Origin: an uncultured Opitutia bacterium
Lineage (GTDB): Bacteria; Verrucomicrobiota; Verrucomicrobiia; Opitutales; Opitutaceae
Assembly (NCBI GenBank): GCA_903872505.1
Contig: CAIQKV010000008.1
Span: forward strand, 1 to 64,000
Length of the DNA: 64,000 bases
Direction of reading: 5' to 3'
Part shown: positions 1 to 64,000 of the stretch, piece by piece
Numbering within the stretch: position 1 is the stretch's first letter
Layout of the letters: each line of letters begins with the position of its first letter
Notes under the pieces: model-generated
What the model was told of the DNA's origin: nothing
Database searches by the model: none
What the model saw: only the letters and a program-made list of their open reading frames with translations
Position numbers and translations under genes: made by a program

Positions 1-56
1 ACCGGTGAAAACGACGTAAAGAGCGGAAAAGAACTAGCTGACGCAAGCAAGTTTTT

Positions 57-72
57 TTCTGAATGTTCAGAA
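57..72. repeat. 16-bp dyad at the LacI stop codon
   Basis: TTCTGAA-TG-TTCAGAA is a perfect 7+2+7 dyad that includes the stop codon of the LacI gene. No T-run follows it in the gene's direction, so it is not an obvious terminator for that gene. It could be an operator or chance. Confidence 0.4.
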
Positions 73-1107
73 CGTCAAGAGCTTCGCTTGATCGGGGGTG
101 ATCAGGGAGGGGGCAACGGTGAGCCCGACCCGGCCTTGCATCGAGGGATTCTCGATGCGCCACACCAGATGGTCGACGACTTTCCGCACCAGGGTGGACA
201 GGTTGATGTTCAGGACGGCGGGCAGGTGGTCGAGGTTATGATAGATCACGGGGTTGTAGTTCCCGAGCACCGCTTCGAAGTCCCGCTCGGATTTGAGGCC
301 GGCCAGCCGCATCGCCCGGAAAAAGGAACCGCAGAAATGATCCACCGGCAGGTAGAGGCCGGTGGGGCGGGGCGAGGTCTGCATCAAGCGGCGCACGAGT
401 GAGTCGCTCTCCTCGTGCAGCGGGGAGGGGTCGAGGTAGCCGACACCGGGCCGGGGCTTGCCAAGGATGTTGTGCACGGTGAGTCCGAGCTCCCGGGCCC
501 GGTCGCCGAAGGACTTGACCCGCCAGGCGATGGCGCTGTAGGCGGGGTCGATCGAGACCACCGCCAGGGTCTTGTGGCCCCGGCTGTGGAGATAGTCGGC
601 GGCCAGCTGGCCATTAAGGTCGTTGTCGGGCTCGACAAAATCCCCCGGGTAGTTGGCGGTCCGGCGGGTCATAAACCACACATGGGGAAGCCCTTCCAGC
701 TGTTGCAGCGCAGCCGGGGTCGGCTCCATGCCTTGGATGATGACGCCGTCCACCTGGCGGTCGGCGAGCGGGCGGGGCAGGTCCTCGGGCGTGTCGGTGA
801 ACAGCACGCTCAGATCGACGCGCTGGCGCTCATTGGAAGACTGGACCTGAAGCATCTGGTCCTGGAACCAGTTGAGGCTGGAGGTCTTTTTTGCGCCGAC
901 GAACCACACGGCAATCTTCTTCGGGGCGGCGAGGCGGGATTTGGGGCCGCGGCGCCGGTGGAGAGGGGTCGGGGTGTAGTTCACCGCCGCCATGACGGCT
1001 TGGACGCGGGCGAGCCGGTCGGGGGCGACGAGGTGCGGCTGATTGATTACGCGGGAGACGGTGGCAGGGGACACCTTCGCCCGGTGGGCGATATCGGCAA
1101 TGAGCAT
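67..1107 (-). CDS. LacI-family transcriptional regulator
   Basis: A 346-residue repressor-type protein. The first 25 residues form the LacI helix-turn-helix (IADIAHRAKVSPATVSRVI), followed by the usual hinge and a periplasmic-binding-protein-like effector domain to about residue 340. Length and start are typical of the family. It lies downstream of, and in the same direction as, the sugar isomerase-like gene, and close to the divergent glycan-degradation run, so it probably responds to a sugar released by that system and controls it locally (inference). Short CTGAA/TTCAG dyads sit at both ends of the gene and could be operators. The effector sugar cannot be read from the sequence. Confidence 0.93.
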   Translation of the reverse strand: MLIADIAHRAKVSPATVSRVINQPHLVAPDRLARVQAVMAAVNYTPTPLHRRRGPKSRLAAPKKIAVWFVGAKKTSSLNWFQDQMLQVQSSNERQRVDLSVLFTDTPEDLPRPLADRQVDGVIIQGMEPTPAALQQLEGLPHVWFMTRRTANYPGDFVEPDNDLNGQLAADYLHSRGHKTLAVVSIDPAYSAIAWRVKSFGDRARELGLTVHNILGKPRPGVGYLDPSPLHEESDSLVRRLMQTSPRPTGLYLPVDHFCGSFFRAMRLAGLKSERDFEAVLGNYNPVIYHNLDHLPAVLNINLSTLVRKVVDHLVWRIENPSMQGRVGLTVAPSLITPDQAKLLTF

Positions 1108-1129
1108 GGCTGGGGTGGCGCCGTGAACG

Positions 1130-1150
1130 TTTCAGAAAAAACTCTGAAAA
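1130..1150. promoter_or_regulatory. Dyad upstream of the LacI gene, possible operator
   Basis: TTTCAG and CTGAAA half-sites separated by 8 bases lie 23 bases upstream of the LacI start. The position suits autoregulation. The half-sites resemble the dyad at 57-72. No promoter boxes were assigned. Confidence 0.3.
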
Positions 1151-1223
1151 TCAGTGCGTTCCGTCAAGGGTTTTCAGGCAGACGGCGCCCTGGAACCAAC
1201 CTATCCGCGGTTGCGGGCGGGGC

Positions 1224-2081
1224 TCAGCGCTTCCGGGCGCGGCGCAGGGCGCGACGCCAGGCACCGGCATACTCGCGCTTGGCCACGATCGCGTCCGGCC
1301 AGGCATGCGGGTCGGTGCTGACGTGGTAGCCATGGCTCATGCCGAGCTCGGGGCAGACGTAGAGTTCGCCGCGCGGCTTGGGGCCCTGCAGCCAGAGGGT
1401 GAAGAGATCCTCGACGAAGGCCAGGTAGTCCTTGAATTCGGGGGTGAGCTGGCCGCGGCCGTTGGTGACGGGGACCTGGCAGTGCTGGCTGTTGAACGGC
1501 CGCAGGTGGAACACGTGCGAGCGTTGGATCAGCTTGGGCCAGACCAGCAGCCGCTTCGAGTAGACGGCGGGCAGCAGGTGCTTCGAAACCGCGAAATGCG
1601 AGTGGTCCCACGTCGTCGGCATCAGCCGCCCGGTGGCGCGCTGGAAGCGCCGCTGAATCTCGTCGTATTTCTCCGGGGTTTCGGTGGCGGTGTCGCGGTG
1701 GGTCTCGAGGTGCACGCCGACGCCAAGCTCATCGGACATCCGGATGAGCGTCACGGCCAGCTTGGCGGCCACCGCCGGCGGCGTGTCGTGGTCGAGCAGC
1801 TGGACATTCATGTAGTGGACCCCGAGGTCGCGCTGGAGGATCATCTGCCGGCGGGCCGCGGCCACGTTCCTGCCATCAAAGCCCCCCATCATCACGAGCC
1901 CCTGTTTTTTCGCGAGGGCCTGGATCTCAGGGGTGATGACCGCCGCGACGCCGTCGAAGCCGGCGGCCTTGATTTCCTGCAGCTTTCGGGCGAGCGACCA
2001 CTCGCGCTTGGCGGTGGGATAGGCGATCAAAGACCAGGGGGTGGCGCACTGAACGAGACGGGGTGGGGTGGTTTTTTTCAT
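1224..2081 (-). CDS. Sugar phosphate isomerase/epimerase-like TIM-barrel protein
   Basis: A 285-residue protein of the xylose isomerase-like TIM-barrel superfamily (AP endonuclease family 2 fold). Visible family features are the buried acidic and histidine strands HLETHRDTATE and DHSHFAVSKH, which in relatives bind a divalent metal. The ATG at 2081 (MKKTTPPRL) was chosen over an upstream codon that would add 18 unconvincing residues. No signal peptide is seen, so it is probably cytoplasmic and acts on a sugar or sugar acid from the adjacent glycan locus (inference). The LacI gene follows 116 bases downstream on the same strand. The exact substrate is unknown. Confidence 0.8.
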   Translation of the reverse strand: MKKTTPPRLVQCATPWSLIAYPTAKREWSLARKLQEIKAAGFDGVAAVITPEIQALAKKQGLVMMGGFDGRNVAAARRQMILQRDLGVHYMNVQLLDHDTPPAVAAKLAVTLIRMSDELGVGVHLETHRDTATETPEKYDEIQRRFQRATGRLMPTTWDHSHFAVSKHLLPAVYSKRLLVWPKLIQRSHVFHLRPFNSQHCQVPVTNGRGQLTPEFKDYLAFVEDLFTLWLQGPKPRGELYVCPELGMSHGYHVSTDPHAWPDAIVAKREYAGAWRRALRRARKR

Positions 2082-2170
2082 GAAATGAATGTTCGGGGAA
2101 AATGCTGGTTGAAATGCCTCGGAAACAGCATTCATGCTGGGCCTTCTGCTCCCCGAGACAACCCCATATC
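2082..2170. promoter_or_regulatory. Divergent promoter region between isomerase and glycan run
   Basis: The 89-base gap between two divergent starts must hold both promoters. It contains an inverted repeat AATGCTG (2101-2107) and CAGCATT (2126-2132), which could be a regulator site. No convincing -35/-10 pair was assigned. Confidence 0.4.
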
Positions 2171-4096
2171 ATGCTGAAACCGGCAAAGAGGCGTAATATT
2201 CTGGTGTTTATTACGGCCCTGATCGCGGGGGCCATGAGTCTCCGGGCGGCGGAAGCCCCGGTTTCGCTGGCGGATGCCGATATTGCACGCCGTTTCCAGG
2301 CCCGGCGGGCGGCCGTGCTCGAGAAGTCCCTCGGCAACATCGTGCCGGGCGACCCGGCCAAGGGCGGGTTCTTCGACGTGGCGGCGTGCCTGCAACTGGG
2401 CCGGCAGCGGGAGGCCGCGCTGGCCCGGCTCGCGGTGATCAACGAGCCCATGCCGAAGGAAAACATGTTCTGGATGTACCCGATGGCGACCGTGATGGTG
2501 GCCGGGCGGGAGGGGCTCGACGCCGCCAGCTGGGCTCGGATCCAGGAGTTGTGGCGCATCTACTGGCCGAGCCGCGGCGACACCGAGAACCACTGGTGCA
2601 TCTATTATACCAGCCTGTACCTCGCGGCGCAGTCCTTCCCGGGCGCGGGCCCGGAGCAGTGGTTCAACGGTCGCTCCTCCGCGGAGAACATGGCTGAGGC
2701 GCGCAGTTACCTCGAGCACTGGATGCAGATCGCCACGTCCTACGGCCAGGGCGAATACGACTCACCCAACTACATCGAGGAGTACGTGACCCCGATGTGC
2801 CTGCTCGCCGGCTGGGCGCAGGACGCCAGCCTGCGGCACAAGGCGCGCCTGATGCTCGACTACGTGCTCTATGACTACGTCGTCGAGTCGCTCGACGGTT
2901 ATTACGGCGGGGCGCACAGCCGGGTTTATCCCCGCCAGGTCGTGGCGCCGGCGCTGACCCCGGTTTCCGCCCTGGGCTGGCTGCTGTTCGGGTTCGGCGA
3001 GCCCCAGCCCAACGGCACGGTCCAGCTCGTGGCGCTGAGCGGCTACGCGCCGCCACCGATCCTCGAGCGCATCGCGCGCGACCGCGACCGGCCGTACGTG
3101 GAGCGGGAGCTGAAGCGGACCCGCTGGCGGCTGCGCCACGCCGGGCCCGACTCGTTTGCCATCGGCGACAAGCGCACCGTGCCGGTCTACAAGTACACTT
3201 ACGTCGACCACGATTTCGTGCTCGGCTCCAGCCAGGGCGGCCTCCTGCAGCCGATCCAGCAGCAGACGTGGAGCCTGATCTGGCGCACGGACAAGGGCCT
3301 CAAGTCCGCCAACACCTTTTTTGGCACGCAGCCGTATTCCTCGCCGCTCGAGGGCACGATGTTCTTCGGCGGCGACTGGGACACGGTCACCGACCTCATC
3401 GCGCGCTCGAAGGCCGACTATGATTCCGAGGACAAGCTGCCCGGCGGCTCGCCCTACGAGCAGGTGTTCCAGCACGGCACCGCGCTGATCGCGCTCTACG
3501 ACCTGCCGGAGCATAACCGCTTCCCGCACATCACGACGTTCTTCTCGCGGGACCTGACGCGCACCACCGAGGACGCGTCTGGCTGGATCTTTGCGCAGGG
3601 CGGCCCGGTCTACATCGCCTACCGGCCGTTTGCCGCCGGCGAGTGGAAACCCAACGACTGGACCGGGCTGCTGCGGAACGGCGCGGGCGGCTTCATCAGC
3701 ACGGGCTTTGCGGAGTGGGGCACCGGCCACCGCTGCTACGTCAGCGGCGCGCGGCGCAACGGCTACGTGGTGCAGGTCGCCCCGGTGCGCGAGTTCGCGT
3801 CGTTCGAGAAATTCCAGCAGGCGGTGCGCGCCCTGCCGCTCCGCTTCTCCACGCAGGCCGCGCCGGAGGCGACGTTCACCGCGCTCGACGGCCGCGTGCT
3901 CCACGCCCGCTATGGCGCCAAGCCGACGGTGGACGGCGCGCCGGTGGACTTCGCGCACTGGCCGCTGTTCGACAGCCCGTTCGGCCACGCGGAGCGCGGC
4001 AGCCAGAAGCTGGTGATCAGCCACGGCGCGGAGCGCTACCTGCTCGATTTCGAGCACAACCTCGGCCAGCAGACGGTCGTCCCCACCGCGCCATGA
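2171..4096 (+). CDS. Secreted toroid/beta-sandwich protein, candidate polysaccharide lyase or hydrolase (paralogue A)
   Basis: A 641-residue protein with a Sec signal peptide at residues 1-26 (MLKPAKRRNILVFITALIAG), which decides the start over an upstream in-frame codon at 2102. The helical first half and strand-rich second half suggest an (alpha/alpha) toroid followed by a beta-sandwich, as in heparinase-type lyases. No catalytic signature that I can name is present. It is clearly paralogous to the protein at 11347-13233. Shared segments include RGDTENHW, YYTSLYL, SSAEN.AEAR, YDS.DKL.GGS..EQVFQ and SGWIFAQGG. Its stop overlaps the next start as ATGA. Location among rhamnosidase and arabinofuranosidase genes suggests action on a plant or algal polysaccharide (inference). 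Confidence 0.82.
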   Translation: MLKPAKRRNILVFITALIAGAMSLRAAEAPVSLADADIARRFQARRAAVLEKSLGNIVPGDPAKGGFFDVAACLQLGRQREAALARLAVINEPMPKENMFWMYPMATVMVAGREGLDAASWARIQELWRIYWPSRGDTENHWCIYYTSLYLAAQSFPGAGPEQWFNGRSSAENMAEARSYLEHWMQIATSYGQGEYDSPNYIEEYVTPMCLLAGWAQDASLRHKARLMLDYVLYDYVVESLDGYYGGAHSRVYPRQVVAPALTPVSALGWLLFGFGEPQPNGTVQLVALSGYAPPPILERIARDRDRPYVERELKRTRWRLRHAGPDSFAIGDKRTVPVYKYTYVDHDFVLGSSQGGLLQPIQQQTWSLIWRTDKGLKSANTFFGTQPYSSPLEGTMFFGGDWDTVTDLIARSKADYDSEDKLPGGSPYEQVFQHGTALIALYDLPEHNRFPHITTFFSRDLTRTTEDASGWIFAQGGPVYIAYRPFAAGEWKPNDWTGLLRNGAGGFISTGFAEWGTGHRCYVSGARRNGYVVQVAPVREFASFEKFQQAVRALPLRFSTQAAPEATFTALDGRVLHARYGAKPTVDGAPVDFAHWPLFDSPFGHAERGSQKLVISHGAERYLLDFEHNLGQQTVVPTAP

Positions 4097-5100
4097 AGAC
4101 CCGCTGCATCCTCCTGGTGTTTCTGGCGCTCGCGGCCGGCGGATGGGCGGCCGGGCCGGCGGCGCCGGACCGGTTTTTCGCCGCGTTGGCGATGACGAAG
4201 GCGCAGAAAAACTCCTCCACCCCGGCCGACTCGGGGCTCTACCTGCGCGACGCGCAGGGCGCGTGGCAGCATTACGGCCCGCGCATCCTCGGCGTCGCCG
4301 GCCTGGCGGTGCACCCGAAGGATCCCAACGTCATCCTGATCGCCAGCGCCGACGGCGTGGTGCGCAGCGCCGACGGCGGCCGCACCTGGCGGAAGACCAC
4401 CGGGTGGGAGGTCGCCGACGTGCGCAGCATCGTGTTTGAACTTGCCACGCCCGGGCGGGCGTACGCCGCGACGGCCTGGGGCCCGCTGCGCTCGACCGAC
4501 AGCGGGGCGACCTGGCAGCTGGCGCAGGCGGGACTCCCGAAACTTTACTCGCAGGCGGTCCTGGCCGACCGCGCGAAGTCCGGCCGCGTGCTGCTCGGCA
4601 CGGAGGACGGCATCTACCTGTCGAAGGACGCCGCCCAGTCCTGGTCGCGCGTGGCCTCCTCGCCCGCGACGACCGTGCTGCGCCTCGCCCAGAGCGGCGC
4701 CGATCCGCGGCTGCTGCTCGCCGGCAGCCAGGGACGCGGGGCCTGGCTCTCGCACGACAGCGGCCGCACGTGGGCGCCGACCGACGCGGCCTCGGCCGCG
4801 GCCAATCTCTATGCCGTGGCGCTCAGCCCGCACGATCCCGCCGCGATGGCGGTCGGCGGCTGGGGCGCGGGCGTGCGCGTGTCCGCCGACGGCGGCCGGA
4901 CCTGGACGGACCGCACCGCCGGGCTGCCGGTGAAGAACGTCTTCGTGCTCGCGTTTGATCCCGGGGTGAAGGGCCGGTTGTGGGCCTCGACCTTCGAGGA
5001 GGGCACGTTTTATTCCGACGACCTCGGCCGCACGTGGCAGGACGGCGGGCTGTACGGCGCCTACGGCTTCGATTTCATCTTTGTGCCGCCGGCCCGCTGA
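4093..5100 (+). CDS. Secreted Asp-box (BNR) beta-propeller protein (paralogue A)
   Basis: A 335-residue secreted protein with signal peptide MKTRCILLVFLALAAGGWAA. At least six Asp-boxes of the S-x-D-x-G-x-T-W type are visible: SADGGRTW, STDSGATW, SKDAAQSW, SHDSGRTW, SADGGRTW and SDDLGRTW. These mark a sialidase-like or Ycf48-like beta-propeller. No sialidase arginine triad was recognised, so it may bind glycan rather than cleave it. The start overlaps the previous stop by four bases (ATGA), implying translational coupling to the toroid protein. A paralogue at 10315-11325 is likewise paired with a toroid protein, so the two families probably work together. Confidence 0.85.
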   Translation: MKTRCILLVFLALAAGGWAAGPAAPDRFFAALAMTKAQKNSSTPADSGLYLRDAQGAWQHYGPRILGVAGLAVHPKDPNVILIASADGVVRSADGGRTWRKTTGWEVADVRSIVFELATPGRAYAATAWGPLRSTDSGATWQLAQAGLPKLYSQAVLADRAKSGRVLLGTEDGIYLSKDAAQSWSRVASSPATTVLRLAQSGADPRLLLAGSQGRGAWLSHDSGRTWAPTDAASAAANLYAVALSPHDPAAMAVGGWGAGVRVSADGGRTWTDRTAGLPVKNVFVLAFDPGVKGRLWASTFEEGTFYSDDLGRTWQDGGLYGAYGFDFIFVPPAR

Positions 5101-5108
5101 ACGCCGCG

Positions 5109-7562
5109 ATGCCCGACCCCGTGTCCGCCCTCCCCTTCGTCAATTCCGCCTCCTGGATCTGGTCCGCCGAGGGCTCGCACGCCGCGCCGCCGCCCGCGGC
5201 CGCGACGCCCTCGCACTACCAGGTGCGCTATTTCCGGCGCACGTTTGAGGTAGCCGATCCGGCGGCCGCGCAGCTCACCGTCCACGTCTCGGGTGACAGC
5301 CGCTACCTGTTTTTCTGCAACGGCGCCTGCCTCGGGCGCGGCCCGGCCAAGGGCGACGTGAACCACCACTTCTACGAGACGTTCGACCTCGCGCCGCACC
5401 TGCGCCGCGGCCGCAACGTCCTCGCGGCGCTCGTGCTCGATATGTCGCGCGTGGCGCACCGGCCCGCGCTGCTCGGCCCGCCCTGCTCGGTGATGACGTA
5501 CACCGGCGGCTTCGTGCTGGAGGGCGCGCTGCAGGCCAAGACCGGCGCGGTGCTCGCCGACCTGCGCACCGACGCGGCGTGGAAGGTTGCGGTCGACCAG
5601 GCGCACCGGTTCCAGAACGAGCACACGACCTTCGAGGGCTACCTCGGCTACTTCGAGCACCGCGTCTCCCGGCTGATCCCGGCCGGCTGGAACACGCCGG
5701 GGTTCGACGATGCCGCCTGGGCGGCAGCGCATATTCTCTTCAAGGCCGAGCGGCTGGAGAACCGCCGCGACCCGGCCAGCCCCTACGGACTGCTGCCCCG
5801 CATGGTGCCGATGCTGGAGGAGGGCGCGCCCGGAAAATTTGCGGACGCGTTCCTCGCGGGCGGCGCCCCGGTGCCCGCGGCGTGGACCGCGCTGCTGGAG
5901 CACGGCCGGCCGCTCACCCTGCCGCCGAACACCACGGCCACGCTCGTGCTCGACGCCGCGCAGCTCACCACCGCGTTCCCGCACCTGGCCGTGTCGGGCG
6001 GCGCGGGCAGCGAGGTCCGGCTGCGGTACGCCGAGGCGCTGCGGCTGCCGTGGAACACGCCGGGCGCGCAGCTGCTGGGCAAGCAGCAGTCGCTCGCCAA
6101 CCTCGCCTCGCATTTCGCCGACGAGAGCCGCGGCTGGACGTTTGACCGCCGCGGCGAGGTGACGGGGTGGGGCGACATCTGGGAGCCGTCGGGCGGCGAG
6201 GAAATTTTCGAGCCGCTGCACTGGCGGGCGTTCCGCTACATCGGCCTGGCGATCCGGACCGGCGCCACCCCGCTCACGCTGCGCACGGTGACGCACCGCT
6301 TCACCGCGTACCCGTACCGCATCGCGGCCTCGTTCAAGTCGTCCGACCCGGCGCTCGACCGGATCTGGGCGGTCGGCCTGCACACGATGCGGATGTGCTC
6401 GCACGAGACGTTCGAGGACTGCCCGCACTACGAGCAGATGCAGTACGCGGGCGACACGATGATCACCTCGAAGCTCGGCATGCTCACGACCGGCGACTAC
6501 CGGCTGAGCCGCCAGGCGCTGTACCATTTCGACTGGTCGCGGCTGTCGGACGGGCTCACGCAGGCGCGGTTTCCCTCGCGGCTCGTGCAGGTCATCCCGG
6601 CCTGGAGCATCCACTGGATTACCAACCTCAAGGACTACTTCGAAATCACCGGTGACCGCGCCACGGTGCGGGACCTGCTGCCGGGCATCCAGGCCGTGCT
6701 CGACTGGTATCGCCGCCACACCGACGCGGCCGGGTTGCCGGCGCAGCTGCCGTACTGGAACATCACCGACTGGTGCCCGTGGTGGCCGCGCGGCGTGGTG
6801 CCGGGCGCCGACACCGGGGCAACCTGCATCCATTCCGCCCAGTACATCAACGCCCTCGACGAGGCGGCGCTGCTGGTGCGCCACCTCGGCGGCACCGCCG
6901 AGGCCGACGCGCTCGCGGGCGAGGCCGCCGGCCTGCGCCCCAAGGCGCACGCGCTGTTCTGGTCCGAGGCGGAGGGCCTCTACTTCGACCGGCCCGGCGG
7001 GCCGGAGCTCAGCCAGTACGGCAACGCCTGGGCGATCGTCGCCGGGCTCGCGGGGGAGCGGGAGCGCGCGATCATCATGCGGCGCTTCCCGAACGACCCC
7101 AAGCTCGCGCCGGGTTCCTTCTTCTGGCTGCACACGGGTTTCGCGGCGCTGGCGAAGTCCGGCCGCAGCGACGAGATGCCCAAGCACCTCGGCCCGTGGC
7201 ACGAGTCCGTTGCCTACGGCCTCTCGACCTTCGTCGAGGAGAACAGCTACTGGCGTTCGCTCTGCCATGCGTGGAGCGCCCACCCCGTGCTCGAGTTCCA
7301 GCAGCGCATCCTCGGCGTCACGCCGGCCGCGCCCGGCTTCGCGTCGGCCCGCATCGCGCCCTCGCGTTGCGGCCTGACGCACGCCGCCGGCAGCGTCTGC
7401 ACGCCGCACGGCCTGATCGAGGTCGCGTGGCGCGTGGCGGACGGTAAATTTCACCTGACTGTCAGCGCGCCGCCGGCGGTCGGGCTCACCATCGTCGCGC
7501 CCGGCGGCGCCGTCCGCACTTGCACGGGCGGCAAATTCGAGGAAGCCTTCGCCCTCACATGA
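5109..7562 (+). CDS. GH78-family alpha-L-rhamnosidase-like protein
   Basis: An 817-residue protein. Residues 10-60 (SWIWSAEGS...HYQVRYFRRTF) match the N-terminal beta-sandwich of alpha-L-rhamnosidases. The central (alpha/alpha)6 barrel carries DCPHYEQMQYAGDT, the counterpart of the GH78 catalytic CP..DE..GW.GD segment with Glu retained, and SLCHAWSAHP near the end of the barrel. A small C-terminal beta-domain closes the protein. No signal peptide is evident, so it may act on imported oligosaccharides. It starts 8 bases after the propeller stop and its own stop overlaps the next start as ATGA. The divergent catalytic motif places it in a side branch of the family, so specificity for rhamnose is likely but not certain. 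Confidence 0.85.
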   Translation: MPDPVSALPFVNSASWIWSAEGSHAAPPPAAATPSHYQVRYFRRTFEVADPAAAQLTVHVSGDSRYLFFCNGACLGRGPAKGDVNHHFYETFDLAPHLRRGRNVLAALVLDMSRVAHRPALLGPPCSVMTYTGGFVLEGALQAKTGAVLADLRTDAAWKVAVDQAHRFQNEHTTFEGYLGYFEHRVSRLIPAGWNTPGFDDAAWAAAHILFKAERLENRRDPASPYGLLPRMVPMLEEGAPGKFADAFLAGGAPVPAAWTALLEHGRPLTLPPNTTATLVLDAAQLTTAFPHLAVSGGAGSEVRLRYAEALRLPWNTPGAQLLGKQQSLANLASHFADESRGWTFDRRGEVTGWGDIWEPSGGEEIFEPLHWRAFRYIGLAIRTGATPLTLRTVTHRFTAYPYRIAASFKSSDPALDRIWAVGLHTMRMCSHETFEDCPHYEQMQYAGDTMITSKLGMLTTGDYRLSRQALYHFDWSRLSDGLTQARFPSRLVQVIPAWSIHWITNLKDYFEITGDRATVRDLLPGIQAVLDWYRRHTDAAGLPAQLPYWNITDWCPWWPRGVVPGADTGATCIHSAQYINALDEAALLVRHLGGTAEADALAGEAAGLRPKAHALFWSEAEGLYFDRPGGPELSQYGNAWAIVAGLAGERERAIIMRRFPNDPKLAPGSFFWLHTGFAALAKSGRSDEMPKHLGPWHESVAYGLSTFVEENSYWRSLCHAWSAHPVLEFQQRILGVTPAAPGFASARIAPSRCGLTHAAGSVCTPHGLIEVAWRVADGKFHLTVSAPPAVGLTIVAPGGAVRTCTGGKFEEAFALT

Positions 7563-8419
7563 GCACGCTCCGTCTATCGCACGAGGAAGGCCGGGCGGTG
7601 GACGTCCTCGCCGGCGACCGGCTGCTCTGCCGCTACGTCTATGTGTCCGCGGTGGAGCACAAGGAATCGCCGAAGCCGTATTTTCACCCGCTCAATTCGC
7701 TCGCGGGCGATACCCTGACGAATTTCCGCCCCAACGACCACCCGTGGCACCACGGGCTCACCTTCACGCTGACGGAGGTGTCGGGCATGAATTTCTGGGG
7801 CGGCCCCACCTGCCGGCCGGCGGACGGCTACCAGTGGCGCGATGACCACGGCGAGCAGCGGCACACCGCGTGGACGAAGCTCGCGGCGGCGGGGAACCAG
7901 GCGACGCTCGCGCACACGCTGGAGTGGCGCACGCCCAAGGAATTGATCTTCCGCGAGGAGCGCACACTCGACCTCGCGGTGGATGAGGCGGCCCGGTCGT
8001 GGTCGCTCCGCTGGCGGGCGCGGCTGGTGAACGCCAGCGGCCGCGAGCTCGCGCTCGGCAATCCCCACTCCTTCGGCGGCAAGCCCGGCTCGCATTACAC
8101 CGGCCTGCAGTTCCGCGGCGCGCGCGAGCTGCTCGACGACCACGGGGACGCGACGATCAAGATCTCTGCCGAGGGCGGCCGGGAGGGCGTGGACGCGGTC
8201 CACGGCGCGAGCGCGCGCTGGATGGAATGGCACGGGCAGCTCGACGAATCGCTCCGGCGGGTCACCATCCGCTTCGCCAACAATTCCGGCCCACTGCACT
8301 GGTTCGTGCGCCGCAACTATCCGCTGGCGGCCTTCCCGGTGCAGTTCGACCGGGACCTCGCGCTGGCGGCAAACGCGACGCTCGACGTCGACCACACCCT
8401 GACCTTCGCCTCCCCATGA
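7559..8419 (+). CDS. DUF6807 (PmoA-like) family protein
   Basis: A 286-residue protein with the family hallmarks FRPNDHPWHHGLTF near residue 60 and a second conserved block HSFGGKPGSHYTGLQFRG. The family is annotated as DUF6807 or PmoA-like and is common in carbohydrate loci of Planctomycetota and Verrucomicrobiota; its biochemical role is not settled. The conserved histidines suggest a metal or sugar site (inference). The start at 7559 overlaps the rhamnosidase stop as ATGA and was preferred over an upstream in-frame codon at 7520. No signal peptide is seen. Confidence 0.82.
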   Translation: MSTLRLSHEEGRAVDVLAGDRLLCRYVYVSAVEHKESPKPYFHPLNSLAGDTLTNFRPNDHPWHHGLTFTLTEVSGMNFWGGPTCRPADGYQWRDDHGEQRHTAWTKLAAAGNQATLAHTLEWRTPKELIFREERTLDLAVDEAARSWSLRWRARLVNASGRELALGNPHSFGGKPGSHYTGLQFRGARELLDDHGDATIKISAEGGREGVDAVHGASARWMEWHGQLDESLRRVTIRFANNSGPLHWFVRRNYPLAAFPVQFDRDLALAANATLDVDHTLTFASP

Positions 8420-9711
8420 ATTTCGACCGCAAGACCTTTCTCCGCACGCTGGGCATTGGCGCCGCCGGCCTGCTCGCCACCCGGGGCCGCGGGGCCGTCG
8501 AGACCGACCCGGAGGAGCAGACCTCCGCGCCGGTGTGGACCCCCGAGGATCCCGAGGGTTACTGGGGGCAGGTGCGCGCGCAGTTTCCGATGACGCCGCG
8601 CCGCACCTACTTCAACACCGGCGGGCTCGGGCCGGCGCCGCGGCGCGTGCTCGACATGCTCACGCTCGCCAGCCGGCAGCTGCAGGAGCGGGTCGAGACC
8701 GGGCATGATTTCTTCGAGCAGGCGCGGGTGATTGTCGCCGCCTATTTCGGCGCGCGGCCGGACGAGATCTGTTTTGCGCGCAACGCCACCGAGGGCAACT
8801 GCGTCGTGGCCACGGGCCTCGAGCTCCAGGCGGCGGACGAGGTGATCTTTGAATCCCACGCGCACCCCGGCGGCTCCTTTCCCTGGCTCAACCGGCAGCG
8901 GACGGACGGCATCGTGGTCAAGACCTTCGAACCCGACCCGGTGCGGGCCGAGGGCAACGTCGAGCGGATCGCCGCGCTGATCACGCCGCGCACGCGCGTC
9001 ATCCAGGTTTCGCACATCACCTCGCCGACCGGCATCATCATGCCGCTCCCGGCCATCGCGAAGCTCGCGCATCAGCACCGTGCCTGGTTCCACGTCGACG
9101 GGGCGCAGTCCGCCGGCATGATCCCGCTCAACCTGCCGGCGCTGGGCTGCGACTCCTTCGCCACCAGCGGGCACAAGTGGATGGGCGGCCCGCATGAGAC
9201 CGGCGTGTTCTGGATCCGCCTCGAGAAGATGGGCGAGATCGTCCCGCGGCAGGTCGGCGCGCACTCCAGCGAGGACGTCAATCTCAAGCGTCCGGGTGAG
9301 TTCTTGTACGCCGCGGGCGCGCACCGCTTCGAGTACGGGACGCGCAACGCGGCCTCGGTCCTGGCCCTGGCCGAGGCGGTCCGCTTCCAGAACGAGCTCG
9401 GCCGCGAGCGCATCGCGGCGCGCGGCCATGCGCTGGCCGACCATGTCCGCGCCGGCATCGAAAAAATCGACGGAATCGAGATCCTCACGCCGGCCGATCC
9501 CGCCATGCGCGGGTCGATCCTGACCTTTCATTCGCCCCGGATCGGCCAGAAGAAACTCTTCGAGCAGCTGCTCGTCGATCACCGCCTGCGCTGCCGCCCG
9601 GTGAATGAGGTCGGGCTCGACGCCATCCGCGTCTCGACCCATCTCTTCAACACCGTGGCGGAGTGCGACCGGCTGATTGGGGCGGTCGGCGAGATCCTGA
9701 AAAAAGCGTGA
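8416..9711 (+). CDS. Exported class V aminotransferase (isopenicillin-N epimerase-like)
   Basis: A 431-residue PLP-dependent fold-type I enzyme. The N-terminus, FDRKTFLRTLGIGAAGLLATRG, resembles a Tat leader with Arg-Lys in place of Arg-Arg. The PLP lysine is K254 in TSGHKWMGGPHETG, and HVDGAQSAG supplies the cofactor-binding Asp and Gln region. Relatives include CefD-like epimerases and cysteine desulfurases; the substrate here is not determined. The start overlaps the previous stop as ATGA. The convergent neighbour is an exported RidA homologue, a family that hydrolyses reactive enamine/imine products of PLP enzymes, so the two may act together outside the cytoplasm (inference). Confidence 0.87.
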   Translation: MNFDRKTFLRTLGIGAAGLLATRGRGAVETDPEEQTSAPVWTPEDPEGYWGQVRAQFPMTPRRTYFNTGGLGPAPRRVLDMLTLASRQLQERVETGHDFFEQARVIVAAYFGARPDEICFARNATEGNCVVATGLELQAADEVIFESHAHPGGSFPWLNRQRTDGIVVKTFEPDPVRAEGNVERIAALITPRTRVIQVSHITSPTGIIMPLPAIAKLAHQHRAWFHVDGAQSAGMIPLNLPALGCDSFATSGHKWMGGPHETGVFWIRLEKMGEIVPRQVGAHSSEDVNLKRPGEFLYAAGAHRFEYGTRNAASVLALAEAVRFQNELGRERIAARGHALADHVRAGIEKIDGIEILTPADPAMRGSILTFHSPRIGQKKLFEQLLVDHRLRCRPVNEVGLDAIRVSTHLFNTVAECDRLIGAVGEILKKA

Positions 9712-9719
9712 CGATGGCC

Positions 9720-10250
9720 TTAGTCCGCGACTTCCGCGATCAGCTCGATCTCGACCGGCGCGTCGCCGGGCAGCGCGGCGACGCCGACGGCGGCGCGGGC
9801 ATGGCGGCCGCGGTCGCCGAACACCGCGACCAGCAGGTCGGAGGCGCCGTTGACGACCTTGGGCTGGGCGGTGAAGTCGGGTGTGCAGTTCACGAAGCCG
9901 CCGACGCGGACGATGCGGGTCACCCGGGCCAGGTCGCCCACCTCCGCCTTCAGCGCGGCGAGCAACTGCAGGGCGCAGAGGCGCGCGGCCGCCGCCGCCT
10001 GGGCCTCGGTGAGGTCGCGCCCGACCTTGCCGGCGAGAATCCGGCCGTCCGGGCCGCGCGCGACCTGGCCGGCGAGGAACACGAGGCGGCCGCTGCGCAC
10101 CGCGGGCACGTAGTTGGCGACGGACGCCGGCACCGCCGGCAGGGTGAGGCCGAGCGCCGCGAGCCGCTGCTCGGGCGTGCGATCTTCGGCCGCCGGCGCG
10201 GCATTCAGAACCGAGGCCAGCGCCAACACCAATATCCAGGATAGTTTCAT
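9720..10250 (-). CDS. Exported RidA-family (YjgF/UK114) enamine/imine deaminase
   Basis: A 176-residue protein with signal peptide MKLSWILVLALASVLNAAPA followed by a RidA-like domain (PAVRSGRLVFLAGQVARGPDG near residue 50; later GGFVNCTPDFTAQPKVVNGASDLL). Classical RidA proteins are cytoplasmic and about 130 residues; the extra length here is the leader and a short linker. The catalytic Arg normally sits near the C-terminus (compare GDRGRHARAAVGVAALPGDAPVEIE). The ATG at 10250 was chosen because it begins the signal sequence. It is convergent with the exported aminotransferase, with 8 bases between stops, and divergent from the second propeller gene. Confidence 0.88.
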   Translation of the reverse strand: MKLSWILVLALASVLNAAPAAEDRTPEQRLAALGLTLPAVPASVANYVPAVRSGRLVFLAGQVARGPDGRILAGKVGRDLTEAQAAAAARLCALQLLAALKAEVGDLARVTRIVRVGGFVNCTPDFTAQPKVVNGASDLLVAVFGDRGRHARAAVGVAALPGDAPVEIELIAEVAD

Positions 10251-10314
10251 CGGGGTACCCGACCATTGTCGGGTCCCGGGCTCCGCCGCAATTCCAGAAC
10301 TCCCGCCTTCCGTC

Positions 10315-11325
10315 ATGACCAAATCCGCTTCCCCGCTTTGCCTGCTCGCCCTGCTCGCCCTCGCCGCGCCCGCCGCCGCCGAGCACGACCTCACCCTCTG
10401 CGCCGCCATCAACAAGAACTACGTCATCGGCTCGAAGCTGGTCACCCCGAACGGGCTCTTCCGGCGCGCGGCCGACGGGACCTTCGCGCATTTCGGCCTC
10501 AACTTTCCCGGCATCCTGAATTTTTCCAGCGATCCGCGCGATCCCCGGGTGTTCTACATGGCGACGCTCAACGGCTGCGTGCTGACCACCGACGGCGGCC
10601 AGACCTGGCGCATCGGGACGAGCTGGGACATGACGGAGCCGAAGGACGTGTGCGTGGATCCGAACGCCCCCGACCACGTCTACCTGGCGCTGCCGGACGG
10701 CATCGCGGTCTCGCCCGACCGCGGGGCCACCTGGCCCCGGCGCGAGACGGGTCTGCCGGACCGCGGCAAGTACACCCAGACCATCGAGGTCGACCGCACC
10801 CAGGCCGGCCGCGTGCTCGCCGGCTGCGAGTCCGGCATCTACCTGACCGAGGACGGCGCGCAGACTTGGCGCCGCGTGCTCCCGGCCCGGGCCACGGTCG
10901 ACGACATCCAGCAGTCGCCGCACGACCCGAAGCTCTGGCTGGCCGTGACGCAGAGCGACGGGGCGTTCCGCTCGCCCGACGGCGGGCGCACCTGGGAGAA
11001 GATCGCCGGCGTCCCCGCCGACCAGGCGCTCTACAACCTGGCGTTTGACGCCACCAATCCGCGGCGCCTCGCGATCGCCAGCTGGGTCTACGGCGTGCTC
11101 GTGTCCGAGGACGGCGGGCTGACCTGGGTGGCGCGCCACGCGGGCGCGCCCGGCGCGCAGCACGTGTTCAAGCTCGGCATCGACCCCGACAACGGCCGGC
11201 TCTACGCGAGCCTGCACCAGGACTGCATCAACGTCTCGGACGACTTCGGCCGCACCTGGCGCAAGGCCGGGCTCGAGGGCTCCACCGTCTACAATTTCGT
11301 CTTCGTGCCGAAGGCGGCGAAGTAA
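10315..11325 (+). CDS. Secreted Asp-box (BNR) beta-propeller protein (paralogue B)
   Basis: A 336-residue secreted protein with leader MTKSASPLCLLALLALAAPA. Six Asp-boxes are visible: TTDGGQTW, SPDRGATW, TEDGAQTW, SPDGGRTW, SEDGGLTW and SDDFGRTW. It is a paralogue of the protein at 4093-5100, with the same length and a matching C-terminus ending in VFVP plus a few residues. Here the propeller precedes rather than follows its toroid partner, with 21 bases between them. It heads the second plus-strand run, 64 bases from the divergent RidA gene. Likely a glycan-binding or sialidase-like surface protein; the catalytic role is unproven. Confidence 0.85.
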   Translation: MTKSASPLCLLALLALAAPAAAEHDLTLCAAINKNYVIGSKLVTPNGLFRRAADGTFAHFGLNFPGILNFSSDPRDPRVFYMATLNGCVLTTDGGQTWRIGTSWDMTEPKDVCVDPNAPDHVYLALPDGIAVSPDRGATWPRRETGLPDRGKYTQTIEVDRTQAGRVLAGCESGIYLTEDGAQTWRRVLPARATVDDIQQSPHDPKLWLAVTQSDGAFRSPDGGRTWEKIAGVPADQALYNLAFDATNPRRLAIASWVYGVLVSEDGGLTWVARHAGAPGAQHVFKLGIDPDNGRLYASLHQDCINVSDDFGRTWRKAGLEGSTVYNFVFVPKAAK

Positions 11326-11346
11326 CCGCCACCCGGCCACCCGACC

Positions 11347-13233
11347 ATGAAAACCACCTTCCTTCTGCTCTCCGTTCTCGCCACCGCCCCCGCGGCCGCA
11401 CTCTTTGCCCAGCCCGCCTTCGAGGGCCCCGCGCCGTCACCGGCGGTGGTGGAGCGGCCGGAACTCCGCCGCGCCGCCTATCACCAGCGCATCGACGAGG
11501 TGCTCGCCTGGCGCGTGGGCCAGTTGAAGCCCGCGGACGCGCTCCTGCCTGACATGGGCGCGATCGCGGCCAAGCTCGCCCGCCACGAGGACGCCGACCT
11601 GTGCTCGCGCAGCGTCATCACACTGATGAAGGAGCCGGGCAGCGGCCCGTTCTGGATGTTTCCGGTGGTCAGCGTGGCCTTCCTCGGCCGCGACCAGCTG
11701 TCGCCGGAGGCCCGGCAGGCGATCCGGCGCGCGTGGAGCTCGGGCATGCAGCTGCGCGGCGACACCGAGAACCACTGGGCGATGTACTACACCTCGCTGT
11801 ACCTGATGGCGGAGCTGTACCCGGACGAACCCGGCACGAGCTGGTACTCGGGCAAGAGCTCGGCGGAGAACCTCGCCGAGGCGCGCGGCTACCTCATCCA
11901 CTGGATGGACCTCGCGACCACGATCGGGCAGGGCGAGTTCACCTGCTCCCACTACATCGGCGAGTATGCGATCCCGATGCTCTTCCTCAGCAGCTGGGCG
12001 AAGGATCCCGCCATGCGGCAGCGCGGCCACCTGATGCTCGACTGGGTCTTGGCCGACCAGTTCGCCAACTCGCTCAACGGCGTCCTCCACGGGGCCAACG
12101 CCCGCTCCGACGACACCGCCATCTCCGAGCGCTGGAACTGCCTCTCCTCGTTCTTCAGCTGGCTGCTGCTCGGCAACACCCCGTCGCCCGCCGGCTACGG
12201 CGGCTGGGGCGTCTACTTCGCCGCAGCCGCGAAAAACTACGAGCTGCCCGAGGTCATCTACCGCATCGGCGTCGACCGCGACCAGGACTTCCTGCAGCGC
12301 GACCTGAAGCGCACCCGCCGCCGCTGGCGGAACAGCGACGTCTTCATGGCGCCGATCTACAAGCAGAACTACACGCGCCGCGACTACGCCGTCGGGTCCT
12401 ACCAGGGCGGCATGTCCGACCCGATCCAGACGCACGCCTGGGACGTGACCTGGGCCGTGCCCGACCCGCGCGGGAAGCACAACACGATGTTCTCGATGAA
12501 CCCCGTCTCGGCGGCGTTCGACATGCAGACGTATTTCACCGAGTTCCCCGACCACATGATGCAGGGCGTGACCAAGGAGGGGAAGGCCTCCTACGACTCG
12601 CCCGACAAGCTCCTCGGCGGGTCGCGCTTCGAGCAGGTCTTCCAAGACCGCGACACGATCATCGCGCTCTACGACATCCCGCCCGGCACGCGCTTCCCCC
12701 ACGTCAACGGCTTCTTCTCGAAGGACCTCGTGAACCTCACGGTGGACCCGTCCGGCTGGATCTTCGCCCAGGGCGGCAACACCTACCTGGCCTACCGCCC
12801 GCTCGCCGGGTACGAGCTGCTGCCGGTCGCGGCGATCAAGTCGTCCTTTACCGGGGAGCGCTCCCACTTGGGCGACCAGCGCCTCTACAGCCCGCACCTG
12901 AAGAACGGCACGATCGTGCAGGCCGCGAGCGCGAGTGAGTTCAAGGACTTCGCCGCGTTCCAGGCGGCCATCCGCGCACTGCCGCTGACGTTCAGCCTCG
13001 AACCCGTCCCGACGGTGAAGCTGCGGACACTCCGCGGCCGCGAGGTCGTCGTCACCTACGGCGCGGCGCCGGTGGTGGACGGCGCGGCGGTCGACTACGC
13101 GAAGTGGAAGCTGTTCGAGGGCCCGCACCTCAACGCCGAGAAGGGCTCGCGCCAGCTGACGCTCACCCACGGCCACCTCCAGCGCGTGCTCGACTTCAAC
13201 ACGCTCTCGATCACCGACCGCGTGCTCCCTTAG
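11347..13233 (+). CDS. Secreted toroid/beta-sandwich protein, candidate polysaccharide lyase or hydrolase (paralogue B)
   Basis: A 628-residue protein with signal peptide MKTTFLLLSVLATAPAAALF. It is colinear with the protein at 2171-4096 over most of its length. Shared invariant blocks are RGDTENHWAMYYTSLYL, SSAENLAEARGYL, YIGEYAIPM, YDSPDKLLGGSRFEQVFQD, IIALYDIPPGTRFPH and SGWIFAQGGNTYLAYRP. The conserved His, Tyr and acidic residues in the first and third blocks are candidate catalytic residues (inference). It is preceded by its propeller partner and followed by a strong hairpin and two arabinofuranosidase genes. I do not recognise a named CAZy family. Confidence 0.83.
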   Translation: MKTTFLLLSVLATAPAAALFAQPAFEGPAPSPAVVERPELRRAAYHQRIDEVLAWRVGQLKPADALLPDMGAIAAKLARHEDADLCSRSVITLMKEPGSGPFWMFPVVSVAFLGRDQLSPEARQAIRRAWSSGMQLRGDTENHWAMYYTSLYLMAELYPDEPGTSWYSGKSSAENLAEARGYLIHWMDLATTIGQGEFTCSHYIGEYAIPMLFLSSWAKDPAMRQRGHLMLDWVLADQFANSLNGVLHGANARSDDTAISERWNCLSSFFSWLLLGNTPSPAGYGGWGVYFAAAAKNYELPEVIYRIGVDRDQDFLQRDLKRTRRRWRNSDVFMAPIYKQNYTRRDYAVGSYQGGMSDPIQTHAWDVTWAVPDPRGKHNTMFSMNPVSAAFDMQTYFTEFPDHMMQGVTKEGKASYDSPDKLLGGSRFEQVFQDRDTIIALYDIPPGTRFPHVNGFFSKDLVNLTVDPSGWIFAQGGNTYLAYRPLAGYELLPVAAIKSSFTGERSHLGDQRLYSPHLKNGTIVQAASASEFKDFAAFQAAIRALPLTFSLEPVPTVKLRTLRGREVVVTYGAAPVVDGAAVDYAKWKLFEGPHLNAEKGSRQLTLTHGHLQRVLDFNTLSITDRVLP

Positions 13234-13240
13234 TTCTCGA

Positions 13241-13292
13241 GTAGCCACGAGCGTGAGCGAGTGGGCTTCCACTTGCTCACGCTCGTGGCTAC
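13241..13292. repeat. 24-bp stem hairpin after the toroid gene
   Basis: A 24-base arm (13241-13264, GTAGCCACGAGCGTGAGCGA...) pairs with 13269-13292 around a GCTT loop with a single G-T mismatch. It begins 7 bases after a stop codon and has no T-tract, so it looks more like a dispersed palindromic element that may slow or end transcription than a standard terminator. Confidence 0.8.
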
Positions 13293-13310
13293 ACCAAACC
13301 TAAACTCACC

Positions 13311-14819
13311 ATGCCCCGCGCACACCTCGCCATCGCCGCCGACCAGCCCGGCCCGGTCATCGACCGGCACATCTTCGGGCACTTTGCCGAGCACCTCGGC
13401 CGCTGCATCTACGACGGGCTGTGGGTCGGCGAGGGTTCGCCCGTGCCGAACACCCGCGGCTGGCGGAACGACCTGGTGGCTGCGCTCCGGCAGATCCGCG
13501 TGCCGAACCTGCGCTGGCCGGGCGGCTGCTTTGCCGACGACTACCACTGGCGCGAGGGCATCGGTCCGCGGGCACAGCGCCCCCGCCGCATCAACGCCCA
13601 CTGGGGCGGCGTGATCGAGGACAACGCCGTGGGCACGCACGAGTTCCTCGACCTATGCGAGCAGATCGGCTGCGAGCCCTACCTGGCGGGCAACGTCGGC
13701 AGCGGCTCGCCCCGCGAGCTGCGCGAATGGGTGGAATACTGCAACGCCGCCGCCGGCACGCTCGCGGACGAACGCGCCGCCAACGGCCGCCGCGAGCCGT
13801 GGAAGGTCCGCCTCTGGGGCGTGGGCAACGAGAACTGGGGCTGCGGCGGCAACATGACCGCCGAATACTACGCCAACGAGTATCGCCGCTTCGCGACCTA
13901 CACGCGGGATTTCCCGGACGCCAAGATCTACCGCGTGGCCAGCGGCGCGCGGAACGACGACTACCACTGGACCGACGTGCTGATGCGCGAGGCGTTCCAG
14001 GGCCCGATCGGCGGGCCGATGCTGCAGGGGCTGTCGCTCCACTACTACACCGTGCCGCCCGACGAATCCTGGCCGCCGAGCGGGCACGCCACGGAGTTCG
14101 ACCTGAAGGGCTGGAAGGACGTCATGGCGATCGGCTGGAAGATGGAGGCCTTGGTCCGCGGCCATCGCGCGGTGATGGATCGTTACGATCCCAAGGCGCT
14201 GACCGCGCTCGTGGTGGACGAATGGGGCTCATGGTACGCCCCCACCGCCGGCACCAACCCGGGTTTTCTCGAGCAGCAGCAGACGGTGCGTGACGCCGTG
14301 CTCGCGGCGCTGCACCTCAACATCTTCATCAACCACTGCGAGCGCGTGCGCGTCGCCAACCTCGCGCAGACCGTGAATGTGCTCCAAGCCGTGGCGTTCA
14401 CGGAGCAGGGCGGCGGCCGCCTCGTGCTGACGCCGACCTGGCACGTGTTCTCGCTCTACGCCGCCCACCAGGGGGCGCAGCGGCTGGCGGTCGAGTCCGA
14501 CGCCGCCAGCTGCAAGCACGCGGGCTTGGACTACCCGGCGGTGTCCGCCACCGCCTCGCTGGCCGCCGACGGCGCGGTCAACGTCACGTTGTGCAACACC
14601 GACTCCGAGCAGCCCGCCGCGCTTGCGCTGTCACTCACCGGCCGCGCGGCCACGGCGCCGGTCGCGCAGGTGATCGCGGCGAAGACGCCCAACGCCGGCA
14701 ACACCTTCGACCAACCCCGCGCCGTGACCGCGCAGCCGCTGGCGGGCGTGGTGCTGAAGGGCGCGACGGTGCAGGTTACCCTCCCGCCGGGCTCCGTCGC
14801 CTCGCTCCGCTTCGCATGA
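13311..14819 (+). CDS. GH51 alpha-L-arabinofuranosidase
   Basis: A 502-residue enzyme of glycoside hydrolase family 51. It begins with the typical strand [39 protein letters not shown] lies near residue 70. The acid/base Glu is E174 in [11 protein letters not shown] and the nucleophile Glu is E304 in [13 protein letters not shown]-terminal beta-sandwich completes the usual two-domain fold. There is no signal peptide, so it should release arabinose from imported arabino-oligosaccharides in the cytoplasm. The stop overlaps the GH127 start as ATGA, so two arabinofuranosidases of opposite family type are translationally coupled. Confidence 0.95.
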
Positions 14820-16753
14820 CCTCGCCCACCTGCCTCGCCCTGCCCAAGATCCGCTTCGAGCGCGGCTTCCTCGCCGAGCGCGCGCGCCTCGTGCGCGACG
14901 TCGTCATCCCGTTCCAGTGGGAGGCGCTCAACGACCGCGTGCCCGGCGCCGAGCGCAGCGGCACCGTGAACAACTTCCAGATCGCCGCCGGCGAGAAGGA
15001 GGGGAAGTTCCACGGCTACTGGTTCCAGGACTCCGACCTCGCCAAGTGGATCGAGGCGGCGTCGTTCCGGCTCGCGACGCACCCGGATCCGGCGCTGGAG
15101 GCCCAGCTCGACGGCATCATCGCCACGATCGGCAAGGCGCAGCAGCCCGACGGCTACCTCGACACCTACATCCAGCTCAAGGAGCCGCACATGAAGTGGG
15201 CGAACCTGTTCGAGTACCACGAGCTGTACATCGCCGGCCACTTCATCGAGGCGGGCGTCGCGCACTTCGAGGCGACCGGCAAGCGCACGCTGCTCGGCAT
15301 CGTCGGCAAGCTGGCCGACATGATCGAGCGCACCTTCGGCCTGGGCGCGGGGCAGATCCCGGGCTATTGCGGCCATGAGGAGGTCGAGCTCGCGCTGGTG
15401 AAGCTCGCGCGGGCCACCGGGGAGAAGCGCTACGCGCAGCTCGCCGCCTATTTCATCAACCAGCGCGGCGTGGCGCCGCTGTATTACGAGGCGGAGCTGA
15501 AGCGACTGAAGTTTGAGAAGCTGCCGGTGTATTTCCACGCCGACGGCTGGGATTACCTGCAGGGCTCGCGGCCCGTGCGCGAGCTGGTCGACCCCACCGG
15601 CCACTCGGTGCGCATGATGTACCTCGCGACGGCGATGGCCGACCTCGCGCTGGCGCTGCCGGACGCGTCGCTGCGGAAGGCCTGCGAGACGCTCTGGGAG
15701 AACCTCACCCGCTACCACCTCTACGTCACGGGCGGCATCGGCTCGGAGTGGATGGGCGAGAAATTTGCCGAGCGCTACGACCTGCCGAACGACCGGGCCT
15801 ATGCCGAGAGCTGCGCGGGGATCGGCCTCGTGTTCTGGGCGCGGCGGATGCTCGATCTCTCGCTGCGCGGCGCCTACGCCGACGTGATGGAGCGCGCGCT
15901 GTACAACAACGTGCTCGCCGGCATGGCGCTGGACGGGAAGACGTTCTTCTACGTCAACCCGCTGGAGATGCGCCCCGCCGAGGCGAAGCGCCGCTACGAC
16001 CAGCACTACATCAAGACGCAGCGCGTGCCGTGGTTCGGCTGCGCCTGCTGCCCGCCCAACATCGCGCGCACGCTGACCTCGCTCGGGTACTACACCCATT
16101 CCGTGTCGCCCGACGGGCTGGCGGTGCACCTCTACGCCGACTGCCGGCTCGAGGCCGTGATCGCCGGGAAGAAGACGGCGTTCGCGCTGCACACCGACTA
16201 CCCGTGGGACGGCGCGGTGAAACTCGAGGTGGCGCCGGCGTCGCCGGTGACGTTCACCCTCCGGCTCCGCCTGCCTGGCTGGTGCACTGCGCCCGCGGCC
16301 AAGCTCAACGGCCAGGTAGTCGACCTCGCGGCGCACACGCGCGACGGCTACCTGCACCTCGCGCGCGAGTGGCGCGCCGGCGACACGGTCACGCTCGACT
16401 TCCCGATGCCGGTGCAGCGGATCCGGGCGCATCCCGCGGTGCATCAGGACGCCGGCTGCGTGGCGCTGCAGCGCGGGCCACTGGTGTTCTGCGTGGAGCA
16501 GGCGGACAACGGCGCCGCGCTCGGCCTGCTGCGCCTGCCGAAGGACGCGCCGCTCACCGCGCGCTTCGACGCCCAGCTGCTCGGCGGCACGATGGTCATC
16601 GAGGGCCCGGCGCAGCGCCTGCGGCCCGCCGGCAACGAGCTTTACTCGACCGCGGAGCCGGCGGCGGCACCCGTGAAGCTCATGGCCGTGCCGTACTGCC
16701 TCTGGAACAACCGCGGCGAGGGTGAGATGCTGGTCTGGATCCGCGAAGCATGA
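14816..16753 (+). CDS. GH127 beta-L-arabinofuranosidase
   Basis: A 645-residue enzyme of family GH127 (formerly DUF1680). The zinc-site residues known from the Bifidobacterium enzyme are present with nearly the same spacing: E331 and C333 in ESCAGIG, and C411 and C412 in GCACCPPN. The first Cys of that pair would be the nucleophile. [11 protein letters not shown] precedes the Glu/Cys motif, as in the family. No signal peptide is visible. It overlaps the GH51 stop and the M28 peptidase start as ATGA. Known family members act on beta-L-arabinofuranosyl residues such as those on hydroxyproline-rich glycoproteins, so pairing with peptidase genes may point to glycoprotein use (inference). Confidence 0.93.
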
Positions 16754-18285
16754 GCTCCCGCTTTTCTGCCCAATCCGAATGTCACCTAATAGATGACATC
16801 CTCCGTCCGGCCGATGCCGCCCGGCAGCGGACTTATAACCTATTGGGTTATAAACGGGTTTTGGGCGCGGTGCTGGGCGGGGTGGTACTGGCGGGCGGGC
16901 TGCTGCTGGCGCCACGGGCGGTGGCCCAGCCGGTGCCGGCCGTGCAGGACGCGATCGTCGCCGACGCGCTGGCCGACAAGTCCGGGCACGAGTTTCTCAC
17001 GCGGCTCTGCGACGACTTCGGCGGCCGGCTCACCGGCAGCGCCAACAACCGCGGTGCGCTGGAGCGGACCGTGGCCGAGCTGAAGGCTCTGGGCGTCGAC
17101 GCGCGGCTCGAGCCGTTCAAGATGCCCGGCTGGGTGCGCGACGACGACGAGGCGGAACTGGTGGCGCCATTGAAGCGCAAGTTGCGCGCGGCGGCACTCA
17201 GTTATACTCGGCCACACGAACGCTTTGAGGCCGACGTGGTGGACATCCGTGACGGCCGGGAGGAGGACTTCGTTGGACTCGACGCTACAGGGAAGATCGG
17301 GCTGCTGGCGCCGACGACGGCCCGGGCGACCCGGCAGCTGGAGGAATCGGCGGTGCGACATGGACTGCGCGGCATTTTGTTTGTGGACCGCGTGGCGGGA
17401 GGGGAACTGCTGTGCCGCACGGGTTCGTTCAACGGGACCCCGCTGCGCCTGCCCTGCTTTGCCATCACGCAGGAGGAAGGATTCTGGATGGGCCGGCTGC
17501 TGAAGCGCGGTGAAAAGTTCACGGTGAGCCTGCTGACCCGCTCGCACTGCCGGATGATCGAGACAGGGAACATCGTCGCGACATTTCCCGGGCGCACGGC
17601 GGACACGATCATCGTCGGCGCGCACTTCGACTCGTGGGACCTTGGCCAAGGTGCGACCGACAATGGAATCGGCATCGCGCAGCTGTTCGCCGTGGCCAAG
17701 GTACTGAAGGCGCACGCGCCGGAAAACCTGCGCACGATTGAGCTGGTCTGGTTCAACGGCGAGGAGCAGGGGCTGTTCGGCTCGCGCATCTACGCCTCGG
17801 GGCTGAAGGACCGGCCGGTGGCGGCGATGGTGAACCTCGACATGGTCGGCTTCCCGCTCTCGGTGAACGCGCTGGGCTACGACGAGCTGGTTCCCGTGCT
17901 GGAGCGCTTCGATGCGTCGCTCGGGGCACGCAAGCTCAAGCAGGGCGTGAGCAGCATCAGCTGGTTCGGCAGCGACCACACGTCGTTCCAGTTGGAGGGC
18001 ATCCCGGCGATCACGCTGGGTGGCCGGATTGAGCCGGATGTGACGCGTTACTACCACGACTTCGCGGACACGGTGGAAAAGGTGGATTCGCGGATGATCC
18101 CGGAGGTGGCCGCGACGACCGCGGCGCTGGTGTATCGGCTGGCGAACGAGCCCGGCCTGGGTGTGACGCGCCGCACGCCGGTGGAAACCGCCGCGCTATT
18201 CCGCAAATTTGACCTCGAGAAGCGGTTGACCAATTTGGGGCTCTGGCCCTTCGGCGACCCGTCGCCCGAGACGAAAAAGCCATGA
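16750..18285 (+). CDS. Secreted M28-family zinc aminopeptidase
   Basis: A 511-residue reading frame with a complete M28 catalytic set: H292 in GAHFDSWD, D304 in GATDNG, E338 and E339 in NGEEQGLFGS, the Asp of NLDMVG and the His of YYHDFADTVEKVD. A PA-like insert precedes the catalytic domain. The ATG at 16750 overlaps the GH127 stop, but the first 37 codons coincide with a palindromic repeat, and the hydrophobic leader ([17 protein letters not shown]) starts only near residue 39. The original start may be TTG 16861 or GTG 16870, with the repeat having extended the N-terminus. The last step is probably peptide trimming in the periplasm. Confidence 0.9.
   Translation: MSSRFSAQSECHLIDDILRPADAARQRTYNLLGYKRVLGAVLGGVVLAGGLLLAPRAVAQPVPAVQDAIVADALADKSGHEFLTRLCDDFGGRLTGSANNRGALERTVAELKALGVDARLEPFKMPGWVRDDDEAELVAPLKRKLRAAALSYTRPHERFEADVVDIRDGREEDFVGLDATGKIGLLAPTTARATRQLEESAVRHGLRGILFVDRVAGGELLCRTGSFNGTPLRLPCFAITQEEGFWMGRLLKRGEKFTVSLLTRSHCRMIETGNIVATFPGRTADTIIVGAHFDSWDLGQGATDNGIGIAQLFAVAKVLKAHAPENLRTIELVWFNGEEQGLFGSRIYASGLKDRPVAAMVNLDMVGFPLSVNALGYDELVPVLERFDASLGARKLKQGVSSISWFGSDHTSFQLEGIPAITLGGRIEPDVTRYYHDFADTVEKVDSRMIPEVAATTAALVYRLANEPGLGVTRRTPVETAALFRKFDLEKRLTNLGLWPFGDPSPETKKP
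16762..16853. repeat. Palindromic element A with two dyads
   Basis: The first dyad (16777-16799, core TGTCACCTAATAGATGACA) is the exact reverse complement, over 23 bases, of 41976-41998. Both copies are preceded by a TTTCTGCCC(C)AA flank, so they belong to one family. A second dyad, TTATAACC-TATTG-GGTTATAA, lies at 16833-16853. The element is translated as part of the M28 peptidase N-terminus. Confidence 0.8.
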
Positions 18286-19133
18286 ACACCTCCCGCCGCA
18301 CCTTTTTGAAAACCGCGCTGGCCGCCGGCGCGGCCGCCGCCCTCCCGCGTTTCGCCCGGGCCGAGATGACGAAGGACGGGCTCTTCCCGGCCGGGCCCAA
18401 CTTCCACACCTCGCCGGCCGCCAGCGTGATGATCAGCGGCGGCACGATCACGAAGAACGGCCACATCACGCCGGAAGTGAGTGCGGCGCACCGGCTCCAT
18501 TACGGCGCGCACCGGAAGATCCTGCTGATCCTGCACGCCACCGAGCCGGCCCGGCGGGACGCCGACGAAAAGAAGATCGCGACGCTGTTTGCGGAGGACA
18601 ATTTCACGGTCGAGTCGCTGCACCACTGGGAGGGCGACGCGGCGTTGCGGAAGATCCGCGAGGCGGAGGCGTTCTTCGTCGGCGGGGGCGAGACCTTCCT
18701 GCTGCTGCGCACGCTGCTTGAGACGGGCCAGTTCGCGCTCCTCCGCGAGCGGGTGCTGGCGGGCGTGCCCTACAACGGCTCGAGCGCGGGCTGCAACATC
18801 GCCGGCCCGAACATCGGCTGCACGAATGATTTCCCGGTGGTGGATGTGCCGACGCGGCTGTCGCTCGGGATCTTTCCCGCGGTGACCAACCCGCACCATC
18901 CGCGCTCGGACGAGAAGGAATACGCGGGCCGGGTGAACAAGGTGAAGGCCTACTGCCGGCTGAATGTCGCGGAGACGGTGCTCGGCCTCGGCAACGCCGC
19001 GGTCGCGCGGCTCCACCAGGGCCAGGTCACGATCGAGCACGGCCCGGCCTTTTATTATCACGGTGGAGTGGCGCGGGAACTGAAGGAGGGGCCGGTGCCG
19101 GAGCTGACCGCGCTGGTCGCCGCCGGCGCCTGA
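18282..19133 (+). CDS. Tat-exported S51-family peptidase (peptidase E / cyanophycinase-like)
   Basis: A 283-residue protein with a classic Tat leader, SRRTFLKTALAAGAAAALPR. The S51 nucleophile is S168 in NGSSAGCNIAGPNIG, and FFVGGGETFLLL forms the glutamine amidotransferase-like strand before it. The later TNPHHP supplies the expected His. Family members are alpha-aspartyl dipeptidases or cyanophycinases; which one is unclear. The start overlaps the M28 stop as ATGA, making two exported peptidases the end of the second glycan run. It may act on peptides from glycoproteins (inference). Confidence 0.87.
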   Translation: MNTSRRTFLKTALAAGAAAALPRFARAEMTKDGLFPAGPNFHTSPAASVMISGGTITKNGHITPEVSAAHRLHYGAHRKILLILHATEPARRDADEKKIATLFAEDNFTVESLHHWEGDAALRKIREAEAFFVGGGETFLLLRTLLETGQFALLRERVLAGVPYNGSSAGCNIAGPNIGCTNDFPVVDVPTRLSLGIFPAVTNPHHPRSDEKEYAGRVNKVKAYCRLNVAETVLGLGNAAVARLHQGQVTIEHGPAFYYHGGVARELKEGPVPELTALVAAGA

Positions 19134-19148
19134 GCCCGCGGCCGGGCG

Positions 19149-20021
19149 CTAAACCGCGATCTCGGTCACCGCGCCGAATTCGTAGGTCAGGGTCCAGGCG
19201 CGGGACGCACCGGGCGCGAGGTCCGTCGTGATATAGGGTTCGATCGACCAGGTGTTGCTGTTGCCCCAGACCGGGCACTCATCGGGCGTGAAGTCGGTGG
19301 TGAAAAAGACCTTGCTCAGCCGCGGGTGGGAGAGCGCGGCGCGCAACGGGGTTCTGGCGCCGACCTGCAGCAGCTGGAAATGGCCGTCGTGCTTGTTCGT
19401 GAACTGGCGCTTGAGGACCAGCCGGTGCTCCCCGTCGAAGGCGAAACCGGGGTTCTCGGCCATTTCCCAGCTCCGGGGCAGCTGGCAGGCGATCAAGCCG
19501 TCGGTGAGCGCGAAAAACGGGTGCGCGAACCAGTGCAGCGGCAGCGGGCGCGAGCCGGTGTTGGTGAGCTTGGTGGAGGAGATGAGCGCCCGGCCCTCGA
19601 GCGCGATGCGGCGGTTGAGCCGGCAGCCGTAGGCGCCGCCGGATTGGACGGTGTAAAAATCGATGGCGGCGGGACTGCGCGTGACCGACCACTGGCAGGG
19701 CCGGGTGACGGCGGGTTCGCCGGCGTCGTTGGGCGCGACCTCGCCGATGCCGATGATGAAACCGCGGCCGTCCTCGAGCATGAGCGGCTGCTCGCTGCCG
19801 CGCGCAGTGTAGCGGAAGGATTCCGGCAGTCCCTGGCCGTTGAACGGCGTGGGCTTCGGGTCCGGCCACTCGGGGCCGGTGAGCAGCGGGCCGGCCTGGC
19901 GGTCGTTTACCTGCCAGACGTAGCCGCCCCAGCAGTAGCGGGTGCCGAGCCGGGCCCGGTCGGCGGAGTCGGCCGGATTGAGGAGATCAACGGAGAGGGA
20001 GCTGTTGGCGAGCGTGAGCAT
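19149..20021 (-). CDS. Galactose mutarotase-like fold protein
   Basis: A 290-residue strand-rich protein that resembles aldose 1-epimerase/mutarotase superfamily members: LHWFAHPFFALTDG and the segment after it look like the sugar-binding centre. No signal peptide. The catalytic His/Glu pair of true mutarotases cannot be assigned with confidence, so it may be a sugar-binding or epimerase-like enzyme. It is convergent with the S51 peptidase, with 15 bases between stops. Confidence 0.65.
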   Translation of the reverse strand: MLTLANSSLSVDLLNPADSADRARLGTRYCWGGYVWQVNDRQAGPLLTGPEWPDPKPTPFNGQGLPESFRYTARGSEQPLMLEDGRGFIIGIGEVAPNDAGEPAVTRPCQWSVTRSPAAIDFYTVQSGGAYGCRLNRRIALEGRALISSTKLTNTGSRPLPLHWFAHPFFALTDGLIACQLPRSWEMAENPGFAFDGEHRLVLKRQFTNKHDGHFQLLQVGARTPLRAALSHPRLSKVFFTTDFTPDECPVWGNSNTWSIEPYITTDLAPGASRAWTLTYEFGAVTEIAV

Positions 20022-20022
20022 G

Positions 20023-20125
20023 CGGCGGGGAGGAAAGTGAAAACCACAACGGCGAAAAATGAAAGGCTGCGCCGGCGGAAAAACCCGCCGGCGGGCGGGG
20101 GCCGCCCCGTTTCACCTTTACCTTA
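20023..20125. repeat. GTGAAA/TTTCAC-type repeat with internal hairpin
   Basis: AGTGAAAACC near 20036 faces GTTTCACCTTTACCTT at 20109-20124, and a perfect 8-bp stem GCCGGCGG/CCGCCGGC (20071-20092) lies between. The same purine-rich GTGAAGGTGAAA theme recurs at 34285-34320 and 63639-63718. Confidence 0.55.
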
Positions 20126-20158
20126 CAACTTCGGCGGCCTGGTTGGGGCGGCCGGGCG

Positions 20159-20668
20159 TCACTTGACGCGGTGGACTCGCAGGGTGGTGTTCTTCCCGTC
20201 GACCACCAGCGCGAAGGCCCCCATCGGGCGCGGCTGGATCTCAATATCCTTGTTCGCGAGCTCGACGGTAATGGGGTCAAGTCCCTCCCAGACCTGGCCG
20301 TTGTCGAGTGAGAAGCTGTTACCGCCGACCCAGCCCGTGCAATGGGCCTTGAGACCGGTGGTGGTCTTCCAGTCGGGCTCCCGGGAGAGCTCGGAGATGC
20401 CGAAATGGGAGAGCCAGCTGCTCTTCTTCTCTTCGGCCACGGCTTGCTGGGAGATGGTCGCCGCCTGCTCGTTGACGGCCTTTGCCACGGTGTGCGCGTA
20501 GTGGCGGATGATGGCGGCGTCGATCACGCCCAACTGGTCGGGCGTGAGGGCGGACAGGCCGGCCCGGGCAAATTCCTCGGGCGTCATGATGACCTTGATG
20601 CCGGGAAACGTGGATTGCGCGCAGGCGGCGCCGGCGGTGAGCAGGAAGAGGGCAAGCAGGGTTTTCAT
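20159..20668 (-). CDS. Small secreted protein of unknown function
   Basis: A 169-residue protein with signal peptide MKTLLALFLLTAGAACAQ. The mature part begins with STFPGIKVIMTPEEFARAGL and contains alternating helices and strands, with no motif I recognise. The start is fixed by the leader; the longer in-frame extension upstream is antisense to nothing else but reads through the ABC gene in another frame and is not real. It lies 89 bases downstream of the ABC transporter on the same strand. Confidence 0.75.
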   Translation of the reverse strand: MKTLLALFLLTAGAACAQSTFPGIKVIMTPEEFARAGLSALTPDQLGVIDAAIIRHYAHTVAKAVNEQAATISQQAVAEEKKSSWLSHFGISELSREPDWKTTTGLKAHCTGWVGGNSFSLDNGQVWEGLDPITVELANKDIEIQPRPMGAFALVVDGKNTTLRVHRVK

Positions 20669-20757
20669 GGGGAAAATGGGGGCGGAGGGAGAAGGGCGGA
20701 CAGGAGTGTGACCCGGGGCCGGAAGATCGGTGCCATGCCTTTCCAGCGCAGTCAAAA

Positions 20758-22518
<1,761 letters not shown>

Positions 22519-22571
22519 GTGGAGAGGCAGCAACGGACGTAGCCCGCGCCGCTTGGCAAGCGTTTACTGCG

Positions 22572-23651
22572 TCACGGCTTCGCCGTCCGGCCGCCGTGGA
22601 AGGCCGAGTAGAACGGGTCGCCGGGCCGGATCGAGCCGCGGGTGACCGGCGCGCCGGTGAAGGCGGACTTGTAGAGGGCGGTGAGGAACTCGATGGTGCC
22701 CCGGGCGGCCGCGCCGCTGGTGGCGGGGCGCGAGCCGGCGTCCAGGCTGGCGATGAACTCCGTGAGCTGGGCGCCGTGGGTGGAGCCCACGTCGGGCGGG
22801 AACTGGTCCCAGGCGGCCTGCAGCGCGGACTGGCCCTCGGCCGGGGTGAACCGCCAGTTCGCCTGCTTGTAGGCGTAGAGGTGGGTGAGCTCGATCGTGG
22901 CGCGCTCGCAGTCGAGCCGGATGTAGGTCTCCTGCCGCGGGCAGACGGTGCTGTTGACGATGGAGGCGCGCGCCCCGCTGGCGAACTTCACGTGCGCCAT
23001 CGAGAGGTCCTCGACCTCGATCTGGTGATGCAGGTTGTCGATCACCGCGCGCACCTCGGACCAGTCGCCGAGCAGGTGCAGCAGGTGGTCCATGCTGTGG
23101 ATGCCCTGGCTGGTGGTCGGGCCGCCGAACTCCGTGGCCCATTTGCCACGCCACGGCACGGCGTAGTAGGCGGCGTCCCGGAACCAGAGGGTGTGGCAGA
23201 TGGCGACGAGCGGCCGGCCGAGCGCGCCCGAGGCGAGCAGCGCGCGGACGTGGGTGTTCGAGGAGGCGAAGCGCATCTGGAACACGCTGGCGGTGAACCG
23301 GCCGGTGCGCGCCTCCGCGGCCTGGATGCGGTCGAGCTCGGCGAGCGAGGCGCAGAGCGGCTTCTCGCACAGCACGGAGGCGCCGGCCTCCATCGCGGCG
23401 ATGCTCATGTCGGCGTGCAGGGCGGGCGGCGCGGCGATGAGCACGAGGTCGGGCCGCTCGGCCTTGAGCATGGCGGCGAAGTCGGTGTGCGCGGCGGGGA
23501 TCTTATGCCGGTCGCAGAACGCCCGGGCGCGGCCGGCGTCGATGTCGCACGCGGCGACGAGCTGGAGGCGGCCGGGCAGGGTGGCGACAGCGGCCACATG
23601 CGCGTCCGCGATGCCGCCGGTGCCCACGAGGACAGTGCGATAGGTTTTCAT
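22572..23651 (-). CDS. Gfo/Idh/MocA-family oxidoreductase
   Basis: A 359-residue NAD(P)-dependent dehydrogenase. The N-terminal Rossmann fold has TVLVGTGGIADAHVAAV, and the family's CEKPLCASL sits near residue 95 with the catalytic Lys. The C-terminal alpha/beta domain contains TTSQGIHSMDHLLHLLGDW, with the usual His. Such enzymes oxidise sugars, inositols or their derivatives. It lies 16 bases after the symporter gene on the same strand, suggesting that it processes the imported solute (inference). Confidence 0.92.
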   Translation of the reverse strand: MKTYRTVLVGTGGIADAHVAAVATLPGRLQLVAACDIDAGRARAFCDRHKIPAAHTDFAAMLKAERPDLVLIAAPPALHADMSIAAMEAGASVLCEKPLCASLAELDRIQAAEARTGRFTASVFQMRFASSNTHVRALLASGALGRPLVAICHTLWFRDAAYYAVPWRGKWATEFGGPTTSQGIHSMDHLLHLLGDWSEVRAVIDNLHHQIEVEDLSMAHVKFASGARASIVNSTVCPRQETYIRLDCERATIELTHLYAYKQANWRFTPAEGQSALQAAWDQFPPDVGSTHGAQLTEFIASLDAGSRPATSGAAARGTIEFLTALYKSAFTGAPVTRGSIRPGDPFYSAFHGGRTAKP

Positions 23652-23667
23652 GAAGTTGGGTACGAGG

Positions 23668-25755
23668 TCAGGGGGAGACAGGGACCGCCGGGGCCTGCCG
23701 CGGGGTGTAGATGGTCAGGCCGAGCAGGGACTGGGTCGGCGCCGGATAGAGCAGGCTGCCGAGGTAGCCGAAGACCATGCAGGCGCTGGTGGAGACGAAG
23801 GCGTACATCAGGACGTGCAGGGGCGTATAGAACTTGGTGAGCAGCGTGAGCACGATGCTGGCGAGGATGCCGATGACGCAGCCCTGGTAGTTGGCGCGGC
23901 GCGTGAACATGCCGAGCGCGTAGATGCCCGCAAACCCGCCGCCCAGCAGCGCCATCAGCTCGATGAATTTGTCCCACAGTGACTTGATGTCCAAGGTCGA
24001 GAGATAAAGCGCCAGGCTGGTGCCGGCAATACCGGTGAGGACGGTGGTCCACTCGGCCAGGAGCACGCTCTTGGCGGGCGTGGGGCGCCGGGCATAGCGC
24101 TCGTAGAAATCCACCGAGACGAGGGTGGCGATGGAGTTGATGTTGGAGCTGAGCGTGGCCATCGAGGCGGCGAAGATCCCGGCGATGATCAGGCCGGTGA
24201 CCCCGGGGGGCAGATCCGCGGCGATGAACTGCGGGAAGATCTGGTCTGTGGTCAGCAGCGGGTTGAGCCCGGCGGGATGGACCTTGTAGTAGGTGTAGAG
24301 CAGGGTGCCGAGGCCGAAAAACATGAAGCTGCCGGGCAGGGCGAGCGCGGTCAGCATGAAGAGCGAGCCGCGCGCCGCCTTGTCGTCCTTGGTCGAGAGC
24401 ACGCGCTGGGTCATGACCTGGTCCTGCGGCCAGGTGAGGGTGCCCACGATGAGGAGCAGCACGAAGGTCCAGACGTTGGGAATCGAGAAATCGAAGCTCC
24501 AGTCGAACATGTGCGTCTTGCCGTCGGCCAGCGCGATGCGCGCCACCGCGCCGAGCCCGCCGGTGCCGTGGATCAGCCAGACCATGGCGAAGATCGCGCC
24601 GCCGACCATGACGAAGACCTGGAGCACGTCGGTCCAGATGACCGCCTTCATGCCCCCGAGCACGGTGTAGACGGTCGTGACTACGCCCATGACGAGGACC
24701 ATGGTGGTCACGCCGATGCCGGTGACGGCGGAGAGCGCGAGGGCGGGGAGCAGCAGGACCACGCTCATGCGGCCCGCGAGGTGCTGCACGATGCAGATCA
24801 GCGAGGCCAGCATGCGCACGGTCGGGTGGAACCGCAGCTCGAGGTACTGGTAGACCGAGATCAGATTGAGCCGGCGCACCAGCGGGATGACCACGATCGC
24901 GACGTAGATCGTGCCGGCGAATGTGATGACGTTCTGCGCGAGGTAGAGCCAGTTGGTCGCGTAGGACTTGGCGGGGATGGCGAGGTAGCTGATGGCGCTC
25001 GTGCCGGTGGCGTAGAGCGAAAGCCCGGCGGCCCACCACGGGATCCGGCGGCCGGCGACGAAGAAGTTCGCGGGGTCCTTCTTCCCGGTGAGGTAGAAAT
25101 ACAGGCCGATGCCGGCGACGACGCCGAGGTAGACCGCGATGACGGCGTAATCGACGGCCTTGAGCCCGCGCTTGGAGGAGACGAGCTCGGCCTGAGTGGC
25201 GTGGAGCTGGCCGGTGTCATCGCGGGTGGTGACGACAAAGCCGTTGTTCGAAGACAAAACTGATTCAACCTTGCCGACTTGGGCCCAAGTGCCAAGGACC
25301 GCCCACGCGTTCGTGATCGTGTGGTAAGCGACGAGGCGCAGTTGACCGGCAGCGGAGTCGGGTGAAACAAAGAAAATATGGGACTGGCTGATGGCCTGGG
25401 CCGCGTGGAGCAGCGGATAGGGTGGGGAGGCTCGGCGTTCCCAGCCGGTCTTATCGTCGTGGCGCAGGAACACGGACTGCCCTGTGGCATCTCGCGCGAG
25501 GACAAAAATCCCGCCATCCTGCTGGACGGCGGTCAGCGGAGTCAGTGCAGGATCGAATCCCGGTAGTTTTTGTCCCTCCAAATTCCCACCGAGGATAAAG
25601 GGTTCCCCGCCCAGGCTGAACGTGCGGTGTAATTCGTCGAAGGTGACGGCATTGGGCGGAAGTGCGGTGGTCTGGAGAGAAACCAGGCTGCCGGCTTGGG
25701 CGGCGAGCGGCAGGCAGCAGGCGAGCGCGGCGCGGCGCAGGAACAGGGGGAACAT
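23668..25755 (-). CDS. Sodium/solute symporter with exported N-terminal domain
   Basis: A 695-residue protein in two parts. Residues 1-22 are a signal peptide (MFPLFLRRAALACCLPLAAQ). Residues 25-165 are strand-rich and resemble one to three Kelch-like propeller blades (FDELHRTFSLGGEPFILGG, then WERRASPPYPLLHA). From about residue 180 a sodium/solute symporter (SSS) domain follows with roughly 13 helices, starting LKAVDYAVIAVYLGVVAGIG and including FFVAGRRIPWWAAGLSLYATGTSAISYL. SSS proteins with an N-terminal Kelch domain are known for sialic-acid-type substrates, but here the propeller part is short. ATG 25755 begins the leader. The downstream oxidoreductase is in the same unit. Confidence 0.88.
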   Translation of the reverse strand: MFPLFLRRAALACCLPLAAQAGSLVSLQTTALPPNAVTFDELHRTFSLGGEPFILGGNLEGQKLPGFDPALTPLTAVQQDGGIFVLARDATGQSVFLRHDDKTGWERRASPPYPLLHAAQAISQSHIFFVSPDSAAGQLRLVAYHTITNAWAVLGTWAQVGKVESVLSSNNGFVVTTRDDTGQLHATQAELVSSKRGLKAVDYAVIAVYLGVVAGIGLYFYLTGKKDPANFFVAGRRIPWWAAGLSLYATGTSAISYLAIPAKSYATNWLYLAQNVITFAGTIYVAIVVIPLVRRLNLISVYQYLELRFHPTVRMLASLICIVQHLAGRMSVVLLLPALALSAVTGIGVTTMVLVMGVVTTVYTVLGGMKAVIWTDVLQVFVMVGGAIFAMVWLIHGTGGLGAVARIALADGKTHMFDWSFDFSIPNVWTFVLLLIVGTLTWPQDQVMTQRVLSTKDDKAARGSLFMLTALALPGSFMFFGLGTLLYTYYKVHPAGLNPLLTTDQIFPQFIAADLPPGVTGLIIAGIFAASMATLSSNINSIATLVSVDFYERYARRPTPAKSVLLAEWTTVLTGIAGTSLALYLSTLDIKSLWDKFIELMALLGGGFAGIYALGMFTRRANYQGCVIGILASIVLTLLTKFYTPLHVLMYAFVSTSACMVFGYLGSLLYPAPTQSLLGLTIYTPRQAPAVPVSP

Positions 25756-25828
25756 GCGGCGCACAGGAAAAGGCAGGCGCGCCAAGCTTACAAGCGGCGA
25801 GCCGCCGAACATTCAGGCGGGGAAATGC

Positions 25829-25958
25829 GGGTGGAACGCGTTGTCCCTAACGCGCTTTATTGGAGATGCGGCGCCCTCGCCGCGTCCAAGGCCTGTCCGC
25901 GGCGGGGGCGCCGCGGCTCCATTCCAAGCCAACGCGTTGAGACAACGCGTTCCACCTC
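25829..25958. repeat. Nested inverted repeat, two palindrome families
   Basis: Outer arms 25829-25854 and 25933-25957 (GTGGAACGCGTTGTC core) enclose inner arms 25861-25887 and 25898-25921 (GCGGCGCCC.CGCCGCG core). The inner left arm shares 22 identical bases with the reverse complement of 43675-43696 inside the lyase gene. The outer core resembles the repeat at 51231-51315. It fills most of the intergenic gap. Confidence 0.85.
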
Positions 25959-25969
25959 GAAGCCCGGCA

Positions 25970-27295
25970 TCAGGCGGCGCCGGTCAGCTTGACGATCTTG
26001 TCGGCGGTGAGGCGGACGCTGGCGGGCAGCGAGTGCGGGGTCCGGCCGCCGTAGGTTGCGGCCACCTGCTTGAACCGTTCCCGCGTCGCCTGCACGAATT
26101 CCTCCACCGGGCGTTTTTCGCCGAAGAGCGCCATCATCTCGGGCAGCCAGCGGTGGCCGTAGCGGACGTGGTTCTGCTCGTCGTTGCGGTCGAAGGCGAG
26201 GAGCGTGTCCGCCTCGAAGTCGTTCAGCTCGCGCACCCGGTCCATCACCAGCGCCTTGGTCGGGAAGCTGTTCGCCTCGAATTCCATCGTCATCATCGCG
26301 TAGCGCTCGTGCGGCGGCATCTGGACGAGGATGTTGTAGAGATCGAGCGAGTGCTCGACGGTCATCAGGTCCACGCCAAGCCTCGGCAGCTGGCGGAAGC
26401 CAAACTGGCTGTGGCGCGACTCGTCCCAGAGGTGGCGTGCGAGGTCGTAGTGCAGGTCGAACGGCGCTGCGGCTGTGTCGGGAAACACCGTCGCGAGGTA
26501 GTCGATCGCGTCCATCTCCATCATCAGCCACACGTAGACCATCACGCGGATGACGCGGGCGTCGGTCTTCGGGTCGGTGAGCCACGGCCGGACGATCGGG
26601 TCCTCCTGCGGGTCAAAGCCGAAGACGCTGGAGCAGAGCGGGTATTTGCCGCGGTTGCAGGTGGCGGGATGGGTGTACGGCGTCCGGGCGTGCGACCAGT
26701 CGTAGGTGGCGGCGAGCGGCAGGCGGGTGTCCTGGCCGAGCCAGCCGCCGAGGTCGTCGAGCGCCTGCGTGAGGTGAAGCTTCCATTCGCGGGCGTCGAC
26801 GCCCTGCAGCCAGGGCGCGATCTCGCGGAGGTGGCGCTCCTCGTCGGCGACGAACTCCTCGACGAGCTTCTTGGAGGGCCAGTCGGCGAGGGGGTCGGTG
26901 ACCGTGAGATAGTGGCGGTAGGCCGCGAGCAGCGCGGGTTTCAGTACCTGGTAAAACCCGGCGGCGATCACGAGCGGGTCGGCGTTGTTGCGGCCCATGG
27001 CCTCGGAGAAGACCCGGCGGAGGGAGTCGCGGACGGTCTCGGTGGAGCCGAAGGTGGTGAGTTCGCGGCCGCGTTCGCGCAGGAAGCGGGCGTGCCCGGC
27101 CGATTCCCAGACATGCTGGCAGACGAGGTATTTCAGCTCCGGCTCGCCGACGCGGTAGACCAGCGTGGGGGCGGTGCGGACGAACTCGCGCTCGATCTCG
27201 AACAGGAGGCGGAGCAGGCGGGCCATCTCGTTGACGGCGGCCATGCGGCCGGCGGCGGTGGGGGCGGGACGGGCGGGGGTGGAAGTGGCGGCCAT
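25970..27295 (-). CDS. Double ferritin-like domain protein
   Basis: A 441-residue soluble helical protein. Three ExxH motifs typical of ferritin-like di-iron bundles are visible: E152-H155 (EERH), E292-H295 (ESRH) and E373-H376 (EQNH). Additional helix Glu residues lie at 33-37, 260 and 338-340. A fourth site, ESAGH at 64-68, has the His one residue too far. The C-terminal half (about 245-400) thus carries a full set for a di-iron site, and the N-terminal half looks degenerate. I cannot name a characterised family. The gene lies 100 bases downstream of the PhyH-family enzyme on the same strand, so it may be an oxygen-dependent enzyme in the same pathway. Confidence 0.72.
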   Translation of the reverse strand: MAATSTPARPAPTAAGRMAAVNEMARLLRLLFEIEREFVRTAPTLVYRVGEPELKYLVCQHVWESAGHARFLRERGRELTTFGSTETVRDSLRRVFSEAMGRNNADPLVIAAGFYQVLKPALLAAYRHYLTVTDPLADWPSKKLVEEFVADEERHLREIAPWLQGVDAREWKLHLTQALDDLGGWLGQDTRLPLAATYDWSHARTPYTHPATCNRGKYPLCSSVFGFDPQEDPIVRPWLTDPKTDARVIRVMVYVWLMMEMDAIDYLATVFPDTAAAPFDLHYDLARHLWDESRHSQFGFRQLPRLGVDLMTVEHSLDLYNILVQMPPHERYAMMTMEFEANSFPTKALVMDRVRELNDFEADTLLAFDRNDEQNHVRYGHRWLPEMMALFGEKRPVEEFVQATRERFKQVAATYGGRTPHSLPASVRLTADKIVKLTGAA

Positions 27296-27304
27296 GGGGC
27301 GTTA

Positions 27305-27335
27305 AATTTTCGATTTTCGATTCTCGATTTTCGAT
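27305..27335. repeat. ATCGAAAAT-type short repeat
   Basis: An A+T-rich run built from CGATTTTCGATT units, 10 bases upstream of the ferritin-like gene start. In the sense direction it reads ATCGAAAATCGAGAATCG. A related array sits at 36169-36199, also just upstream of a start codon. Confidence 0.7.
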
Positions 27336-27395
27336 GGTGGCTCCGAACCGAAGCGGAACCGCGATTCGACGCGAATCGCTTGGCTCAGGCTTCGC

Positions 27396-28316
27396 TCAGC
27401 AGATGAGGTTGCGCTTGCCGCCGGGGCCGTGGGCCGGCGGGTTGACGCCGACCCAGCGCTCGTCGATCGGCTCGGAGGCGCGCTGGTAGCGGGTGTCGCT
27501 GGAGATGCGCAGGCGGTTCTCGGTGCGGTTGTCGAGCGAGGCGTGCACCATGAACATGCCGAAGGTGAGGAAATCGCCGGCCTTGTACTCGGCCGTGAGC
27601 CAGCGGCCGCCGAACTTGTTGCGCACGGCGGGCGGGTTGCGGGAGAGCGTGCCGGTGAAGGCCCACTTGCCCTCCTTCACCTTGGCGACCTCGGTCGGCT
27701 TGTTTTCGCAGTAGGTGTCGACGTCGCGGTAGACGTACTTCTCCAGCAGGTCCATCCGCCGGAAGGATTGCTCCAGGAGCATCAGGCCGCCGAGCTCGAA
27801 CGAGACGTCGCCGTACGGCAGCCAGCAGGTCATGTGCTGGTGCGTGCCGCGGCCCATGTAGGGGAGGTCGCAGTGCGGGTTGGTGCCCTTGCCGGGGCCG
27901 ATGGCGCGCAGCCAGGTGAAGTCATAATGGCGGATTTCCTCGTCGAAGATGCCGCGGTAGAAATCGGTCAGCCGCCCGGAATAGAGCAGCTTTTGCACCG
28001 GCGCGTTGCCGGCGGTGAGGTCGGGCTGAAAAATGTAGCCGGCATCCTTCTTGGCGATGGCCTCGATGTGCGGGTAGGCGGGATCGAGCGCGCCAGCCGC
28101 GGCCAGACGTTCGGTCAGTCCGGCCCGGGCCTCCAGCACCTGGCCCCGGTCGAGGTAGCCCTTCATGTAGAGGTAGCCGTCCGCGGCGAAGCGGCGGCGC
28201 AGCTCGGCAAAGTCCCGGGCGGCGTCGGACGAGTCCCGCAGCAGGCCGAAGCGGTCCTCGCCCATGTCGAGGGGATGGCCGTAGGAATGGATCTGGGGCA
28301 GGGTGGCGACGCTCAT
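27396..28316 (-). CDS. Phytanoyl-CoA dioxygenase-family Fe(II)/2-oxoglutarate oxygenase
   Basis: A 306-residue enzyme of the PhyH family. The iron facial triad is visible as H-x-D in NPHCDLPYMG and the distal His in FMVHASLDN; the following Arg of NRLRISSDTRYQ would bind 2-oxoglutarate. Such enzymes hydroxylate small molecules. No signal peptide. It is divergent from an AraC regulator, 74 bases away, which probably controls it. The natural substrate is unknown; sugar-locus relatives exist, but this is inference. Confidence 0.88.
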   Translation of the reverse strand: MSVATLPQIHSYGHPLDMGEDRFGLLRDSSDAARDFAELRRRFAADGYLYMKGYLDRGQVLEARAGLTERLAAAGALDPAYPHIEAIAKKDAGYIFQPDLTAGNAPVQKLLYSGRLTDFYRGIFDEEIRHYDFTWLRAIGPGKGTNPHCDLPYMGRGTHQHMTCWLPYGDVSFELGGLMLLEQSFRRMDLLEKYVYRDVDTYCENKPTEVAKVKEGKWAFTGTLSRNPPAVRNKFGGRWLTAEYKAGDFLTFGMFMVHASLDNRTENRLRISSDTRYQRASEPIDERWVGVNPPAHGPGGKRNLIC

Positions 28317-28390
28317 CCTGCCAAGGATACACGCTCCCCCCGCCGGACAATATGGTTGAAGTGGGAAAAGGCATGTAGAATCTGGGAAGC

Positions 28391-29242
28391 ATGGCTTATC
28401 CGGAAATTATTCGCGCCGGTCCGTGGCTGGAAAGCCCGCTTATCACCTCGGCGGGCGGACTCCAGCTGGCGGGCGTGCTGGAGGACAGCGAGGGGATCGA
28501 CCCGGCGGCCATGCGTGTTTTGGGAAACTACGCGCTCATCTACATCCTGGCGGCGGACGGCTTCTATGCGGACGCGCGCGGCCTGCGGCGCGACCTGGGC
28601 GCCGGCGACGTGGTGCTGATCTTCCCGGAGCTGGCGCATGCCTACGGGCCGAAGCCGGGCACGGGCTGGCGGCACCTGTATTTTGTCTTCGCCGGCGCGC
28701 AGTTCGACCTGTGGCGCCGGTGCGGGCTGCTCGACCCAGCGCGGCCGGTGTGGCGGGCCGAGCCGGTGGATTTCTGGGCGCGGCGGCTGGAGGAGACGGT
28801 CCGGCCGGCGGAGGGCAACGGCCCGGCGGCGGCGCTGCGTACGCTCGGCCGGTTTACCGACGGGCTGACGGCGCTGCTGGCGGCGCGCGAGACGGACGGC
28901 CGCGAAACGGCCGGCGGCGCGTGGCTGGAGGAGGGCGAGCGCCTGCTCGGCGGGCCGGGCGCGCGCGGCTGGCTGACCCCGCAGCAGGTGGCGCGGGCGG
29001 TGGGCCTGAGCTACGAGAATTTCCGCAAGCAGTTCGCCGCCCACACCGGCGTGTCGCCGGGGCAGTTCCAGAAGCGCAAGCGCATCGACCGCGCGTGCTC
29101 GGCGATCTACCAGGGCGGCCGCACGCTCAAGCAGCTCGCCGAGGAGCTGGAGTTCTGCGACGTCTTCCACTTCTCGAAGGCGTTCAAGCAGATCGTCGGC
29201 AGCACGCCGTCGGAGTTCCGCCGCAAGGTCCGCGGCGGGTGA
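28391..29242 (+). CDS. AraC-family transcriptional regulator
   Basis: A 283-residue regulator. An N-terminal cupin-like sensing domain (about 1-130, including DLGAGDVVLIFPELAHAYGP) is followed by two C-terminal helix-turn-helices: LTPQQVARAVGLSYENFRKQF and LKQLAEELEFCDVFHFSKAF, ending GSTPSEFRRK. Divergent from the PhyH-family gene, it most likely activates that gene and the ferritin-like gene in response to a sugar-like ligand. It is convergent with the glycosidase-like gene, with 19 bases between stops. Confidence 0.93.
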   Translation: MAYPEIIRAGPWLESPLITSAGGLQLAGVLEDSEGIDPAAMRVLGNYALIYILAADGFYADARGLRRDLGAGDVVLIFPELAHAYGPKPGTGWRHLYFVFAGAQFDLWRRCGLLDPARPVWRAEPVDFWARRLEETVRPAEGNGPAAALRTLGRFTDGLTALLAARETDGRETAGGAWLEEGERLLGGPGARGWLTPQQVARAVGLSYENFRKQFAAHTGVSPGQFQKRKRIDRACSAIYQGGRTLKQLAEELEFCDVFHFSKAFKQIVGSTPSEFRRKVRGG

Positions 29243-29261
29243 CGCCGGCGGTGCAATCCGC

Positions 29262-31586
29262 TCAGTCGAACTTCGGCCACTGCGCGCCGGGGATGGGGCG
29301 CCAGAGGATGTCGCGGTCGATCCGCGGCTTCCGGTTCCGGTACTTTTTCATCAGCCGGATTTTCTCGCGGAGCAGCTTGGGCAGGTCCTCGCCGTAGAAG
29401 AACGTGTTGTTGCCCTTGGTGGAGAGCACCATCACCTCGGTCCGGCCGCTCTCGAGCAGCGCGATGAGCTCCGCGGTGTTCGCGAGCTCGAGGTCGATCG
29501 CGGCCTGCAGGAGCCGCTCGTGCTTCTGCTTGTCCGCGGCGGTCTTGCTCTCGAGGTAGCCGTAGACGTTCGCGCACCAGGCGTTGACCATGCGGAGCGA
29601 CCCGCACCAGGCGCGATACGCGCGGGCGCGGTCGAGCAGGTCGGTGAACACGGCCTGCACGGCCGGCTCGCCGGCGGTCCGGGCCCGCAGCTGGGTCAGG
29701 CGGGCGAGGAGTTTCTCGAGGCGCGGGAAGACATTCTTGTCGAATGCGGCCGCGCCGTGCGTGCCCTGTTCGCGGGTGACGAGGTTGAAGAGCACATCCT
29801 TGCCGAGATCATTGATGCCGGGGTTGTTGTGCTGGAAGCAGCCGTGGCGCTCGTAGTAGGCGCGCTCCGCCGCCGGGATGGCCTCGATGTCCGGCACGTA
29901 GGGGCGGTCGAAGGTGCGCTGCCAGCAGAAGCCGAACCCGGTGAACAGGTACACGACCGGCTGCCAGCTCAGCGCGTCCTCAAACGCGTCCCACGCGGCG
30001 ACGAGGCTGGCGGCGTGCTTGGCCCCGACGAAGCGCGTGGCGGTCTCGCGGAGGACATCGTCGATCGACCGCTGCGGCGTGAACTGCCCGGCGCGGAGCG
30101 CGGCGGGGTTGGGCCAGTAGGGCGTGGCGGCGGTGTTGCCGAGGCCGCCGAGCGCGCTGATGCGCTTGAGGCCCGTGCCGGCCATCGCGCGCAGCTTCCG
30201 GTGGAGCAGGCGCGGATAGGGGATGCCGATGAGCGGCTCGTAGTTGGCGGTGCTGCCCGCCGAGTAGTGCAGGTCCGGGTCGGCGCCCTGCGCGCGCGAC
30301 TGGCGCAGCACGGCGCGCTCCGCCGGGTCGATCTCCGGCTGCAGCACGCCGCCGGCGACGCCGCCCATGCCGGGATAGCGCGCATGGGTGTAGGGCAGGT
30401 GGTAACCGCGGACGAGGAGCGAGGGCGCCTCCCAGGTGACGTGGTTGCCCATGCCGGCCTTGATGTAGTCCTGCTCCAGCTTGAACGGCTCGAGGCGGAG
30501 GATGACGTCGAAGTCGGGGTTGAGCTCGGCGGCGGCGGTCTGGAGGTTGCGCAGGTAGCGGGCGATGCTTTCGCCGGCGGCCTGGGCGATCTTCTCGTGG
30601 CTGCGCCACTCGCGGATCATGTACGGGCCGCCGTTGCGGCCGACGTAGAGCGAGCCGGTGTGCTCGAAGCCGGCGCCGCTGTCGTTGGTCCAAACCGACA
30701 TGTAGGACAGGTCGGGCACGGCCTTCATCAGGTTCTGCAGCGCCGCGCGGTAGTGCGCCTTCGTCACCGGGTGGTCCTGCGCGAGGCAGAAGCGCGGCAG
30801 GCGGGAGCGGAACGGATGGTCCACGCGGGCGCCGCGCAGCGTCGGGTTGCGCGCGAAGAACCGCTCGGGAAGCGAGCGCGGCTCGAACATGCACACGCCG
30901 GGCTTGAGGCCGTACCGGCGGCCGAGGTTGGCGAGGTTCACGAGCCGGGTGAGATTGGCCTCGAGGTAGTGCGCGGGCCAGATGCCGCGGGTGAGCGGCG
31001 TGTCGACGAAATGGTTGAAGCCCGGGCCGTAGGTGTAGAACTGCGGGTAGTATTCCGAGGCGACCGTGTCCTCGAAGGGCAGGTGGGCGTCGAGGCCGTT
31101 GACCTCGACGTGCGTGAAGCCGTTCTCGGCGAGCGTCGCGACGTACTGCTCGGGGTCGAACTTGCGCGCGCTGCGCCAGTATTGCGTGAGGCAGCTGTCG
31201 GAGGCGGTGCGGTGCCAGTTGAAGGCGGTCTTGAGCAGCACGCCGCGGTCGAGCCGGGCGCGGGTGGTGGCGCTGAGCCCGTGAGCCAGCAGGCGGACGG
31301 CGGCAAAGAGGAAGGCGGGCTCGCTGGCGGTGATCTCGCCGGTGCCGGCGTCGGTGACGCGCAGCCACACCCACGCGCCGGTGGCGGGGGCGCCGGGCAC
31401 CTTGGCCCAGCGGCGCGAGGCGAGGGCGACGCTCACGCCCGGGCCTGGGCGGTTCCCGGCGGCGGCGGTGACGCCGGCGAAACGGGCCAGTTCCTCGGCG
31501 GCGGTCTGCTCGACCGGCAGGCACTGGGCGGGATAGGTCACGCTGCGGATATTCAGCGCAGCGACGGGGTGGGTGGCGGAGCTCAT
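29262..31586 (-). CDS. Large glycosidase-like protein with GH20-like N-terminal domain
   Basis: A 774-residue protein without a clear signal peptide. Residues 1-110 resemble the small alpha/beta domain that precedes GH20, GH67 and GH115 catalytic domains (AAEELARFAGVTA, then EITASEPAFLFAAVRLLAHG). A TIM-barrel-like region follows, with NENGFTH-type strands (LAENGFTHVEVNGLD near 165, SYMSVWTNDSGAGFEH near 290). The C-terminal 200 residues are helical. The Asp of TNDSG is a candidate catalytic residue (inference). No catalogued family is assigned. It is divergent from the AGE-family epimerase gene. Confidence 0.7.
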   Translation of the reverse strand: MSSATHPVAALNIRSVTYPAQCLPVEQTAAEELARFAGVTAAAGNRPGPGVSVALASRRWAKVPGAPATGAWVWLRVTDAGTGEITASEPAFLFAAVRLLAHGLSATTRARLDRGVLLKTAFNWHRTASDSCLTQYWRSARKFDPEQYVATLAENGFTHVEVNGLDAHLPFEDTVASEYYPQFYTYGPGFNHFVDTPLTRGIWPAHYLEANLTRLVNLANLGRRYGLKPGVCMFEPRSLPERFFARNPTLRGARVDHPFRSRLPRFCLAQDHPVTKAHYRAALQNLMKAVPDLSYMSVWTNDSGAGFEHTGSLYVGRNGGPYMIREWRSHEKIAQAAGESIARYLRNLQTAAAELNPDFDVILRLEPFKLEQDYIKAGMGNHVTWEAPSLLVRGYHLPYTHARYPGMGGVAGGVLQPEIDPAERAVLRQSRAQGADPDLHYSAGSTANYEPLIGIPYPRLLHRKLRAMAGTGLKRISALGGLGNTAATPYWPNPAALRAGQFTPQRSIDDVLRETATRFVGAKHAASLVAAWDAFEDALSWQPVVYLFTGFGFCWQRTFDRPYVPDIEAIPAAERAYYERHGCFQHNNPGINDLGKDVLFNLVTREQGTHGAAAFDKNVFPRLEKLLARLTQLRARTAGEPAVQAVFTDLLDRARAYRAWCGSLRMVNAWCANVYGYLESKTAADKQKHERLLQAAIDLELANTAELIALLESGRTEVMVLSTKGNNTFFYGEDLPKLLREKIRLMKKYRNRKPRIDRDILWRPIPGAQWPKFD

Positions 31587-31763
31587 GTCAGGGATAGGCC
31601 CCCAACGCGAAAGATGCTTTCGGCCGAAAACACAAGCGCGACCCGTGTCGCGGCTGATTATTTACCAGCCAGTGTGACCGGCGACCAGCGCGGCCCCGGC
31701 CGGCGGCGGCGCCAGAAAAGGCATGACGCCCGCCGCCTTTTCGTCGAAACTGCAGGTCCACCC
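31587..31763. promoter_or_regulatory. Divergent promoter region with 12-bp palindrome
   Basis: The 177-base gap between divergent starts contains TTTCGGCCGAAA at 31618-31629, a perfect 12-bp palindrome 31 bases upstream of the glycosidase-like start. It is a candidate operator. No clear promoter boxes are assigned. Confidence 0.45.
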
Positions 31764-32951
31764 ATGACCCCGCAGCGACGCGAATCCCTCGTGGCGACCT
31801 ACCGGGACGGCCTTTTGCGGGACGTCCTGCCATTCTGGCTGAAACACGGCTGGGACCGCGAGCACGGCGGCATCATGACGGGGGTCGGCCGCGACGGCAC
31901 GATCATCGAGACCGACAAGTCCATCTGGTTCCAGGGCCGCGCGGCCTGGATGTATGCGACCGCCTACAACACGGTCGAGCGGCGGCCGGAGTGGCTCGAG
32001 TTCGCCGGCTCCTGCGTGGAGTTCATGCGGCGCCACGCGTTCGGCCCGGGCGGGAAGATGTATTTCACCGTCACGCGCGACGGCCGGCCGCTGCGGATGC
32101 GGCGGTACGTGTACAGCGAGACGTTCGCGACCATCGCGTTTGCCGCCTATGCCAAGGCGACGGGCGAGGCGCGCGCCCGGGACGACGCGCTGCGGGCGTG
32201 GGAAATGTTCCTGCACCACAGCTACACGCCCGGCGTGATGGCGCCGAAGACCGAGCCAGCGACGCGGCCGATGCAGGGGCTCGCGACGCGGATGATCACG
32301 ATCGTCACCGCCCAGGAACTGCGCGCGCTGCTGGGCGATATTCGCGCCGGCGGCGCGACCTGCACGGAGTGGATCGACCGCGCCATCGGCGAGATCGAGC
32401 GATTCTTCCTGAAGCCGGACCTGGCGGCGCTGCTCGAGGTGGCCGGGGCCAACGGGGAGTTTCTCGACCATTTCGACGGCCGCCAGCTCAACCCCGGCCA
32501 TGCGATCGAGGCGGCGTGGTTCATCCTCCACGAGGCGCGGCACCGCTCCGATGCGCGCCTCCAGCGCCTCGGCCTGACCATCCTCGACTGGATGTGGGCG
32601 CGCGGCTGGGACCGCGAGCACGGCGGCATCCTCTACAACACCGACGTCCTCGGGAAGCCGGTGCAGGAATACTGGCACGACATGAAGTTCTGGTGGCCGC
32701 AGAACGAGGCGATCATCGCCACGCTGCTGGCCTGGCGGATGACGGGCGACGCGAAGTACGCGGAGTGGCACCGGCTCGCGCACGACTGGGCGTACGCGCA
32801 TTTTCCCGACCGCGAGCACGGCGAATGGTACGGCTACCTGCACCGCGACGGCAGCGTGTCGTCGCACCTGAAGGGCAACACCTGGAAGGGGCCGTTCCAC
32901 CTGCCGCGGATGCAATGGTACTGCTGGCGGCTGCTGGCGGAGATGAAGTGA
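31764..32951 (+). CDS. N-acylglucosamine 2-epimerase (AGE) family protein
   Basis: A 395-residue (alpha/alpha)6-barrel protein of the AGE superfamily, which interconverts C2 epimers of sugars. The repeated motif W-D-R-E-H-G-G-I occurs twice (near residues 28 and 290), and FQGRAAWMYATAYN, NPGHAIEAAWFILHEA and KFWWPQNEAI are characteristic barrel segments with catalytic His residues. The ATG at 31764 fits the usual family length; a very long upstream extension in this frame is antisense to the previous gene and is not real. It may act on glucose/mannose-type sugars or on cellobiose; the substrate is open. Confidence 0.92.
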   Translation: MTPQRRESLVATYRDGLLRDVLPFWLKHGWDREHGGIMTGVGRDGTIIETDKSIWFQGRAAWMYATAYNTVERRPEWLEFAGSCVEFMRRHAFGPGGKMYFTVTRDGRPLRMRRYVYSETFATIAFAAYAKATGEARARDDALRAWEMFLHHSYTPGVMAPKTEPATRPMQGLATRMITIVTAQELRALLGDIRAGGATCTEWIDRAIGEIERFFLKPDLAALLEVAGANGEFLDHFDGRQLNPGHAIEAAWFILHEARHRSDARLQRLGLTILDWMWARGWDREHGGILYNTDVLGKPVQEYWHDMKFWWPQNEAIIATLLAWRMTGDAKYAEWHRLAHDWAYAHFPDREHGEWYGYLHRDGSVSSHLKGNTWKGPFHLPRMQWYCWRLLAEMK

Positions 32952-32981
32952 GGGAGCGGTAATAAGCCGGTTTTGGAATGG

Positions 32982-33050
32982 GGAACTCAGGAACGATGGA
33001 AACTGAGCGGATGCAGATCGCGGCGGATCATTCCAGAGTTCCTGAGTTCC
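32982..33050. repeat. 13-bp inverted repeat upstream of the zinc dehydrogenase
   Basis: GGAACTCAGGAAC (32982-32994) pairs with GTTCCTGAGTTCC (33038-33050). The 190-base gap holds nothing else that I recognise. Confidence 0.6.
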
Positions 33051-33141
33051 ACATTACTCGCGCAGCTTCAGTCCGACGACGAATTTTCCTGCGACTTCGC
33101 CTTGCCTTGGGGCGCACCGCCGGCCAACCCAGCAAGCCAAC

Positions 33142-34158
<1,017 letters not shown>

Positions 34159-34167
34159 ACCCATCCT

Positions 34168-34320
34168 TGTCATTCTGATCCCGCAGCCGCCGGAGAAGAA
34201 TCCACTTGGACCCTGTTAATCAAATCGCACTGGATGACAGACCCGCCTTCGGCTGAACTTCACTGCACTCAGAATGACAGGAATCCTGCCCCTTCACCTT
34301 CACTCTCCCCTTCACTTCCT
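34168..34320. repeat. TGTCATTCTGA inverted repeat and CTTCAC array
   Basis: TGTCATTCTGA (34168-34178) pairs with TCAGAATGACA (34269-34279), a common bacterial intergenic motif. Immediately after it, 34285-34320 is a CCTTCACCTTCACT-type array that ends 5 bases before the SDR start codon. Confidence 0.65.
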
Positions 34321-34325
34321 CCTCC

Positions 34326-35153
34326 ATGACCAAGAACCCCACCCGCACCCCGATCGCCCGCCGCTTCAAGGGCAAGGTCGCTCTCGTGACCGGCGGCACC
34401 AACGGCATCGGCTACGCCATCGCCCTCGAGCTCCTGCGCGAGGGCGCGACCGTCGCCGTGACCGGACTCCCCGCCGACGTCGCCGGGGGCCGCGCGGCGT
34501 TTGCCGCGGCCGGTTTTTCCCCGCTCATCCGCGCCGGCGACATGGCCGACGAGACCTTCTGCCGCCGGGTCGTGTCCGACGTGCTCAAGCTCCACGGCCG
34601 GATCGACTGCCTGGTGAACAACGCGTTTTCGTTCATCGCCAAGGGGCTCGACGCGGCGCGCGAGGACTTCGAGCGGTCGTTCAACGTCGGGCCGTTCGCC
34701 TTCGCGCTGCTCACGCAGCTCGTCGCCGAGCCGATGAAGAAGCAGGGCGGGGGCGCCATCGTGAACGTCTCCAGCATCTCCGCGTGGATCGCCCAGCCGA
34801 ACCGCTGGACCTACAACACCGCCAAGGGCGCGGTCGCGCAGCTCACCCGCTGCGCCGCGCTCGACCTCGCGCCGCATAAGATCCGCGTCAACAGCGTGAG
34901 CCCGGGCTGGATCTGGACGCGCGAGGTGGACAAGGCCGCCGGCGGCGATCGCGCGAAGTTCGACCCGATCTGGGGCCAGTTCCACATGCTCGGCCGCATG
35001 GGCCACCCGGTGGAGATCGCCGGACCCGTGCTGTTCCTGCTGAGCAATGACGCCTCGTTCATCACCGGCACCGACCTGCCGGTGGACGGCGGCTACAACG
35101 GCCTCGGCCCCGAGGGCCTCGGCCAGAACACCAAGATCGCCGGGAGCAAATAA
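34326..35153 (+). CDS. Short-chain dehydrogenase/reductase (SDR)
   Basis: A 275-residue classical SDR. The cofactor motif TGGTNGIG sits near residue 23, NNAF replaces NNAG, and the catalytic Ser and Tyr-x-x-x-Lys are in NVSSISAW and YNTAKG. The C-terminal DLPVDGGY is typical. In non-phosphorylative fucose or rhamnose pathways an SDR oxidises the free sugar or the 2-keto-3-deoxy acid, so the neighbouring lactonase supports such a role. The substrate is inferred, not shown. Confidence 0.92.
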   Translation: MTKNPTRTPIARRFKGKVALVTGGTNGIGYAIALELLREGATVAVTGLPADVAGGRAAFAAAGFSPLIRAGDMADETFCRRVVSDVLKLHGRIDCLVNNAFSFIAKGLDAAREDFERSFNVGPFAFALLTQLVAEPMKKQGGGAIVNVSSISAWIAQPNRWTYNTAKGAVAQLTRCAALDLAPHKIRVNSVSPGWIWTREVDKAAGGDRAKFDPIWGQFHMLGRMGHPVEIAGPVLFLLSNDASFITGTDLPVDGGYNGLGPEGLGQNTKIAGSK

Positions 35154-35181
35154 CCCCGCGACGATCGCCTTCGATTTTCCC

Positions 35182-36141
35182 ATGGCCAAACCCCGCGTCC
35201 TCATCACCGATCACGGTTTTCCCACTCTCGACCACGAGAAAAGGATCCTCGCCGCCGCGGGCGCCGACCTCGTCGTCGCCCAGTGCAAGGCGCCCGAGGA
35301 GGTCCTCGCCGCCGCGCGCGACGCCGACGCGTTGCTCGTGCAGTGGGCGCCGGTCAACGCCGCGGTCATCGCCGCGCTCACGCGCTGCAAGGTGATCGTC
35401 CGCTACGGCATCGGCGTGGACAATGTCGACCTCGCCGCCGCGAAGGCGAAGGGCATCGCGGTCGCCAACGTGCCGGACTACGGCGTGCGCGAGGTGGCGG
35501 AGCACGCGGTGGCGCTGGGGCTCGCCCTGGCGCGCCAGCTGCCGCAGATCGACCGCCGGCTGCGCGGCGGCACCTGGAAGATCACGCCGGACCGGCCGAT
35601 GCCGGCGATGCACGACGCGACCTTTGCCACGGCCGGCTTCGGCCGCATCGCCCGTGCGGCGCACGAGATGATGCGCGGCTTCGGCGGCCAGCGCATCGCC
35701 TACGACCCGTACGTCACCAAGGAGGCCATGGCGGCGGCGGGCGTGGCGAAGGTGGAGCTCGACCAGCTGTTCGCGTCGGCGGACATCCTCTCGCTGCACC
35801 TGCCGCTGTCGCCCGAGACGAGGCATTTCGTCAGTGCCGCGCGGCTCACGCAGATGAAACCGACCGCCATCGTGGTGAACACCGCGCGCGGCCCGCTGGT
35901 GGACACCGTCGCGCTGGCCGCCGCGCTGCAGGCCGGCACGATCGCCGGCGCCGGCATCGACGTCTACGAGCAGGAGCCGCTCGAGAAGAACCACCCGCTC
36001 CTCGCCTGCGCGGGCGCGCTGCTCACTTCGCACGTCGCGTGGTACAGCGAGAGCAGCATCCCGCGGCTCCAGCAGCTTGCGGCCGAGGAAGTCGTCCGCG
36101 GCCTGCGCGGCGAACCCTTGAAGAACCAAGTTAACAAGTAA
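35182..36141 (+). CDS. D-isomer-specific 2-hydroxyacid dehydrogenase
   Basis: A 319-residue NAD-dependent enzyme of the phosphoglycerate/lactate dehydrogenase family. The substrate-binding VRYGIGVDNVDLAAAK lies near residue 75, the Rossmann motif AGFGRIAR has Ala at the third Gly position, and the catalytic Arg is in VNTARGPLVD. Glu and His follow in YEQEPLEKNHPL and SHVAWYSE. ATG 35182 (MAKPRVLITDHGF) was chosen over an in-frame overlap with the SDR. It lies 28 bases after the SDR stop and probably reduces or oxidises a 2-keto/2-hydroxy acid from the same pathway. Confidence 0.9.
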   Translation: MAKPRVLITDHGFPTLDHEKRILAAAGADLVVAQCKAPEEVLAAARDADALLVQWAPVNAAVIAALTRCKVIVRYGIGVDNVDLAAAKAKGIAVANVPDYGVREVAEHAVALGLALARQLPQIDRRLRGGTWKITPDRPMPAMHDATFATAGFGRIARAAHEMMRGFGGQRIAYDPYVTKEAMAAAGVAKVELDQLFASADILSLHLPLSPETRHFVSAARLTQMKPTAIVVNTARGPLVDTVALAAALQAGTIAGAGIDVYEQEPLEKNHPLLACAGALLTSHVAWYSESSIPRLQQLAAEEVVRGLRGEPLKNQVNK

Positions 36142-36168
36142 CGGTTTAGTTCCCGCTTTGGGCTTCCA

Positions 36169-36199
36169 ATCGAAAATCAAAATTCGAAAATCGAAAATC
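36169..36199. repeat. ATCGAAAAT-type short repeat
   Basis: AATCGAAAATCAAAATTCG followed by AAAATCGAAAATCC, ending 11 bases before the amidohydrolase start. Same motif family and same position relative to a start codon as 27305-27335. Confidence 0.7.
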
Positions 36200-36210
36200 C
36201 CCCAAACCCC

Positions 36211-37062
36211 ATGCCCTCATTCCCCATCGTCGACACCCACCTGCACCTCTGGGACCTCAAGCGGCTGCGTTACCCGTGGCTGGCGAGTGTCCCCATGCTC
36301 AACCGCGACCACCTCATCGAGGAGTACCGCAAGGCGTGCGGGCCGGTGGCGGTGGCGAAGATGGTGTTCCTCCAGTGCGAGGCCGATTTTGCACTGTTCC
36401 AGGAGGAGGCGGACTGGGCGACGGAGGTCGCGCGCACCGACCCGCGCATCCGCGGCATCGTGCCGTGGGCGCCGCTGGAGAAGGGCGACGCCGCCGAGGC
36501 CGACCTGGCGCGGCTCGCGGCGAACCCGCTGATCAAGGGCATCCGCCGCATCATCCAGTTCGAGCCCGACCCCGAGTTCTGCCTGAAGCCCGGTTTCGTG
36601 CGCGGCGTGCAGCTGCTGCCGCGCCACGGCCTGAGCTTCGACCTCTGCATCAACCACAAGCAGCTCCCGAACACGCTGAAGCTCGTCCGCCAGTGCCCGA
36701 ACGTGAGCTTCATCATGGACCACATCGCGAAGCCTGACATCAAGGCCGGGCTGCTCGATCCCTGGCGCGCGGAGCTGCGCGAGCTGGCGAAGTTCCCGAA
36801 CGTGGTGTGCAAGCTGTCCGGCCTGGTGACGGAGGCGGATTTCCAGAAATGGACGCCCGCCGACCTGCAGCCCTACATCGACCACGTGCTCAACTGCTTC
36901 GGCTTCGACCGCGTGATCTTCGGCGGCGACTGGCCGGTGTCCACGCAGGCGACCGACTACCCGCGCTGGGTCAACACGCTCGACGCGGCGATCAAGGGCG
37001 CGTCCCCCGACGAGCAGCACCAGCTCTACGTCCGCAACGCCGAGGCGTTTTACCGGGTGTAG
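36211..37062 (+). CDS. Amidohydrolase 2 family sugar lactonase (L-fucono/rhamnono-lactonase-like)
   Basis: A 283-residue TIM-barrel hydrolase of the COG3618 type. The metal motif VDTHLHLWD opens the protein, MDHIAKPDIKAG lies near residue 170, KLSGLVTEA near 205 and the catalytic Asp in FGGDWPV near 237. COG3618 members hydrolyse sugar lactones such as L-fuconolactone. Together with the SDR and dehydrogenases just upstream this supports oxidative breakdown of a deoxy-sugar. The specific sugar is inferred; L-rhamnose released by the GH78-like enzyme is one candidate. Confidence 0.9.
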   Translation: MPSFPIVDTHLHLWDLKRLRYPWLASVPMLNRDHLIEEYRKACGPVAVAKMVFLQCEADFALFQEEADWATEVARTDPRIRGIVPWAPLEKGDAAEADLARLAANPLIKGIRRIIQFEPDPEFCLKPGFVRGVQLLPRHGLSFDLCINHKQLPNTLKLVRQCPNVSFIMDHIAKPDIKAGLLDPWRAELRELAKFPNVVCKLSGLVTEADFQKWTPADLQPYIDHVLNCFGFDRVIFGGDWPVSTQATDYPRWVNTLDAAIKGASPDEQHQLYVRNAEAFYRV

Positions 37063-37148
37063 CCGCCCGAGTGTGTCCAAGTCTGTCGAGGTAGAAATCC
37101 GGCGGCATCGGCACAACGAACGTTAGCCCTTTGCGCGGTATTCGACCC

Positions 37149-37739
37149 ATGGCGTCATTCTCAACTCTGCTGCGCGAAGTCCGGGGCTGCACGCTCTGCG
37201 CGAAGCATCTGCCGCTCGGCCCGCGGCCAATTCTCCAGTTGCACCCGCATGCCCGCATCCTCATTGCGGGACAGGCTCCGGGCCGGAAGGTGCACGAGTC
37301 CGGTGTGCCGTTTGCCGACGCGAGCGGAGACCGGCTCCGCGAATGGCTCGGCATGACCAAGGAAACTTTCTACGATCCGCGGCGGGTGGCCATCCTGCCG
37401 ATGGGCTTCTGTTACCCCGGCACGGGCAAGACGGGAGACCTTCCCCCGCGTCCCGAGTGCGCCCCGGCGTGGCGGGAGCAACTCTTGCGGCAGCTCAAGC
37501 AACTCAAGCTGACCCTGGTGATCGGCCAATACGCGCAGGCCCACCACCTGCCGGATGCGGAGGGATCGCTGACCAGCACGGTCCAGGACTGGCGCCGACA
37601 CTGGCCGGACGTGGTCCCGCTGCCCCATCCGAGTCCGCGCAACAACATCTGGCTTCGCCGCAATCCGTGGTTCGAGTCGGAGCTGTTGCCGGTGCTGCGC
37701 GCCCGGGTGGCCGAGGTGTTTGAAGGCGAAACGCAATAA
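37149..37739 (+). CDS. Uracil-DNA glycosylase-like family protein
   Basis: A 196-residue protein of the uracil-DNA glycosylase superfamily branch with a short Cys-rich N-terminus (VRGCTLCAKHLP). The core motif GQAPGRKVHESGVPFADASG matches the GxDPx-type active-site loop in this branch, and LPHPSPRNNIWLRRNPWF supplies the HPSP-type His. It starts at ATG 37149 rather than an upstream TTG. Probable base-excision or related nucleic-acid function; not linked to the sugar genes around it. Confidence 0.85.
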   Translation: MASFSTLLREVRGCTLCAKHLPLGPRPILQLHPHARILIAGQAPGRKVHESGVPFADASGDRLREWLGMTKETFYDPRRVAILPMGFCYPGTGKTGDLPPRPECAPAWREQLLRQLKQLKLTLVIGQYAQAHHLPDAEGSLTSTVQDWRRHWPDVVPLPHPSPRNNIWLRRNPWFESELLPVLRARVAEVFEGETQ

Positions 37740-37811
37740 CTGTGGGCCGCAGAAAGGAGCGCAGGCTTCACTTCCTGCCCTGACCGGAATTCCGCCGCCG
37801 ATGCGATCAGG

Positions 37812-40481
37812 CTAGTACCGCAGTGTGATGTCCGCGCTGCCGGTGAAGTGCTCGATGCGCACCGTTTCGGACTCGGGCAGGTAGGTGCCGCCGGTGACGG
37901 ATTTCGCGCGGAGGCCGGCAGGGTGGGGCACGCGGATTTCCACGGTCCCGGGACGCCGGTCGCCAGCGCAGGTCACGGTTGCGCGGATTTCGTTTTGCGC
38001 GGCGTGTGACTCCACCTGGAACGAGAGCGGGCCGAAGTAACTCGCGGCGCGCTCGACCGCGACCGTCTTGCCGTCATCGAGATACGTCCGCGGCACGCCG
38101 GCGAGCAGGCGGAGCGTCGAGCCTTCCTCCAAATAGAGCATCCAGCGGGTTTCCATCAGGAACCACGCCTCCTCGTGCGTCTTGTGCGGGCTCGCGCCAA
38201 AGAAGTGCTCGGTGAACGTGTACGTGTCCCGGTCCGCCATCGCCGCCATGGTGTCGTACCAGGCCTGGAGGAACGGCTTCACCTCGCTGCGCCGCAGGTG
38301 GAGGTAGGGATGCCGGCTGTAGTACGGCTGGCTGAACACGACGTTCTGGCGCGTCATGAGCTCACTATTGGTGGCCAGCAGCACGCCGGCCAGCGGCTCG
38401 TGCGGGTCGAGGACTTCCTGAAACACGAGGTAGAGCGGCCCGAGCAGGGCGTCGCGGCCAGTCATCGTGCCGTGCGTGAACCACGCCCCGCCGTCGGCGT
38501 GCAGCATGACGGGCCCGCGGTAGCCGGTCCACGGCGCCGACGCCGGCGACCACGAGCCGTCGCCGAGCGGCACGACGGGCGAGCGCTCGAGCCCGCGGAC
38601 GAGGGACTCGCGGATGTCGCGCTTGAGCGCGTCGGCCTCGTTCCGCCAGATCTTGGCCTCGGCCGGATCGCTGGCGGCGAGCATTTCCGCCGCGCGCGCG
38701 AGGCCGAGGTAGGCGTAGCCGTTGAGCATGAAGGAACGATACGGGTCTTCCGGGTCGGCGGTCTTGCCGTCGAGCATGCCGAAGCCGTCGCCCTTGGGGC
38801 CGTTCTGGTTCCGCGCGCGCCAGGCTTGGAGGTAGCGGCAGGCCTTCAGGAGGTTGGGTTTCACCGCGCGCAGCCAGGCCTCGTCGCGGGTGTAGCGGTA
38901 GTGCTCGCCCATCGTCCAGAGCACCGCGCCGGTCTCGAGCATGTAGCCGTTGAAGTTCTGCATGAACCCGTCGTCGTGCTGCTTATCGAGGAAAAACCCG
39001 ATCGCGCGGCGCGCGGTGTCGTGCCACCCCATCGAGTCCATGAACTGGATGATGGGCGCGCTCTCGGAGCCGATCGCGGTGTAGTCGCCGATGGTGGGGA
39101 TGAGCGTGCCGGCCGGCTCGAGTCCGTAGGTGATCAGGTCGAGGTGCAGCAGCCCGGCGCGCGCCATTTCGTCGATGCGGGCCTCGGGCAGCTGCCAGCG
39201 GGCCGCCGCCGCGAGTTTTCCCTGCCAGAAGGCGCGGGCCTCCGCGTGGCGGGCGTCGAGGGACTGCGCGGCCAGCGCAGTGGCGCGTTCGGTGGAGATC
39301 GGGCTGTGCGGCACGAACATCTCGAACACGGCGCTCTCGCCGGGCTTGAGCAGCACGGAGGATTCCTCGCCGGCGGGCTGGCCGTTGAGCTTGGTCACGA
39401 CGAACACGCGGCCGGACTTGAACACGCCGGCGCCCCGGGCCCGGTCGACGCTCCACTCGGTCCGCTTCAGGTTTTGCGGCGTCATCGTCTTGAACAACGC
39501 GTACCGGGGCGTGGCCCCGCGGTTCGTCGCGACGCCGCGCACGTACAGCACCGTCTCCTCGGTCTGGGTTGCGACGACCTCGGCCTCCCGGAGCCGGTTG
39601 ACCTCTGCCTGCTGCGCCGGCGTGAACATGTGGCCGCCGCTGTTGAAATCCGCGACGAGGTAAGGCGTGCCGCGCAGGGTCGGCGCGGTCAGTGGCGTGC
39701 GCTCGAGGCCGGTGAACATCGTCACCTCGTAGGTTATTTCCTCGTCGCCGATCCGGCCGTGCAGGATGGGCAGGACCCCTTCCTCGAGCCGGCGCGTGAC
39801 ATCGTCGCGAAGACCCCAGCCGCGGCCGAACAGGAATTCGTAGACCACCGGCTTGTCGGCGGTCTCGGGCAGCTTGGACTCGCGCCAGGCGAAGCGCGGC
39901 TTGATCCACTGCAGCCGGTCGTCCACGCGGAAGATGCGCTCGTCCCGGCTGAGGCCGAGCCAGGTCTCGAGCTTCATCTGGCGCGTGGTGGCGGCGGCCG
40001 ACGCGAAGTTTTCCTCCGGCGCGGCCGCGATTGCCTGCAGTTTCGTCCGGAGCCCGCGCCCTGTGATCGCTTCCGCGATGGCCGCGTAGGTGCGGTGGTC
40101 GCCGGCGGTGGTCACCGCGGTGCCGAGCGCCGGGAGAAAGATCGGATAATTCGCGTCCACCTCCCCGAGCCGGAAGGTGAAGGTGGCGCCGGGGGCGCTG
40201 ACGGTGACCAGCGTGCCGGTTTCATCGCCGGCGGCCACGCCGTCGATCGCGAGTTCCAGCCGCCCGGGTGACTGGCTTGGAAACTGGAATGCGTGGTCCA
40301 CGGCTTGCCCGCCCTCGGCGCGCAGCCCGACCAGCCGGCCGCGGTCCACGGTCACGGTCCCGGATGGTGCCGCCGACCAGACCACGGCGACATTGATCGG
40401 GGCGGCCAGCGCCGAGGCGGCGAGTCCGAGCAGCGCGCAGCCCATGAGGGCAAGGGCTCGGGTGCGGGGAGTGGTGCCCAT
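37812..40481 (-). CDS. Large secreted (alpha/alpha)6-barrel glycosidase-like protein
   Basis: An 889-residue protein with signal peptide TRALALMGCALLGLAASALA. The first 400 residues are strand-rich, and residues 430-760 have the look of a GH78/GH63-like (alpha/alpha)6 barrel: GDYTAIGSESAPIIQFMDSMG, HDDGFMQNFNGYMLETGAVL, LNGYAYLGLARAAEML and THEEAWFLMETRWMLYLEEG. A C-terminal beta-domain follows. Glu and Asp residues in these segments are candidates for catalysis (inference). I do not recognise a named family. ATG 40481 begins MGTTPRTRALAL, 12 codons downstream of another possible start. Confidence 0.75.
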   Translation of the reverse strand: MGTTPRTRALALMGCALLGLAASALAAPINVAVVWSAAPSGTVTVDRGRLVGLRAEGGQAVDHAFQFPSQSPGRLELAIDGVAAGDETGTLVTVSAPGATFTFRLGEVDANYPIFLPALGTAVTTAGDHRTYAAIAEAITGRGLRTKLQAIAAAPEENFASAAATTRQMKLETWLGLSRDERIFRVDDRLQWIKPRFAWRESKLPETADKPVVYEFLFGRGWGLRDDVTRRLEEGVLPILHGRIGDEEITYEVTMFTGLERTPLTAPTLRGTPYLVADFNSGGHMFTPAQQAEVNRLREAEVVATQTEETVLYVRGVATNRGATPRYALFKTMTPQNLKRTEWSVDRARGAGVFKSGRVFVVTKLNGQPAGEESSVLLKPGESAVFEMFVPHSPISTERATALAAQSLDARHAEARAFWQGKLAAAARWQLPEARIDEMARAGLLHLDLITYGLEPAGTLIPTIGDYTAIGSESAPIIQFMDSMGWHDTARRAIGFFLDKQHDDGFMQNFNGYMLETGAVLWTMGEHYRYTRDEAWLRAVKPNLLKACRYLQAWRARNQNGPKGDGFGMLDGKTADPEDPYRSFMLNGYAYLGLARAAEMLAASDPAEAKIWRNEADALKRDIRESLVRGLERSPVVPLGDGSWSPASAPWTGYRGPVMLHADGGAWFTHGTMTGRDALLGPLYLVFQEVLDPHEPLAGVLLATNSELMTRQNVVFSQPYYSRHPYLHLRRSEVKPFLQAWYDTMAAMADRDTYTFTEHFFGASPHKTHEEAWFLMETRWMLYLEEGSTLRLLAGVPRTYLDDGKTVAVERAASYFGPLSFQVESHAAQNEIRATVTCAGDRRPGTVEIRVPHPAGLRAKSVTGGTYLPESETVRIEHFTGSADITLRY

Positions 40482-40513
40482 GGACCCTAGCGGTATCGGG
40501 CGGGCGCGATGCG

Positions 40514-40612
40514 TCAAATCTGTTGCTTGTGCCGTCCGTCGCTCGTGATGAGAATTTCGTCGCTGACGCAGGCGGTGATGCCGCTGCCCTCCAGTTGGGC
40601 GCGAAAAAGGCG
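40514..40612 (-). pseudogene. DUF2007 gene fragment
   Basis: The minus strand reads RLFRAQLEGSGITACVSDE then ILIT, which aligns with residues 19-41 of the intact DUF2007 gene at 42012-42233 (YLLRARLEGSGIAAYVRDE, then NLIT), identical at about 16 of 23 positions. The frame has no upstream ATG, and its tail (SDGRHKQQI and stop) is unrelated. It is a broken duplicate about 1.5 kb from the intact gene. Confidence 0.75.
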
Positions 40613-40659
40613 GGCGACCGTCTGGTCCGCCCGCCGGTTAGTTTTTCGCTGGGTCCGGC

Positions 40660-40995
40660 TTATTCCGCGACCGATACCGACACCGCCACCTGGCCGTCGT
40701 TGGAAGTCACGACGTTGACCTTGTCCCCAACCTTGACGTCGGCGCTGCCGATCATCGCGTTGGCCTTGGAGCAGGTCGTGGCGCTGGTGAGCGAGATCGT
40801 CCGGCCGCCGATGGTGAGGCTGTGGGCGGTCCGGGCCTCAACCTTGCCGCTCACATTGGTGGTGGGCGCGGCGGGTTGGGCGGGAGTCGGGGCGGGCGCA
40901 GGGGCCGACTGCGCCTGCATCACCCATGGCAGAGCCAGGGCGGTGGAGGCGACGATCAGCCCGAGGACGGAGTTTCTAGTCGAGTTGGTCTTCAT
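40660..40995 (-). CDS. Small secreted protein with DUF5666-like beta domain
   Basis: A 111-residue protein with signal peptide MKTNSTRNSVLGLIVASTAL and a proline/alanine-rich linker (APAPAPTPAQPAAP). The C-terminal 60 residues (GKVEARTAHSLTIGGRTISL and GDKVNVVTSNDGQ) resemble small OB-like DUF5666 repeats. Role unknown, probably periplasmic. Confidence 0.72.
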   Translation of the reverse strand: MKTNSTRNSVLGLIVASTALALPWVMQAQSAPAPAPTPAQPAAPTTNVSGKVEARTAHSLTIGGRTISLTSATTCSKANAMIGSADVKVGDKVNVVTSNDGQVAVSVSVAE

Positions 40996-41039
40996 GGTGA
41001 GCCGATGCTTTCAGGGAATGGCGGACGGGTTGTCCGGGC

Positions 41040-41564
41040 TTAGTGCCAGTAACCCTCGTAGAACCGGTAGGAGTTGCCCTCCTGCTCCCAACGCGGGGCG
41101 GACCAAATCGAGGCGCCGCTCGGCGGCAGTTCCCAATGTCCGGCCATCCACTCATAGCGTTCGTTGCGCCAGGTCCAGTAGCCGTTGAGCCACACGTACT
41201 GTTCGGAATATCCGGCGGGCCGGGCGAGGATGACTTCCTGCTGCGGGGCCGGCGGGGCCGACTGGGTGATGATCGTGGTGCTCGTGGCGGGCACGGGCGC
41301 GGGGCTCGTGACGTAGGTGGTGTTGCCCAACTGCACGGCCTGGACGGCCGCCGGTTGCGGCGCGGTGGTGCTGACGGTGGTGGTCGTCATGGTCGCGGGC
41401 CGGGTCGTGGGCGGGGGCGGGGCGGAAACCAGGTGCGACTCCGGCTCGGTGGTGCAACCTGCGAGGAGACCGAAGGCGCTGCAGGCGGTGAACAGGGCGG
41501 CGAGAGGCCAGACCGGGCGAACGGTGGCGACGGGTGACGGAAGTGTGGATATGATTTTTTCCAT
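41040..41564 (-). CDS. YXWXGXW-motif lipoprotein
   Basis: A 174-residue predicted lipoprotein. The lipobox LLAGC ends the leader near residue 37. A Pro/Thr-rich linker of about 60 residues follows, then the repeated aromatic motif YVWLNGYWTWRNERYEWMAGHW, cited here at the C-terminal 60 residues, ends EGYWH. Such YXWXGXW proteins are common, surface- or periplasm-located and of unknown function. Confidence 0.83.
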   Translation of the reverse strand: MEKIISTLPSPVATVRPVWPLAALFTACSAFGLLAGCTTEPESHLVSAPPPPTTRPATMTTTTVSTTAPQPAAVQAVQLGNTTYVTSPAPVPATSTTIITQSAPPAPQQEVILARPAGYSEQYVWLNGYWTWRNERYEWMAGHWELPPSGASIWSAPRWEQEGNSYRFYEGYWH

Positions 41565-41709
41565 GGCGTGACTCTACATCGCACCAGCCAGGGTCGCTAT
41601 GGGGTGTTATGGGTATGACCGGTCGCATGGAGCAACCGGCCCCCGCCCGAGGGCAGGGGGCGGGTAACGCCCCATGGCCGCGGGAATTATGCCGGGCTAT
41701 GGTGTGGCC

Positions 41710-41865
41710 ATGAACCTCCTCCTCATCCTAATCATCCTGTTGCTGCTGTTCGGCGGCGGCGGTTTTTACCTCGGCGGTCCCGTTATTGGCGGCAGTGGCG
41801 TTGGCCTGATCCTGCTGATCTGCCTCATCGTCTTCCTGATGGGCGGATTTCGCACGAAGAACTAA
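41710..41865 (+). CDS. DUF3309-like small membrane protein
   Basis: A 51-residue protein made of two hydrophobic helices (NLLLILIILLLLFGGGGFY and VGLILLICLIVFLMGGF) joined by a Gly-rich turn, ending in RTKN. It matches the pattern of DUF3309 proteins. ATG 41710 was chosen over an upstream codon that adds 12 residues. Function unknown. Confidence 0.8.
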   Translation: MNLLLILIILLLLFGGGGFYLGGPVIGGSGVGLILLICLIVFLMGGFRTKN

Positions 41866-41958
41866 GGTGGCTGCGAAGCCGTGGCCAGGCGAGGCGAAGC
41901 TGCCTCGGCGCGAGCACCGCGCGCGGGACGAACTGCACCTGTTGCCCTGCGCCCGCCG

Positions 41959-41998
41959 GTTTCTGCCCCAAGACGAATGTCATCTATTAGGTGACATT
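41959..41998. repeat. Palindromic element A, second copy
   Basis: TTTCTGCCCCAAGACGAATG flank and the dyad core TGTCATCTATTAGGTGACA (41978-41996). Positions 41976-41998 are the exact reverse complement of 16777-16799. It lies between the DUF3309 and DUF2007 genes, just past the DUF2007 stop. Confidence 0.8.
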
Positions 41999-42011
41999 CA
42001 CGCCGGGGCCA

Positions 42012-42233
42012 TCAGCCCTCCGCTTCCAGCAGCTGCAGGGCTAGCTCGTAGTCCTCGTCCATGACGTCGACCTTTACGCCGCCGACGGCGTTCGAGTAGA
42101 GCCAGTCGAGCGTGATGAGGTTTTCGTCGCGGACGTAGGCGGCGATGCCGCTGCCCTCCAGCCGGGCGCGCAGCAGGTAGGCGTCCATCGGCAGGTTGAA
42201 GCTGGCGAGCGTTTTCACGGCGGCGGAGGCCAA
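42012..42233 (-). CDS. DUF2007 family putative signal-transducing protein
   Basis: A 73-residue protein: VKTLASFNLPMDAYLLRARL, then EGSGIAAYVRDENLITLDWL and VKVDVMDEDYELALQLLE. This is the single DUF2007 ferredoxin-like domain, full length. A broken duplicate lies at 40514-40612. The family's role is unsettled. Confidence 0.85.
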   Translation of the reverse strand: MASAAVKTLASFNLPMDAYLLRARLEGSGIAAYVRDENLITLDWLYSNAVGGVKVDVMDEDYELALQLLEAEG

Positions 42234-42280
42234 ACCATGCTTCGGTTGCCAAGGGTAAGCAAATGGCGCGTGCGGCTCCG

Positions 42281-42349
42281 TGGCACGGGTCTCCTGACCC
42301 GTGAGGGGAAGACCCGGCGCCAGACACGGGTCGGGAGACCCGTGCCACG
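42281..42349. repeat. GTGGCACGGGTCTCC hairpin, copy 1
   Basis: Left arm 42281-42304 and right arm 42326-42349 (24 bases each) pair with one mismatch; the left arm starts GTGGCACGGGTCTCCTGACC. It lies 23 bases past the lyase stop codon. Related copies are at 44194-44270 and 45855-45917. Confidence 0.85.
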
Positions 42350-42353
42350 GTGA

Positions 42354-42370
42354 GCAGGCGAGACGCCTGC
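42354..42370. repeat. GCAGGCG-AGA-CGCCTGC hairpin
   Basis: A perfect 7-bp stem with a 3-base loop, ending 2 bases before the stop codon of the lyase gene on the minus strand. It may act in 3' end formation or be another short palindromic element. Confidence 0.6.
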
Positions 42371-42371
42371 G

Positions 42372-45300
42372 CTACTTCTGCCAGCTCAGGATCGCGGGCA
42401 GGCGGACGGTTTCGCCGACGGCGCCGTCGACGAGCCAGACATCCTCGCCCGGGGCGATCTTGGCGGTCGGCGGGGCGGCGAGGGTGAGCGTGCCGTCGTC
42501 CTTGGCCTCGAGCACGGTGGCGAGCGGCTGGCCGGCGCGGTTGCACAGCGTGGTGCCGCGGTAGATCGCGAAAATGCGCAGGGCGGTCTTGCTGTGGACG
42601 GTGGCGCCCTCGACGGAAGAGACGTGCACGAGGCCGACGCGGAGGTCGTCCTTCACCGTGAGTACGAGGTCATCGCCCTCACGGGTGGCGGCGATGATGG
42701 TTTGGACGGTGTCGCGCAGCGGATTCGACAGGTGCAATACGCGGCCGGGAAGCGTGGTTAGGTCGGGTATGTGAGAATGAGAATTGGCCGTGAGGCGCAC
42801 ACGCAGTTTGCCTGTCGCAGTGTCAACGGCTGTGATTTTCCCCTCGAACCCAGAGGACGTCAGCATGCGATCGATCTGGAGGAAGCTCCCTCCTGCAAAA
42901 AAGGCGCGAGTGATTTGATTGTTGGCGTCGACGGAAACCACAACCACCTCAGCGTCGGTGAAGCCTGATGGACCGCCGGTTGGCATGAGCCTCGCGATCG
43001 TGTCGATGGTGCGGTGAAAAACAAAATCGCGCGTCCCATCAGCCCGCGTAACTGTGACTACAGTTCCACATTCAAAAGGAAGCGGAATAGTGTGTTTGGG
43101 GTCGTCATCATTTCCACAGATGAAGGGCTCCTTGCTGAGATCATCGCGATGCACGGCCGTGATGAACGGCTTGGTAGTGAATGGCTCGAGCACGGCCACA
43201 TAGTGGCTTGTGAGTTCTGGTTTGTCGGTTGCGCTCGTGCGTCGGGCGATGAGATAGGTCACGATCTCCGGATACTTGATCGGTGAGACGCGGGCCTCGG
43301 CGCGGATGAGTTCCTGGCCGGGCTGGGGGAGGACGCGGATGCGGAGGCGGGCGTTGGGATCCCTGTCGTGGACGTATTCGGCGACGAAATCGTCGGCGCC
43401 GGACTGCAGGTGCTGCACATTGACGAGGTGCTGGAAGCCCGAGCCTTCATAGTTGAGGTAGCTGCCCTTGAAGTCCTTCGCGCCGCGGACGGGGTCGTCG
43501 TAAAGTTCGCCGACTTTCACGTTCGGGCCCGCGAGCGTGCCCGGTTCGGGTGCGGACCACGTCCCGCCGATCGCGGTGAATTTTCCCGTCGGGCCGTGCA
43601 GGCTGTAGTCGTGTTGGCGGCCGCCCGTCACGTCGAAGAAATCGACGACGTAGCCGCGGTCGTGGGAAGCAGGTGGACGCGGCGAGGGCGCCGCATCCCC
43701 ATTTTGAGCCGCATTTCCGTTCTGATTTCCTGGCGATCCTTGGAGCCGGGGCGCCCCCGCCCCGGTGTCTGAATCAGGCACGTCCACCATCACGAGTGTG
43801 CGCTGGTAAAGTTTGGTCTGCGGATAGGTGTCGGAAGCGTCGGCGATGAGCGCGCGGGCGAAAGGGCCGTCGGCGAAGAGCTGCAGGTGGCCGGCGGGGT
43901 TGGCGGGCTGGCGGTGGGCGTCGACAGTGACGGTGTTGTGCGAGATCGTGGTTTTCGACCAGGTGAAGATGCTCGAGTTGAACTCGTTGGCGCCGTCGGG
44001 ATAGCCGAGGTCGGGCATCATGTCTTGGCCGTTGGCGAACAGGTCGAAGTGCAGGCGGTCGTGATGGTAATGTGCGACGTGCAGCCCGTAGAACAGGTCG
44101 ACCGAGCGCGTGTCGGCGGGGTTGTTGAGGATGGCGGAGCCGTAGCCGCTGAAGATTCGCGACGGCTGCGGCGGAAGCATGCGGCCGTCCGGCGTGGCAC
44201 GGGTCTCCTGACCCGTGGGTTTGGCTTCGGCCCCCTGGTCAGCCATCACGGGTGAGGACACCCGTGCCACATCGAGTGGCGGCGAAAACAGCGCGTCGTA
44301 GCTGCCAAAGCTTTTCTCGCCGGTGGCGCCGATACCGGCGAGGAACGCAGCGTAGCGCGGGTCGCCGTAGAGCGCGAGGCCGCGCTGGTAGGTGAGCGAG
44401 TCGTTGCCGATGATCGGGGCGTAACGGTTGCTGCTGTCGCCGAGCGGGGCCGAGTGCCGGCCGGTGGTGATGAAGTCGAGCGGCTCGTCGAACATCCGCT
44501 TCAGCCGCGGCAGGGTCGCGATGTCATAGCCGAGTTTCTTGAGGAGCTCGGCGGACGCGGCGAGGATGCGGGTCCAGACGAAGTTGTAATCGGGCGATTC
44601 GTGCGGGGCGCCGTCGCGGTAGACGGAATCGTAGAGCGCGTAGTCGAAGCCGATGCGGAGCAGGTGGCCCTCGGGGCGGTGGAGCACCTCGTCGACGTAG
44701 CGCTGGTTGTCGCCGTGCTGGCGGACGACGGCGAGCATGAGCAGCGCGCGCTGGTGGGTGCCGTAATTGCCGCGGATCTTGTCATCGAAGTAGGCGTCGA
44801 TCGCGTCCTCGAGGTAGTTGGCCTCGATGCCGGCGCGAAGCTGCGCGCCGGTCTCGCCGTAGAACTGCTGCAGGGCGGTGTCGCCGTCGATGGTCTCCCA
44901 GAGGTTGTCGTAGGCCTCGGCGAGCGAGGGCGCGACCTGGAAGGCCTCCCAGATGAGGTTCACGACCTTGCCGGTGTAGCGCGTGCCCTGCTCGCCCATG
45001 AGCTGGCCGAAGCGGGACTGCTGCTCGTGATTCATGTTCGGGTAGACCGCGGCGACGCGGCGGAAGAGCACCAGCGCCTTGTGCGCGTACGTGCGGTCGC
45101 CGGTGAAGAGGTAGGCGCGGCTGAGGGAGAGGATGCCGTTGACGATGCAGCGACTCTCGAGGCCGGCGCCCTGCCAGACGACGTGGTTGGCGTGGGCGAC
45201 GAACCAGTAGCGCTGGCCGTCGGGCGCGGCCCAGCCCCAGCCGTCGTCAACGATCTTGCCGGTGAGCGTGGACTTGTCCCGGAAGCCGCTGCGGTAGTAC

Positions 45301-45797
45301 GCGCCGTAGTCGTTGTCCGGGTAGACCTCGCCGCCGATCGGACACTTCACCTTGAACGGCAGCTTCGGGTCGACGATCCACGGGAAGGAGGAGCCCTTGA
45401 TGCCCTCGAAGATTTTCCGGCCGTGGATAGGGCAGCCGGCGTTGCAAAGCTCGACGGCGCGCGGCACCTCGGCGGTCGTGACGAGGTCGCGCAGGGCCTC
45501 GTCGCTCCACGCGGCCCAGTAGCGGGCCTCGGCCAGGGACGGCTCGAGGGCGGCCTGCGCGGCGGGGTACCGGGCGACGTTGGCGCGGGCCTGGGCGATC
45601 TCGGCGTCGGTGTGGAGCGTGCGCGCGGACTTGAGCGGAAACTGCGGCGTGCGGACCTTGGGCGGGAGCATCACGCCGTGCGGGAGCTGCGGCTGAACCG
45701 GGCCGTCGGGGAACCACGGGTCGCGCGCGGCGAGCGGGGCGAGCGGGACCAGGAGGGCGAGCGCGGCGGGCAGCAGGCGGGAGAGGGCGGGGCGCAT
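42372..45797 (-). CDS. Heparinase II/III-family polysaccharide lyase, repeat-invaded
   Basis: A 1141-residue secreted protein with leader MRPALSRLLPAALALLVPLA, which sets the start over an upstream in-frame codon. An N-terminal (alpha/alpha) toroid (about 30-480) precedes the heparinase II/III beta-sandwich. The hallmark HYHHDRLHFDLFANGQDM with PDLGYP near residue 575, and SHNTVTVDAHRQ, match alginate/heparin lyases; His and Tyr in these would be catalytic. Length exceeds typical relatives (about 650-900). Two segments, residues about 507-536 and 674-708, are encoded by palindromic repeats. Codons for the last part (42765-43265) are noticeably poorer in G+C. A frame intact throughout argues that it is functional. 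Confidence 0.85.
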   Translation of the reverse strand: MRPALSRLLPAALALLVPLAPLAARDPWFPDGPVQPQLPHGVMLPPKVRTPQFPLKSARTLHTDAEIAQARANVARYPAAQAALEPSLAEARYWAAWSDEALRDLVTTAEVPRAVELCNAGCPIHGRKIFEGIKGSSFPWIVDPKLPFKVKCPIGGEVYPDNDYGAYYRSGFRDKSTLTGKIVDDGWGWAAPDGQRYWFVAHANHVVWQGAGLESRCIVNGILSLSRAYLFTGDRTYAHKALVLFRRVAAVYPNMNHEQQSRFGQLMGEQGTRYTGKVVNLIWEAFQVAPSLAEAYDNLWETIDGDTALQQFYGETGAQLRAGIEANYLEDAIDAYFDDKIRGNYGTHQRALLMLAVVRQHGDNQRYVDEVLHRPEGHLLRIGFDYALYDSVYRDGAPHESPDYNFVWTRILAASAELLKKLGYDIATLPRLKRMFDEPLDFITTGRHSAPLGDSSNRYAPIIGNDSLTYQRGLALYGDPRYAAFLAGIGATGEKSFGSYDALFSPPLDVARVSSPVMADQGAEAKPTGQETRATPDGRMLPPQPSRIFSGYGSAILNNPADTRSVDLFYGLHVAHYHHDRLHFDLFANGQDMMPDLGYPDGANEFNSSIFTWSKTTISHNTVTVDAHRQPANPAGHLQLFADGPFARALIADASDTYPQTKLYQRTLVMVDVPDSDTGAGAPRLQGSPGNQNGNAAQNGDAAPSPRPPASHDRGYVVDFFDVTGGRQHDYSLHGPTGKFTAIGGTWSAPEPGTLAGPNVKVGELYDDPVRGAKDFKGSYLNYEGSGFQHLVNVQHLQSGADDFVAEYVHDRDPNARLRIRVLPQPGQELIRAEARVSPIKYPEIVTYLIARRTSATDKPELTSHYVAVLEPFTTKPFITAVHRDDLSKEPFICGNDDDPKHTIPLPFECGTVVTVTRADGTRDFVFHRTIDTIARLMPTGGPSGFTDAEVVVVSVDANNQITRAFFAGGSFLQIDRMLTSSGFEGKITAVDTATGKLRVRLTANSHSHIPDLTTLPGRVLHLSNPLRDTVQTIIAATREGDDLVLTVKDDLRVGLVHVSSVEGATVHSKTALRIFAIYRGTTLCNRAGQPLATVLEAKDDGTLTLAAPPTAKIAPGEDVWLVDGAVGETVRLPAILSWQK
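43675..43764. repeat. In-frame palindromic element within the lyase gene (second)
   Basis: Arms 43675-43698 and 43741-43764 match the inner arms of the nested repeat at 25861-25921, with 22 identical bases on one side. Translated on the minus strand it gives a low-complexity stretch (TGAGAPRLQGSPGNQNGNAA) atypical of the enzyme. Confidence 0.82.
44194..44270. repeat. In-frame GTGGCACGGGTCTCC hairpin within the lyase gene (copy 2)
   Basis: Arms 44194-44217 and 44247-44270 belong to the same family as 42281-42349 and 45855-45917. On the minus strand it encodes VARVSSPVMADQGAEAKPTG followed by QETRATP, keeping the lyase frame open. Confidence 0.85.
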
Positions 45798-45854
45798 CGG
45801 CGGGAATGCTGTGACATTGCGTGCCTGCGGCAAACTTTTGCCGCGGGGAGCGTC

Positions 45855-45917
45855 GTGGCATGGGTCTCCTGACCCATGTCTGAAGTCCGGAATCACGGGT
45901 CGGGAGACCCGTGCCAC
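45855..45917. repeat. GTGGCACGGGTCTCC hairpin, copy 3
   Basis: Arms 45855-45878 and 45894-45917. It occupies the divergent gap between the lyase start (45797) and the DUF3299 start (45972), so it sits in both promoters' region. Confidence 0.85.
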
Positions 45918-45971
45918 GTCGGCAAAGCTTTTGACGTGGAACGCGGGCTGTGCAGCTTGGTCCGACTTCAA

Positions 45972-46505
45972 ATGGAATCCCCGGTCCACCTCCTGCGCCG
46001 CGTCCTCCGGCCGGCCCTGCTCGCGGGCCTGCTGGCCGGCTCGCTGGCATTCGGCGGCGAGCCGGGCGCGCCCGAGCTGGACAACGGCTACCTGCGGCTC
46101 GGGTTCGACAAGCTGGCCAGCTACAAATTCATCCCGCCGGCGTTTGACCCCGCGGCCGACCCGAAGGCCGTGCCGCCGACGGGCGACGAGCAGATTCCCG
46201 CGACGGTGAAGGCGTGGGGCGGCCGGAAGGCGGTCGTGACGGGCTTCATGCTGCCGGTGAAGATGGACGGCGGGCTCGTGACGGAATTCCTCCTCGTGAA
46301 GGACCCGATGCTCTGCTGCTACGGCGTGATGCCGAACATGAACGAGTGGGTCGTCGTGCGGATGAACCCGGGTGCCGGCGTGAAGCCGCTGATGGACGTG
46401 CCGATCTCGTTCTACGGCGAGCTGAAGGTCGGCGCGATGTACGAGAACGGCTACATGACCGGCGTCTATCTCCTCGCGGGCGAGAAGATGGGCGAGGTGA
46501 AGTGA
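45972..46505 (+). CDS. DUF3299 family secreted protein
   Basis: A 177-residue protein with a signal peptide (RRVLRPALLAGLLAGSLAFG). The core is an OB-like domain with VTGFMLPVKMDGGLVTEFLL and MLCCYGVMPNMNEWVVV, where the Cys pair is typical of DUF3299. The C-terminal VGAMYENGYMTGVYLLAGEK is likewise typical. ATG 45972 was chosen because it directly precedes the leader, and an upstream extension lies in the repeat. Role unknown. Confidence 0.83.
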   Translation: MESPVHLLRRVLRPALLAGLLAGSLAFGGEPGAPELDNGYLRLGFDKLASYKFIPPAFDPAADPKAVPPTGDEQIPATVKAWGGRKAVVTGFMLPVKMDGGLVTEFLLVKDPMLCCYGVMPNMNEWVVVRMNPGAGVKPLMDVPISFYGELKVGAMYENGYMTGVYLLAGEKMGEVK

Positions 46506-46517
46506 CGGCGGCGCGCC

Positions 46518-46973
46518 TCAGCGCGCGATATCGCGCTGGGTCAGGACCTTGAAGCCGCGGGCGCCGAGCGCCTGGGCGGCGACGTCGGCATCCTCCACGC
46601 TGATGGCGAGGGCGGCGCGGGCGTCGGGCCGCTTGATGAAGCTGTAGACGTAGTGAATGTTGATCTCGGCCTCGAGCAGGGCGGCGAGGACGTCGCGCAG
46701 GTCGGCCCCGTCGCGGATCTCGACGGCGAGGATGTCGCACTCGGTGTAGGGAAAATCGTTGGTCACCATCAGCTCGCGGGCCTTGTCGCGGTCGTCGACG
46801 ATCAGGCGCATGATGGCGCTGTCGGTCGTGTCGAGCACCGTGATGGCCATGATGTGGACGTTGTGGTCCTTGAACAGCGCGGTGAGGTCGAAGAGGCGGC
46901 CGACGCGGTTTTCCGCAAACACGGAGAACTGCCGGACCGGGTCGGTGGCGATGATGGTGTTGGTCTCGGCCAT
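46518..46973 (-). CDS. Tandem ACT-domain protein
   Basis: A 151-residue cytoplasmic protein with two ACT-like halves: RQFSVFAENRVGRLFDLTAL near residue 13 and LRDVLAALLEAEINIHYVY near 92. ACT domains bind amino acids and regulate. There is no catalytic domain, so it is probably a stand-alone regulatory or acetolactate-synthase-like sensor. ATG 46973 (MAETNTIIATD) chosen. Confidence 0.85.
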   Translation of the reverse strand: MAETNTIIATDPVRQFSVFAENRVGRLFDLTALFKDHNVHIMAITVLDTTDSAIMRLIVDDRDKARELMVTNDFPYTECDILAVEIRDGADLRDVLAALLEAEINIHYVYSFIKRPDARAALAISVEDADVAAQALGARGFKVLTQRDIAR

Positions 46974-47058
46974 GGCGGTCACGGGGAGTGTGACGCAGCC
47001 GGGCGCGCGGTCAATTGCAGGCTGGCCGGGGCGGGAGACCCGCTGTACCGTCCCCGCG

Positions 47059-47967
47059 ATGCCCCAGGAACTCGCCCGCCACCATGCCGCCAACCAGCGA
47101 CGCGCTCTCGACAGCTCGCGGCTGGTCCTGCGCGGCATCGCGCTCAACGTCCTGCTCGCCGCGGTCAAGCTGGCCGGCGGCATCTTCGGGCACACCTACG
47201 CGCTCATCGCCGACGCGGCGGAGTCGATGCTCGACATCCTGTCCTCGTCGCTGGTCTGGGCGGGCTTCCGCGTGGCGGCGCGGCCGCCCGATGCGAACCA
47301 CCCCTACGGCCACGGCAAGGCCGAGCCGCTGGCGGGGCTCGCGGTGGCGGTGATCATCTTCGCGATGGCCGGCTGGATCGCCAAGCATGCGCTGCACGAG
47401 ATCGTCACCCCGCACCAGGGTCCGGCGTGGTGGACGCTGCTGGTGCTGGCCGGCGTGATTGTGGCGAAGATCTGGTTCTCGCGCCGGATGGGCATCGCCG
47501 GCGCGGAGGTCGGCAGCACCGCCCTGGGCATCGAGGCGCTGCACCACTGGTCGGACGCGCTGACCTCGGCGGCGGCGTTCATCGGCATCAGCATCGCGCT
47601 GTGGGCCGGCCCGGGCTGGGAGACCGCCGACGACTGGGCGGCGCTATTTGCCTGCGTAATCATCGCGTTCAACGGCTTCGGGATGTTCACCAAGGCGCTC
47701 GGCGACGTGATGGACATGGCCGCGCCCAAGAATTTCGAGAACGAGGTGCGCGCCATCGCGCTGGCCGTGCCCGGCGTGCGGGCGCTCGACAAGGTGCGCG
47801 CCCGCAAGAGCGGGCTCAGCCACCTCGTGGACATCCAGGTGCGGGTGGACGGCGCGCTCACGGTGCGCGCGGGCCATGACATCGCCCACGCCGTGAAGGA
47901 CGCGCTGCTGGCGTCCGCGCCGCATGCGATCAGCGACGTGACGGTGCACATCGAGCCGACGAACTAG
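47059..47967 (+). CDS. Cation diffusion facilitator (CDF) metal transporter
   Basis: A 302-residue inner-membrane protein with six predicted helices and a C-terminal cytoplasmic domain. The metal site is made of acidic/His residues in TM2 (LIADAAESMLD) and TM5 (HHWSDALTS). HPYGHGKAEPLAG forms the conserved loop. CDF proteins exchange Zn2+, Fe2+, Co2+ or Mn2+ for protons. The metal cannot be predicted here. ATG 47059 fits the family N-terminus. Confidence 0.93.
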   Translation: MPQELARHHAANQRRALDSSRLVLRGIALNVLLAAVKLAGGIFGHTYALIADAAESMLDILSSSLVWAGFRVAARPPDANHPYGHGKAEPLAGLAVAVIIFAMAGWIAKHALHEIVTPHQGPAWWTLLVLAGVIVAKIWFSRRMGIAGAEVGSTALGIEALHHWSDALTSAAAFIGISIALWAGPGWETADDWAALFACVIIAFNGFGMFTKALGDVMDMAAPKNFENEVRAIALAVPGVRALDKVRARKSGLSHLVDIQVRVDGALTVRAGHDIAHAVKDALLASAPHAISDVTVHIEPTN

Positions 47968-48028
47968 CGCATGACGGAATTTGGGCTGGCGCGGGGCACG
48001 TCCCGCCGCCATCGCCGACCCTGCGTCC

Positions 48029-51000
48029 ATGCGAATCATCGTCCATCCCGCCCGGCTGTTGCTGGGGCTTTTGCTGGCCGGCCCGGCCCTGGTCCGCGGC
48101 CAGTCCGCGGCGGCCGGCCCGGGGCCGGACCCGGCCGTCCGGCTGGAGAAATTTTCCGTCACCGGTTCCCGCCTGCAGCGGACGGACGAGGAAAAAGTCC
48201 TGCCCGTCACGCTGCTCGGCCGGGACCAGTTCGAGGCCCGCGACGCCTCCGAGCCGGCGGATTTGCTCACGATGGTGCCGGCGGTGACCGGGCTGCCGCT
48301 CAACGAGACCGCCACGCTCGGTGCCCAGGCCCGCGGCGACGACGCCGCCATCGCCCTGCGCGGGCTGCCCTCGGGCGACACCCTCATCCTGCTGAACGGC
48401 CGCCGGCTCGCGCCGCACCCGATCAGCACCGTCGAGGGCAGCGTGCCGTCGCTCTCGGTCAACGTGAACCAGCTGCCCAACCGCGGGCTGGACCGCGTGG
48501 AACTGCTGCGCGATGGCGCGTCGTCGGCCTATGGCACCGACGCGGTGGCCGGCGTGGTGAATTTCATCACGCGGCAGGATTTCCGCGGTACCGAACTCGC
48601 GCTGCGCTACGGCGCGACCGCCGAGGGCGACGGCCGGGAATACCGGGCGACGCTGACCCACGGGTCGGAGATTGCCGGCGGCCGGGGGCGGTTCCTCTCG
48701 ACGCTGGATTACTATGACCGCGGGGCGATCCTGGCCGGCGACCGCGCGTTCTCGGCGGAGTCGGATTTCACGAGCCGCGCCCCGGCCCCGTGGAACGACG
48801 TGACCAAGAGCACGGCCTTTTTCAGCCGCTCGTCCACGAGCGCGTTCGGCAGTTACTCGCTCGGCGTCCTGAATGCCGACGGCACGTTCACCGCGGGCCG
48901 GCCGCCCGGCATCCCAGCGTCCCTTGTTGCGGCCTCGGGCCAGTTCTTCCTCGTGCCCGCGGCCGGCGGGACCGGTTTCAAGACCACCACGCCGGCCCGC
49001 ACCGGCCTCGAGCGCGACTACTACTGGAACAACAACGCCTACCGGGTCATCCAGCCCGAGTCGAAGCGCACGAACTGGTTCAACAGCCTGGAATACGACC
49101 TCAACGACCGGCTCACGTTTTTTACCGACCTCAGCCTCTACCGGGCGCGGTCCGTGACGTACCGCGAGCCCGACGGCATCTCCGCCTCGACCGATGGCAA
49201 CCTCGTCGTCCCCGTGACCAGCCCGTACAATCCGTTCGGCACGCGCTTCTGGAGCCCGACCGGCGCGCCGAACGCCGACGGCACCGCGCGGCTCACCGGC
49301 ACGCCCGCGGCGGTCGTCATCACCAACAAGCGCCTCGCGGACCTCGCGACGCGCACCGCGACCATCACCGACTCCGTTTACCGCGGCGTCGCCGGCTTGC
49401 GCGGCAAGCTGGCTGGGACGTGGACGTGGGAGGGCGCACTGCTCTACTCGGCCGCGCGCGTGACCGACTCCGAGGCGGGCGCCGACCGCAAGAGTTTGCT
49501 GCAGCAGTCGATCAACTCGGCCGACCCGGCCGCGGCCTACAACCCGTTCGGCTACAATTTCGCGGTGCAGGGCGGCGCGCTGGTGGTGACCGGCCCGGGT
49601 ACGAGCCCCGCCAGTGTCACTTCCGCCTTCCGGGCGCCGTTTGTCCGCGACGGGATCACCAAGCTCGGCAGCGGCGATGTGCACGCGACCGGCGAGATCC
49701 TCCCGATCTGGGGCGGCAACATCATCGCCGGGGCGGCCGGCGGGGAGTTCCGCTACGAGGCCTACGACGATTACCGGCCGCCGTATGCCGGCCTGAATCC
49801 GCCCAACTCCGGGCTCGACCCGGCGGCGAACGACTTTCTCGGCTTCTCGCCGAACTCCGACACCCACGCGAACCGGCACGTCAGCGCCGTCTACGCCGAG
49901 GTCATGGTGCCGCTCGTCGGCCGCGGGAACCGGCTGCCGCTGGTGGACGCGCTCGAGCTGACTGCGGCGGGGCGCTACGAGCGTTACAGCGATTTCGGCG
50001 GCACGACGAAGCCGAAGCTCGGCCTGAACTGGCGGCCGGGGAAGGGCGTCCTCGTGCGCGCCTCCTACAACCAGGGCTTCCACGCGCCCAACCTCGCGGA
50101 GCTGTTCACCGGCTCGCTCATCCGCACGGCCACGAACACCACCGACTCCTACCGCAGCATCGTCACCGGCCTGCCCACGGACGGCTCGTCCAACCGCCGC
50201 AGCCTCAGCTCCGGCAACCTCACCCTGCAGCCGGAATCCTCCACGGGCCGTTCCGCCGGGGTCGTCCTCGATGTGCCGAAGCTCACCGGCCTCTCGCTCT
50301 CGGTCGACTACTGGGAAATCCGCCAGCGGAACGTGATCAGCGGCCCCACCGCCACGGAGGCCGTCAACAGCGACCGCGACGCGCTCGTCGCGGCCACGCA
50401 GGCCGCGCTCGCCGCCGGCACGCCCGTCGCCCAGATCGACCTCGGCTCCGCCACCGCGGCCTACCGGGGCGATCCCGCGGTGGTCCGCCTGCCGGTCACC
50501 CAGGCCGACCGGGATTTCTTCGCCGCCTACAACGCCGGCAAACCCGCCGACCAGCAGCGCGCCACCGTCGGCGCGATCGACCTCATCCGCCTGACCTTTT
50601 TCAACAAGGCGCAGCAGTTCGTGAATGGCGTGGATTTCGACCTCAACTACCGGCTGCCGCCGACCGCGCTGGGCAGCTTCACCTTCGACACGGCGTGGAC
50701 GTACCTGGTGGATTTCTACTCCTACGACGCGCCCGGCAAGCCGAAGACCGTGCTGCGCGGGCAGAACAGCTTTGCGGCACCCGGCGCGGCGATCTGGCGC
50801 GGCACGACCACCCTCACGTGGCGGCGCGCGCCATGGGAGGCCGGCCTGAGCGCGTACTACATCGGCCATTATCAGGACAGCAACGCGACCACCACGCCGG
50901 GCATCTACCAGTCGCTCGGCTCGCCCGGCTACATCGACCCGGTCTACACCGGCGGAACGTGGGTCTACCGCTACGTCGTGCACGACAGCCTGACCTACAA

Positions 51001-51190
51001 CGCGTACGTCAGCTACCGGCTCCCGACCAAGAACCGGTTTTTCCGCAACACCACCCTCCGGCTCGGCGTGGTCAACCTGCTGGACGAGTCGCCGCCGCTC
51101 TCGAGCGACTCCCGCGGCTACGATCCCGCGGTCTACAACCAGCTGGCCCGCGGCCGGACCTGGTCGGTGCAGGTGACGAAGGAGTTGTGA
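48029..51190 (+). CDS. TonB-dependent outer-membrane receptor
   Basis: A 1053-residue outer-membrane protein with leader PARLLLGLLLAGPALVRG. The plug domain spans about 40-200, with VEKF-type start LEKFSVTGSRLQ, IALRGLPSGDTLILLNGRRL and VELLRDGASSAYGTDAVAGV. The remaining 850 residues are the 22-stranded barrel, ending WSVQVTKEL. No SusD-like partner is next to it, as usual in Opitutaceae. No TonB-energised uptake substrate can be read from the sequence; glycan oligomers, siderophores or vitamins are all possible. It lies 61 bases after the CDF gene. Confidence 0.93.
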   Translation: MRIIVHPARLLLGLLLAGPALVRGQSAAAGPGPDPAVRLEKFSVTGSRLQRTDEEKVLPVTLLGRDQFEARDASEPADLLTMVPAVTGLPLNETATLGAQARGDDAAIALRGLPSGDTLILLNGRRLAPHPISTVEGSVPSLSVNVNQLPNRGLDRVELLRDGASSAYGTDAVAGVVNFITRQDFRGTELALRYGATAEGDGREYRATLTHGSEIAGGRGRFLSTLDYYDRGAILAGDRAFSAESDFTSRAPAPWNDVTKSTAFFSRSSTSAFGSYSLGVLNADGTFTAGRPPGIPASLVAASGQFFLVPAAGGTGFKTTTPARTGLERDYYWNNNAYRVIQPESKRTNWFNSLEYDLNDRLTFFTDLSLYRARSVTYREPDGISASTDGNLVVPVTSPYNPFGTRFWSPTGAPNADGTARLTGTPAAVVITNKRLADLATRTATITDSVYRGVAGLRGKLAGTWTWEGALLYSAARVTDSEAGADRKSLLQQSINSADPAAAYNPFGYNFAVQGGALVVTGPGTSPASVTSAFRAPFVRDGITKLGSGDVHATGEILPIWGGNIIAGAAGGEFRYEAYDDYRPPYAGLNPPNSGLDPAANDFLGFSPNSDTHANRHVSAVYAEVMVPLVGRGNRLPLVDALELTAAGRYERYSDFGGTTKPKLGLNWRPGKGVLVRASYNQGFHAPNLAELFTGSLIRTATNTTDSYRSIVTGLPTDGSSNRRSLSSGNLTLQPESSTGRSAGVVLDVPKLTGLSLSVDYWEIRQRNVISGPTATEAVNSDRDALVAATQAALAAGTPVAQIDLGSATAAYRGDPAVVRLPVTQADRDFFAAYNAGKPADQQRATVGAIDLIRLTFFNKAQQFVNGVDFDLNYRLPPTALGSFTFDTAWTYLVDFYSYDAPGKPKTVLRGQNSFAAPGAAIWRGTTTLTWRRAPWEAGLSAYYIGHYQDSNATTTPGIYQSLGSPGYIDPVYTGGTWVYRYVVHDSLTYNAYVSYRLPTKNRFFRNTTLRLGVVNLLDESPPLSSDSRGYDPAVYNQLARGRTWSVQVTKEL

Positions 51191-51230
51191 GCCGGGGGTG
51201 AGGTCGTTGACCCTGCCAGCAAGCTCCGAG

Positions 51231-51315
51231 GGTAGGGCGCGTTATCCCTAACGCGCCGGGCATAAAATCGGGACAGCCTGCGGAAGACGGCTCGTTAAGG
51301 ATAACTCGCCCTACC
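51231..51315. repeat. Inverted repeat with CGCGTTATCCCTAACGCG core
   Basis: Left arm 51231-51258 and right arm 51289-51315 pair with four mismatches. The core CGCGTTATCCCTAACGCG resembles the outer arms of the element at 25829-25958. It lies after the TonB receptor stop and may end its transcript. Confidence 0.75.
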
Positions 51316-51353
51316 TTCCGGAAAGACGGGGGCAGAGACTCCGCCCGAAAAAT

Positions 51354-51521
51354 TCACCGCTCCAGCGCGCGGGCGAGTTTCCAGCCGGCCCAGACGCCGG
51401 CGATGCTGCCGACGCCGCTGACCAGGAACGAGACGAAGAAGCTGGCGCCGAAATAATCGGGGAGCGCCCAGCCGACGTAGCCGCCGATCGTGGTGCCCAC
51501 GAGGATGCAGAGCTTGTTCAC
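51354..51521 (-). CDS. Small membrane protein, GTG start
   Basis: A 55-residue protein, NKLCILVGTTIGGYVGWALP to WKLARALER, with two hydrophobic segments. The only start is GTG at 51521, followed by an open frame to TGA 51354-51356. Codon use and conservation of its Gly-rich TM pattern are reasonable, and it sits directly downstream of the YCII gene on the same strand. Function unknown. It is too short to be found by a 60-residue cut-off. Confidence 0.65.
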   Translation of the reverse strand: MNKLCILVGTTIGGYVGWALPDYFGASFFVSFLVSGVGSIAGVWAGWKLARALER

Positions 51522-51531
51522 GGCGCGGGGC

Positions 51532-51996
51532 CTACTTCACCGCGCGGAATTCCGGGTCGCGGATGGAGCCCTTTTCGGTGATCCAGGGATGGATCTCGAA
51601 CTTGAGCCGGCCGGCCAGCACCGCCGGGTCGAGGACCGCCATGGCACTCGCTTCCTCCAGCGTGGCGCACTTGAAGATGTAGATGCCCTTCCACTCGTAG
51701 TTGTCGGCGAAGGGGCCGGCGATCAGGAGTTTTCCCTCCTTGGCCAGGCGGTCGATGTAGGCGTTCTCCGCGAGCTGGGTCCTCCGGCGCTCCTCGGGCG
51801 AGCCCTGGCCGGATTTGGCGCCCTTGGTCAGCAGGCAGACATAATAAATGGTCAGGTCGGGATCGAGCGCGGGGGCGGGGGCGGGAACGGCCGCGGGGGC
51901 CGGGGCGGGAGCGGAGTTCCGCTTGATCGTCCCCGCGGACAATGGCGCCAGCAGCAGGCCGCCGGCGAGCAGTATGGTGACAAGACGGGGTGACAT
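51532..51996 (-). CDS. Secreted YCII-related domain protein
   Basis: A 154-residue protein with a signal peptide ([20 protein letters not shown]), a Pro/Ala-rich linker, and a YCII-like ferredoxin-fold domain: [33 protein letters not shown] and [16 protein letters not shown] domains can have hydrolase or dehalogenase-like activity, but the role of an exported one is unclear. It is divergent from PEP carboxykinase. Confidence 0.82.
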
Positions 51997-52126
51997 CGGC
52001 GCAGTTTGCGCCGGCGGATTCGCCCATGCGAGCCGCAACTTATGCGGGCAAAAGGCCCGCTACATTGGCCCGCGGATGACGGGCTTTCCCGTTTACTCAG
52101 GGGGCCGCGCTGACCACGCTGCGCGC

Positions 52127-53953
52127 ATGAAGAAACGGAATGTCGCCCGGCCGCTGAGCACCAACGCCCACCTGCTGCGCTGGGTGGAGAAGATGGCCGC
52201 CCTGTGCCAGCCCGCCCGGCTGCACTGGGTGGACGGCTCGGCGGAGGAAAACCACGCGTTGTGCGAGCAGCTGGTGGCCAGCGGGACCTTCACGAAACTC
52301 AACCCGAAGCTCTGGCCCGGCTGCTACTACGCGCGCTCCGATCCGAATGACGTCGCCCGCGTGGAGGACCGCACCTTCATCTGCTCGCTCGACCGCGAGG
52401 CCGCCGGCCCGACGAACAACTGGGTCAACCCGTATGAGATGCGCCGGAAGCTGCGCGACCTCTTCGCCGGCTGCATGGCCGGCCGCACGATGTACGTCCT
52501 GCCGTTCAGCATGGGCCCGGTCGGCGGCCCGATGTCGCAGATCGGCGTGCAGCTGACCGACTCGCCCTACGTCGTCGTCAACATGCGCATCATGGCCCGC
52601 ATCGGCCGGCCGGTGTACGCCGAGATCGACAAGGGGGAAAAACGCGTGGTCCCGTGCCTGCATTCCGTGGGCGCGCCGCGGCGGGCGGGGACGAAGGACG
52701 TGGCGTGGCCCTGCAACGCCGAGAAGTACATCGTCCATTTCCCGGAGACGCGCGAGATTTGGAGCTTCGGCTCGGGCTACGGCGGCAACGCCCTGCTCGG
52801 CAAGAAATGCTTCGCCCTCCGCATCGCCTCGAACCTGGCCCGCGACGAGGGCTGGATGGCCGAGCACATGCTCATCCTCGGGCTGGAGGACCCGAAGGGG
52901 GAGAAGACCTACGTCGCGGCGGCCTTCCCGAGCGCCTGCGGCAAGACCAACTTCGCCATGCTCGTCCCGCCGCCGGCCCTGCAGAAGAAGGGCTGGAAGA
53001 TCTGGACCGTCGGGGACGACATCGCGTGGATCAAGCCCGACGCCCAGGGCCGCCTGCACGCGATCAACCCCGAGGCGGGCTTCTTCGGCGTCGCGCCGGG
53101 CACCTCGGCGAAGACCAACCCGAACGCGATGGCCGCGCTGGCGCGGAACTCGATCTTCACGAACGTCGCGCTCACGCCCGACGGCGGCGTGTGGTGGGAG
53201 GGCATGACCGACCAGCCGCCGGCGGAATGCACCGACTGGCAGGGCCGGAAGTGGACCCCCGCCATCGGCAAGGCCACCGGCGCCCTCGCCGCGCACCCGA
53301 ACTCGCGCTTCACCGCGCCGGCGGCGCAGTGCCCCGTGATCGACCCGGACTGGGAAAAGCCCGCGGGCGTGCCGATCAGCGCGTTCATCTTCGGCGGCCG
53401 CCGCGCCACGACGATCCCGCTGATCCACCAGGCGTTCAACTGGAGCGCCGGCGTCTACCTCGGGGCGACGATGGGCTCCGAGATGACCGCCGCGGCCGCC
53501 GGCACGATCGGCAAGGTGCGCCGGGACCCCTTCGCCATGCTGCCGTTCTGCGGCTACCACATGGGCGACTATTTCCGCCACTGGATCATGATGCAGAAGA
53601 AGCTCAGCGCCACCCCGCGCATTTTCCACGTGAACTGGTTCCGCAAGGACGCGGCGGGCAAGTTCATCTGGCCCGGGTTCAGCGAGAACCTGCGCATCCT
53701 CCGCTGGATCGTCGACCGCGCCCGCGGCCGCAGCCTCGCGCAGGAGACGCCGATCGGGTGGATGCCCAGCTATGAGGACATCGACTGGACCGGCCTGGAT
53801 TTCCCGCGGGAAAAGTGGGACCAGGTCATGGATTTCGACCGCACCGCCTGGCGCCAGGAGGTGATGGGGCACGAGGAACTGTTCCTCGACCTGCACGACC
53901 GCCTGCCGAAGGAAATGGTCTACGAACGTGAACTGCTGATCTGCCGGATGTGA
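52127..53953 (+). CDS. pckG: Phosphoenolpyruvate carboxykinase (GTP)
   Basis: A 608-residue enzyme converting oxaloacetate and GTP to PEP, CO2 and GDP, the first step of gluconeogenesis. The kinase P-loop FPSACGKTN contains the reactive C271 typical of GTP-type PEPCK. Other family segments are [41 protein letters not shown] and [19 protein letters not shown] 52127 ([13 protein letters not shown]) was chosen over 52076 because it fits the family length and N-terminus. A cytoplasmic housekeeping enzyme. Confidence 0.96.
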
Positions 53954-53987
53954 GGCCGGTGGAACCAAACCGGGCCCGCGGGGTTTA

Positions 53988-54761
53988 TTGACCGTGCGCT
54001 GCCTTTTTCTCCTTCTCGCCACCGCGGTGGTCGCGACCCCGCTGCGGGCCGACGTGCCGCCGTTGCTGGACCAGGCCCTCGGGAACCTCGCGCACAACGC
54101 CGACCGCTGGGCCTACACGCAGACGCTCACCGAGAAGGACGACCAGGGAAAGGTCGTGAGCGTGGCGGTCGTGCGCTTCGACCCGTCCAAGCCCTACGCC
54201 GAGCAGTTCACGCCGCTGGCGATCGACGGCAAGGAGCCGAGCGACCGGCAGCTCCGGAAATACCGCAAGGAGGGCGAGAAGCGCGCCGAGCGGCATGACA
54301 AGGCCGAACGCGAGGGCACCACCTCGGTGCGCAAGTCCCTGGGCGAGCTCATGGACCTCGGGCACGCGACCGTCGCGGCGGAAACGCCGGCGAGCGTGAC
54401 CTACGAGGTGCCGCTGAAGAAGGAGGGCAACAACCGGCTGCCGCCCGACAAGTTTCTCGTGACTGTGCAGGTGGAGAAGGCGCGCGGCGTCTTCGAAAAC
54501 ATCGCGGTCAAGGTGCGGGCGCCGTTCCGGCAGGTGCTGGTGGTGAAGATCAAGTCGGGGGAGGGCGCGCTCGTGTTCACCACCGTCGACCCGAGGTTTT
54601 CCCCGGTGCTGACGTCGATCCGCGGCGGCGGGACGGGCTCGATTTTTTTCATTCCCGTGGGCCGCACCTACGAGCTCCGGCGGGAAGCCTTCCAGCGCGT
54701 GAAGCCCTACGCCGAGCGTTTCGGCGTGCAAATCGGCCCGCTGAAGTCGCTGGATTATTGA
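53988..54761 (+). CDS. Secreted protein of unknown function, paralogue 1
   Basis: A 257-residue protein with leader LFLLLATAVVATPLRA. The start is non-ATG: TTG 53988 or GTG 53994. The mature part begins VPPLLDQALGNLAHNADRWA, contains a charged segment rich in Lys/Glu (residues 75-120), and ends with a strand-rich domain. The next gene begins similarly (LLNRAAAKWLAEGNRWAFT), so the two are paralogues in tandem. No catalytic motif is recognised. Confidence 0.78.
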   Translation: MTVRCLFLLLATAVVATPLRADVPPLLDQALGNLAHNADRWAYTQTLTEKDDQGKVVSVAVVRFDPSKPYAEQFTPLAIDGKEPSDRQLRKYRKEGEKRAERHDKAEREGTTSVRKSLGELMDLGHATVAAETPASVTYEVPLKKEGNNRLPPDKFLVTVQVEKARGVFENIAVKVRAPFRQVLVVKIKSGEGALVFTTVDPRFSPVLTSIRGGGTGSIFFIPVGRTYELRREAFQRVKPYAERFGVQIGPLKSLDY

Positions 54762-54791
54762 GATGAATCCCCGCTTCCCGGCAAACCGGCC

Positions 54792-55517
54792 ATGAGGTTC
54801 GGCTGCGCACTCCTGCTGTTCTGCGCCCTGCTGGCCCGCGCCGAGGCGGCCGGATCGCCGCTGCTCAACCGGGCCGCGGCCAAATGGCTGGCCGAGGGCA
54901 ATCGCTGGGCCTTCACGATGCAGGTGCGGAACATCGCCGGCAACTCGGTCGTGAAGGAGGTGCGGGTGGAGCGCTACGATCCGTCGCAACCCGGTCCCGG
55001 CCGCTGGGAGCTGGTGACGGTGGACGGGCGCCCCCCGACGGAGGAACGCCGCGCCACCTGGGCGAAAGCCAAGGCCCGGACCCTCCGGGAGGCCCCGAAA
55101 TCCCTCGCGGGGTTCCTCGACTTGGAAAACGCCACGGTGGCGGGCTTCACCGCCCGCACCGTGAGCTATCTGGTGCCCATGCGCAGCGACCACAGCTGGC
55201 TGCTGCCCATGGAGCAGGTCGCCCTCACCGTGACGGTCAACAAGGCCACCCACGCCATCGAGCGGGTGGAGGCGGGGCTCAACGCGCCCTTCCGCGTGGT
55301 GCTCGGCCTGGCCCGCGTCCTCGACGTCGATTTTGACCTGAAAATCTACCCGACCAAGCCCCCGGGTGCGGACGCCGGCCCGGCGACGGCGCACCCCGCC
55401 GGGGTCGCGCAGGTCGTGGTCGGACGGCTGGGCGAGCGGATCGAGTACACCTGGAGCGATTTCCGGCGGGTCCCGGCAACGCCGGAAAAACCCGGCGCGG
55501 CGGATCCGAGAAACTAG
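54792..55517 (+). CDS. Secreted protein of unknown function, paralogue 2
   Basis: A 241-residue protein with leader MRFGCALLLFCALLARAEAA. It shares with the previous protein the pattern NRWAFT, VERYDPSQP, TVDGRPPTEE and LENATVAG, and a later VALTVTVNKATHAIERVE. The arrangement implies a tandem duplication. It lies 30 bases after the first copy and probably has a related periplasmic function. Confidence 0.8.
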   Translation: MRFGCALLLFCALLARAEAAGSPLLNRAAAKWLAEGNRWAFTMQVRNIAGNSVVKEVRVERYDPSQPGPGRWELVTVDGRPPTEERRATWAKAKARTLREAPKSLAGFLDLENATVAGFTARTVSYLVPMRSDHSWLLPMEQVALTVTVNKATHAIERVEAGLNAPFRVVLGLARVLDVDFDLKIYPTKPPGADAGPATAHPAGVAQVVVGRLGERIEYTWSDFRRVPATPEKPGAADPRN

Positions 55518-55613
55518 CGGTCCCGGCGCAGGAAGCCGTGTAGATTGCCAAAGCTACGGATCGCATGCAGAAGACATGCACGTCTCCCGCTAAACTCTGG
55601 GATTCCGTCGCCT

Positions 55614-56774
55614 ATGATACCCAAATCATTATTCGCATCATTACCGTTAGTATCGCTGATCTTGGTTGTTACTCAGGCTCTTCCGGGCACATCGCTGCAG
55701 GCGCGTGACGTGCAAATTGTCCCAGTTTGGTCGGTCCAAGTGCTGGACGAGTCGGGCAAGCCGGTTGAGGGCTTCGAAGTCGAGCAGACCTGGGAGTTCT
55801 ATGGTTTGGGGTCATCTCATTCGGGTGACGCCACCTTGAAAACAAATGCCCAAGGCTGGGTAACTTTTCCCGAACAGTCTTTCAGTGTGTCAGAACCAGC
55901 GTATTTCGCCGGCAAGGCCGCGTCGTTGCTAAACGTTCACGCCTCATTTGGTCCGTCCGGAACGGTCAGAATCAGGCCCCCAGGGCTCAAGTCCGTCGAT
56001 GCCTGGTACATCACCGAAGGAAGAATCCTCGATCACGTTGGAGCCCAGAGCACTCAGGACAAGAGCGACTTCAAGACGGTTCTCCGATTCGTGCGGCTCG
56101 ACCTGTTTGACCAATTGAACAACGCGGATCCACAGAAGTCGAAACAGGCTCTGGCCAAAGAGCCGGCCGCTTCAACCCTGCGTAATGCGCAAGGGGCAAC
56201 GGCGTTGATCGTGCTGTCGGAACGGCCCTATACGGGTCCGAACGCCGAGATGATTGACCGGCTGTTGTCCCAAGGAGCGGACGTGAATGCCCAAGCCAAG
56301 GACGGAACGACGGCGCTGTACAATGCGGCCAAGAATTACCAGATTTCGTGCATGGCCTTGCTGTTGGCAAGAGGTGCGAATCCGAACCTTAGGATTCATG
56401 ACTCACTTTACTATACGACCAATGGGTTCACGCCGCTGCATTTCCTGTTGGGTGCCTACGATACCCTGCTGCAGATGACTCCGGCCGCGGTAAGAATAAA
56501 GGGCATTGAACTCCTGCTGGCGCATGGGGCGGATATCAACGCCCAAGACAGTACCGGAGCATCACCGCTACATTTGGCGGTAGAGTGGGGCGATCCGGAG
56601 ATTGTTGCGGCTTTGCTCTCTAGGGGCGCGGACCCGGACTTGAAAAATAGCGCCGGTCAAACTCCGTTGGTGAGCGGCAGGCATCTGGACGACACTCCCT
56701 CGGTCCACCGCGTGCGCGAGTTGCTTGCAAACGCCTCGGCGTCGAAGTCAGCAGGCAATCCCGCGAAAAGGTGA
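55614..56774 (+). CDS. Secreted ankyrin-repeat protein
   Basis: A 386-residue protein with leader SLFASLPLVSLILVVTQAL. The N-terminal 140 residues are strand-rich (VWSVQVLDESGKPVEGFEVE), and ankyrin repeats follow from about residue 170: GADVNAQAKDGTTALYNAAK, GANPNLRI, GFTPLHFLLGA, GADINAQDSTGASPLHLAVE and GADPDLKNSAGQTPLV. It is visibly poorer in G+C than its neighbours and may have been acquired by transfer (inference). Role likely protein binding in the periplasm. Confidence 0.88.
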   Translation: MIPKSLFASLPLVSLILVVTQALPGTSLQARDVQIVPVWSVQVLDESGKPVEGFEVEQTWEFYGLGSSHSGDATLKTNAQGWVTFPEQSFSVSEPAYFAGKAASLLNVHASFGPSGTVRIRPPGLKSVDAWYITEGRILDHVGAQSTQDKSDFKTVLRFVRLDLFDQLNNADPQKSKQALAKEPAASTLRNAQGATALIVLSERPYTGPNAEMIDRLLSQGADVNAQAKDGTTALYNAAKNYQISCMALLLARGANPNLRIHDSLYYTTNGFTPLHFLLGAYDTLLQMTPAAVRIKGIELLLAHGADINAQDSTGASPLHLAVEWGDPEIVAALLSRGADPDLKNSAGQTPLVSGRHLDDTPSVHRVRELLANASASKSAGNPAKR

Positions 56775-56784
56775 TTTCGGTACG

Positions 56785-56803
56785 GCCTGTTGGTAGGCTT
56801 TTT
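56785..56803 (+). terminator. Weak terminator after the ankyrin gene
   Basis: A 4-bp stem GCCT/AGGC around GTTGGT, followed by five T residues, 10 bases after the ankyrin stop. The stem is short. Confidence 0.4.
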
Positions 56804-56860
56804 ATTCCTCGGGTGGCGTAAAACCACGCCGAATGACGTTTTCCGCGATCAGGCGCGGGA
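56802..56860 (-). pseudogene. Duplicated 3' end of the PutA gene
   Basis: The minus strand encodes FPRLIAENVIRRGFTPPEE and a stop, the same as the last residues of the PutA gene at 56903-59908 (which ends FPRLIAENVIRRGFTPPEED). Differences are mostly synonymous. A palindrome resembling CCTCCGTAGCTTTAGCGTAG lies between the two copies. It is a relic of a duplication or recombination. Confidence 0.8.
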
Positions 56861-56902
56861 ATCCTCCTACGCTAAAGCTACGGAGGACTAGCCCTGCAGG
56901 GA

Positions 56903-59900
56903 TCAATCTTCTTCTGGTGGAGTGAAACCACGCCGAATGACATTTTCCGCAATTAAGCGCGGGAAGAGGAAGTTCTCGAGGTACTCGCGGCCGCCGGCCT
57001 TGGTGCCGCCGCCCGACATCTTGAAGCCGCCGAACGGGTGCCGCTCGACGATCGCGCCGGTGCAGCCGCGGTTGAGGTAGAGGTTGCCGGTGAGCATCTC
57101 CTGCTGGGCGCGCTCCAGCGCCCGCGGGCTGCGCGAGAAGAAGCCGGCGGTGAGCGCGTAGTCGGAGGCGTTCACCATCGCGAACGCCTCGTCGAGGTCC
57201 TTGGCCTTCAGGATGGCCAGCACGGGCCCGAAGATCTCCTCGCGCACGATGGTGTGCTCGACCTTGCAACCGGTGAAGACCGTCGGTGGCACGTAGTAGC
57301 CCTTGCTCGCCACGGCCTCGGGCGAAAGCGTCGCCTGCCACGCGAGCGTGCACTCCTTTTTGCCCGCCTCGATGTAGCCGAGGATCGATTTCTGCGCGGC
57401 GTCGTCGATGACCGGGTTGACGATGGTGCCGGGGTGGGCGGGGTCGCCGACCGGGAGGCTGGGACAGGCGGAGAGGAAGCGTTCGACAAATTTGTCGTAC
57501 ACGCCCTCCAGGACGATCAGGCGGGAGAGCGCGGAGCACTTCTGGCCCGCGTAGCCGAAGGCGCTGTAGAGGGTGGCGGGGATCGCCTCGTCGAGGTCGG
57601 CGTCGTTGTCGATGATCATGGCGTTCTTGCCGCCCATCTCGCAGACGACCTTCTTGAGGTTGAGTTGGCCCGGCAGGGTCTTGCCCGCGGTCGCGTAGAT
57701 GTCGCAGCCGACGGAGCGCGAGCCGGTGAACGCGATGAAATCGATCTGCGGGTGCGCGACGAGGTGCGCGCCGGCGTCGGCGCCGGAGCAGGGCAGGAAG
57801 TGCAGCGCGCCGGGGGGCGTGCCCGCCTCCATCATCACCTCCATCAGCAGCGCGCCGATGACCGAGGTCTGGCGCGCCGGCTTGATGATCATGCAATTGC
57901 CGGCGACGAGCGGCGCCACGGTGAGCCCGGTGAGGATCGCGAGCGGGAAGTTCCACGGCGCGACGGACACGCCGACGCCGCGGGGCGTCCACGTCTGCAC
58001 GCAGCGCTCGCCGGGGGTGTGCTGGGTGACGACCGGCTTGGCCATGCGGCGCATCTCGATCGCGTAGAACCGCAGGAAGTCGATCGCCTCGGAGAGGTCG
58101 CCGTCGGCCTCGACCCAGGGCTTGCCGGCCTCGAGGATGAGGAGCGAGTTGATCTCAAAGCGGCGCGACTCCATCAGGTCGGCGGCGCGCTCGAGGATCT
58201 TCGCGCGGTCGTCCACCGGCGTGGCGCGCCACTTCGGAAAATAGGCGACCGCGGCGGCGACGGCGGCGTCGGCGTCCGCCACCGTGCCCTTGGCCCAGTA
58301 GCCGACGACCTGCGCGGGGCGCGCGGGGTTGGCCGAGGGCAGGAAAGGCCGGTCGGTGATCTTTTTGCCGTTGATGATGACCGGCCATTTTTTCCCGATC
58401 CGGTTCGCTTCGTAGTCCTGCAGCGCGGCGCGCTGCTTCGCGCGGTTGGCGGCGAGGGAAAAATCGGTGTTGGCGGCGTTGACGAACGCGCCGGCGGGGC
58501 GCGGCTTGCGGGCAAGTGGCTCGGGAGCGGCGGCGATGGCGTCGACGGGGTTGCCGAGGAGCTGCTCCTTGGTGGCCTCGCCCATGTTCTTGATGCGGAG
58601 AAAACCCTCGTTGGAGGTGTTCTCGAGCAGGCGGCGGACGAGGTAGGCCATGCCGGGGAGCAGCTCGCCGATGGCGCAGTACTCGCGGACGCGGTGGCCC
58701 ATCTGCAGCAGCGCCGCCTTCAGCTCGTCGGCCATGCCGTAGAGCGCCTGGAACTCGTAGGCCTTCGGGCTGATGCCGAGCCGCTCGGCCTGCGCGATCG
58801 CGTGGGCGCAGGAGCGGACGTTGTGCGAGGCGAAGTTCGGCGTGACGAGGTCGATGTTCTCGAGGAGGAAGAGCGTGAGCTTCTCGTAGTTGGCGTCGGA
58901 CTCGGGCTTGCGCTGCCAGACCGGGATCGGCCACTCGCGCTGCTGGGCGATGATCGTCTCGTAGTCCCAATACGCGCCCTTCACGAGGCGGATGTTGAGC
59001 GGGCGCTGGTGGGCGCGGGCCCAGGCGACGAGGTCGCGCAGGTCGGCCTCGCAGTCGCGCAGGTAGGCCTGCACGGCGATGCCGATGGCGGGTTTCTGGG
59101 CGAACTCCGGCTCCTCGAAGATGGACTTGAAGAGGGCGAGCGTGAGGTCCTTCAGCTTGTAGCTCTCCATGTCGAAGTTGATCAGCGCGCCCACCTCGGC
59201 CGCGCGGCGGAGGATCGGCCGCAGGCGGTGCTTGAGGGAGGCGATGGAGTTCTCCGGGTCGGCCGGGTGGACGTCGGGCGTGAGCGCGGAGATTTTGACC
59301 GAGAGGTTGAGCCGCGGGATCGGGCCGTCGGGGCCGAGGTCGCTGAAGCTCGGTGTCGGCTCCTTGGCGAAATGCGCCGAGACCGAGTCGAGGATCTCGA
59401 TATTCCGGCGCAGGAACACGTCGGCCTCGGCCTCGTTGACCACGGCCTCGCCGAGGAGGTCGATGGTGGTGGCGAGCCCGAGCTTCGCGTTTTTCCGGAT
59501 CTGCTTGATCAAGTCCTCGCCGGTCTGGCCGGCGACAAACTGGCCGGCCATGTCGACGATCTGCGCCTTGACCGGCGTGGCGACGAGCGCGGGCGCGAAC
59601 GACGACGCGGCGAGGCCCGCCTTGAGCGCAGGGTTGAGGGCGACGGCCTTGTCGCCGAGGTATTCCTGGAGGTGGCGGACGATCTCGGCGGAGCTGTTGA
59701 GCGAGGGGAGGACGTCGACGAAGCGGAACAGCTGGGTCTTGAAGACCGGGTCCTTCATCGACCAGTCCATCAGGCGGGCGTAGGCGCCCTTCTTGGAAAA
59801 CAGCGCCGGGGGCGGCTGCTGGTCCATCAGGGCGAACAGCTGCTCACCCTTGGCGCGGATGGCGGCTTCGAGGGCGGGAGAGGGCGCGGGAAAACTGGAG

Positions 59901-59908
59901 GGGCTCAT
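56903..59908 (-). CDS. putA: Bifunctional proline dehydrogenase / L-glutamate gamma-semialdehyde dehydrogenase
   Basis: A 1001-residue enzyme that oxidises proline to glutamate in two steps. The proline dehydrogenase barrel (about 100-430) shows RLVKGAYWDYET and YEFQALYGMADELK. The aldehyde dehydrogenase domain (about 500-990) contains VCEMGGKNAMII with catalytic Glu and C791 in GYAGQKCSALSR as the nucleophile. No N-terminal ribbon-helix-helix DNA-binding domain is present, so it is not an autoregulatory PutA. ATG 59908 chosen. It is divergent from the sigma factor gene. Its 3' end is duplicated just downstream. Confidence 0.95.
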   Translation of the reverse strand: MSPSSFPAPSPALEAAIRAKGEQLFALMDQQPPPALFSKKGAYARLMDWSMKDPVFKTQLFRFVDVLPSLNSSAEIVRHLQEYLGDKAVALNPALKAGLAASSFAPALVATPVKAQIVDMAGQFVAGQTGEDLIKQIRKNAKLGLATTIDLLGEAVVNEAEADVFLRRNIEILDSVSAHFAKEPTPSFSDLGPDGPIPRLNLSVKISALTPDVHPADPENSIASLKHRLRPILRRAAEVGALINFDMESYKLKDLTLALFKSIFEEPEFAQKPAIGIAVQAYLRDCEADLRDLVAWARAHQRPLNIRLVKGAYWDYETIIAQQREWPIPVWQRKPESDANYEKLTLFLLENIDLVTPNFASHNVRSCAHAIAQAERLGISPKAYEFQALYGMADELKAALLQMGHRVREYCAIGELLPGMAYLVRRLLENTSNEGFLRIKNMGEATKEQLLGNPVDAIAAAPEPLARKPRPAGAFVNAANTDFSLAANRAKQRAALQDYEANRIGKKWPVIINGKKITDRPFLPSANPARPAQVVGYWAKGTVADADAAVAAAVAYFPKWRATPVDDRAKILERAADLMESRRFEINSLLILEAGKPWVEADGDLSEAIDFLRFYAIEMRRMAKPVVTQHTPGERCVQTWTPRGVGVSVAPWNFPLAILTGLTVAPLVAGNCMIIKPARQTSVIGALLMEVMMEAGTPPGALHFLPCSGADAGAHLVAHPQIDFIAFTGSRSVGCDIYATAGKTLPGQLNLKKVVCEMGGKNAMIIDNDADLDEAIPATLYSAFGYAGQKCSALSRLIVLEGVYDKFVERFLSACPSLPVGDPAHPGTIVNPVIDDAAQKSILGYIEAGKKECTLAWQATLSPEAVASKGYYVPPTVFTGCKVEHTIVREEIFGPVLAILKAKDLDEAFAMVNASDYALTAGFFSRSPRALERAQQEMLTGNLYLNRGCTGAIVERHPFGGFKMSGGGTKAGGREYLENFLFPRLIAENVIRRGFTPPEED

Positions 59909-60120
59909 GGTGGGGCAAGCGGGTGGGGTTAATGGTTTTAAGCCACTAGGTTCCCCCAAGGTGGGCGGCTTGGCAAGTTTGCCCGGGCCGGGGGTTCGGG
60001 GTTGAACGAGGGCTAATTACCGGCGTAAGCGAGGGTTGGCCCGGTCTTATGGCTCGCCCCCCGCGGCCGGGCTCGCCAGAGACTTTCCTGCGACTTTCCG
60101 GCACGGGCCGTGTTCTGGGC
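59909..60120. promoter_or_regulatory. Divergent region between putA and the sigma factor
   Basis: 211 bases that must hold both promoters. I see no clear palindrome or riboswitch-like fold and no promoter pair that I would assign. Confidence 0.3.
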
Positions 60121-60720
60121 ATGAACGATGACACTCCAGTGCAAAAACCACCCACGGGCGTAATCACCCCGGCCGACTTCACGACGTTCATGCGCAACTA
60201 CCAGGACATGGTCTTTTCCACCGCGGCCCGCCTCACCGGCAATGAGTCGCAGGCGGAGGACATTTCCCAGGAGGTCTTCCTGAAGGCCTACGAGCATTTC
60301 GAGATGCTGTCGACCAGCCCGACCGCCGGCGGCTGGCTGAAGACCGTCGCGACCAACCTCTCCCTCAACCACCTCTCACGCTACCGCAACCGCTGGAAGT
60401 TCTTCTCGGAATTCCGCCGCGACGACGCCGCCGGCGACGCCGACGCGCCCGACGTGGACTTCGCCGCGCCCGACACGTTTTTTTCCGGCGTCGATGCCGA
60501 CGAGCGCCGCGCCTGGGTCGAGGAGGCCCTGGAAAAGCTGCCCGAGCACCAGCGGGTGCCGCTCGTGCTCTATCATTTCGAAGACCTGCCCTACGAGGAC
60601 ATCGCCAAGAAGCTCGGCGTGTCGCTCGCCAAGGTGAAAACCGACATCCTCCGCGCCCGCGCGGCCCTCGCCGCGATCATTGCCCGCAGCGGCGCCCGCC
60701 ACGAAACCCTTTCCGCCTGA
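60121..60720 (+). CDS. ECF-type RNA polymerase sigma factor
   Basis: A 199-residue sigma-70-family factor lacking regions 1 and 3. Region 2 (YQDMVFSTAARLTGNESQAE, then DISQEVFLKAYEHF) and region 4 (LPEHQRVPLVLYHFEDLPYE, then DIAKKLGVSLAKVKTDILRA) are complete. It is followed after 6 bases by a small membrane protein that may be its anti-sigma partner, and then by a polymer-forming/RDD membrane protein, suggesting an envelope-related signal (inference). Confidence 0.93.
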   Translation: MNDDTPVQKPPTGVITPADFTTFMRNYQDMVFSTAARLTGNESQAEDISQEVFLKAYEHFEMLSTSPTAGGWLKTVATNLSLNHLSRYRNRWKFFSEFRRDDAAGDADAPDVDFAAPDTFFSGVDADERRAWVEEALEKLPEHQRVPLVLYHFEDLPYEDIAKKLGVSLAKVKTDILRARAALAAIIARSGARHETLSA

Positions 60721-60726
60721 CCCGCC

Positions 60727-61188
60727 ATGAAACACTCGCCCGAAGACCTCGAGAAATTCATCCACCAGACGCTGCGCGCGCTTCCCGCCCGCCGCGCGCC
60801 GCACTCGCTCGAGTCGCGCGTGCGCGCCGCCATCGCGGCCCGCGCCGCGCTGCCGTGGTGGCGGCAGTCCTTCGCCCGGTGGCCGCTGGCGGCCCGCGTG
60901 GCGTTCTTCATTGGCTCGGCCGGGGTCGCCAAGGTCGCGCTGATGGCGGCCGTCTGGGTGCTGGCCGGCTTTGACGGCGCGCAGTTCACCAACGCGTTCT
61001 CCACCCAGGTTTCCTGGCTCCAGGGCGCCTCTGCCGCCGTCGATGGCATCGGCAATTTCTGCGCGATGCTCTTCCGCAGCATCCCGCCGCTCTGGCTGTA
61101 CGGCGGCCTGGCCTTCCTCGCCGCCATGTATGCCGCGCTCTTCGGCCTCGGGGCCGCCGCCTACCGCACCCTTTATTCCCGCCGCTGA
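60727..61188 (+). CDS. Membrane protein, possible anti-sigma factor
   Basis: A 153-residue protein: a soluble N-terminus (HSPEDLEKFIHQTLRALPAR) of about 45 residues and two to three hydrophobic segments (VAFFIGSAGVAKVALMAAVW; LYGGLAFLAAMYAALFGLGA). No zinc-anti-sigma HxxxCxxC motif is present. Its place immediately after the sigma gene makes a regulatory role plausible but unproven. Confidence 0.7.
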   Translation: MKHSPEDLEKFIHQTLRALPARRAPHSLESRVRAAIAARAALPWWRQSFARWPLAARVAFFIGSAGVAKVALMAAVWVLAGFDGAQFTNAFSTQVSWLQGASAAVDGIGNFCAMLFRSIPPLWLYGGLAFLAAMYAALFGLGAAAYRTLYSRR

Positions 61189-61210
61189 TCGCCCAACCGC
61201 CTTTCCTCCC

Positions 61211-63052
61211 ATGAAAACCTCCCCCCGCCAGCTTTTCCTCAGCGCCGCCGTCGCGTGCTTTTTCACGCTGACGCTCGCCGCGCTGGCCCAGGACACCAAG
61301 CAGCCCGTTCCGGCTGCCGCGCCGGCCCCCGCCGAAAAAACGCCGGCCGCCGTCGCCCCCGCTGTCCCGGCCGCCCAACCCGCGCCGGCTGCCGTGACCG
61401 CCACCGCGGCAACCCCGCCGGCGGCCCCGACTCCGGAAACGCCGGCGACCGCCCCGACGCCGGAGACGCCCCCGACCCCCGCCACCGCGGCGACTCCGGA
61501 GACCCCGGAAACGCCGGCGACCGCGGCGGAGCCCGCATCCGCGGACGAGCCGAAGACGGAGGCGCCGGCCTTGCGCCGGCTCGATGAGCCCGTTTCGCCC
61601 GCCGCCGTGCCGGCCGGCACGAAGAAGGCCTTGCACAAGATGCTCAAGGCCCAGGCCCACCACAGCCACGGCAACGAGATTGTCTCCATCGGGCATGATT
61701 CCGTGCTCGCGAAGGATCACAAGGCCGACGCAGTGGTGGCCGTCTTCGGTTCGTCCACGAGCGACGGCGAAGTCTCGGACTCCGTGGTTTCCGTGCTCGG
61801 CAATACCCGGGTCACCGGCCCGGTCGGCAATGCGGCCCTGGCGGTTTTTGGCAACACCTACGTCAACAGCAAGGTGGGCGACACGGTCCTGGCGGTCTTC
61901 GGCAATGTCGAACTCGGGCCCGACGCCGTGATCGGCGGCGATGTGGTGGCCATCGGTGGCGGCGTCACCCGCGATCCAAAGGCCGTGGTCCACGGCGAGG
62001 TCCACAATATCTCCTTCGGCGGCGTGCTCTCCGACATGTCCTGGCTGCGCGCCTGGTTCACGCAGTGCGTGCTGTACGGCCGGCTGCTCGCCTTCGGCCC
62101 CAACCTGATGTGGGCCTGGTGGGTCGCACTGAGCTTCCTCGCCTTCTACGTGGTGCTCGCGCTGCTGTTCGGCAAGGGCGTGGACAAGTGCGTGGCGACC
62201 GTCGAGGAGCGCCCGGGCTATTCGATCCTCGCCGCGTTGCTGACCGTGCTGCTCATCCCGGTCGCCGTGGTCCTGCTCGCGATCACCGGCGTCGGCATCG
62301 CCGTCATTCCGTTCCTCGCCGCGGGGCTCTTCTTCGCCGGGTTGTTCGGCAAGGTGGTCATGCTGGCTTGGCTCGGCCGGCGCCTCACCGGCTTCTTTGC
62401 CGGGACCATCCATCCCGCCCTGGCCGTGCTCGTCGGCGGCGTGGTCATGCTCTTCCTCTACACCGTGCCCATCCTCGGCATCGTGCTCTACAAGCTGATG
62501 GGCTGGGTCGGCCTCGGCGTGGTCGTCTACACGCTGCTCCTCGGCATGAAGCGCGAAAAGCCCGCCGTTCCGCCCGTGGTGCCGCCCGCGCCCGGCACGA
62601 CGCCCGCCGTTGGTACAGCCGGTGCCGCCCTGCTGGCTCCCGGCGCCCCGCCGGTCGTCTCGGCGGTCACCCTGCCGCGGGCCGGCTTCTGGATCCGCAT
62701 GGCGGCGCTGCTGCTCGACCTGGTTCTCGTCTGGGTTGTCACCCATTTGTTGTTCCATTTGCCCTTCGTGCAAATCGTCCTGCTGGTGCTGCCCGGCTAC
62801 GGTGCGGTGATGTGGAAGCTCAAGGGCTCGACGATCGGCGGGATTGTGTGCGGCTTGAAAGTCGTCCGGCTCGACGACCGCCCGATTGACTGGGGCACCG
62901 CCATCGTGCGCGCGCTCGGCAGCTTGCTCTCGTTCGTGGTCCTGGGGCTGGGTTTCATCTGGGTCGTGTTCGACGACGAGAAGCAGTCCTGGCACGACAA
63001 GATCGCCGGCACGACCGTCGTGCGCGCGCCCAAGGGCGTGTCGCTCGTGTGA
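61211..63052 (+). CDS. Polymer-forming (bactofilin-like) domain / RDD membrane protein fusion
   Basis: A 613-residue protein. After a leader (LFLSAAVACFFTLTLAALAQ) comes a Pro/Ala/Thr-rich linker of about 90 residues with repeated TPETP units. Residues 145-250 are strand repeats of the bactofilin/polymer-forming type (HKADAVVAVFGSSTSDGEVS, VVSVLGNTRVTGPVGNAALA, GNTYVNSKVGDTVLAVFGN). About eight hydrophobic segments follow, and the C-terminus is an RDD domain (RAGFWIRMAALLLDLVLVWV and DDEKQSWHDKIAGTTVV). Fusion of these parts in one chain is unusual. It is probably an envelope protein. Confidence 0.82.
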   Translation: MKTSPRQLFLSAAVACFFTLTLAALAQDTKQPVPAAAPAPAEKTPAAVAPAVPAAQPAPAAVTATAATPPAAPTPETPATAPTPETPPTPATAATPETPETPATAAEPASADEPKTEAPALRRLDEPVSPAAVPAGTKKALHKMLKAQAHHSHGNEIVSIGHDSVLAKDHKADAVVAVFGSSTSDGEVSDSVVSVLGNTRVTGPVGNAALAVFGNTYVNSKVGDTVLAVFGNVELGPDAVIGGDVVAIGGGVTRDPKAVVHGEVHNISFGGVLSDMSWLRAWFTQCVLYGRLLAFGPNLMWAWWVALSFLAFYVVLALLFGKGVDKCVATVEERPGYSILAALLTVLLIPVAVVLLAITGVGIAVIPFLAAGLFFAGLFGKVVMLAWLGRRLTGFFAGTIHPALAVLVGGVVMLFLYTVPILGIVLYKLMGWVGLGVVVYTLLLGMKREKPAVPPVVPPAPGTTPAVGTAGAALLAPGAPPVVSAVTLPRAGFWIRMAALLLDLVLVWVVTHLLFHLPFVQIVLLVLPGYGAVMWKLKGSTIGGIVCGLKVVRLDDRPIDWGTAIVRALGSLLSFVVLGLGFIWVVFDDEKQSWHDKIAGTTVVRAPKGVSLV

Positions 63053-63080
63053 CCGGACGAGGCTGAAACCCCCGGTTGGG

Positions 63081-63109
63081 AAAAGGCAGGGCCCTGCGCC
63101 CTGCCTTTT
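63081..63109 (+). terminator. Intrinsic terminator
   Basis: AAAAGGCAGGGC (63081-63092) pairs with GCCCTGCCTTTT (63098-63109) around a CCTGC loop, 12 bp in all, with a T-rich end. It lies between the RDD fusion gene and purE and could work in either direction. Confidence 0.8.
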
Positions 63110-63150
63110 CCATTGCCGAGCCCGGAAACACTCGCATACAGCCTTCCGCC

Positions 63151-63636
63151 ATGGCGAAACCTCTGGTCGGAATCATCATGGGCAGCACGTCGGACTGGGA
63201 GACGATGCAGCATTGCACGCAGACGCTCGATCAGCTCGGCGTCAGCTACGAGAAGCGCGTCATCAGCGCGCACCGCACGCCGCAGCTGGCGTTCGAATGG
63301 TGCGGCGGGGCCTCGGCCCGCGGGCTGAAGGTCATCATCGCCGCCGCGGGCGGCGCGGCGCACCTCGCCGGCGTGGCCGCGGCGCTCACGCCGTTGCCCG
63401 TGCTGGGCGTGCCGATGGAGTCCGCCTCGCTCAAGGGCCTCGATTCGCTGCTCTCGATGGTGCAGATGCCGGGCGGCATCCCCGTGGCGACCTTCGCGAT
63501 CGGCAAGCCCGGCGCGATCAACGCCGGCCTCTTTGCCGCCGCCATCCTCGCGCACGGCGACGCGAAGATCAAAGCGGCGCTCGACGACTTCCGCGCCGCC
63601 CAGTCGAAGAAGGTCGCCGAGGCCAAGCTGCCATAA
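63151..63636 (+). CDS. purE: 5-(carboxyamino)imidazole ribonucleotide mutase (PurE, class I)
   Basis: A 161-residue enzyme of de novo purine synthesis that converts N5-CAIR to CAIR. The substrate loop GSTSDWETM near residue 11, the SAHRTP motif with the catalytic His near 43, and [17 protein letters not shown] near 70 are all intact. ATG 63151 ([11 protein letters not shown]) was preferred over an upstream in-frame codon. No purK is seen nearby. Confidence 0.96.
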
Positions 63637-63638
63637 AA

Positions 63639-63718
63639 GTGAGCGTGAAAGGGAAGGTGAAAGGGGAAGACCGCGTTCCGGGCAGTCACACTTTCACCCT
63701 CACCCTCACTTTCACTTC
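63639..63718. repeat. GTGAAAGTGAGGGTGA-type inverted repeat
   Basis: GTGAGCGTGAAAGGGAAGGT near 63640 faces CTTTCACCCTCACCCTCACT near 63690. It lies between two convergent genes and may act as a two-way terminator. The sequence type matches 20023-20125 and 34285-34320. Confidence 0.7.
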
Positions 63719-64000
63719 TTTGGTTTGTCCGGCGCGCCGTTGTCCATGACGTATTTCCACGCGCCGTCGGGCTGGCGCTTCCAGATGGTCAGGAACCAGC
63801 CGGTGTGGACGCTCTCCTGGCCGTCGGCGCCGGTTTGCCGCCACTCGTAGCGGCCGTAGTTGTAACCCAGCGTGCCGTCGTCCGACACGTCGGTGAATGT
63901 CGCGGACCAGGTGAGTTTCACGCCCGGCTGGTCGGGACCGATCCGCTCGAGGACGGCGGCGGGGCCGCGCCACACGCGCGGATCGGTGTCGATGAAGGCG
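63712..64000 (-). CDS. SnoaL-like (NTF2-fold) domain protein, partial
   Basis: The C-terminal 96 residues of a protein running off the right edge: DPRVWRGPAAVLERIGPDQP, LTWSATFTDVSDDGTLGYNY and HTGWFLTIWKRQPDGAWKYV before ending APDKPKK. The pattern fits the NTF2-like/SnoaL or DUF4440 fold, with a conserved tryptophan-rich strand. The start lies outside the window. Role unknown. Confidence 0.75.
   Translation of the reverse strand, partial: AFIDTDPRVWRGPAAVLERIGPDQPGVKLTWSATFTDVSDDGTLGYNYGRYEWRQTGADGQESVHTGWFLTIWKRQPDGAWKYVMDNGAPDKPKK

Follow-up and report, generated by a model that had tools for sequence, protein, structure and literature searches.

Repeat elements at the lyase locus

The window, a 64,000-nucleotide stretch from the genome of an uncultured Opitutia bacterium, contains a polysaccharide lyase gene whose single open frame on the minus strand encodes 1141 residues, extends to 45989 beyond the likely start codon, and includes a Hepar_II_III_C domain at residues 573-669 as identified by Pfam. 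Its AlphaFold model was matched by Foldseek to PL40, PL17 and heparinase III lyases, with E values from about 1e-21 to 1e-13, in agreement with a first-pass annotation of the window that had described an 1141-residue heparinase II/III-like gene. Two repeat elements, A and B, lie within the gene, and further members of four repeat families (F1-F4) were located in the window:

42372..45797, minus strand: polysaccharide lyase gene with a heparinase II/III-like C-terminal domain, 1141 aa (ORF, Pfam, Foldseek)
44194..44270, no strand assigned: element A, F1 REP dimer with heads outward (tail-to-tail), in frame, residues 510-534 (repeat matches, fold)
43678..43764, no strand assigned: element B, F2 REP dimer with heads inward (head-to-head), in frame, residues 678-707 (repeat matches)
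42280..42348, no strand assigned: F1 REP dimer just downstream of the lyase gene (repeat match, fold z = -7.5)
42354..42375, minus strand: F4 REP (GTAGCGCAGGCGTCTCGCCTGC) with a GTAG head that contains the TAG stop codon of the lyase gene (0 expected in shuffles)
45855..45917, no strand assigned: F1 REP dimer upstream of the likely lyase start codon (repeat match)
25861..25921, no strand assigned: heads-outward F2 dimer in none of the ORFs on which the codon model was trained (fold z = -6.3)
25831..25856: F3 REP arm adjoining the F2 dimer at 25861..25921 (repeat match)

Element A consists of GTGGCACGGGTCTCCTGACCCGTG and its inverted copy, in which a REP of the form GTGG-CACGGGTC-TCCT-GACCCGTG is joined to an inverted partner with the tails inward. 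Its fold as single-stranded DNA has an energy of -29.7 kcal/mol (z = -6.7 versus shuffles), and the 15-mer GTGGCACGGGTCTCC occurs 34 times in the genome as compared with 0 for the reversed control. In the reading frame of the lyase the F1 consensus arm would read TGA, where the copy in element A reads TCA through a two-sided change of the stem; the same stem variant is shared by two further genomic F1 arms, so the TCA version need not have originated within the lyase.

Element B is composed of two F2 hairpin arms (43678-43701 and 43741-43764) separated by a 39-nt middle for which no match of its own was found. The usual form of F2 elsewhere is TGGAGCCGCGGCGCCCCCGCCGCGG, about 14 nt and an inverted partner, an order that is reversed in the lyase gene; the rarer heads-inward order occurs in 5 of 37 two-arm F2 elements, the lyase copy included. 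The 9-mer GCGGCGCCC on its own occurs 7 times in the window, where 9.9 are expected by chance, and was rejected as evidence; the case for B is made by the longer F2 arm (2 copies in the window, 0.03 expected). As one folded structure element B is weak, being slightly better than shuffles (z = -2.2; 4 of 200 shuffles equally good). Both elements keep the frame open, as the first-pass annotation had stated; its hairpin at 44194-44270 is the F1 dimer, and of its palindrome at 43675-43764 the two arms are real (43678-43764), but the whole folds only modestly and the bare 9-mer is at chance level.

The annotation had also matched both elements to copies elsewhere, and with up to 3 mismatches we identified 50 F1, 83 F2 and 37 F3 arms genome-wide, compared with 0, 3 and 0 for the respective reversed-pattern controls. 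The heads are GTGG in F1 (GTAG in G103) and F3, GTAG in F4 and TGGRG in F2, and the two-arm elements are arranged heads outward or heads inward in ratios of 17/1 (F1), 32/5 (F2) and 13/0 (F3). No F4 pattern with a 4-nt loop was found in the window, the copy at 42354-42375 having a shorter loop. Stem positions changed on both sides yet still paired numbered 13 in F1 (49 arms), 10 in F2 (82 arms) and 21 in F3 (42 arms), counts that are descriptive rather than a test since the search patterns permitted some variants; six chance-like arms were dropped from them (F2, C30:1937, C79:11558, C89:195 and C74:37536; F1, C69:21666 and C61:29021). Among the genomes of the genus, exact F2 arms number 50 here, 40 in G059, 3-10 in six others and 0 in four.

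In-frame copies in other genes and in congeners

Around the repeat copies of the genome we collected 76 stretches (307 kb) containing 94 clusters of F1-F3, and scored their flanks with a codon model trained on the 64-kb window only. A cluster was called in frame when both flanks scored best in the same strand and phase and the frame was open across the element. This gave 16 clusters; after removal of two chance-like ones (C30:1937 and C79:11558, single arms at 4 mismatches), 14 of 94 remained, in 12 genes, with one flank scoring 11 or less in 4 of the 14. When both flanks were required to score above 15, the 94 clusters were divided into 12 with flanks in the same phase and an open frame (including the two chance-like ones), 8 in the same phase with a stop, 11 on the same strand in another phase, 25 whose two flanks lie on opposite strands and 38 in which a flank is weak. 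The palindromes are short, dispersed, present in many copies and mostly between genes, with the other 80 clusters placed by the codon model alone.

Besides the lyase, the genes with in-frame copies, named from NCBIfam, Pfam or solved homologues, include those for HrpB, FtsY, RecD2, an ABC-F protein, an OGG1-like glycosylase, a DEAD-box helicase, a TIR-TPR protein, a UxaE-like protein (Pfam match just over the cut-off) and, with two inserts, a family 38 alpha-mannosidase. Five of the 14 calls are supported by alignment of close orthologues (lyase A and B, both mannosidase sites and HrpB); four by solved homologues that lack or are gapped at the segment, with low flanking similarity (FtsY, ABC-F, RecD2 and OGG1-like); and five by the codon model alone (C25, C28:44153, C37, C59 and C69:40389).

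No stop codon occurs in any of the six frames of the F2 arm consensus. Those F2 arms that are read forward in frame use the Gly-Ala-Ala-Ala-Pro-Pro-Pro-Arg frame in 7 of 7 cases (chance for any one of three frames, 0.0014) and those read in reverse (n = 9) are split 6, 3 and 0 among the frames (p 0.05), a bias that was noticed post hoc in few cases. The arginine-rich F2 frames are unused in either direction among the in-frame elements.

Presence and absence of the inserts could be followed in congeners. Counting this genome, 11 of the 12 in the genus have an orthologue of the mannosidase; two of these carry the F2 insert (this genome and G015) and five the F3 insert (this genome, G015, G106, G085 and G100), the rest having shorter loops. 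One stem of the F2 insert is GCGGCG/CGCCGC in this genome (G000) and GCGACG/CGTCGC in G015, paired in both but with different encoded residues. At the second site, the F3 insert has its first arm in one frame in G000 and in another in G015, from which it follows that the copy of this genome was replaced, independently inserted or shifted by indels. The F2 insert of HrpB is present in 1 of 11 aligned genus sequences, that of this genome, and the HrpB loop at the same columns varies among congeners regardless, from 6 to 30 residues.

Orthologous sites and origin of the lyase inserts

The lyase was aligned with orthologues from G059, G085, G015, G094, G049, G021, G065 and three named Opitutae/Verrucomicrobia MAGs. 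Alignment A1 has rows from 12 of 30 loci; the remainder comprise the window itself (L039), L048, which was excluded because the longest frame picked was antisense, and 16 whose matches were weak or short. From a second set of five loci, L070 and L071 were excluded as repeats of L041 and L042. Peptide A is present in 0 of 10 orthologues and peptide B in 0 of 9, although the 10 do not represent 10 independent lineages because L041 and L069 are nearly identical. The length of site A varies among the orthologues, and another insert occupies it in G085 (L041) and two MAGs (L069 and L073). In L041 and L069 the DNA of this insert contains a perfect hairpin, GATTCGCCG-CTCA-CGGCGAATC; in L073 the same stem persists with both of its sides altered (GATTTGCCG..CGGCAAATC), and in G059 (L040) a remnant of the hairpin is found with one mismatch. 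Gap placement in the DNA alignments at lyase A, lyase B and HrpB was ambiguous, and we therefore give no exact insertion boundaries or target-site duplication.

In the AlphaFold model, the segments of the lyase with pLDDT below 50 are residues 512-537 and 676-712, which coincide with A and B. Insert A falls in the inter-domain linker, after the final toroid helix (501-504) and before the sandwich begins with strand 547-549; insert B lies in a turn that connects β-sandwich strands 661-673 and 714-725. The placement of both inserts in the β-sandwich in the first-pass annotation is consequently retained for B and rejected for A; comparison with orthologues, a check that it had proposed, did not reveal peptides shared by orthologues in which the DNA palindromes are missing. 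Since the alignment behind the model is shallow (16 sequences) and the inserts have no aligned partner in it, low pLDDT is to be expected at A and B and is weak evidence of disorder; with this model, each insert is probably a floppy segment of about 25-30 residues. Every residue invariant among the 16 sequences is retained and the flanks of A and of B all score as coding in the same frame (codon-model scores 50-61), and the lyase presumably still works.

A transposase that might mobilize such repeats was sought by its Pfam family and by similarity. In the genome itself there is no match to PF01797 and none at E ≤ 1 to the RAYT of G103 (L112), a protein that scores 78 bits on NCBIfam REP_Tyr_transpos, just below the cut-off of 80. 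The assembly is 94.8% complete in 121 contigs, several of which end inside REP dimers, and a RAYT may therefore be absent merely from the assembly. PF01797 matches are present in 9 of the 12 genus genomes. In a scan of 39 loci around these matches, many of them overlapping, F1 was identified on both sides of one RAYT (G103, L112/L153) and F3 on both sides of two RAYTs, in G015 (L165) and G103 (L166), and beside a third, in G107 (L171), on a single side. Beside congener RAYTs F2 gave only chance-like matches with 7 mismatches, and searches with L112 and L105 gave no match in 30 genus loci with F2 or in the 76 stretches of this genome. Several other congener RAYTs are flanked by symmetrical hairpins of their own.

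Taken as a whole, these results are best explained by A and B being REP dimers, of F1 and F2 respectively, that were inserted in frame, to which we assign a probability of about 0.88. REPIN-like non-autonomous dimers would have entered the lyase after its split from the sequenced relatives, with a RAYT, not now detectable in the genome, most likely copying or moving each of them in single-stranded hairpin form. The survivors would be those insertions whose length and stop content kept the frame at positions where the protein tolerates loops, so that their survival would reflect filtering by selection rather than targeting.

An alternative that we regard as unlikely, though less so than the other rivals, is that template switching or gene conversion between hairpins spreads the elements within genes, with no transposase needed now. 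It would accommodate a genome with no detected RAYT, the mannosidase stem that differs on both sides between G000 and G015 and is still paired, and the differing frame of the first F3 arm at the second mannosidase site. However, the new sites (lyase A, lyase B and HrpB) require an insertion step, F1 and F3 adjoin RAYT genes in congeners, and incompleteness of the assembly may account for the missing RAYT. It is improbable that the inserts are kept as RNA or DNA hairpins acting in translation pausing, mRNA stability or supercoiling, with the peptide incidental: stems do remain paired through double changes, a REP overlaps the lyase stop codon and F1 dimers flank the gene, but the sites differ between species, and 9 of 11 mannosidases are without the F2 insert and 6 of 11 without the F3 insert. 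That the lyase is a pseudogene in which insertions are free is suggested by the two insertions in one gene and is very improbable given 1141 open codons, the intact invariant residues and the coding flanks of each insert. We give almost no credence to ancestral low-complexity loops with coincidental palindromes, which would fit the variable length of site A, but which the examined orthologues do not share and whose DNA matches dispersed repeat families far above controls.

Relation to known elements and significance

The first-pass annotation knew of no description of such inserts in this group. Intragenic GTAG REPs were, however, reported in 2013 for several species, with the most in Opitutus terrae, and that study describes O. 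terrae genes with two REP insertions, dimers or groups encoding 20-30 residues as over half of the inserts across its species taken together, GTGG heads on most members of one O. terrae family, GTAG heads that often provide TAG stop codons, and RNA helicases among the O. terrae targets (PMC3733652). In-gene behaviour of REPs was thus already on record for this species. O. terrae belongs to the Opitutaceae, class Opitutia, and those relatives of the window that have names carry the label Opitutae or Verrucomicrobia. The cultured O. terrae and the present genome have in common the class, single and dimeric REPs within ORFs, inserts of similar coding length, genes hit twice, GTGG heads, helicases among the targets and, in the F4 copy of the window, a GTAG head containing a stop codon; the present analysis differs in concerning another genome and in adding presence and absence across congeners. 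F1-F4 may or may not correspond to the O. terrae families GTAG-17, -19 or -20. The open-licence literature searched yielded no study of this group in which the presence or absence of inserts of this kind was compared between congeners.

The annotation had further likened the elements to the in-coding palindromes of Rickettsia. In-frame insertion of palindromic repeats in genes of many classes is indeed common to both, but the elements here are REP dimers rather than the CGTC-tagged type: according to the 2013 study (PMC3733652), Rickettsia RPEs end in CGTC and CGTC repeats are not associated with transposase genes, whereas the heads here are GTGG (F1 and F3) or TGGRG (F2) and F1 and F3 are linked to RAYTs.

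A comparison may also be made with the REPINs and RAYTs reportedly described by Bertels and Rainey in 2011. Like REPINs, the present elements are dispersed inverted pairs of REPs, with RAYT genes beside F1 and F3 in congeners; unlike them, they have no RAYT detected in their own genome, have copies inside genes and, for F2, are without a GTRG head.

The genome adds to the Opitutae lineages whose proteins are lengthened, and not disrupted, by bacterial mobile DNA, and it has large REP populations and no detectable RAYT. More speculatively, and with a likelihood somewhat below that which we allow to gene conversion, the in-gene REP dimers of the genus may form a population that is turning over and a recurrent source of ready-made protein loops. 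Turnover is suggested because the palindrome at site A is F1 in this genome but a different one in the sister species, because F3 copies at the second mannosidase site are read in different frames, and because stems have been rewritten on both sides, still paired, within coding sequence; a source of loops is suggested because forward-read F2 arms have so far always been in the Gly/Ala/Pro linker frame. With presence and absence known across congeners, the lifetime and neutrality of the inserts, and whether selection acts on the hairpin or on the peptide, become measurable.

Inserts and stop codons in the lyase gene

Besides element A, the F1 dimer at residues 510-534, and element B, the F2 dimer at residues 678-707, the lyase protein carries an additional insert relative to most orthologues at residues ~895-920, around KEPFICGNDDDPKHTIPLPFEC, as seen in the orthologue alignment. 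In sister species, the loop corresponding to site A holds another palindromic insert or the remnant of one (orthologue loci L041, L069, L073, and L040). An F4 REP at window 42354-42375 overlaps the end of the lyase gene, whose stop codon, TAG, lies within the GTAG head of this REP; the RAYT gene of L112, a locus of genus genome G103, likewise terminates in such a head, there belonging to an F1 REP (L112 1794-1817).

RAYT genes and contig ends

Matches to PF01797, the Pfam family searched for RAYTs, were identified in 9 of the 12 genus genomes at 1-3 per genome (loci L104-L122 and L153-L172); their sequences are diverse. A form of 330-339 aa is present in 7 of the 12, and several of the shorter proteins are accompanied by a symmetrical hairpin pair of their own. 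In the genome of the window (G000), a REP arm lies at or shortly before the contig end, with its tail toward that end, in C15, C40, C41, C52, C69, C73, C85, C99, and C110, and an F4 REP is the terminal repeat of C15, C41, C69, and C73. These REP-ending contig ends may be places where the assembly lost a RAYT or some larger repeat.

Nesting of REP dimers

F3 is present in 29 G000 repeat clusters and F2 in 49; the two occur together in 17, and in 5 clusters the order is F3-F2-F2-F3, that is, an F2 dimer within an F3 dimer. This nesting suggests that the spacer of one REP dimer is a landing site for another.

F2 and F3 sites in G000 (contig:position)
C36:1164, F2 within F3
C37:35578, F2 within F3
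C50:4027, F2 within F3
C50:41363, F2 within F3
C108:57174, F2 within F3
Window 25831-25921, F2/F3 site noted along with the nested clusters

The spacer of F1 dimers is occupied by GTAG-headed F4 REPs at C28:30379 and C69:23981.
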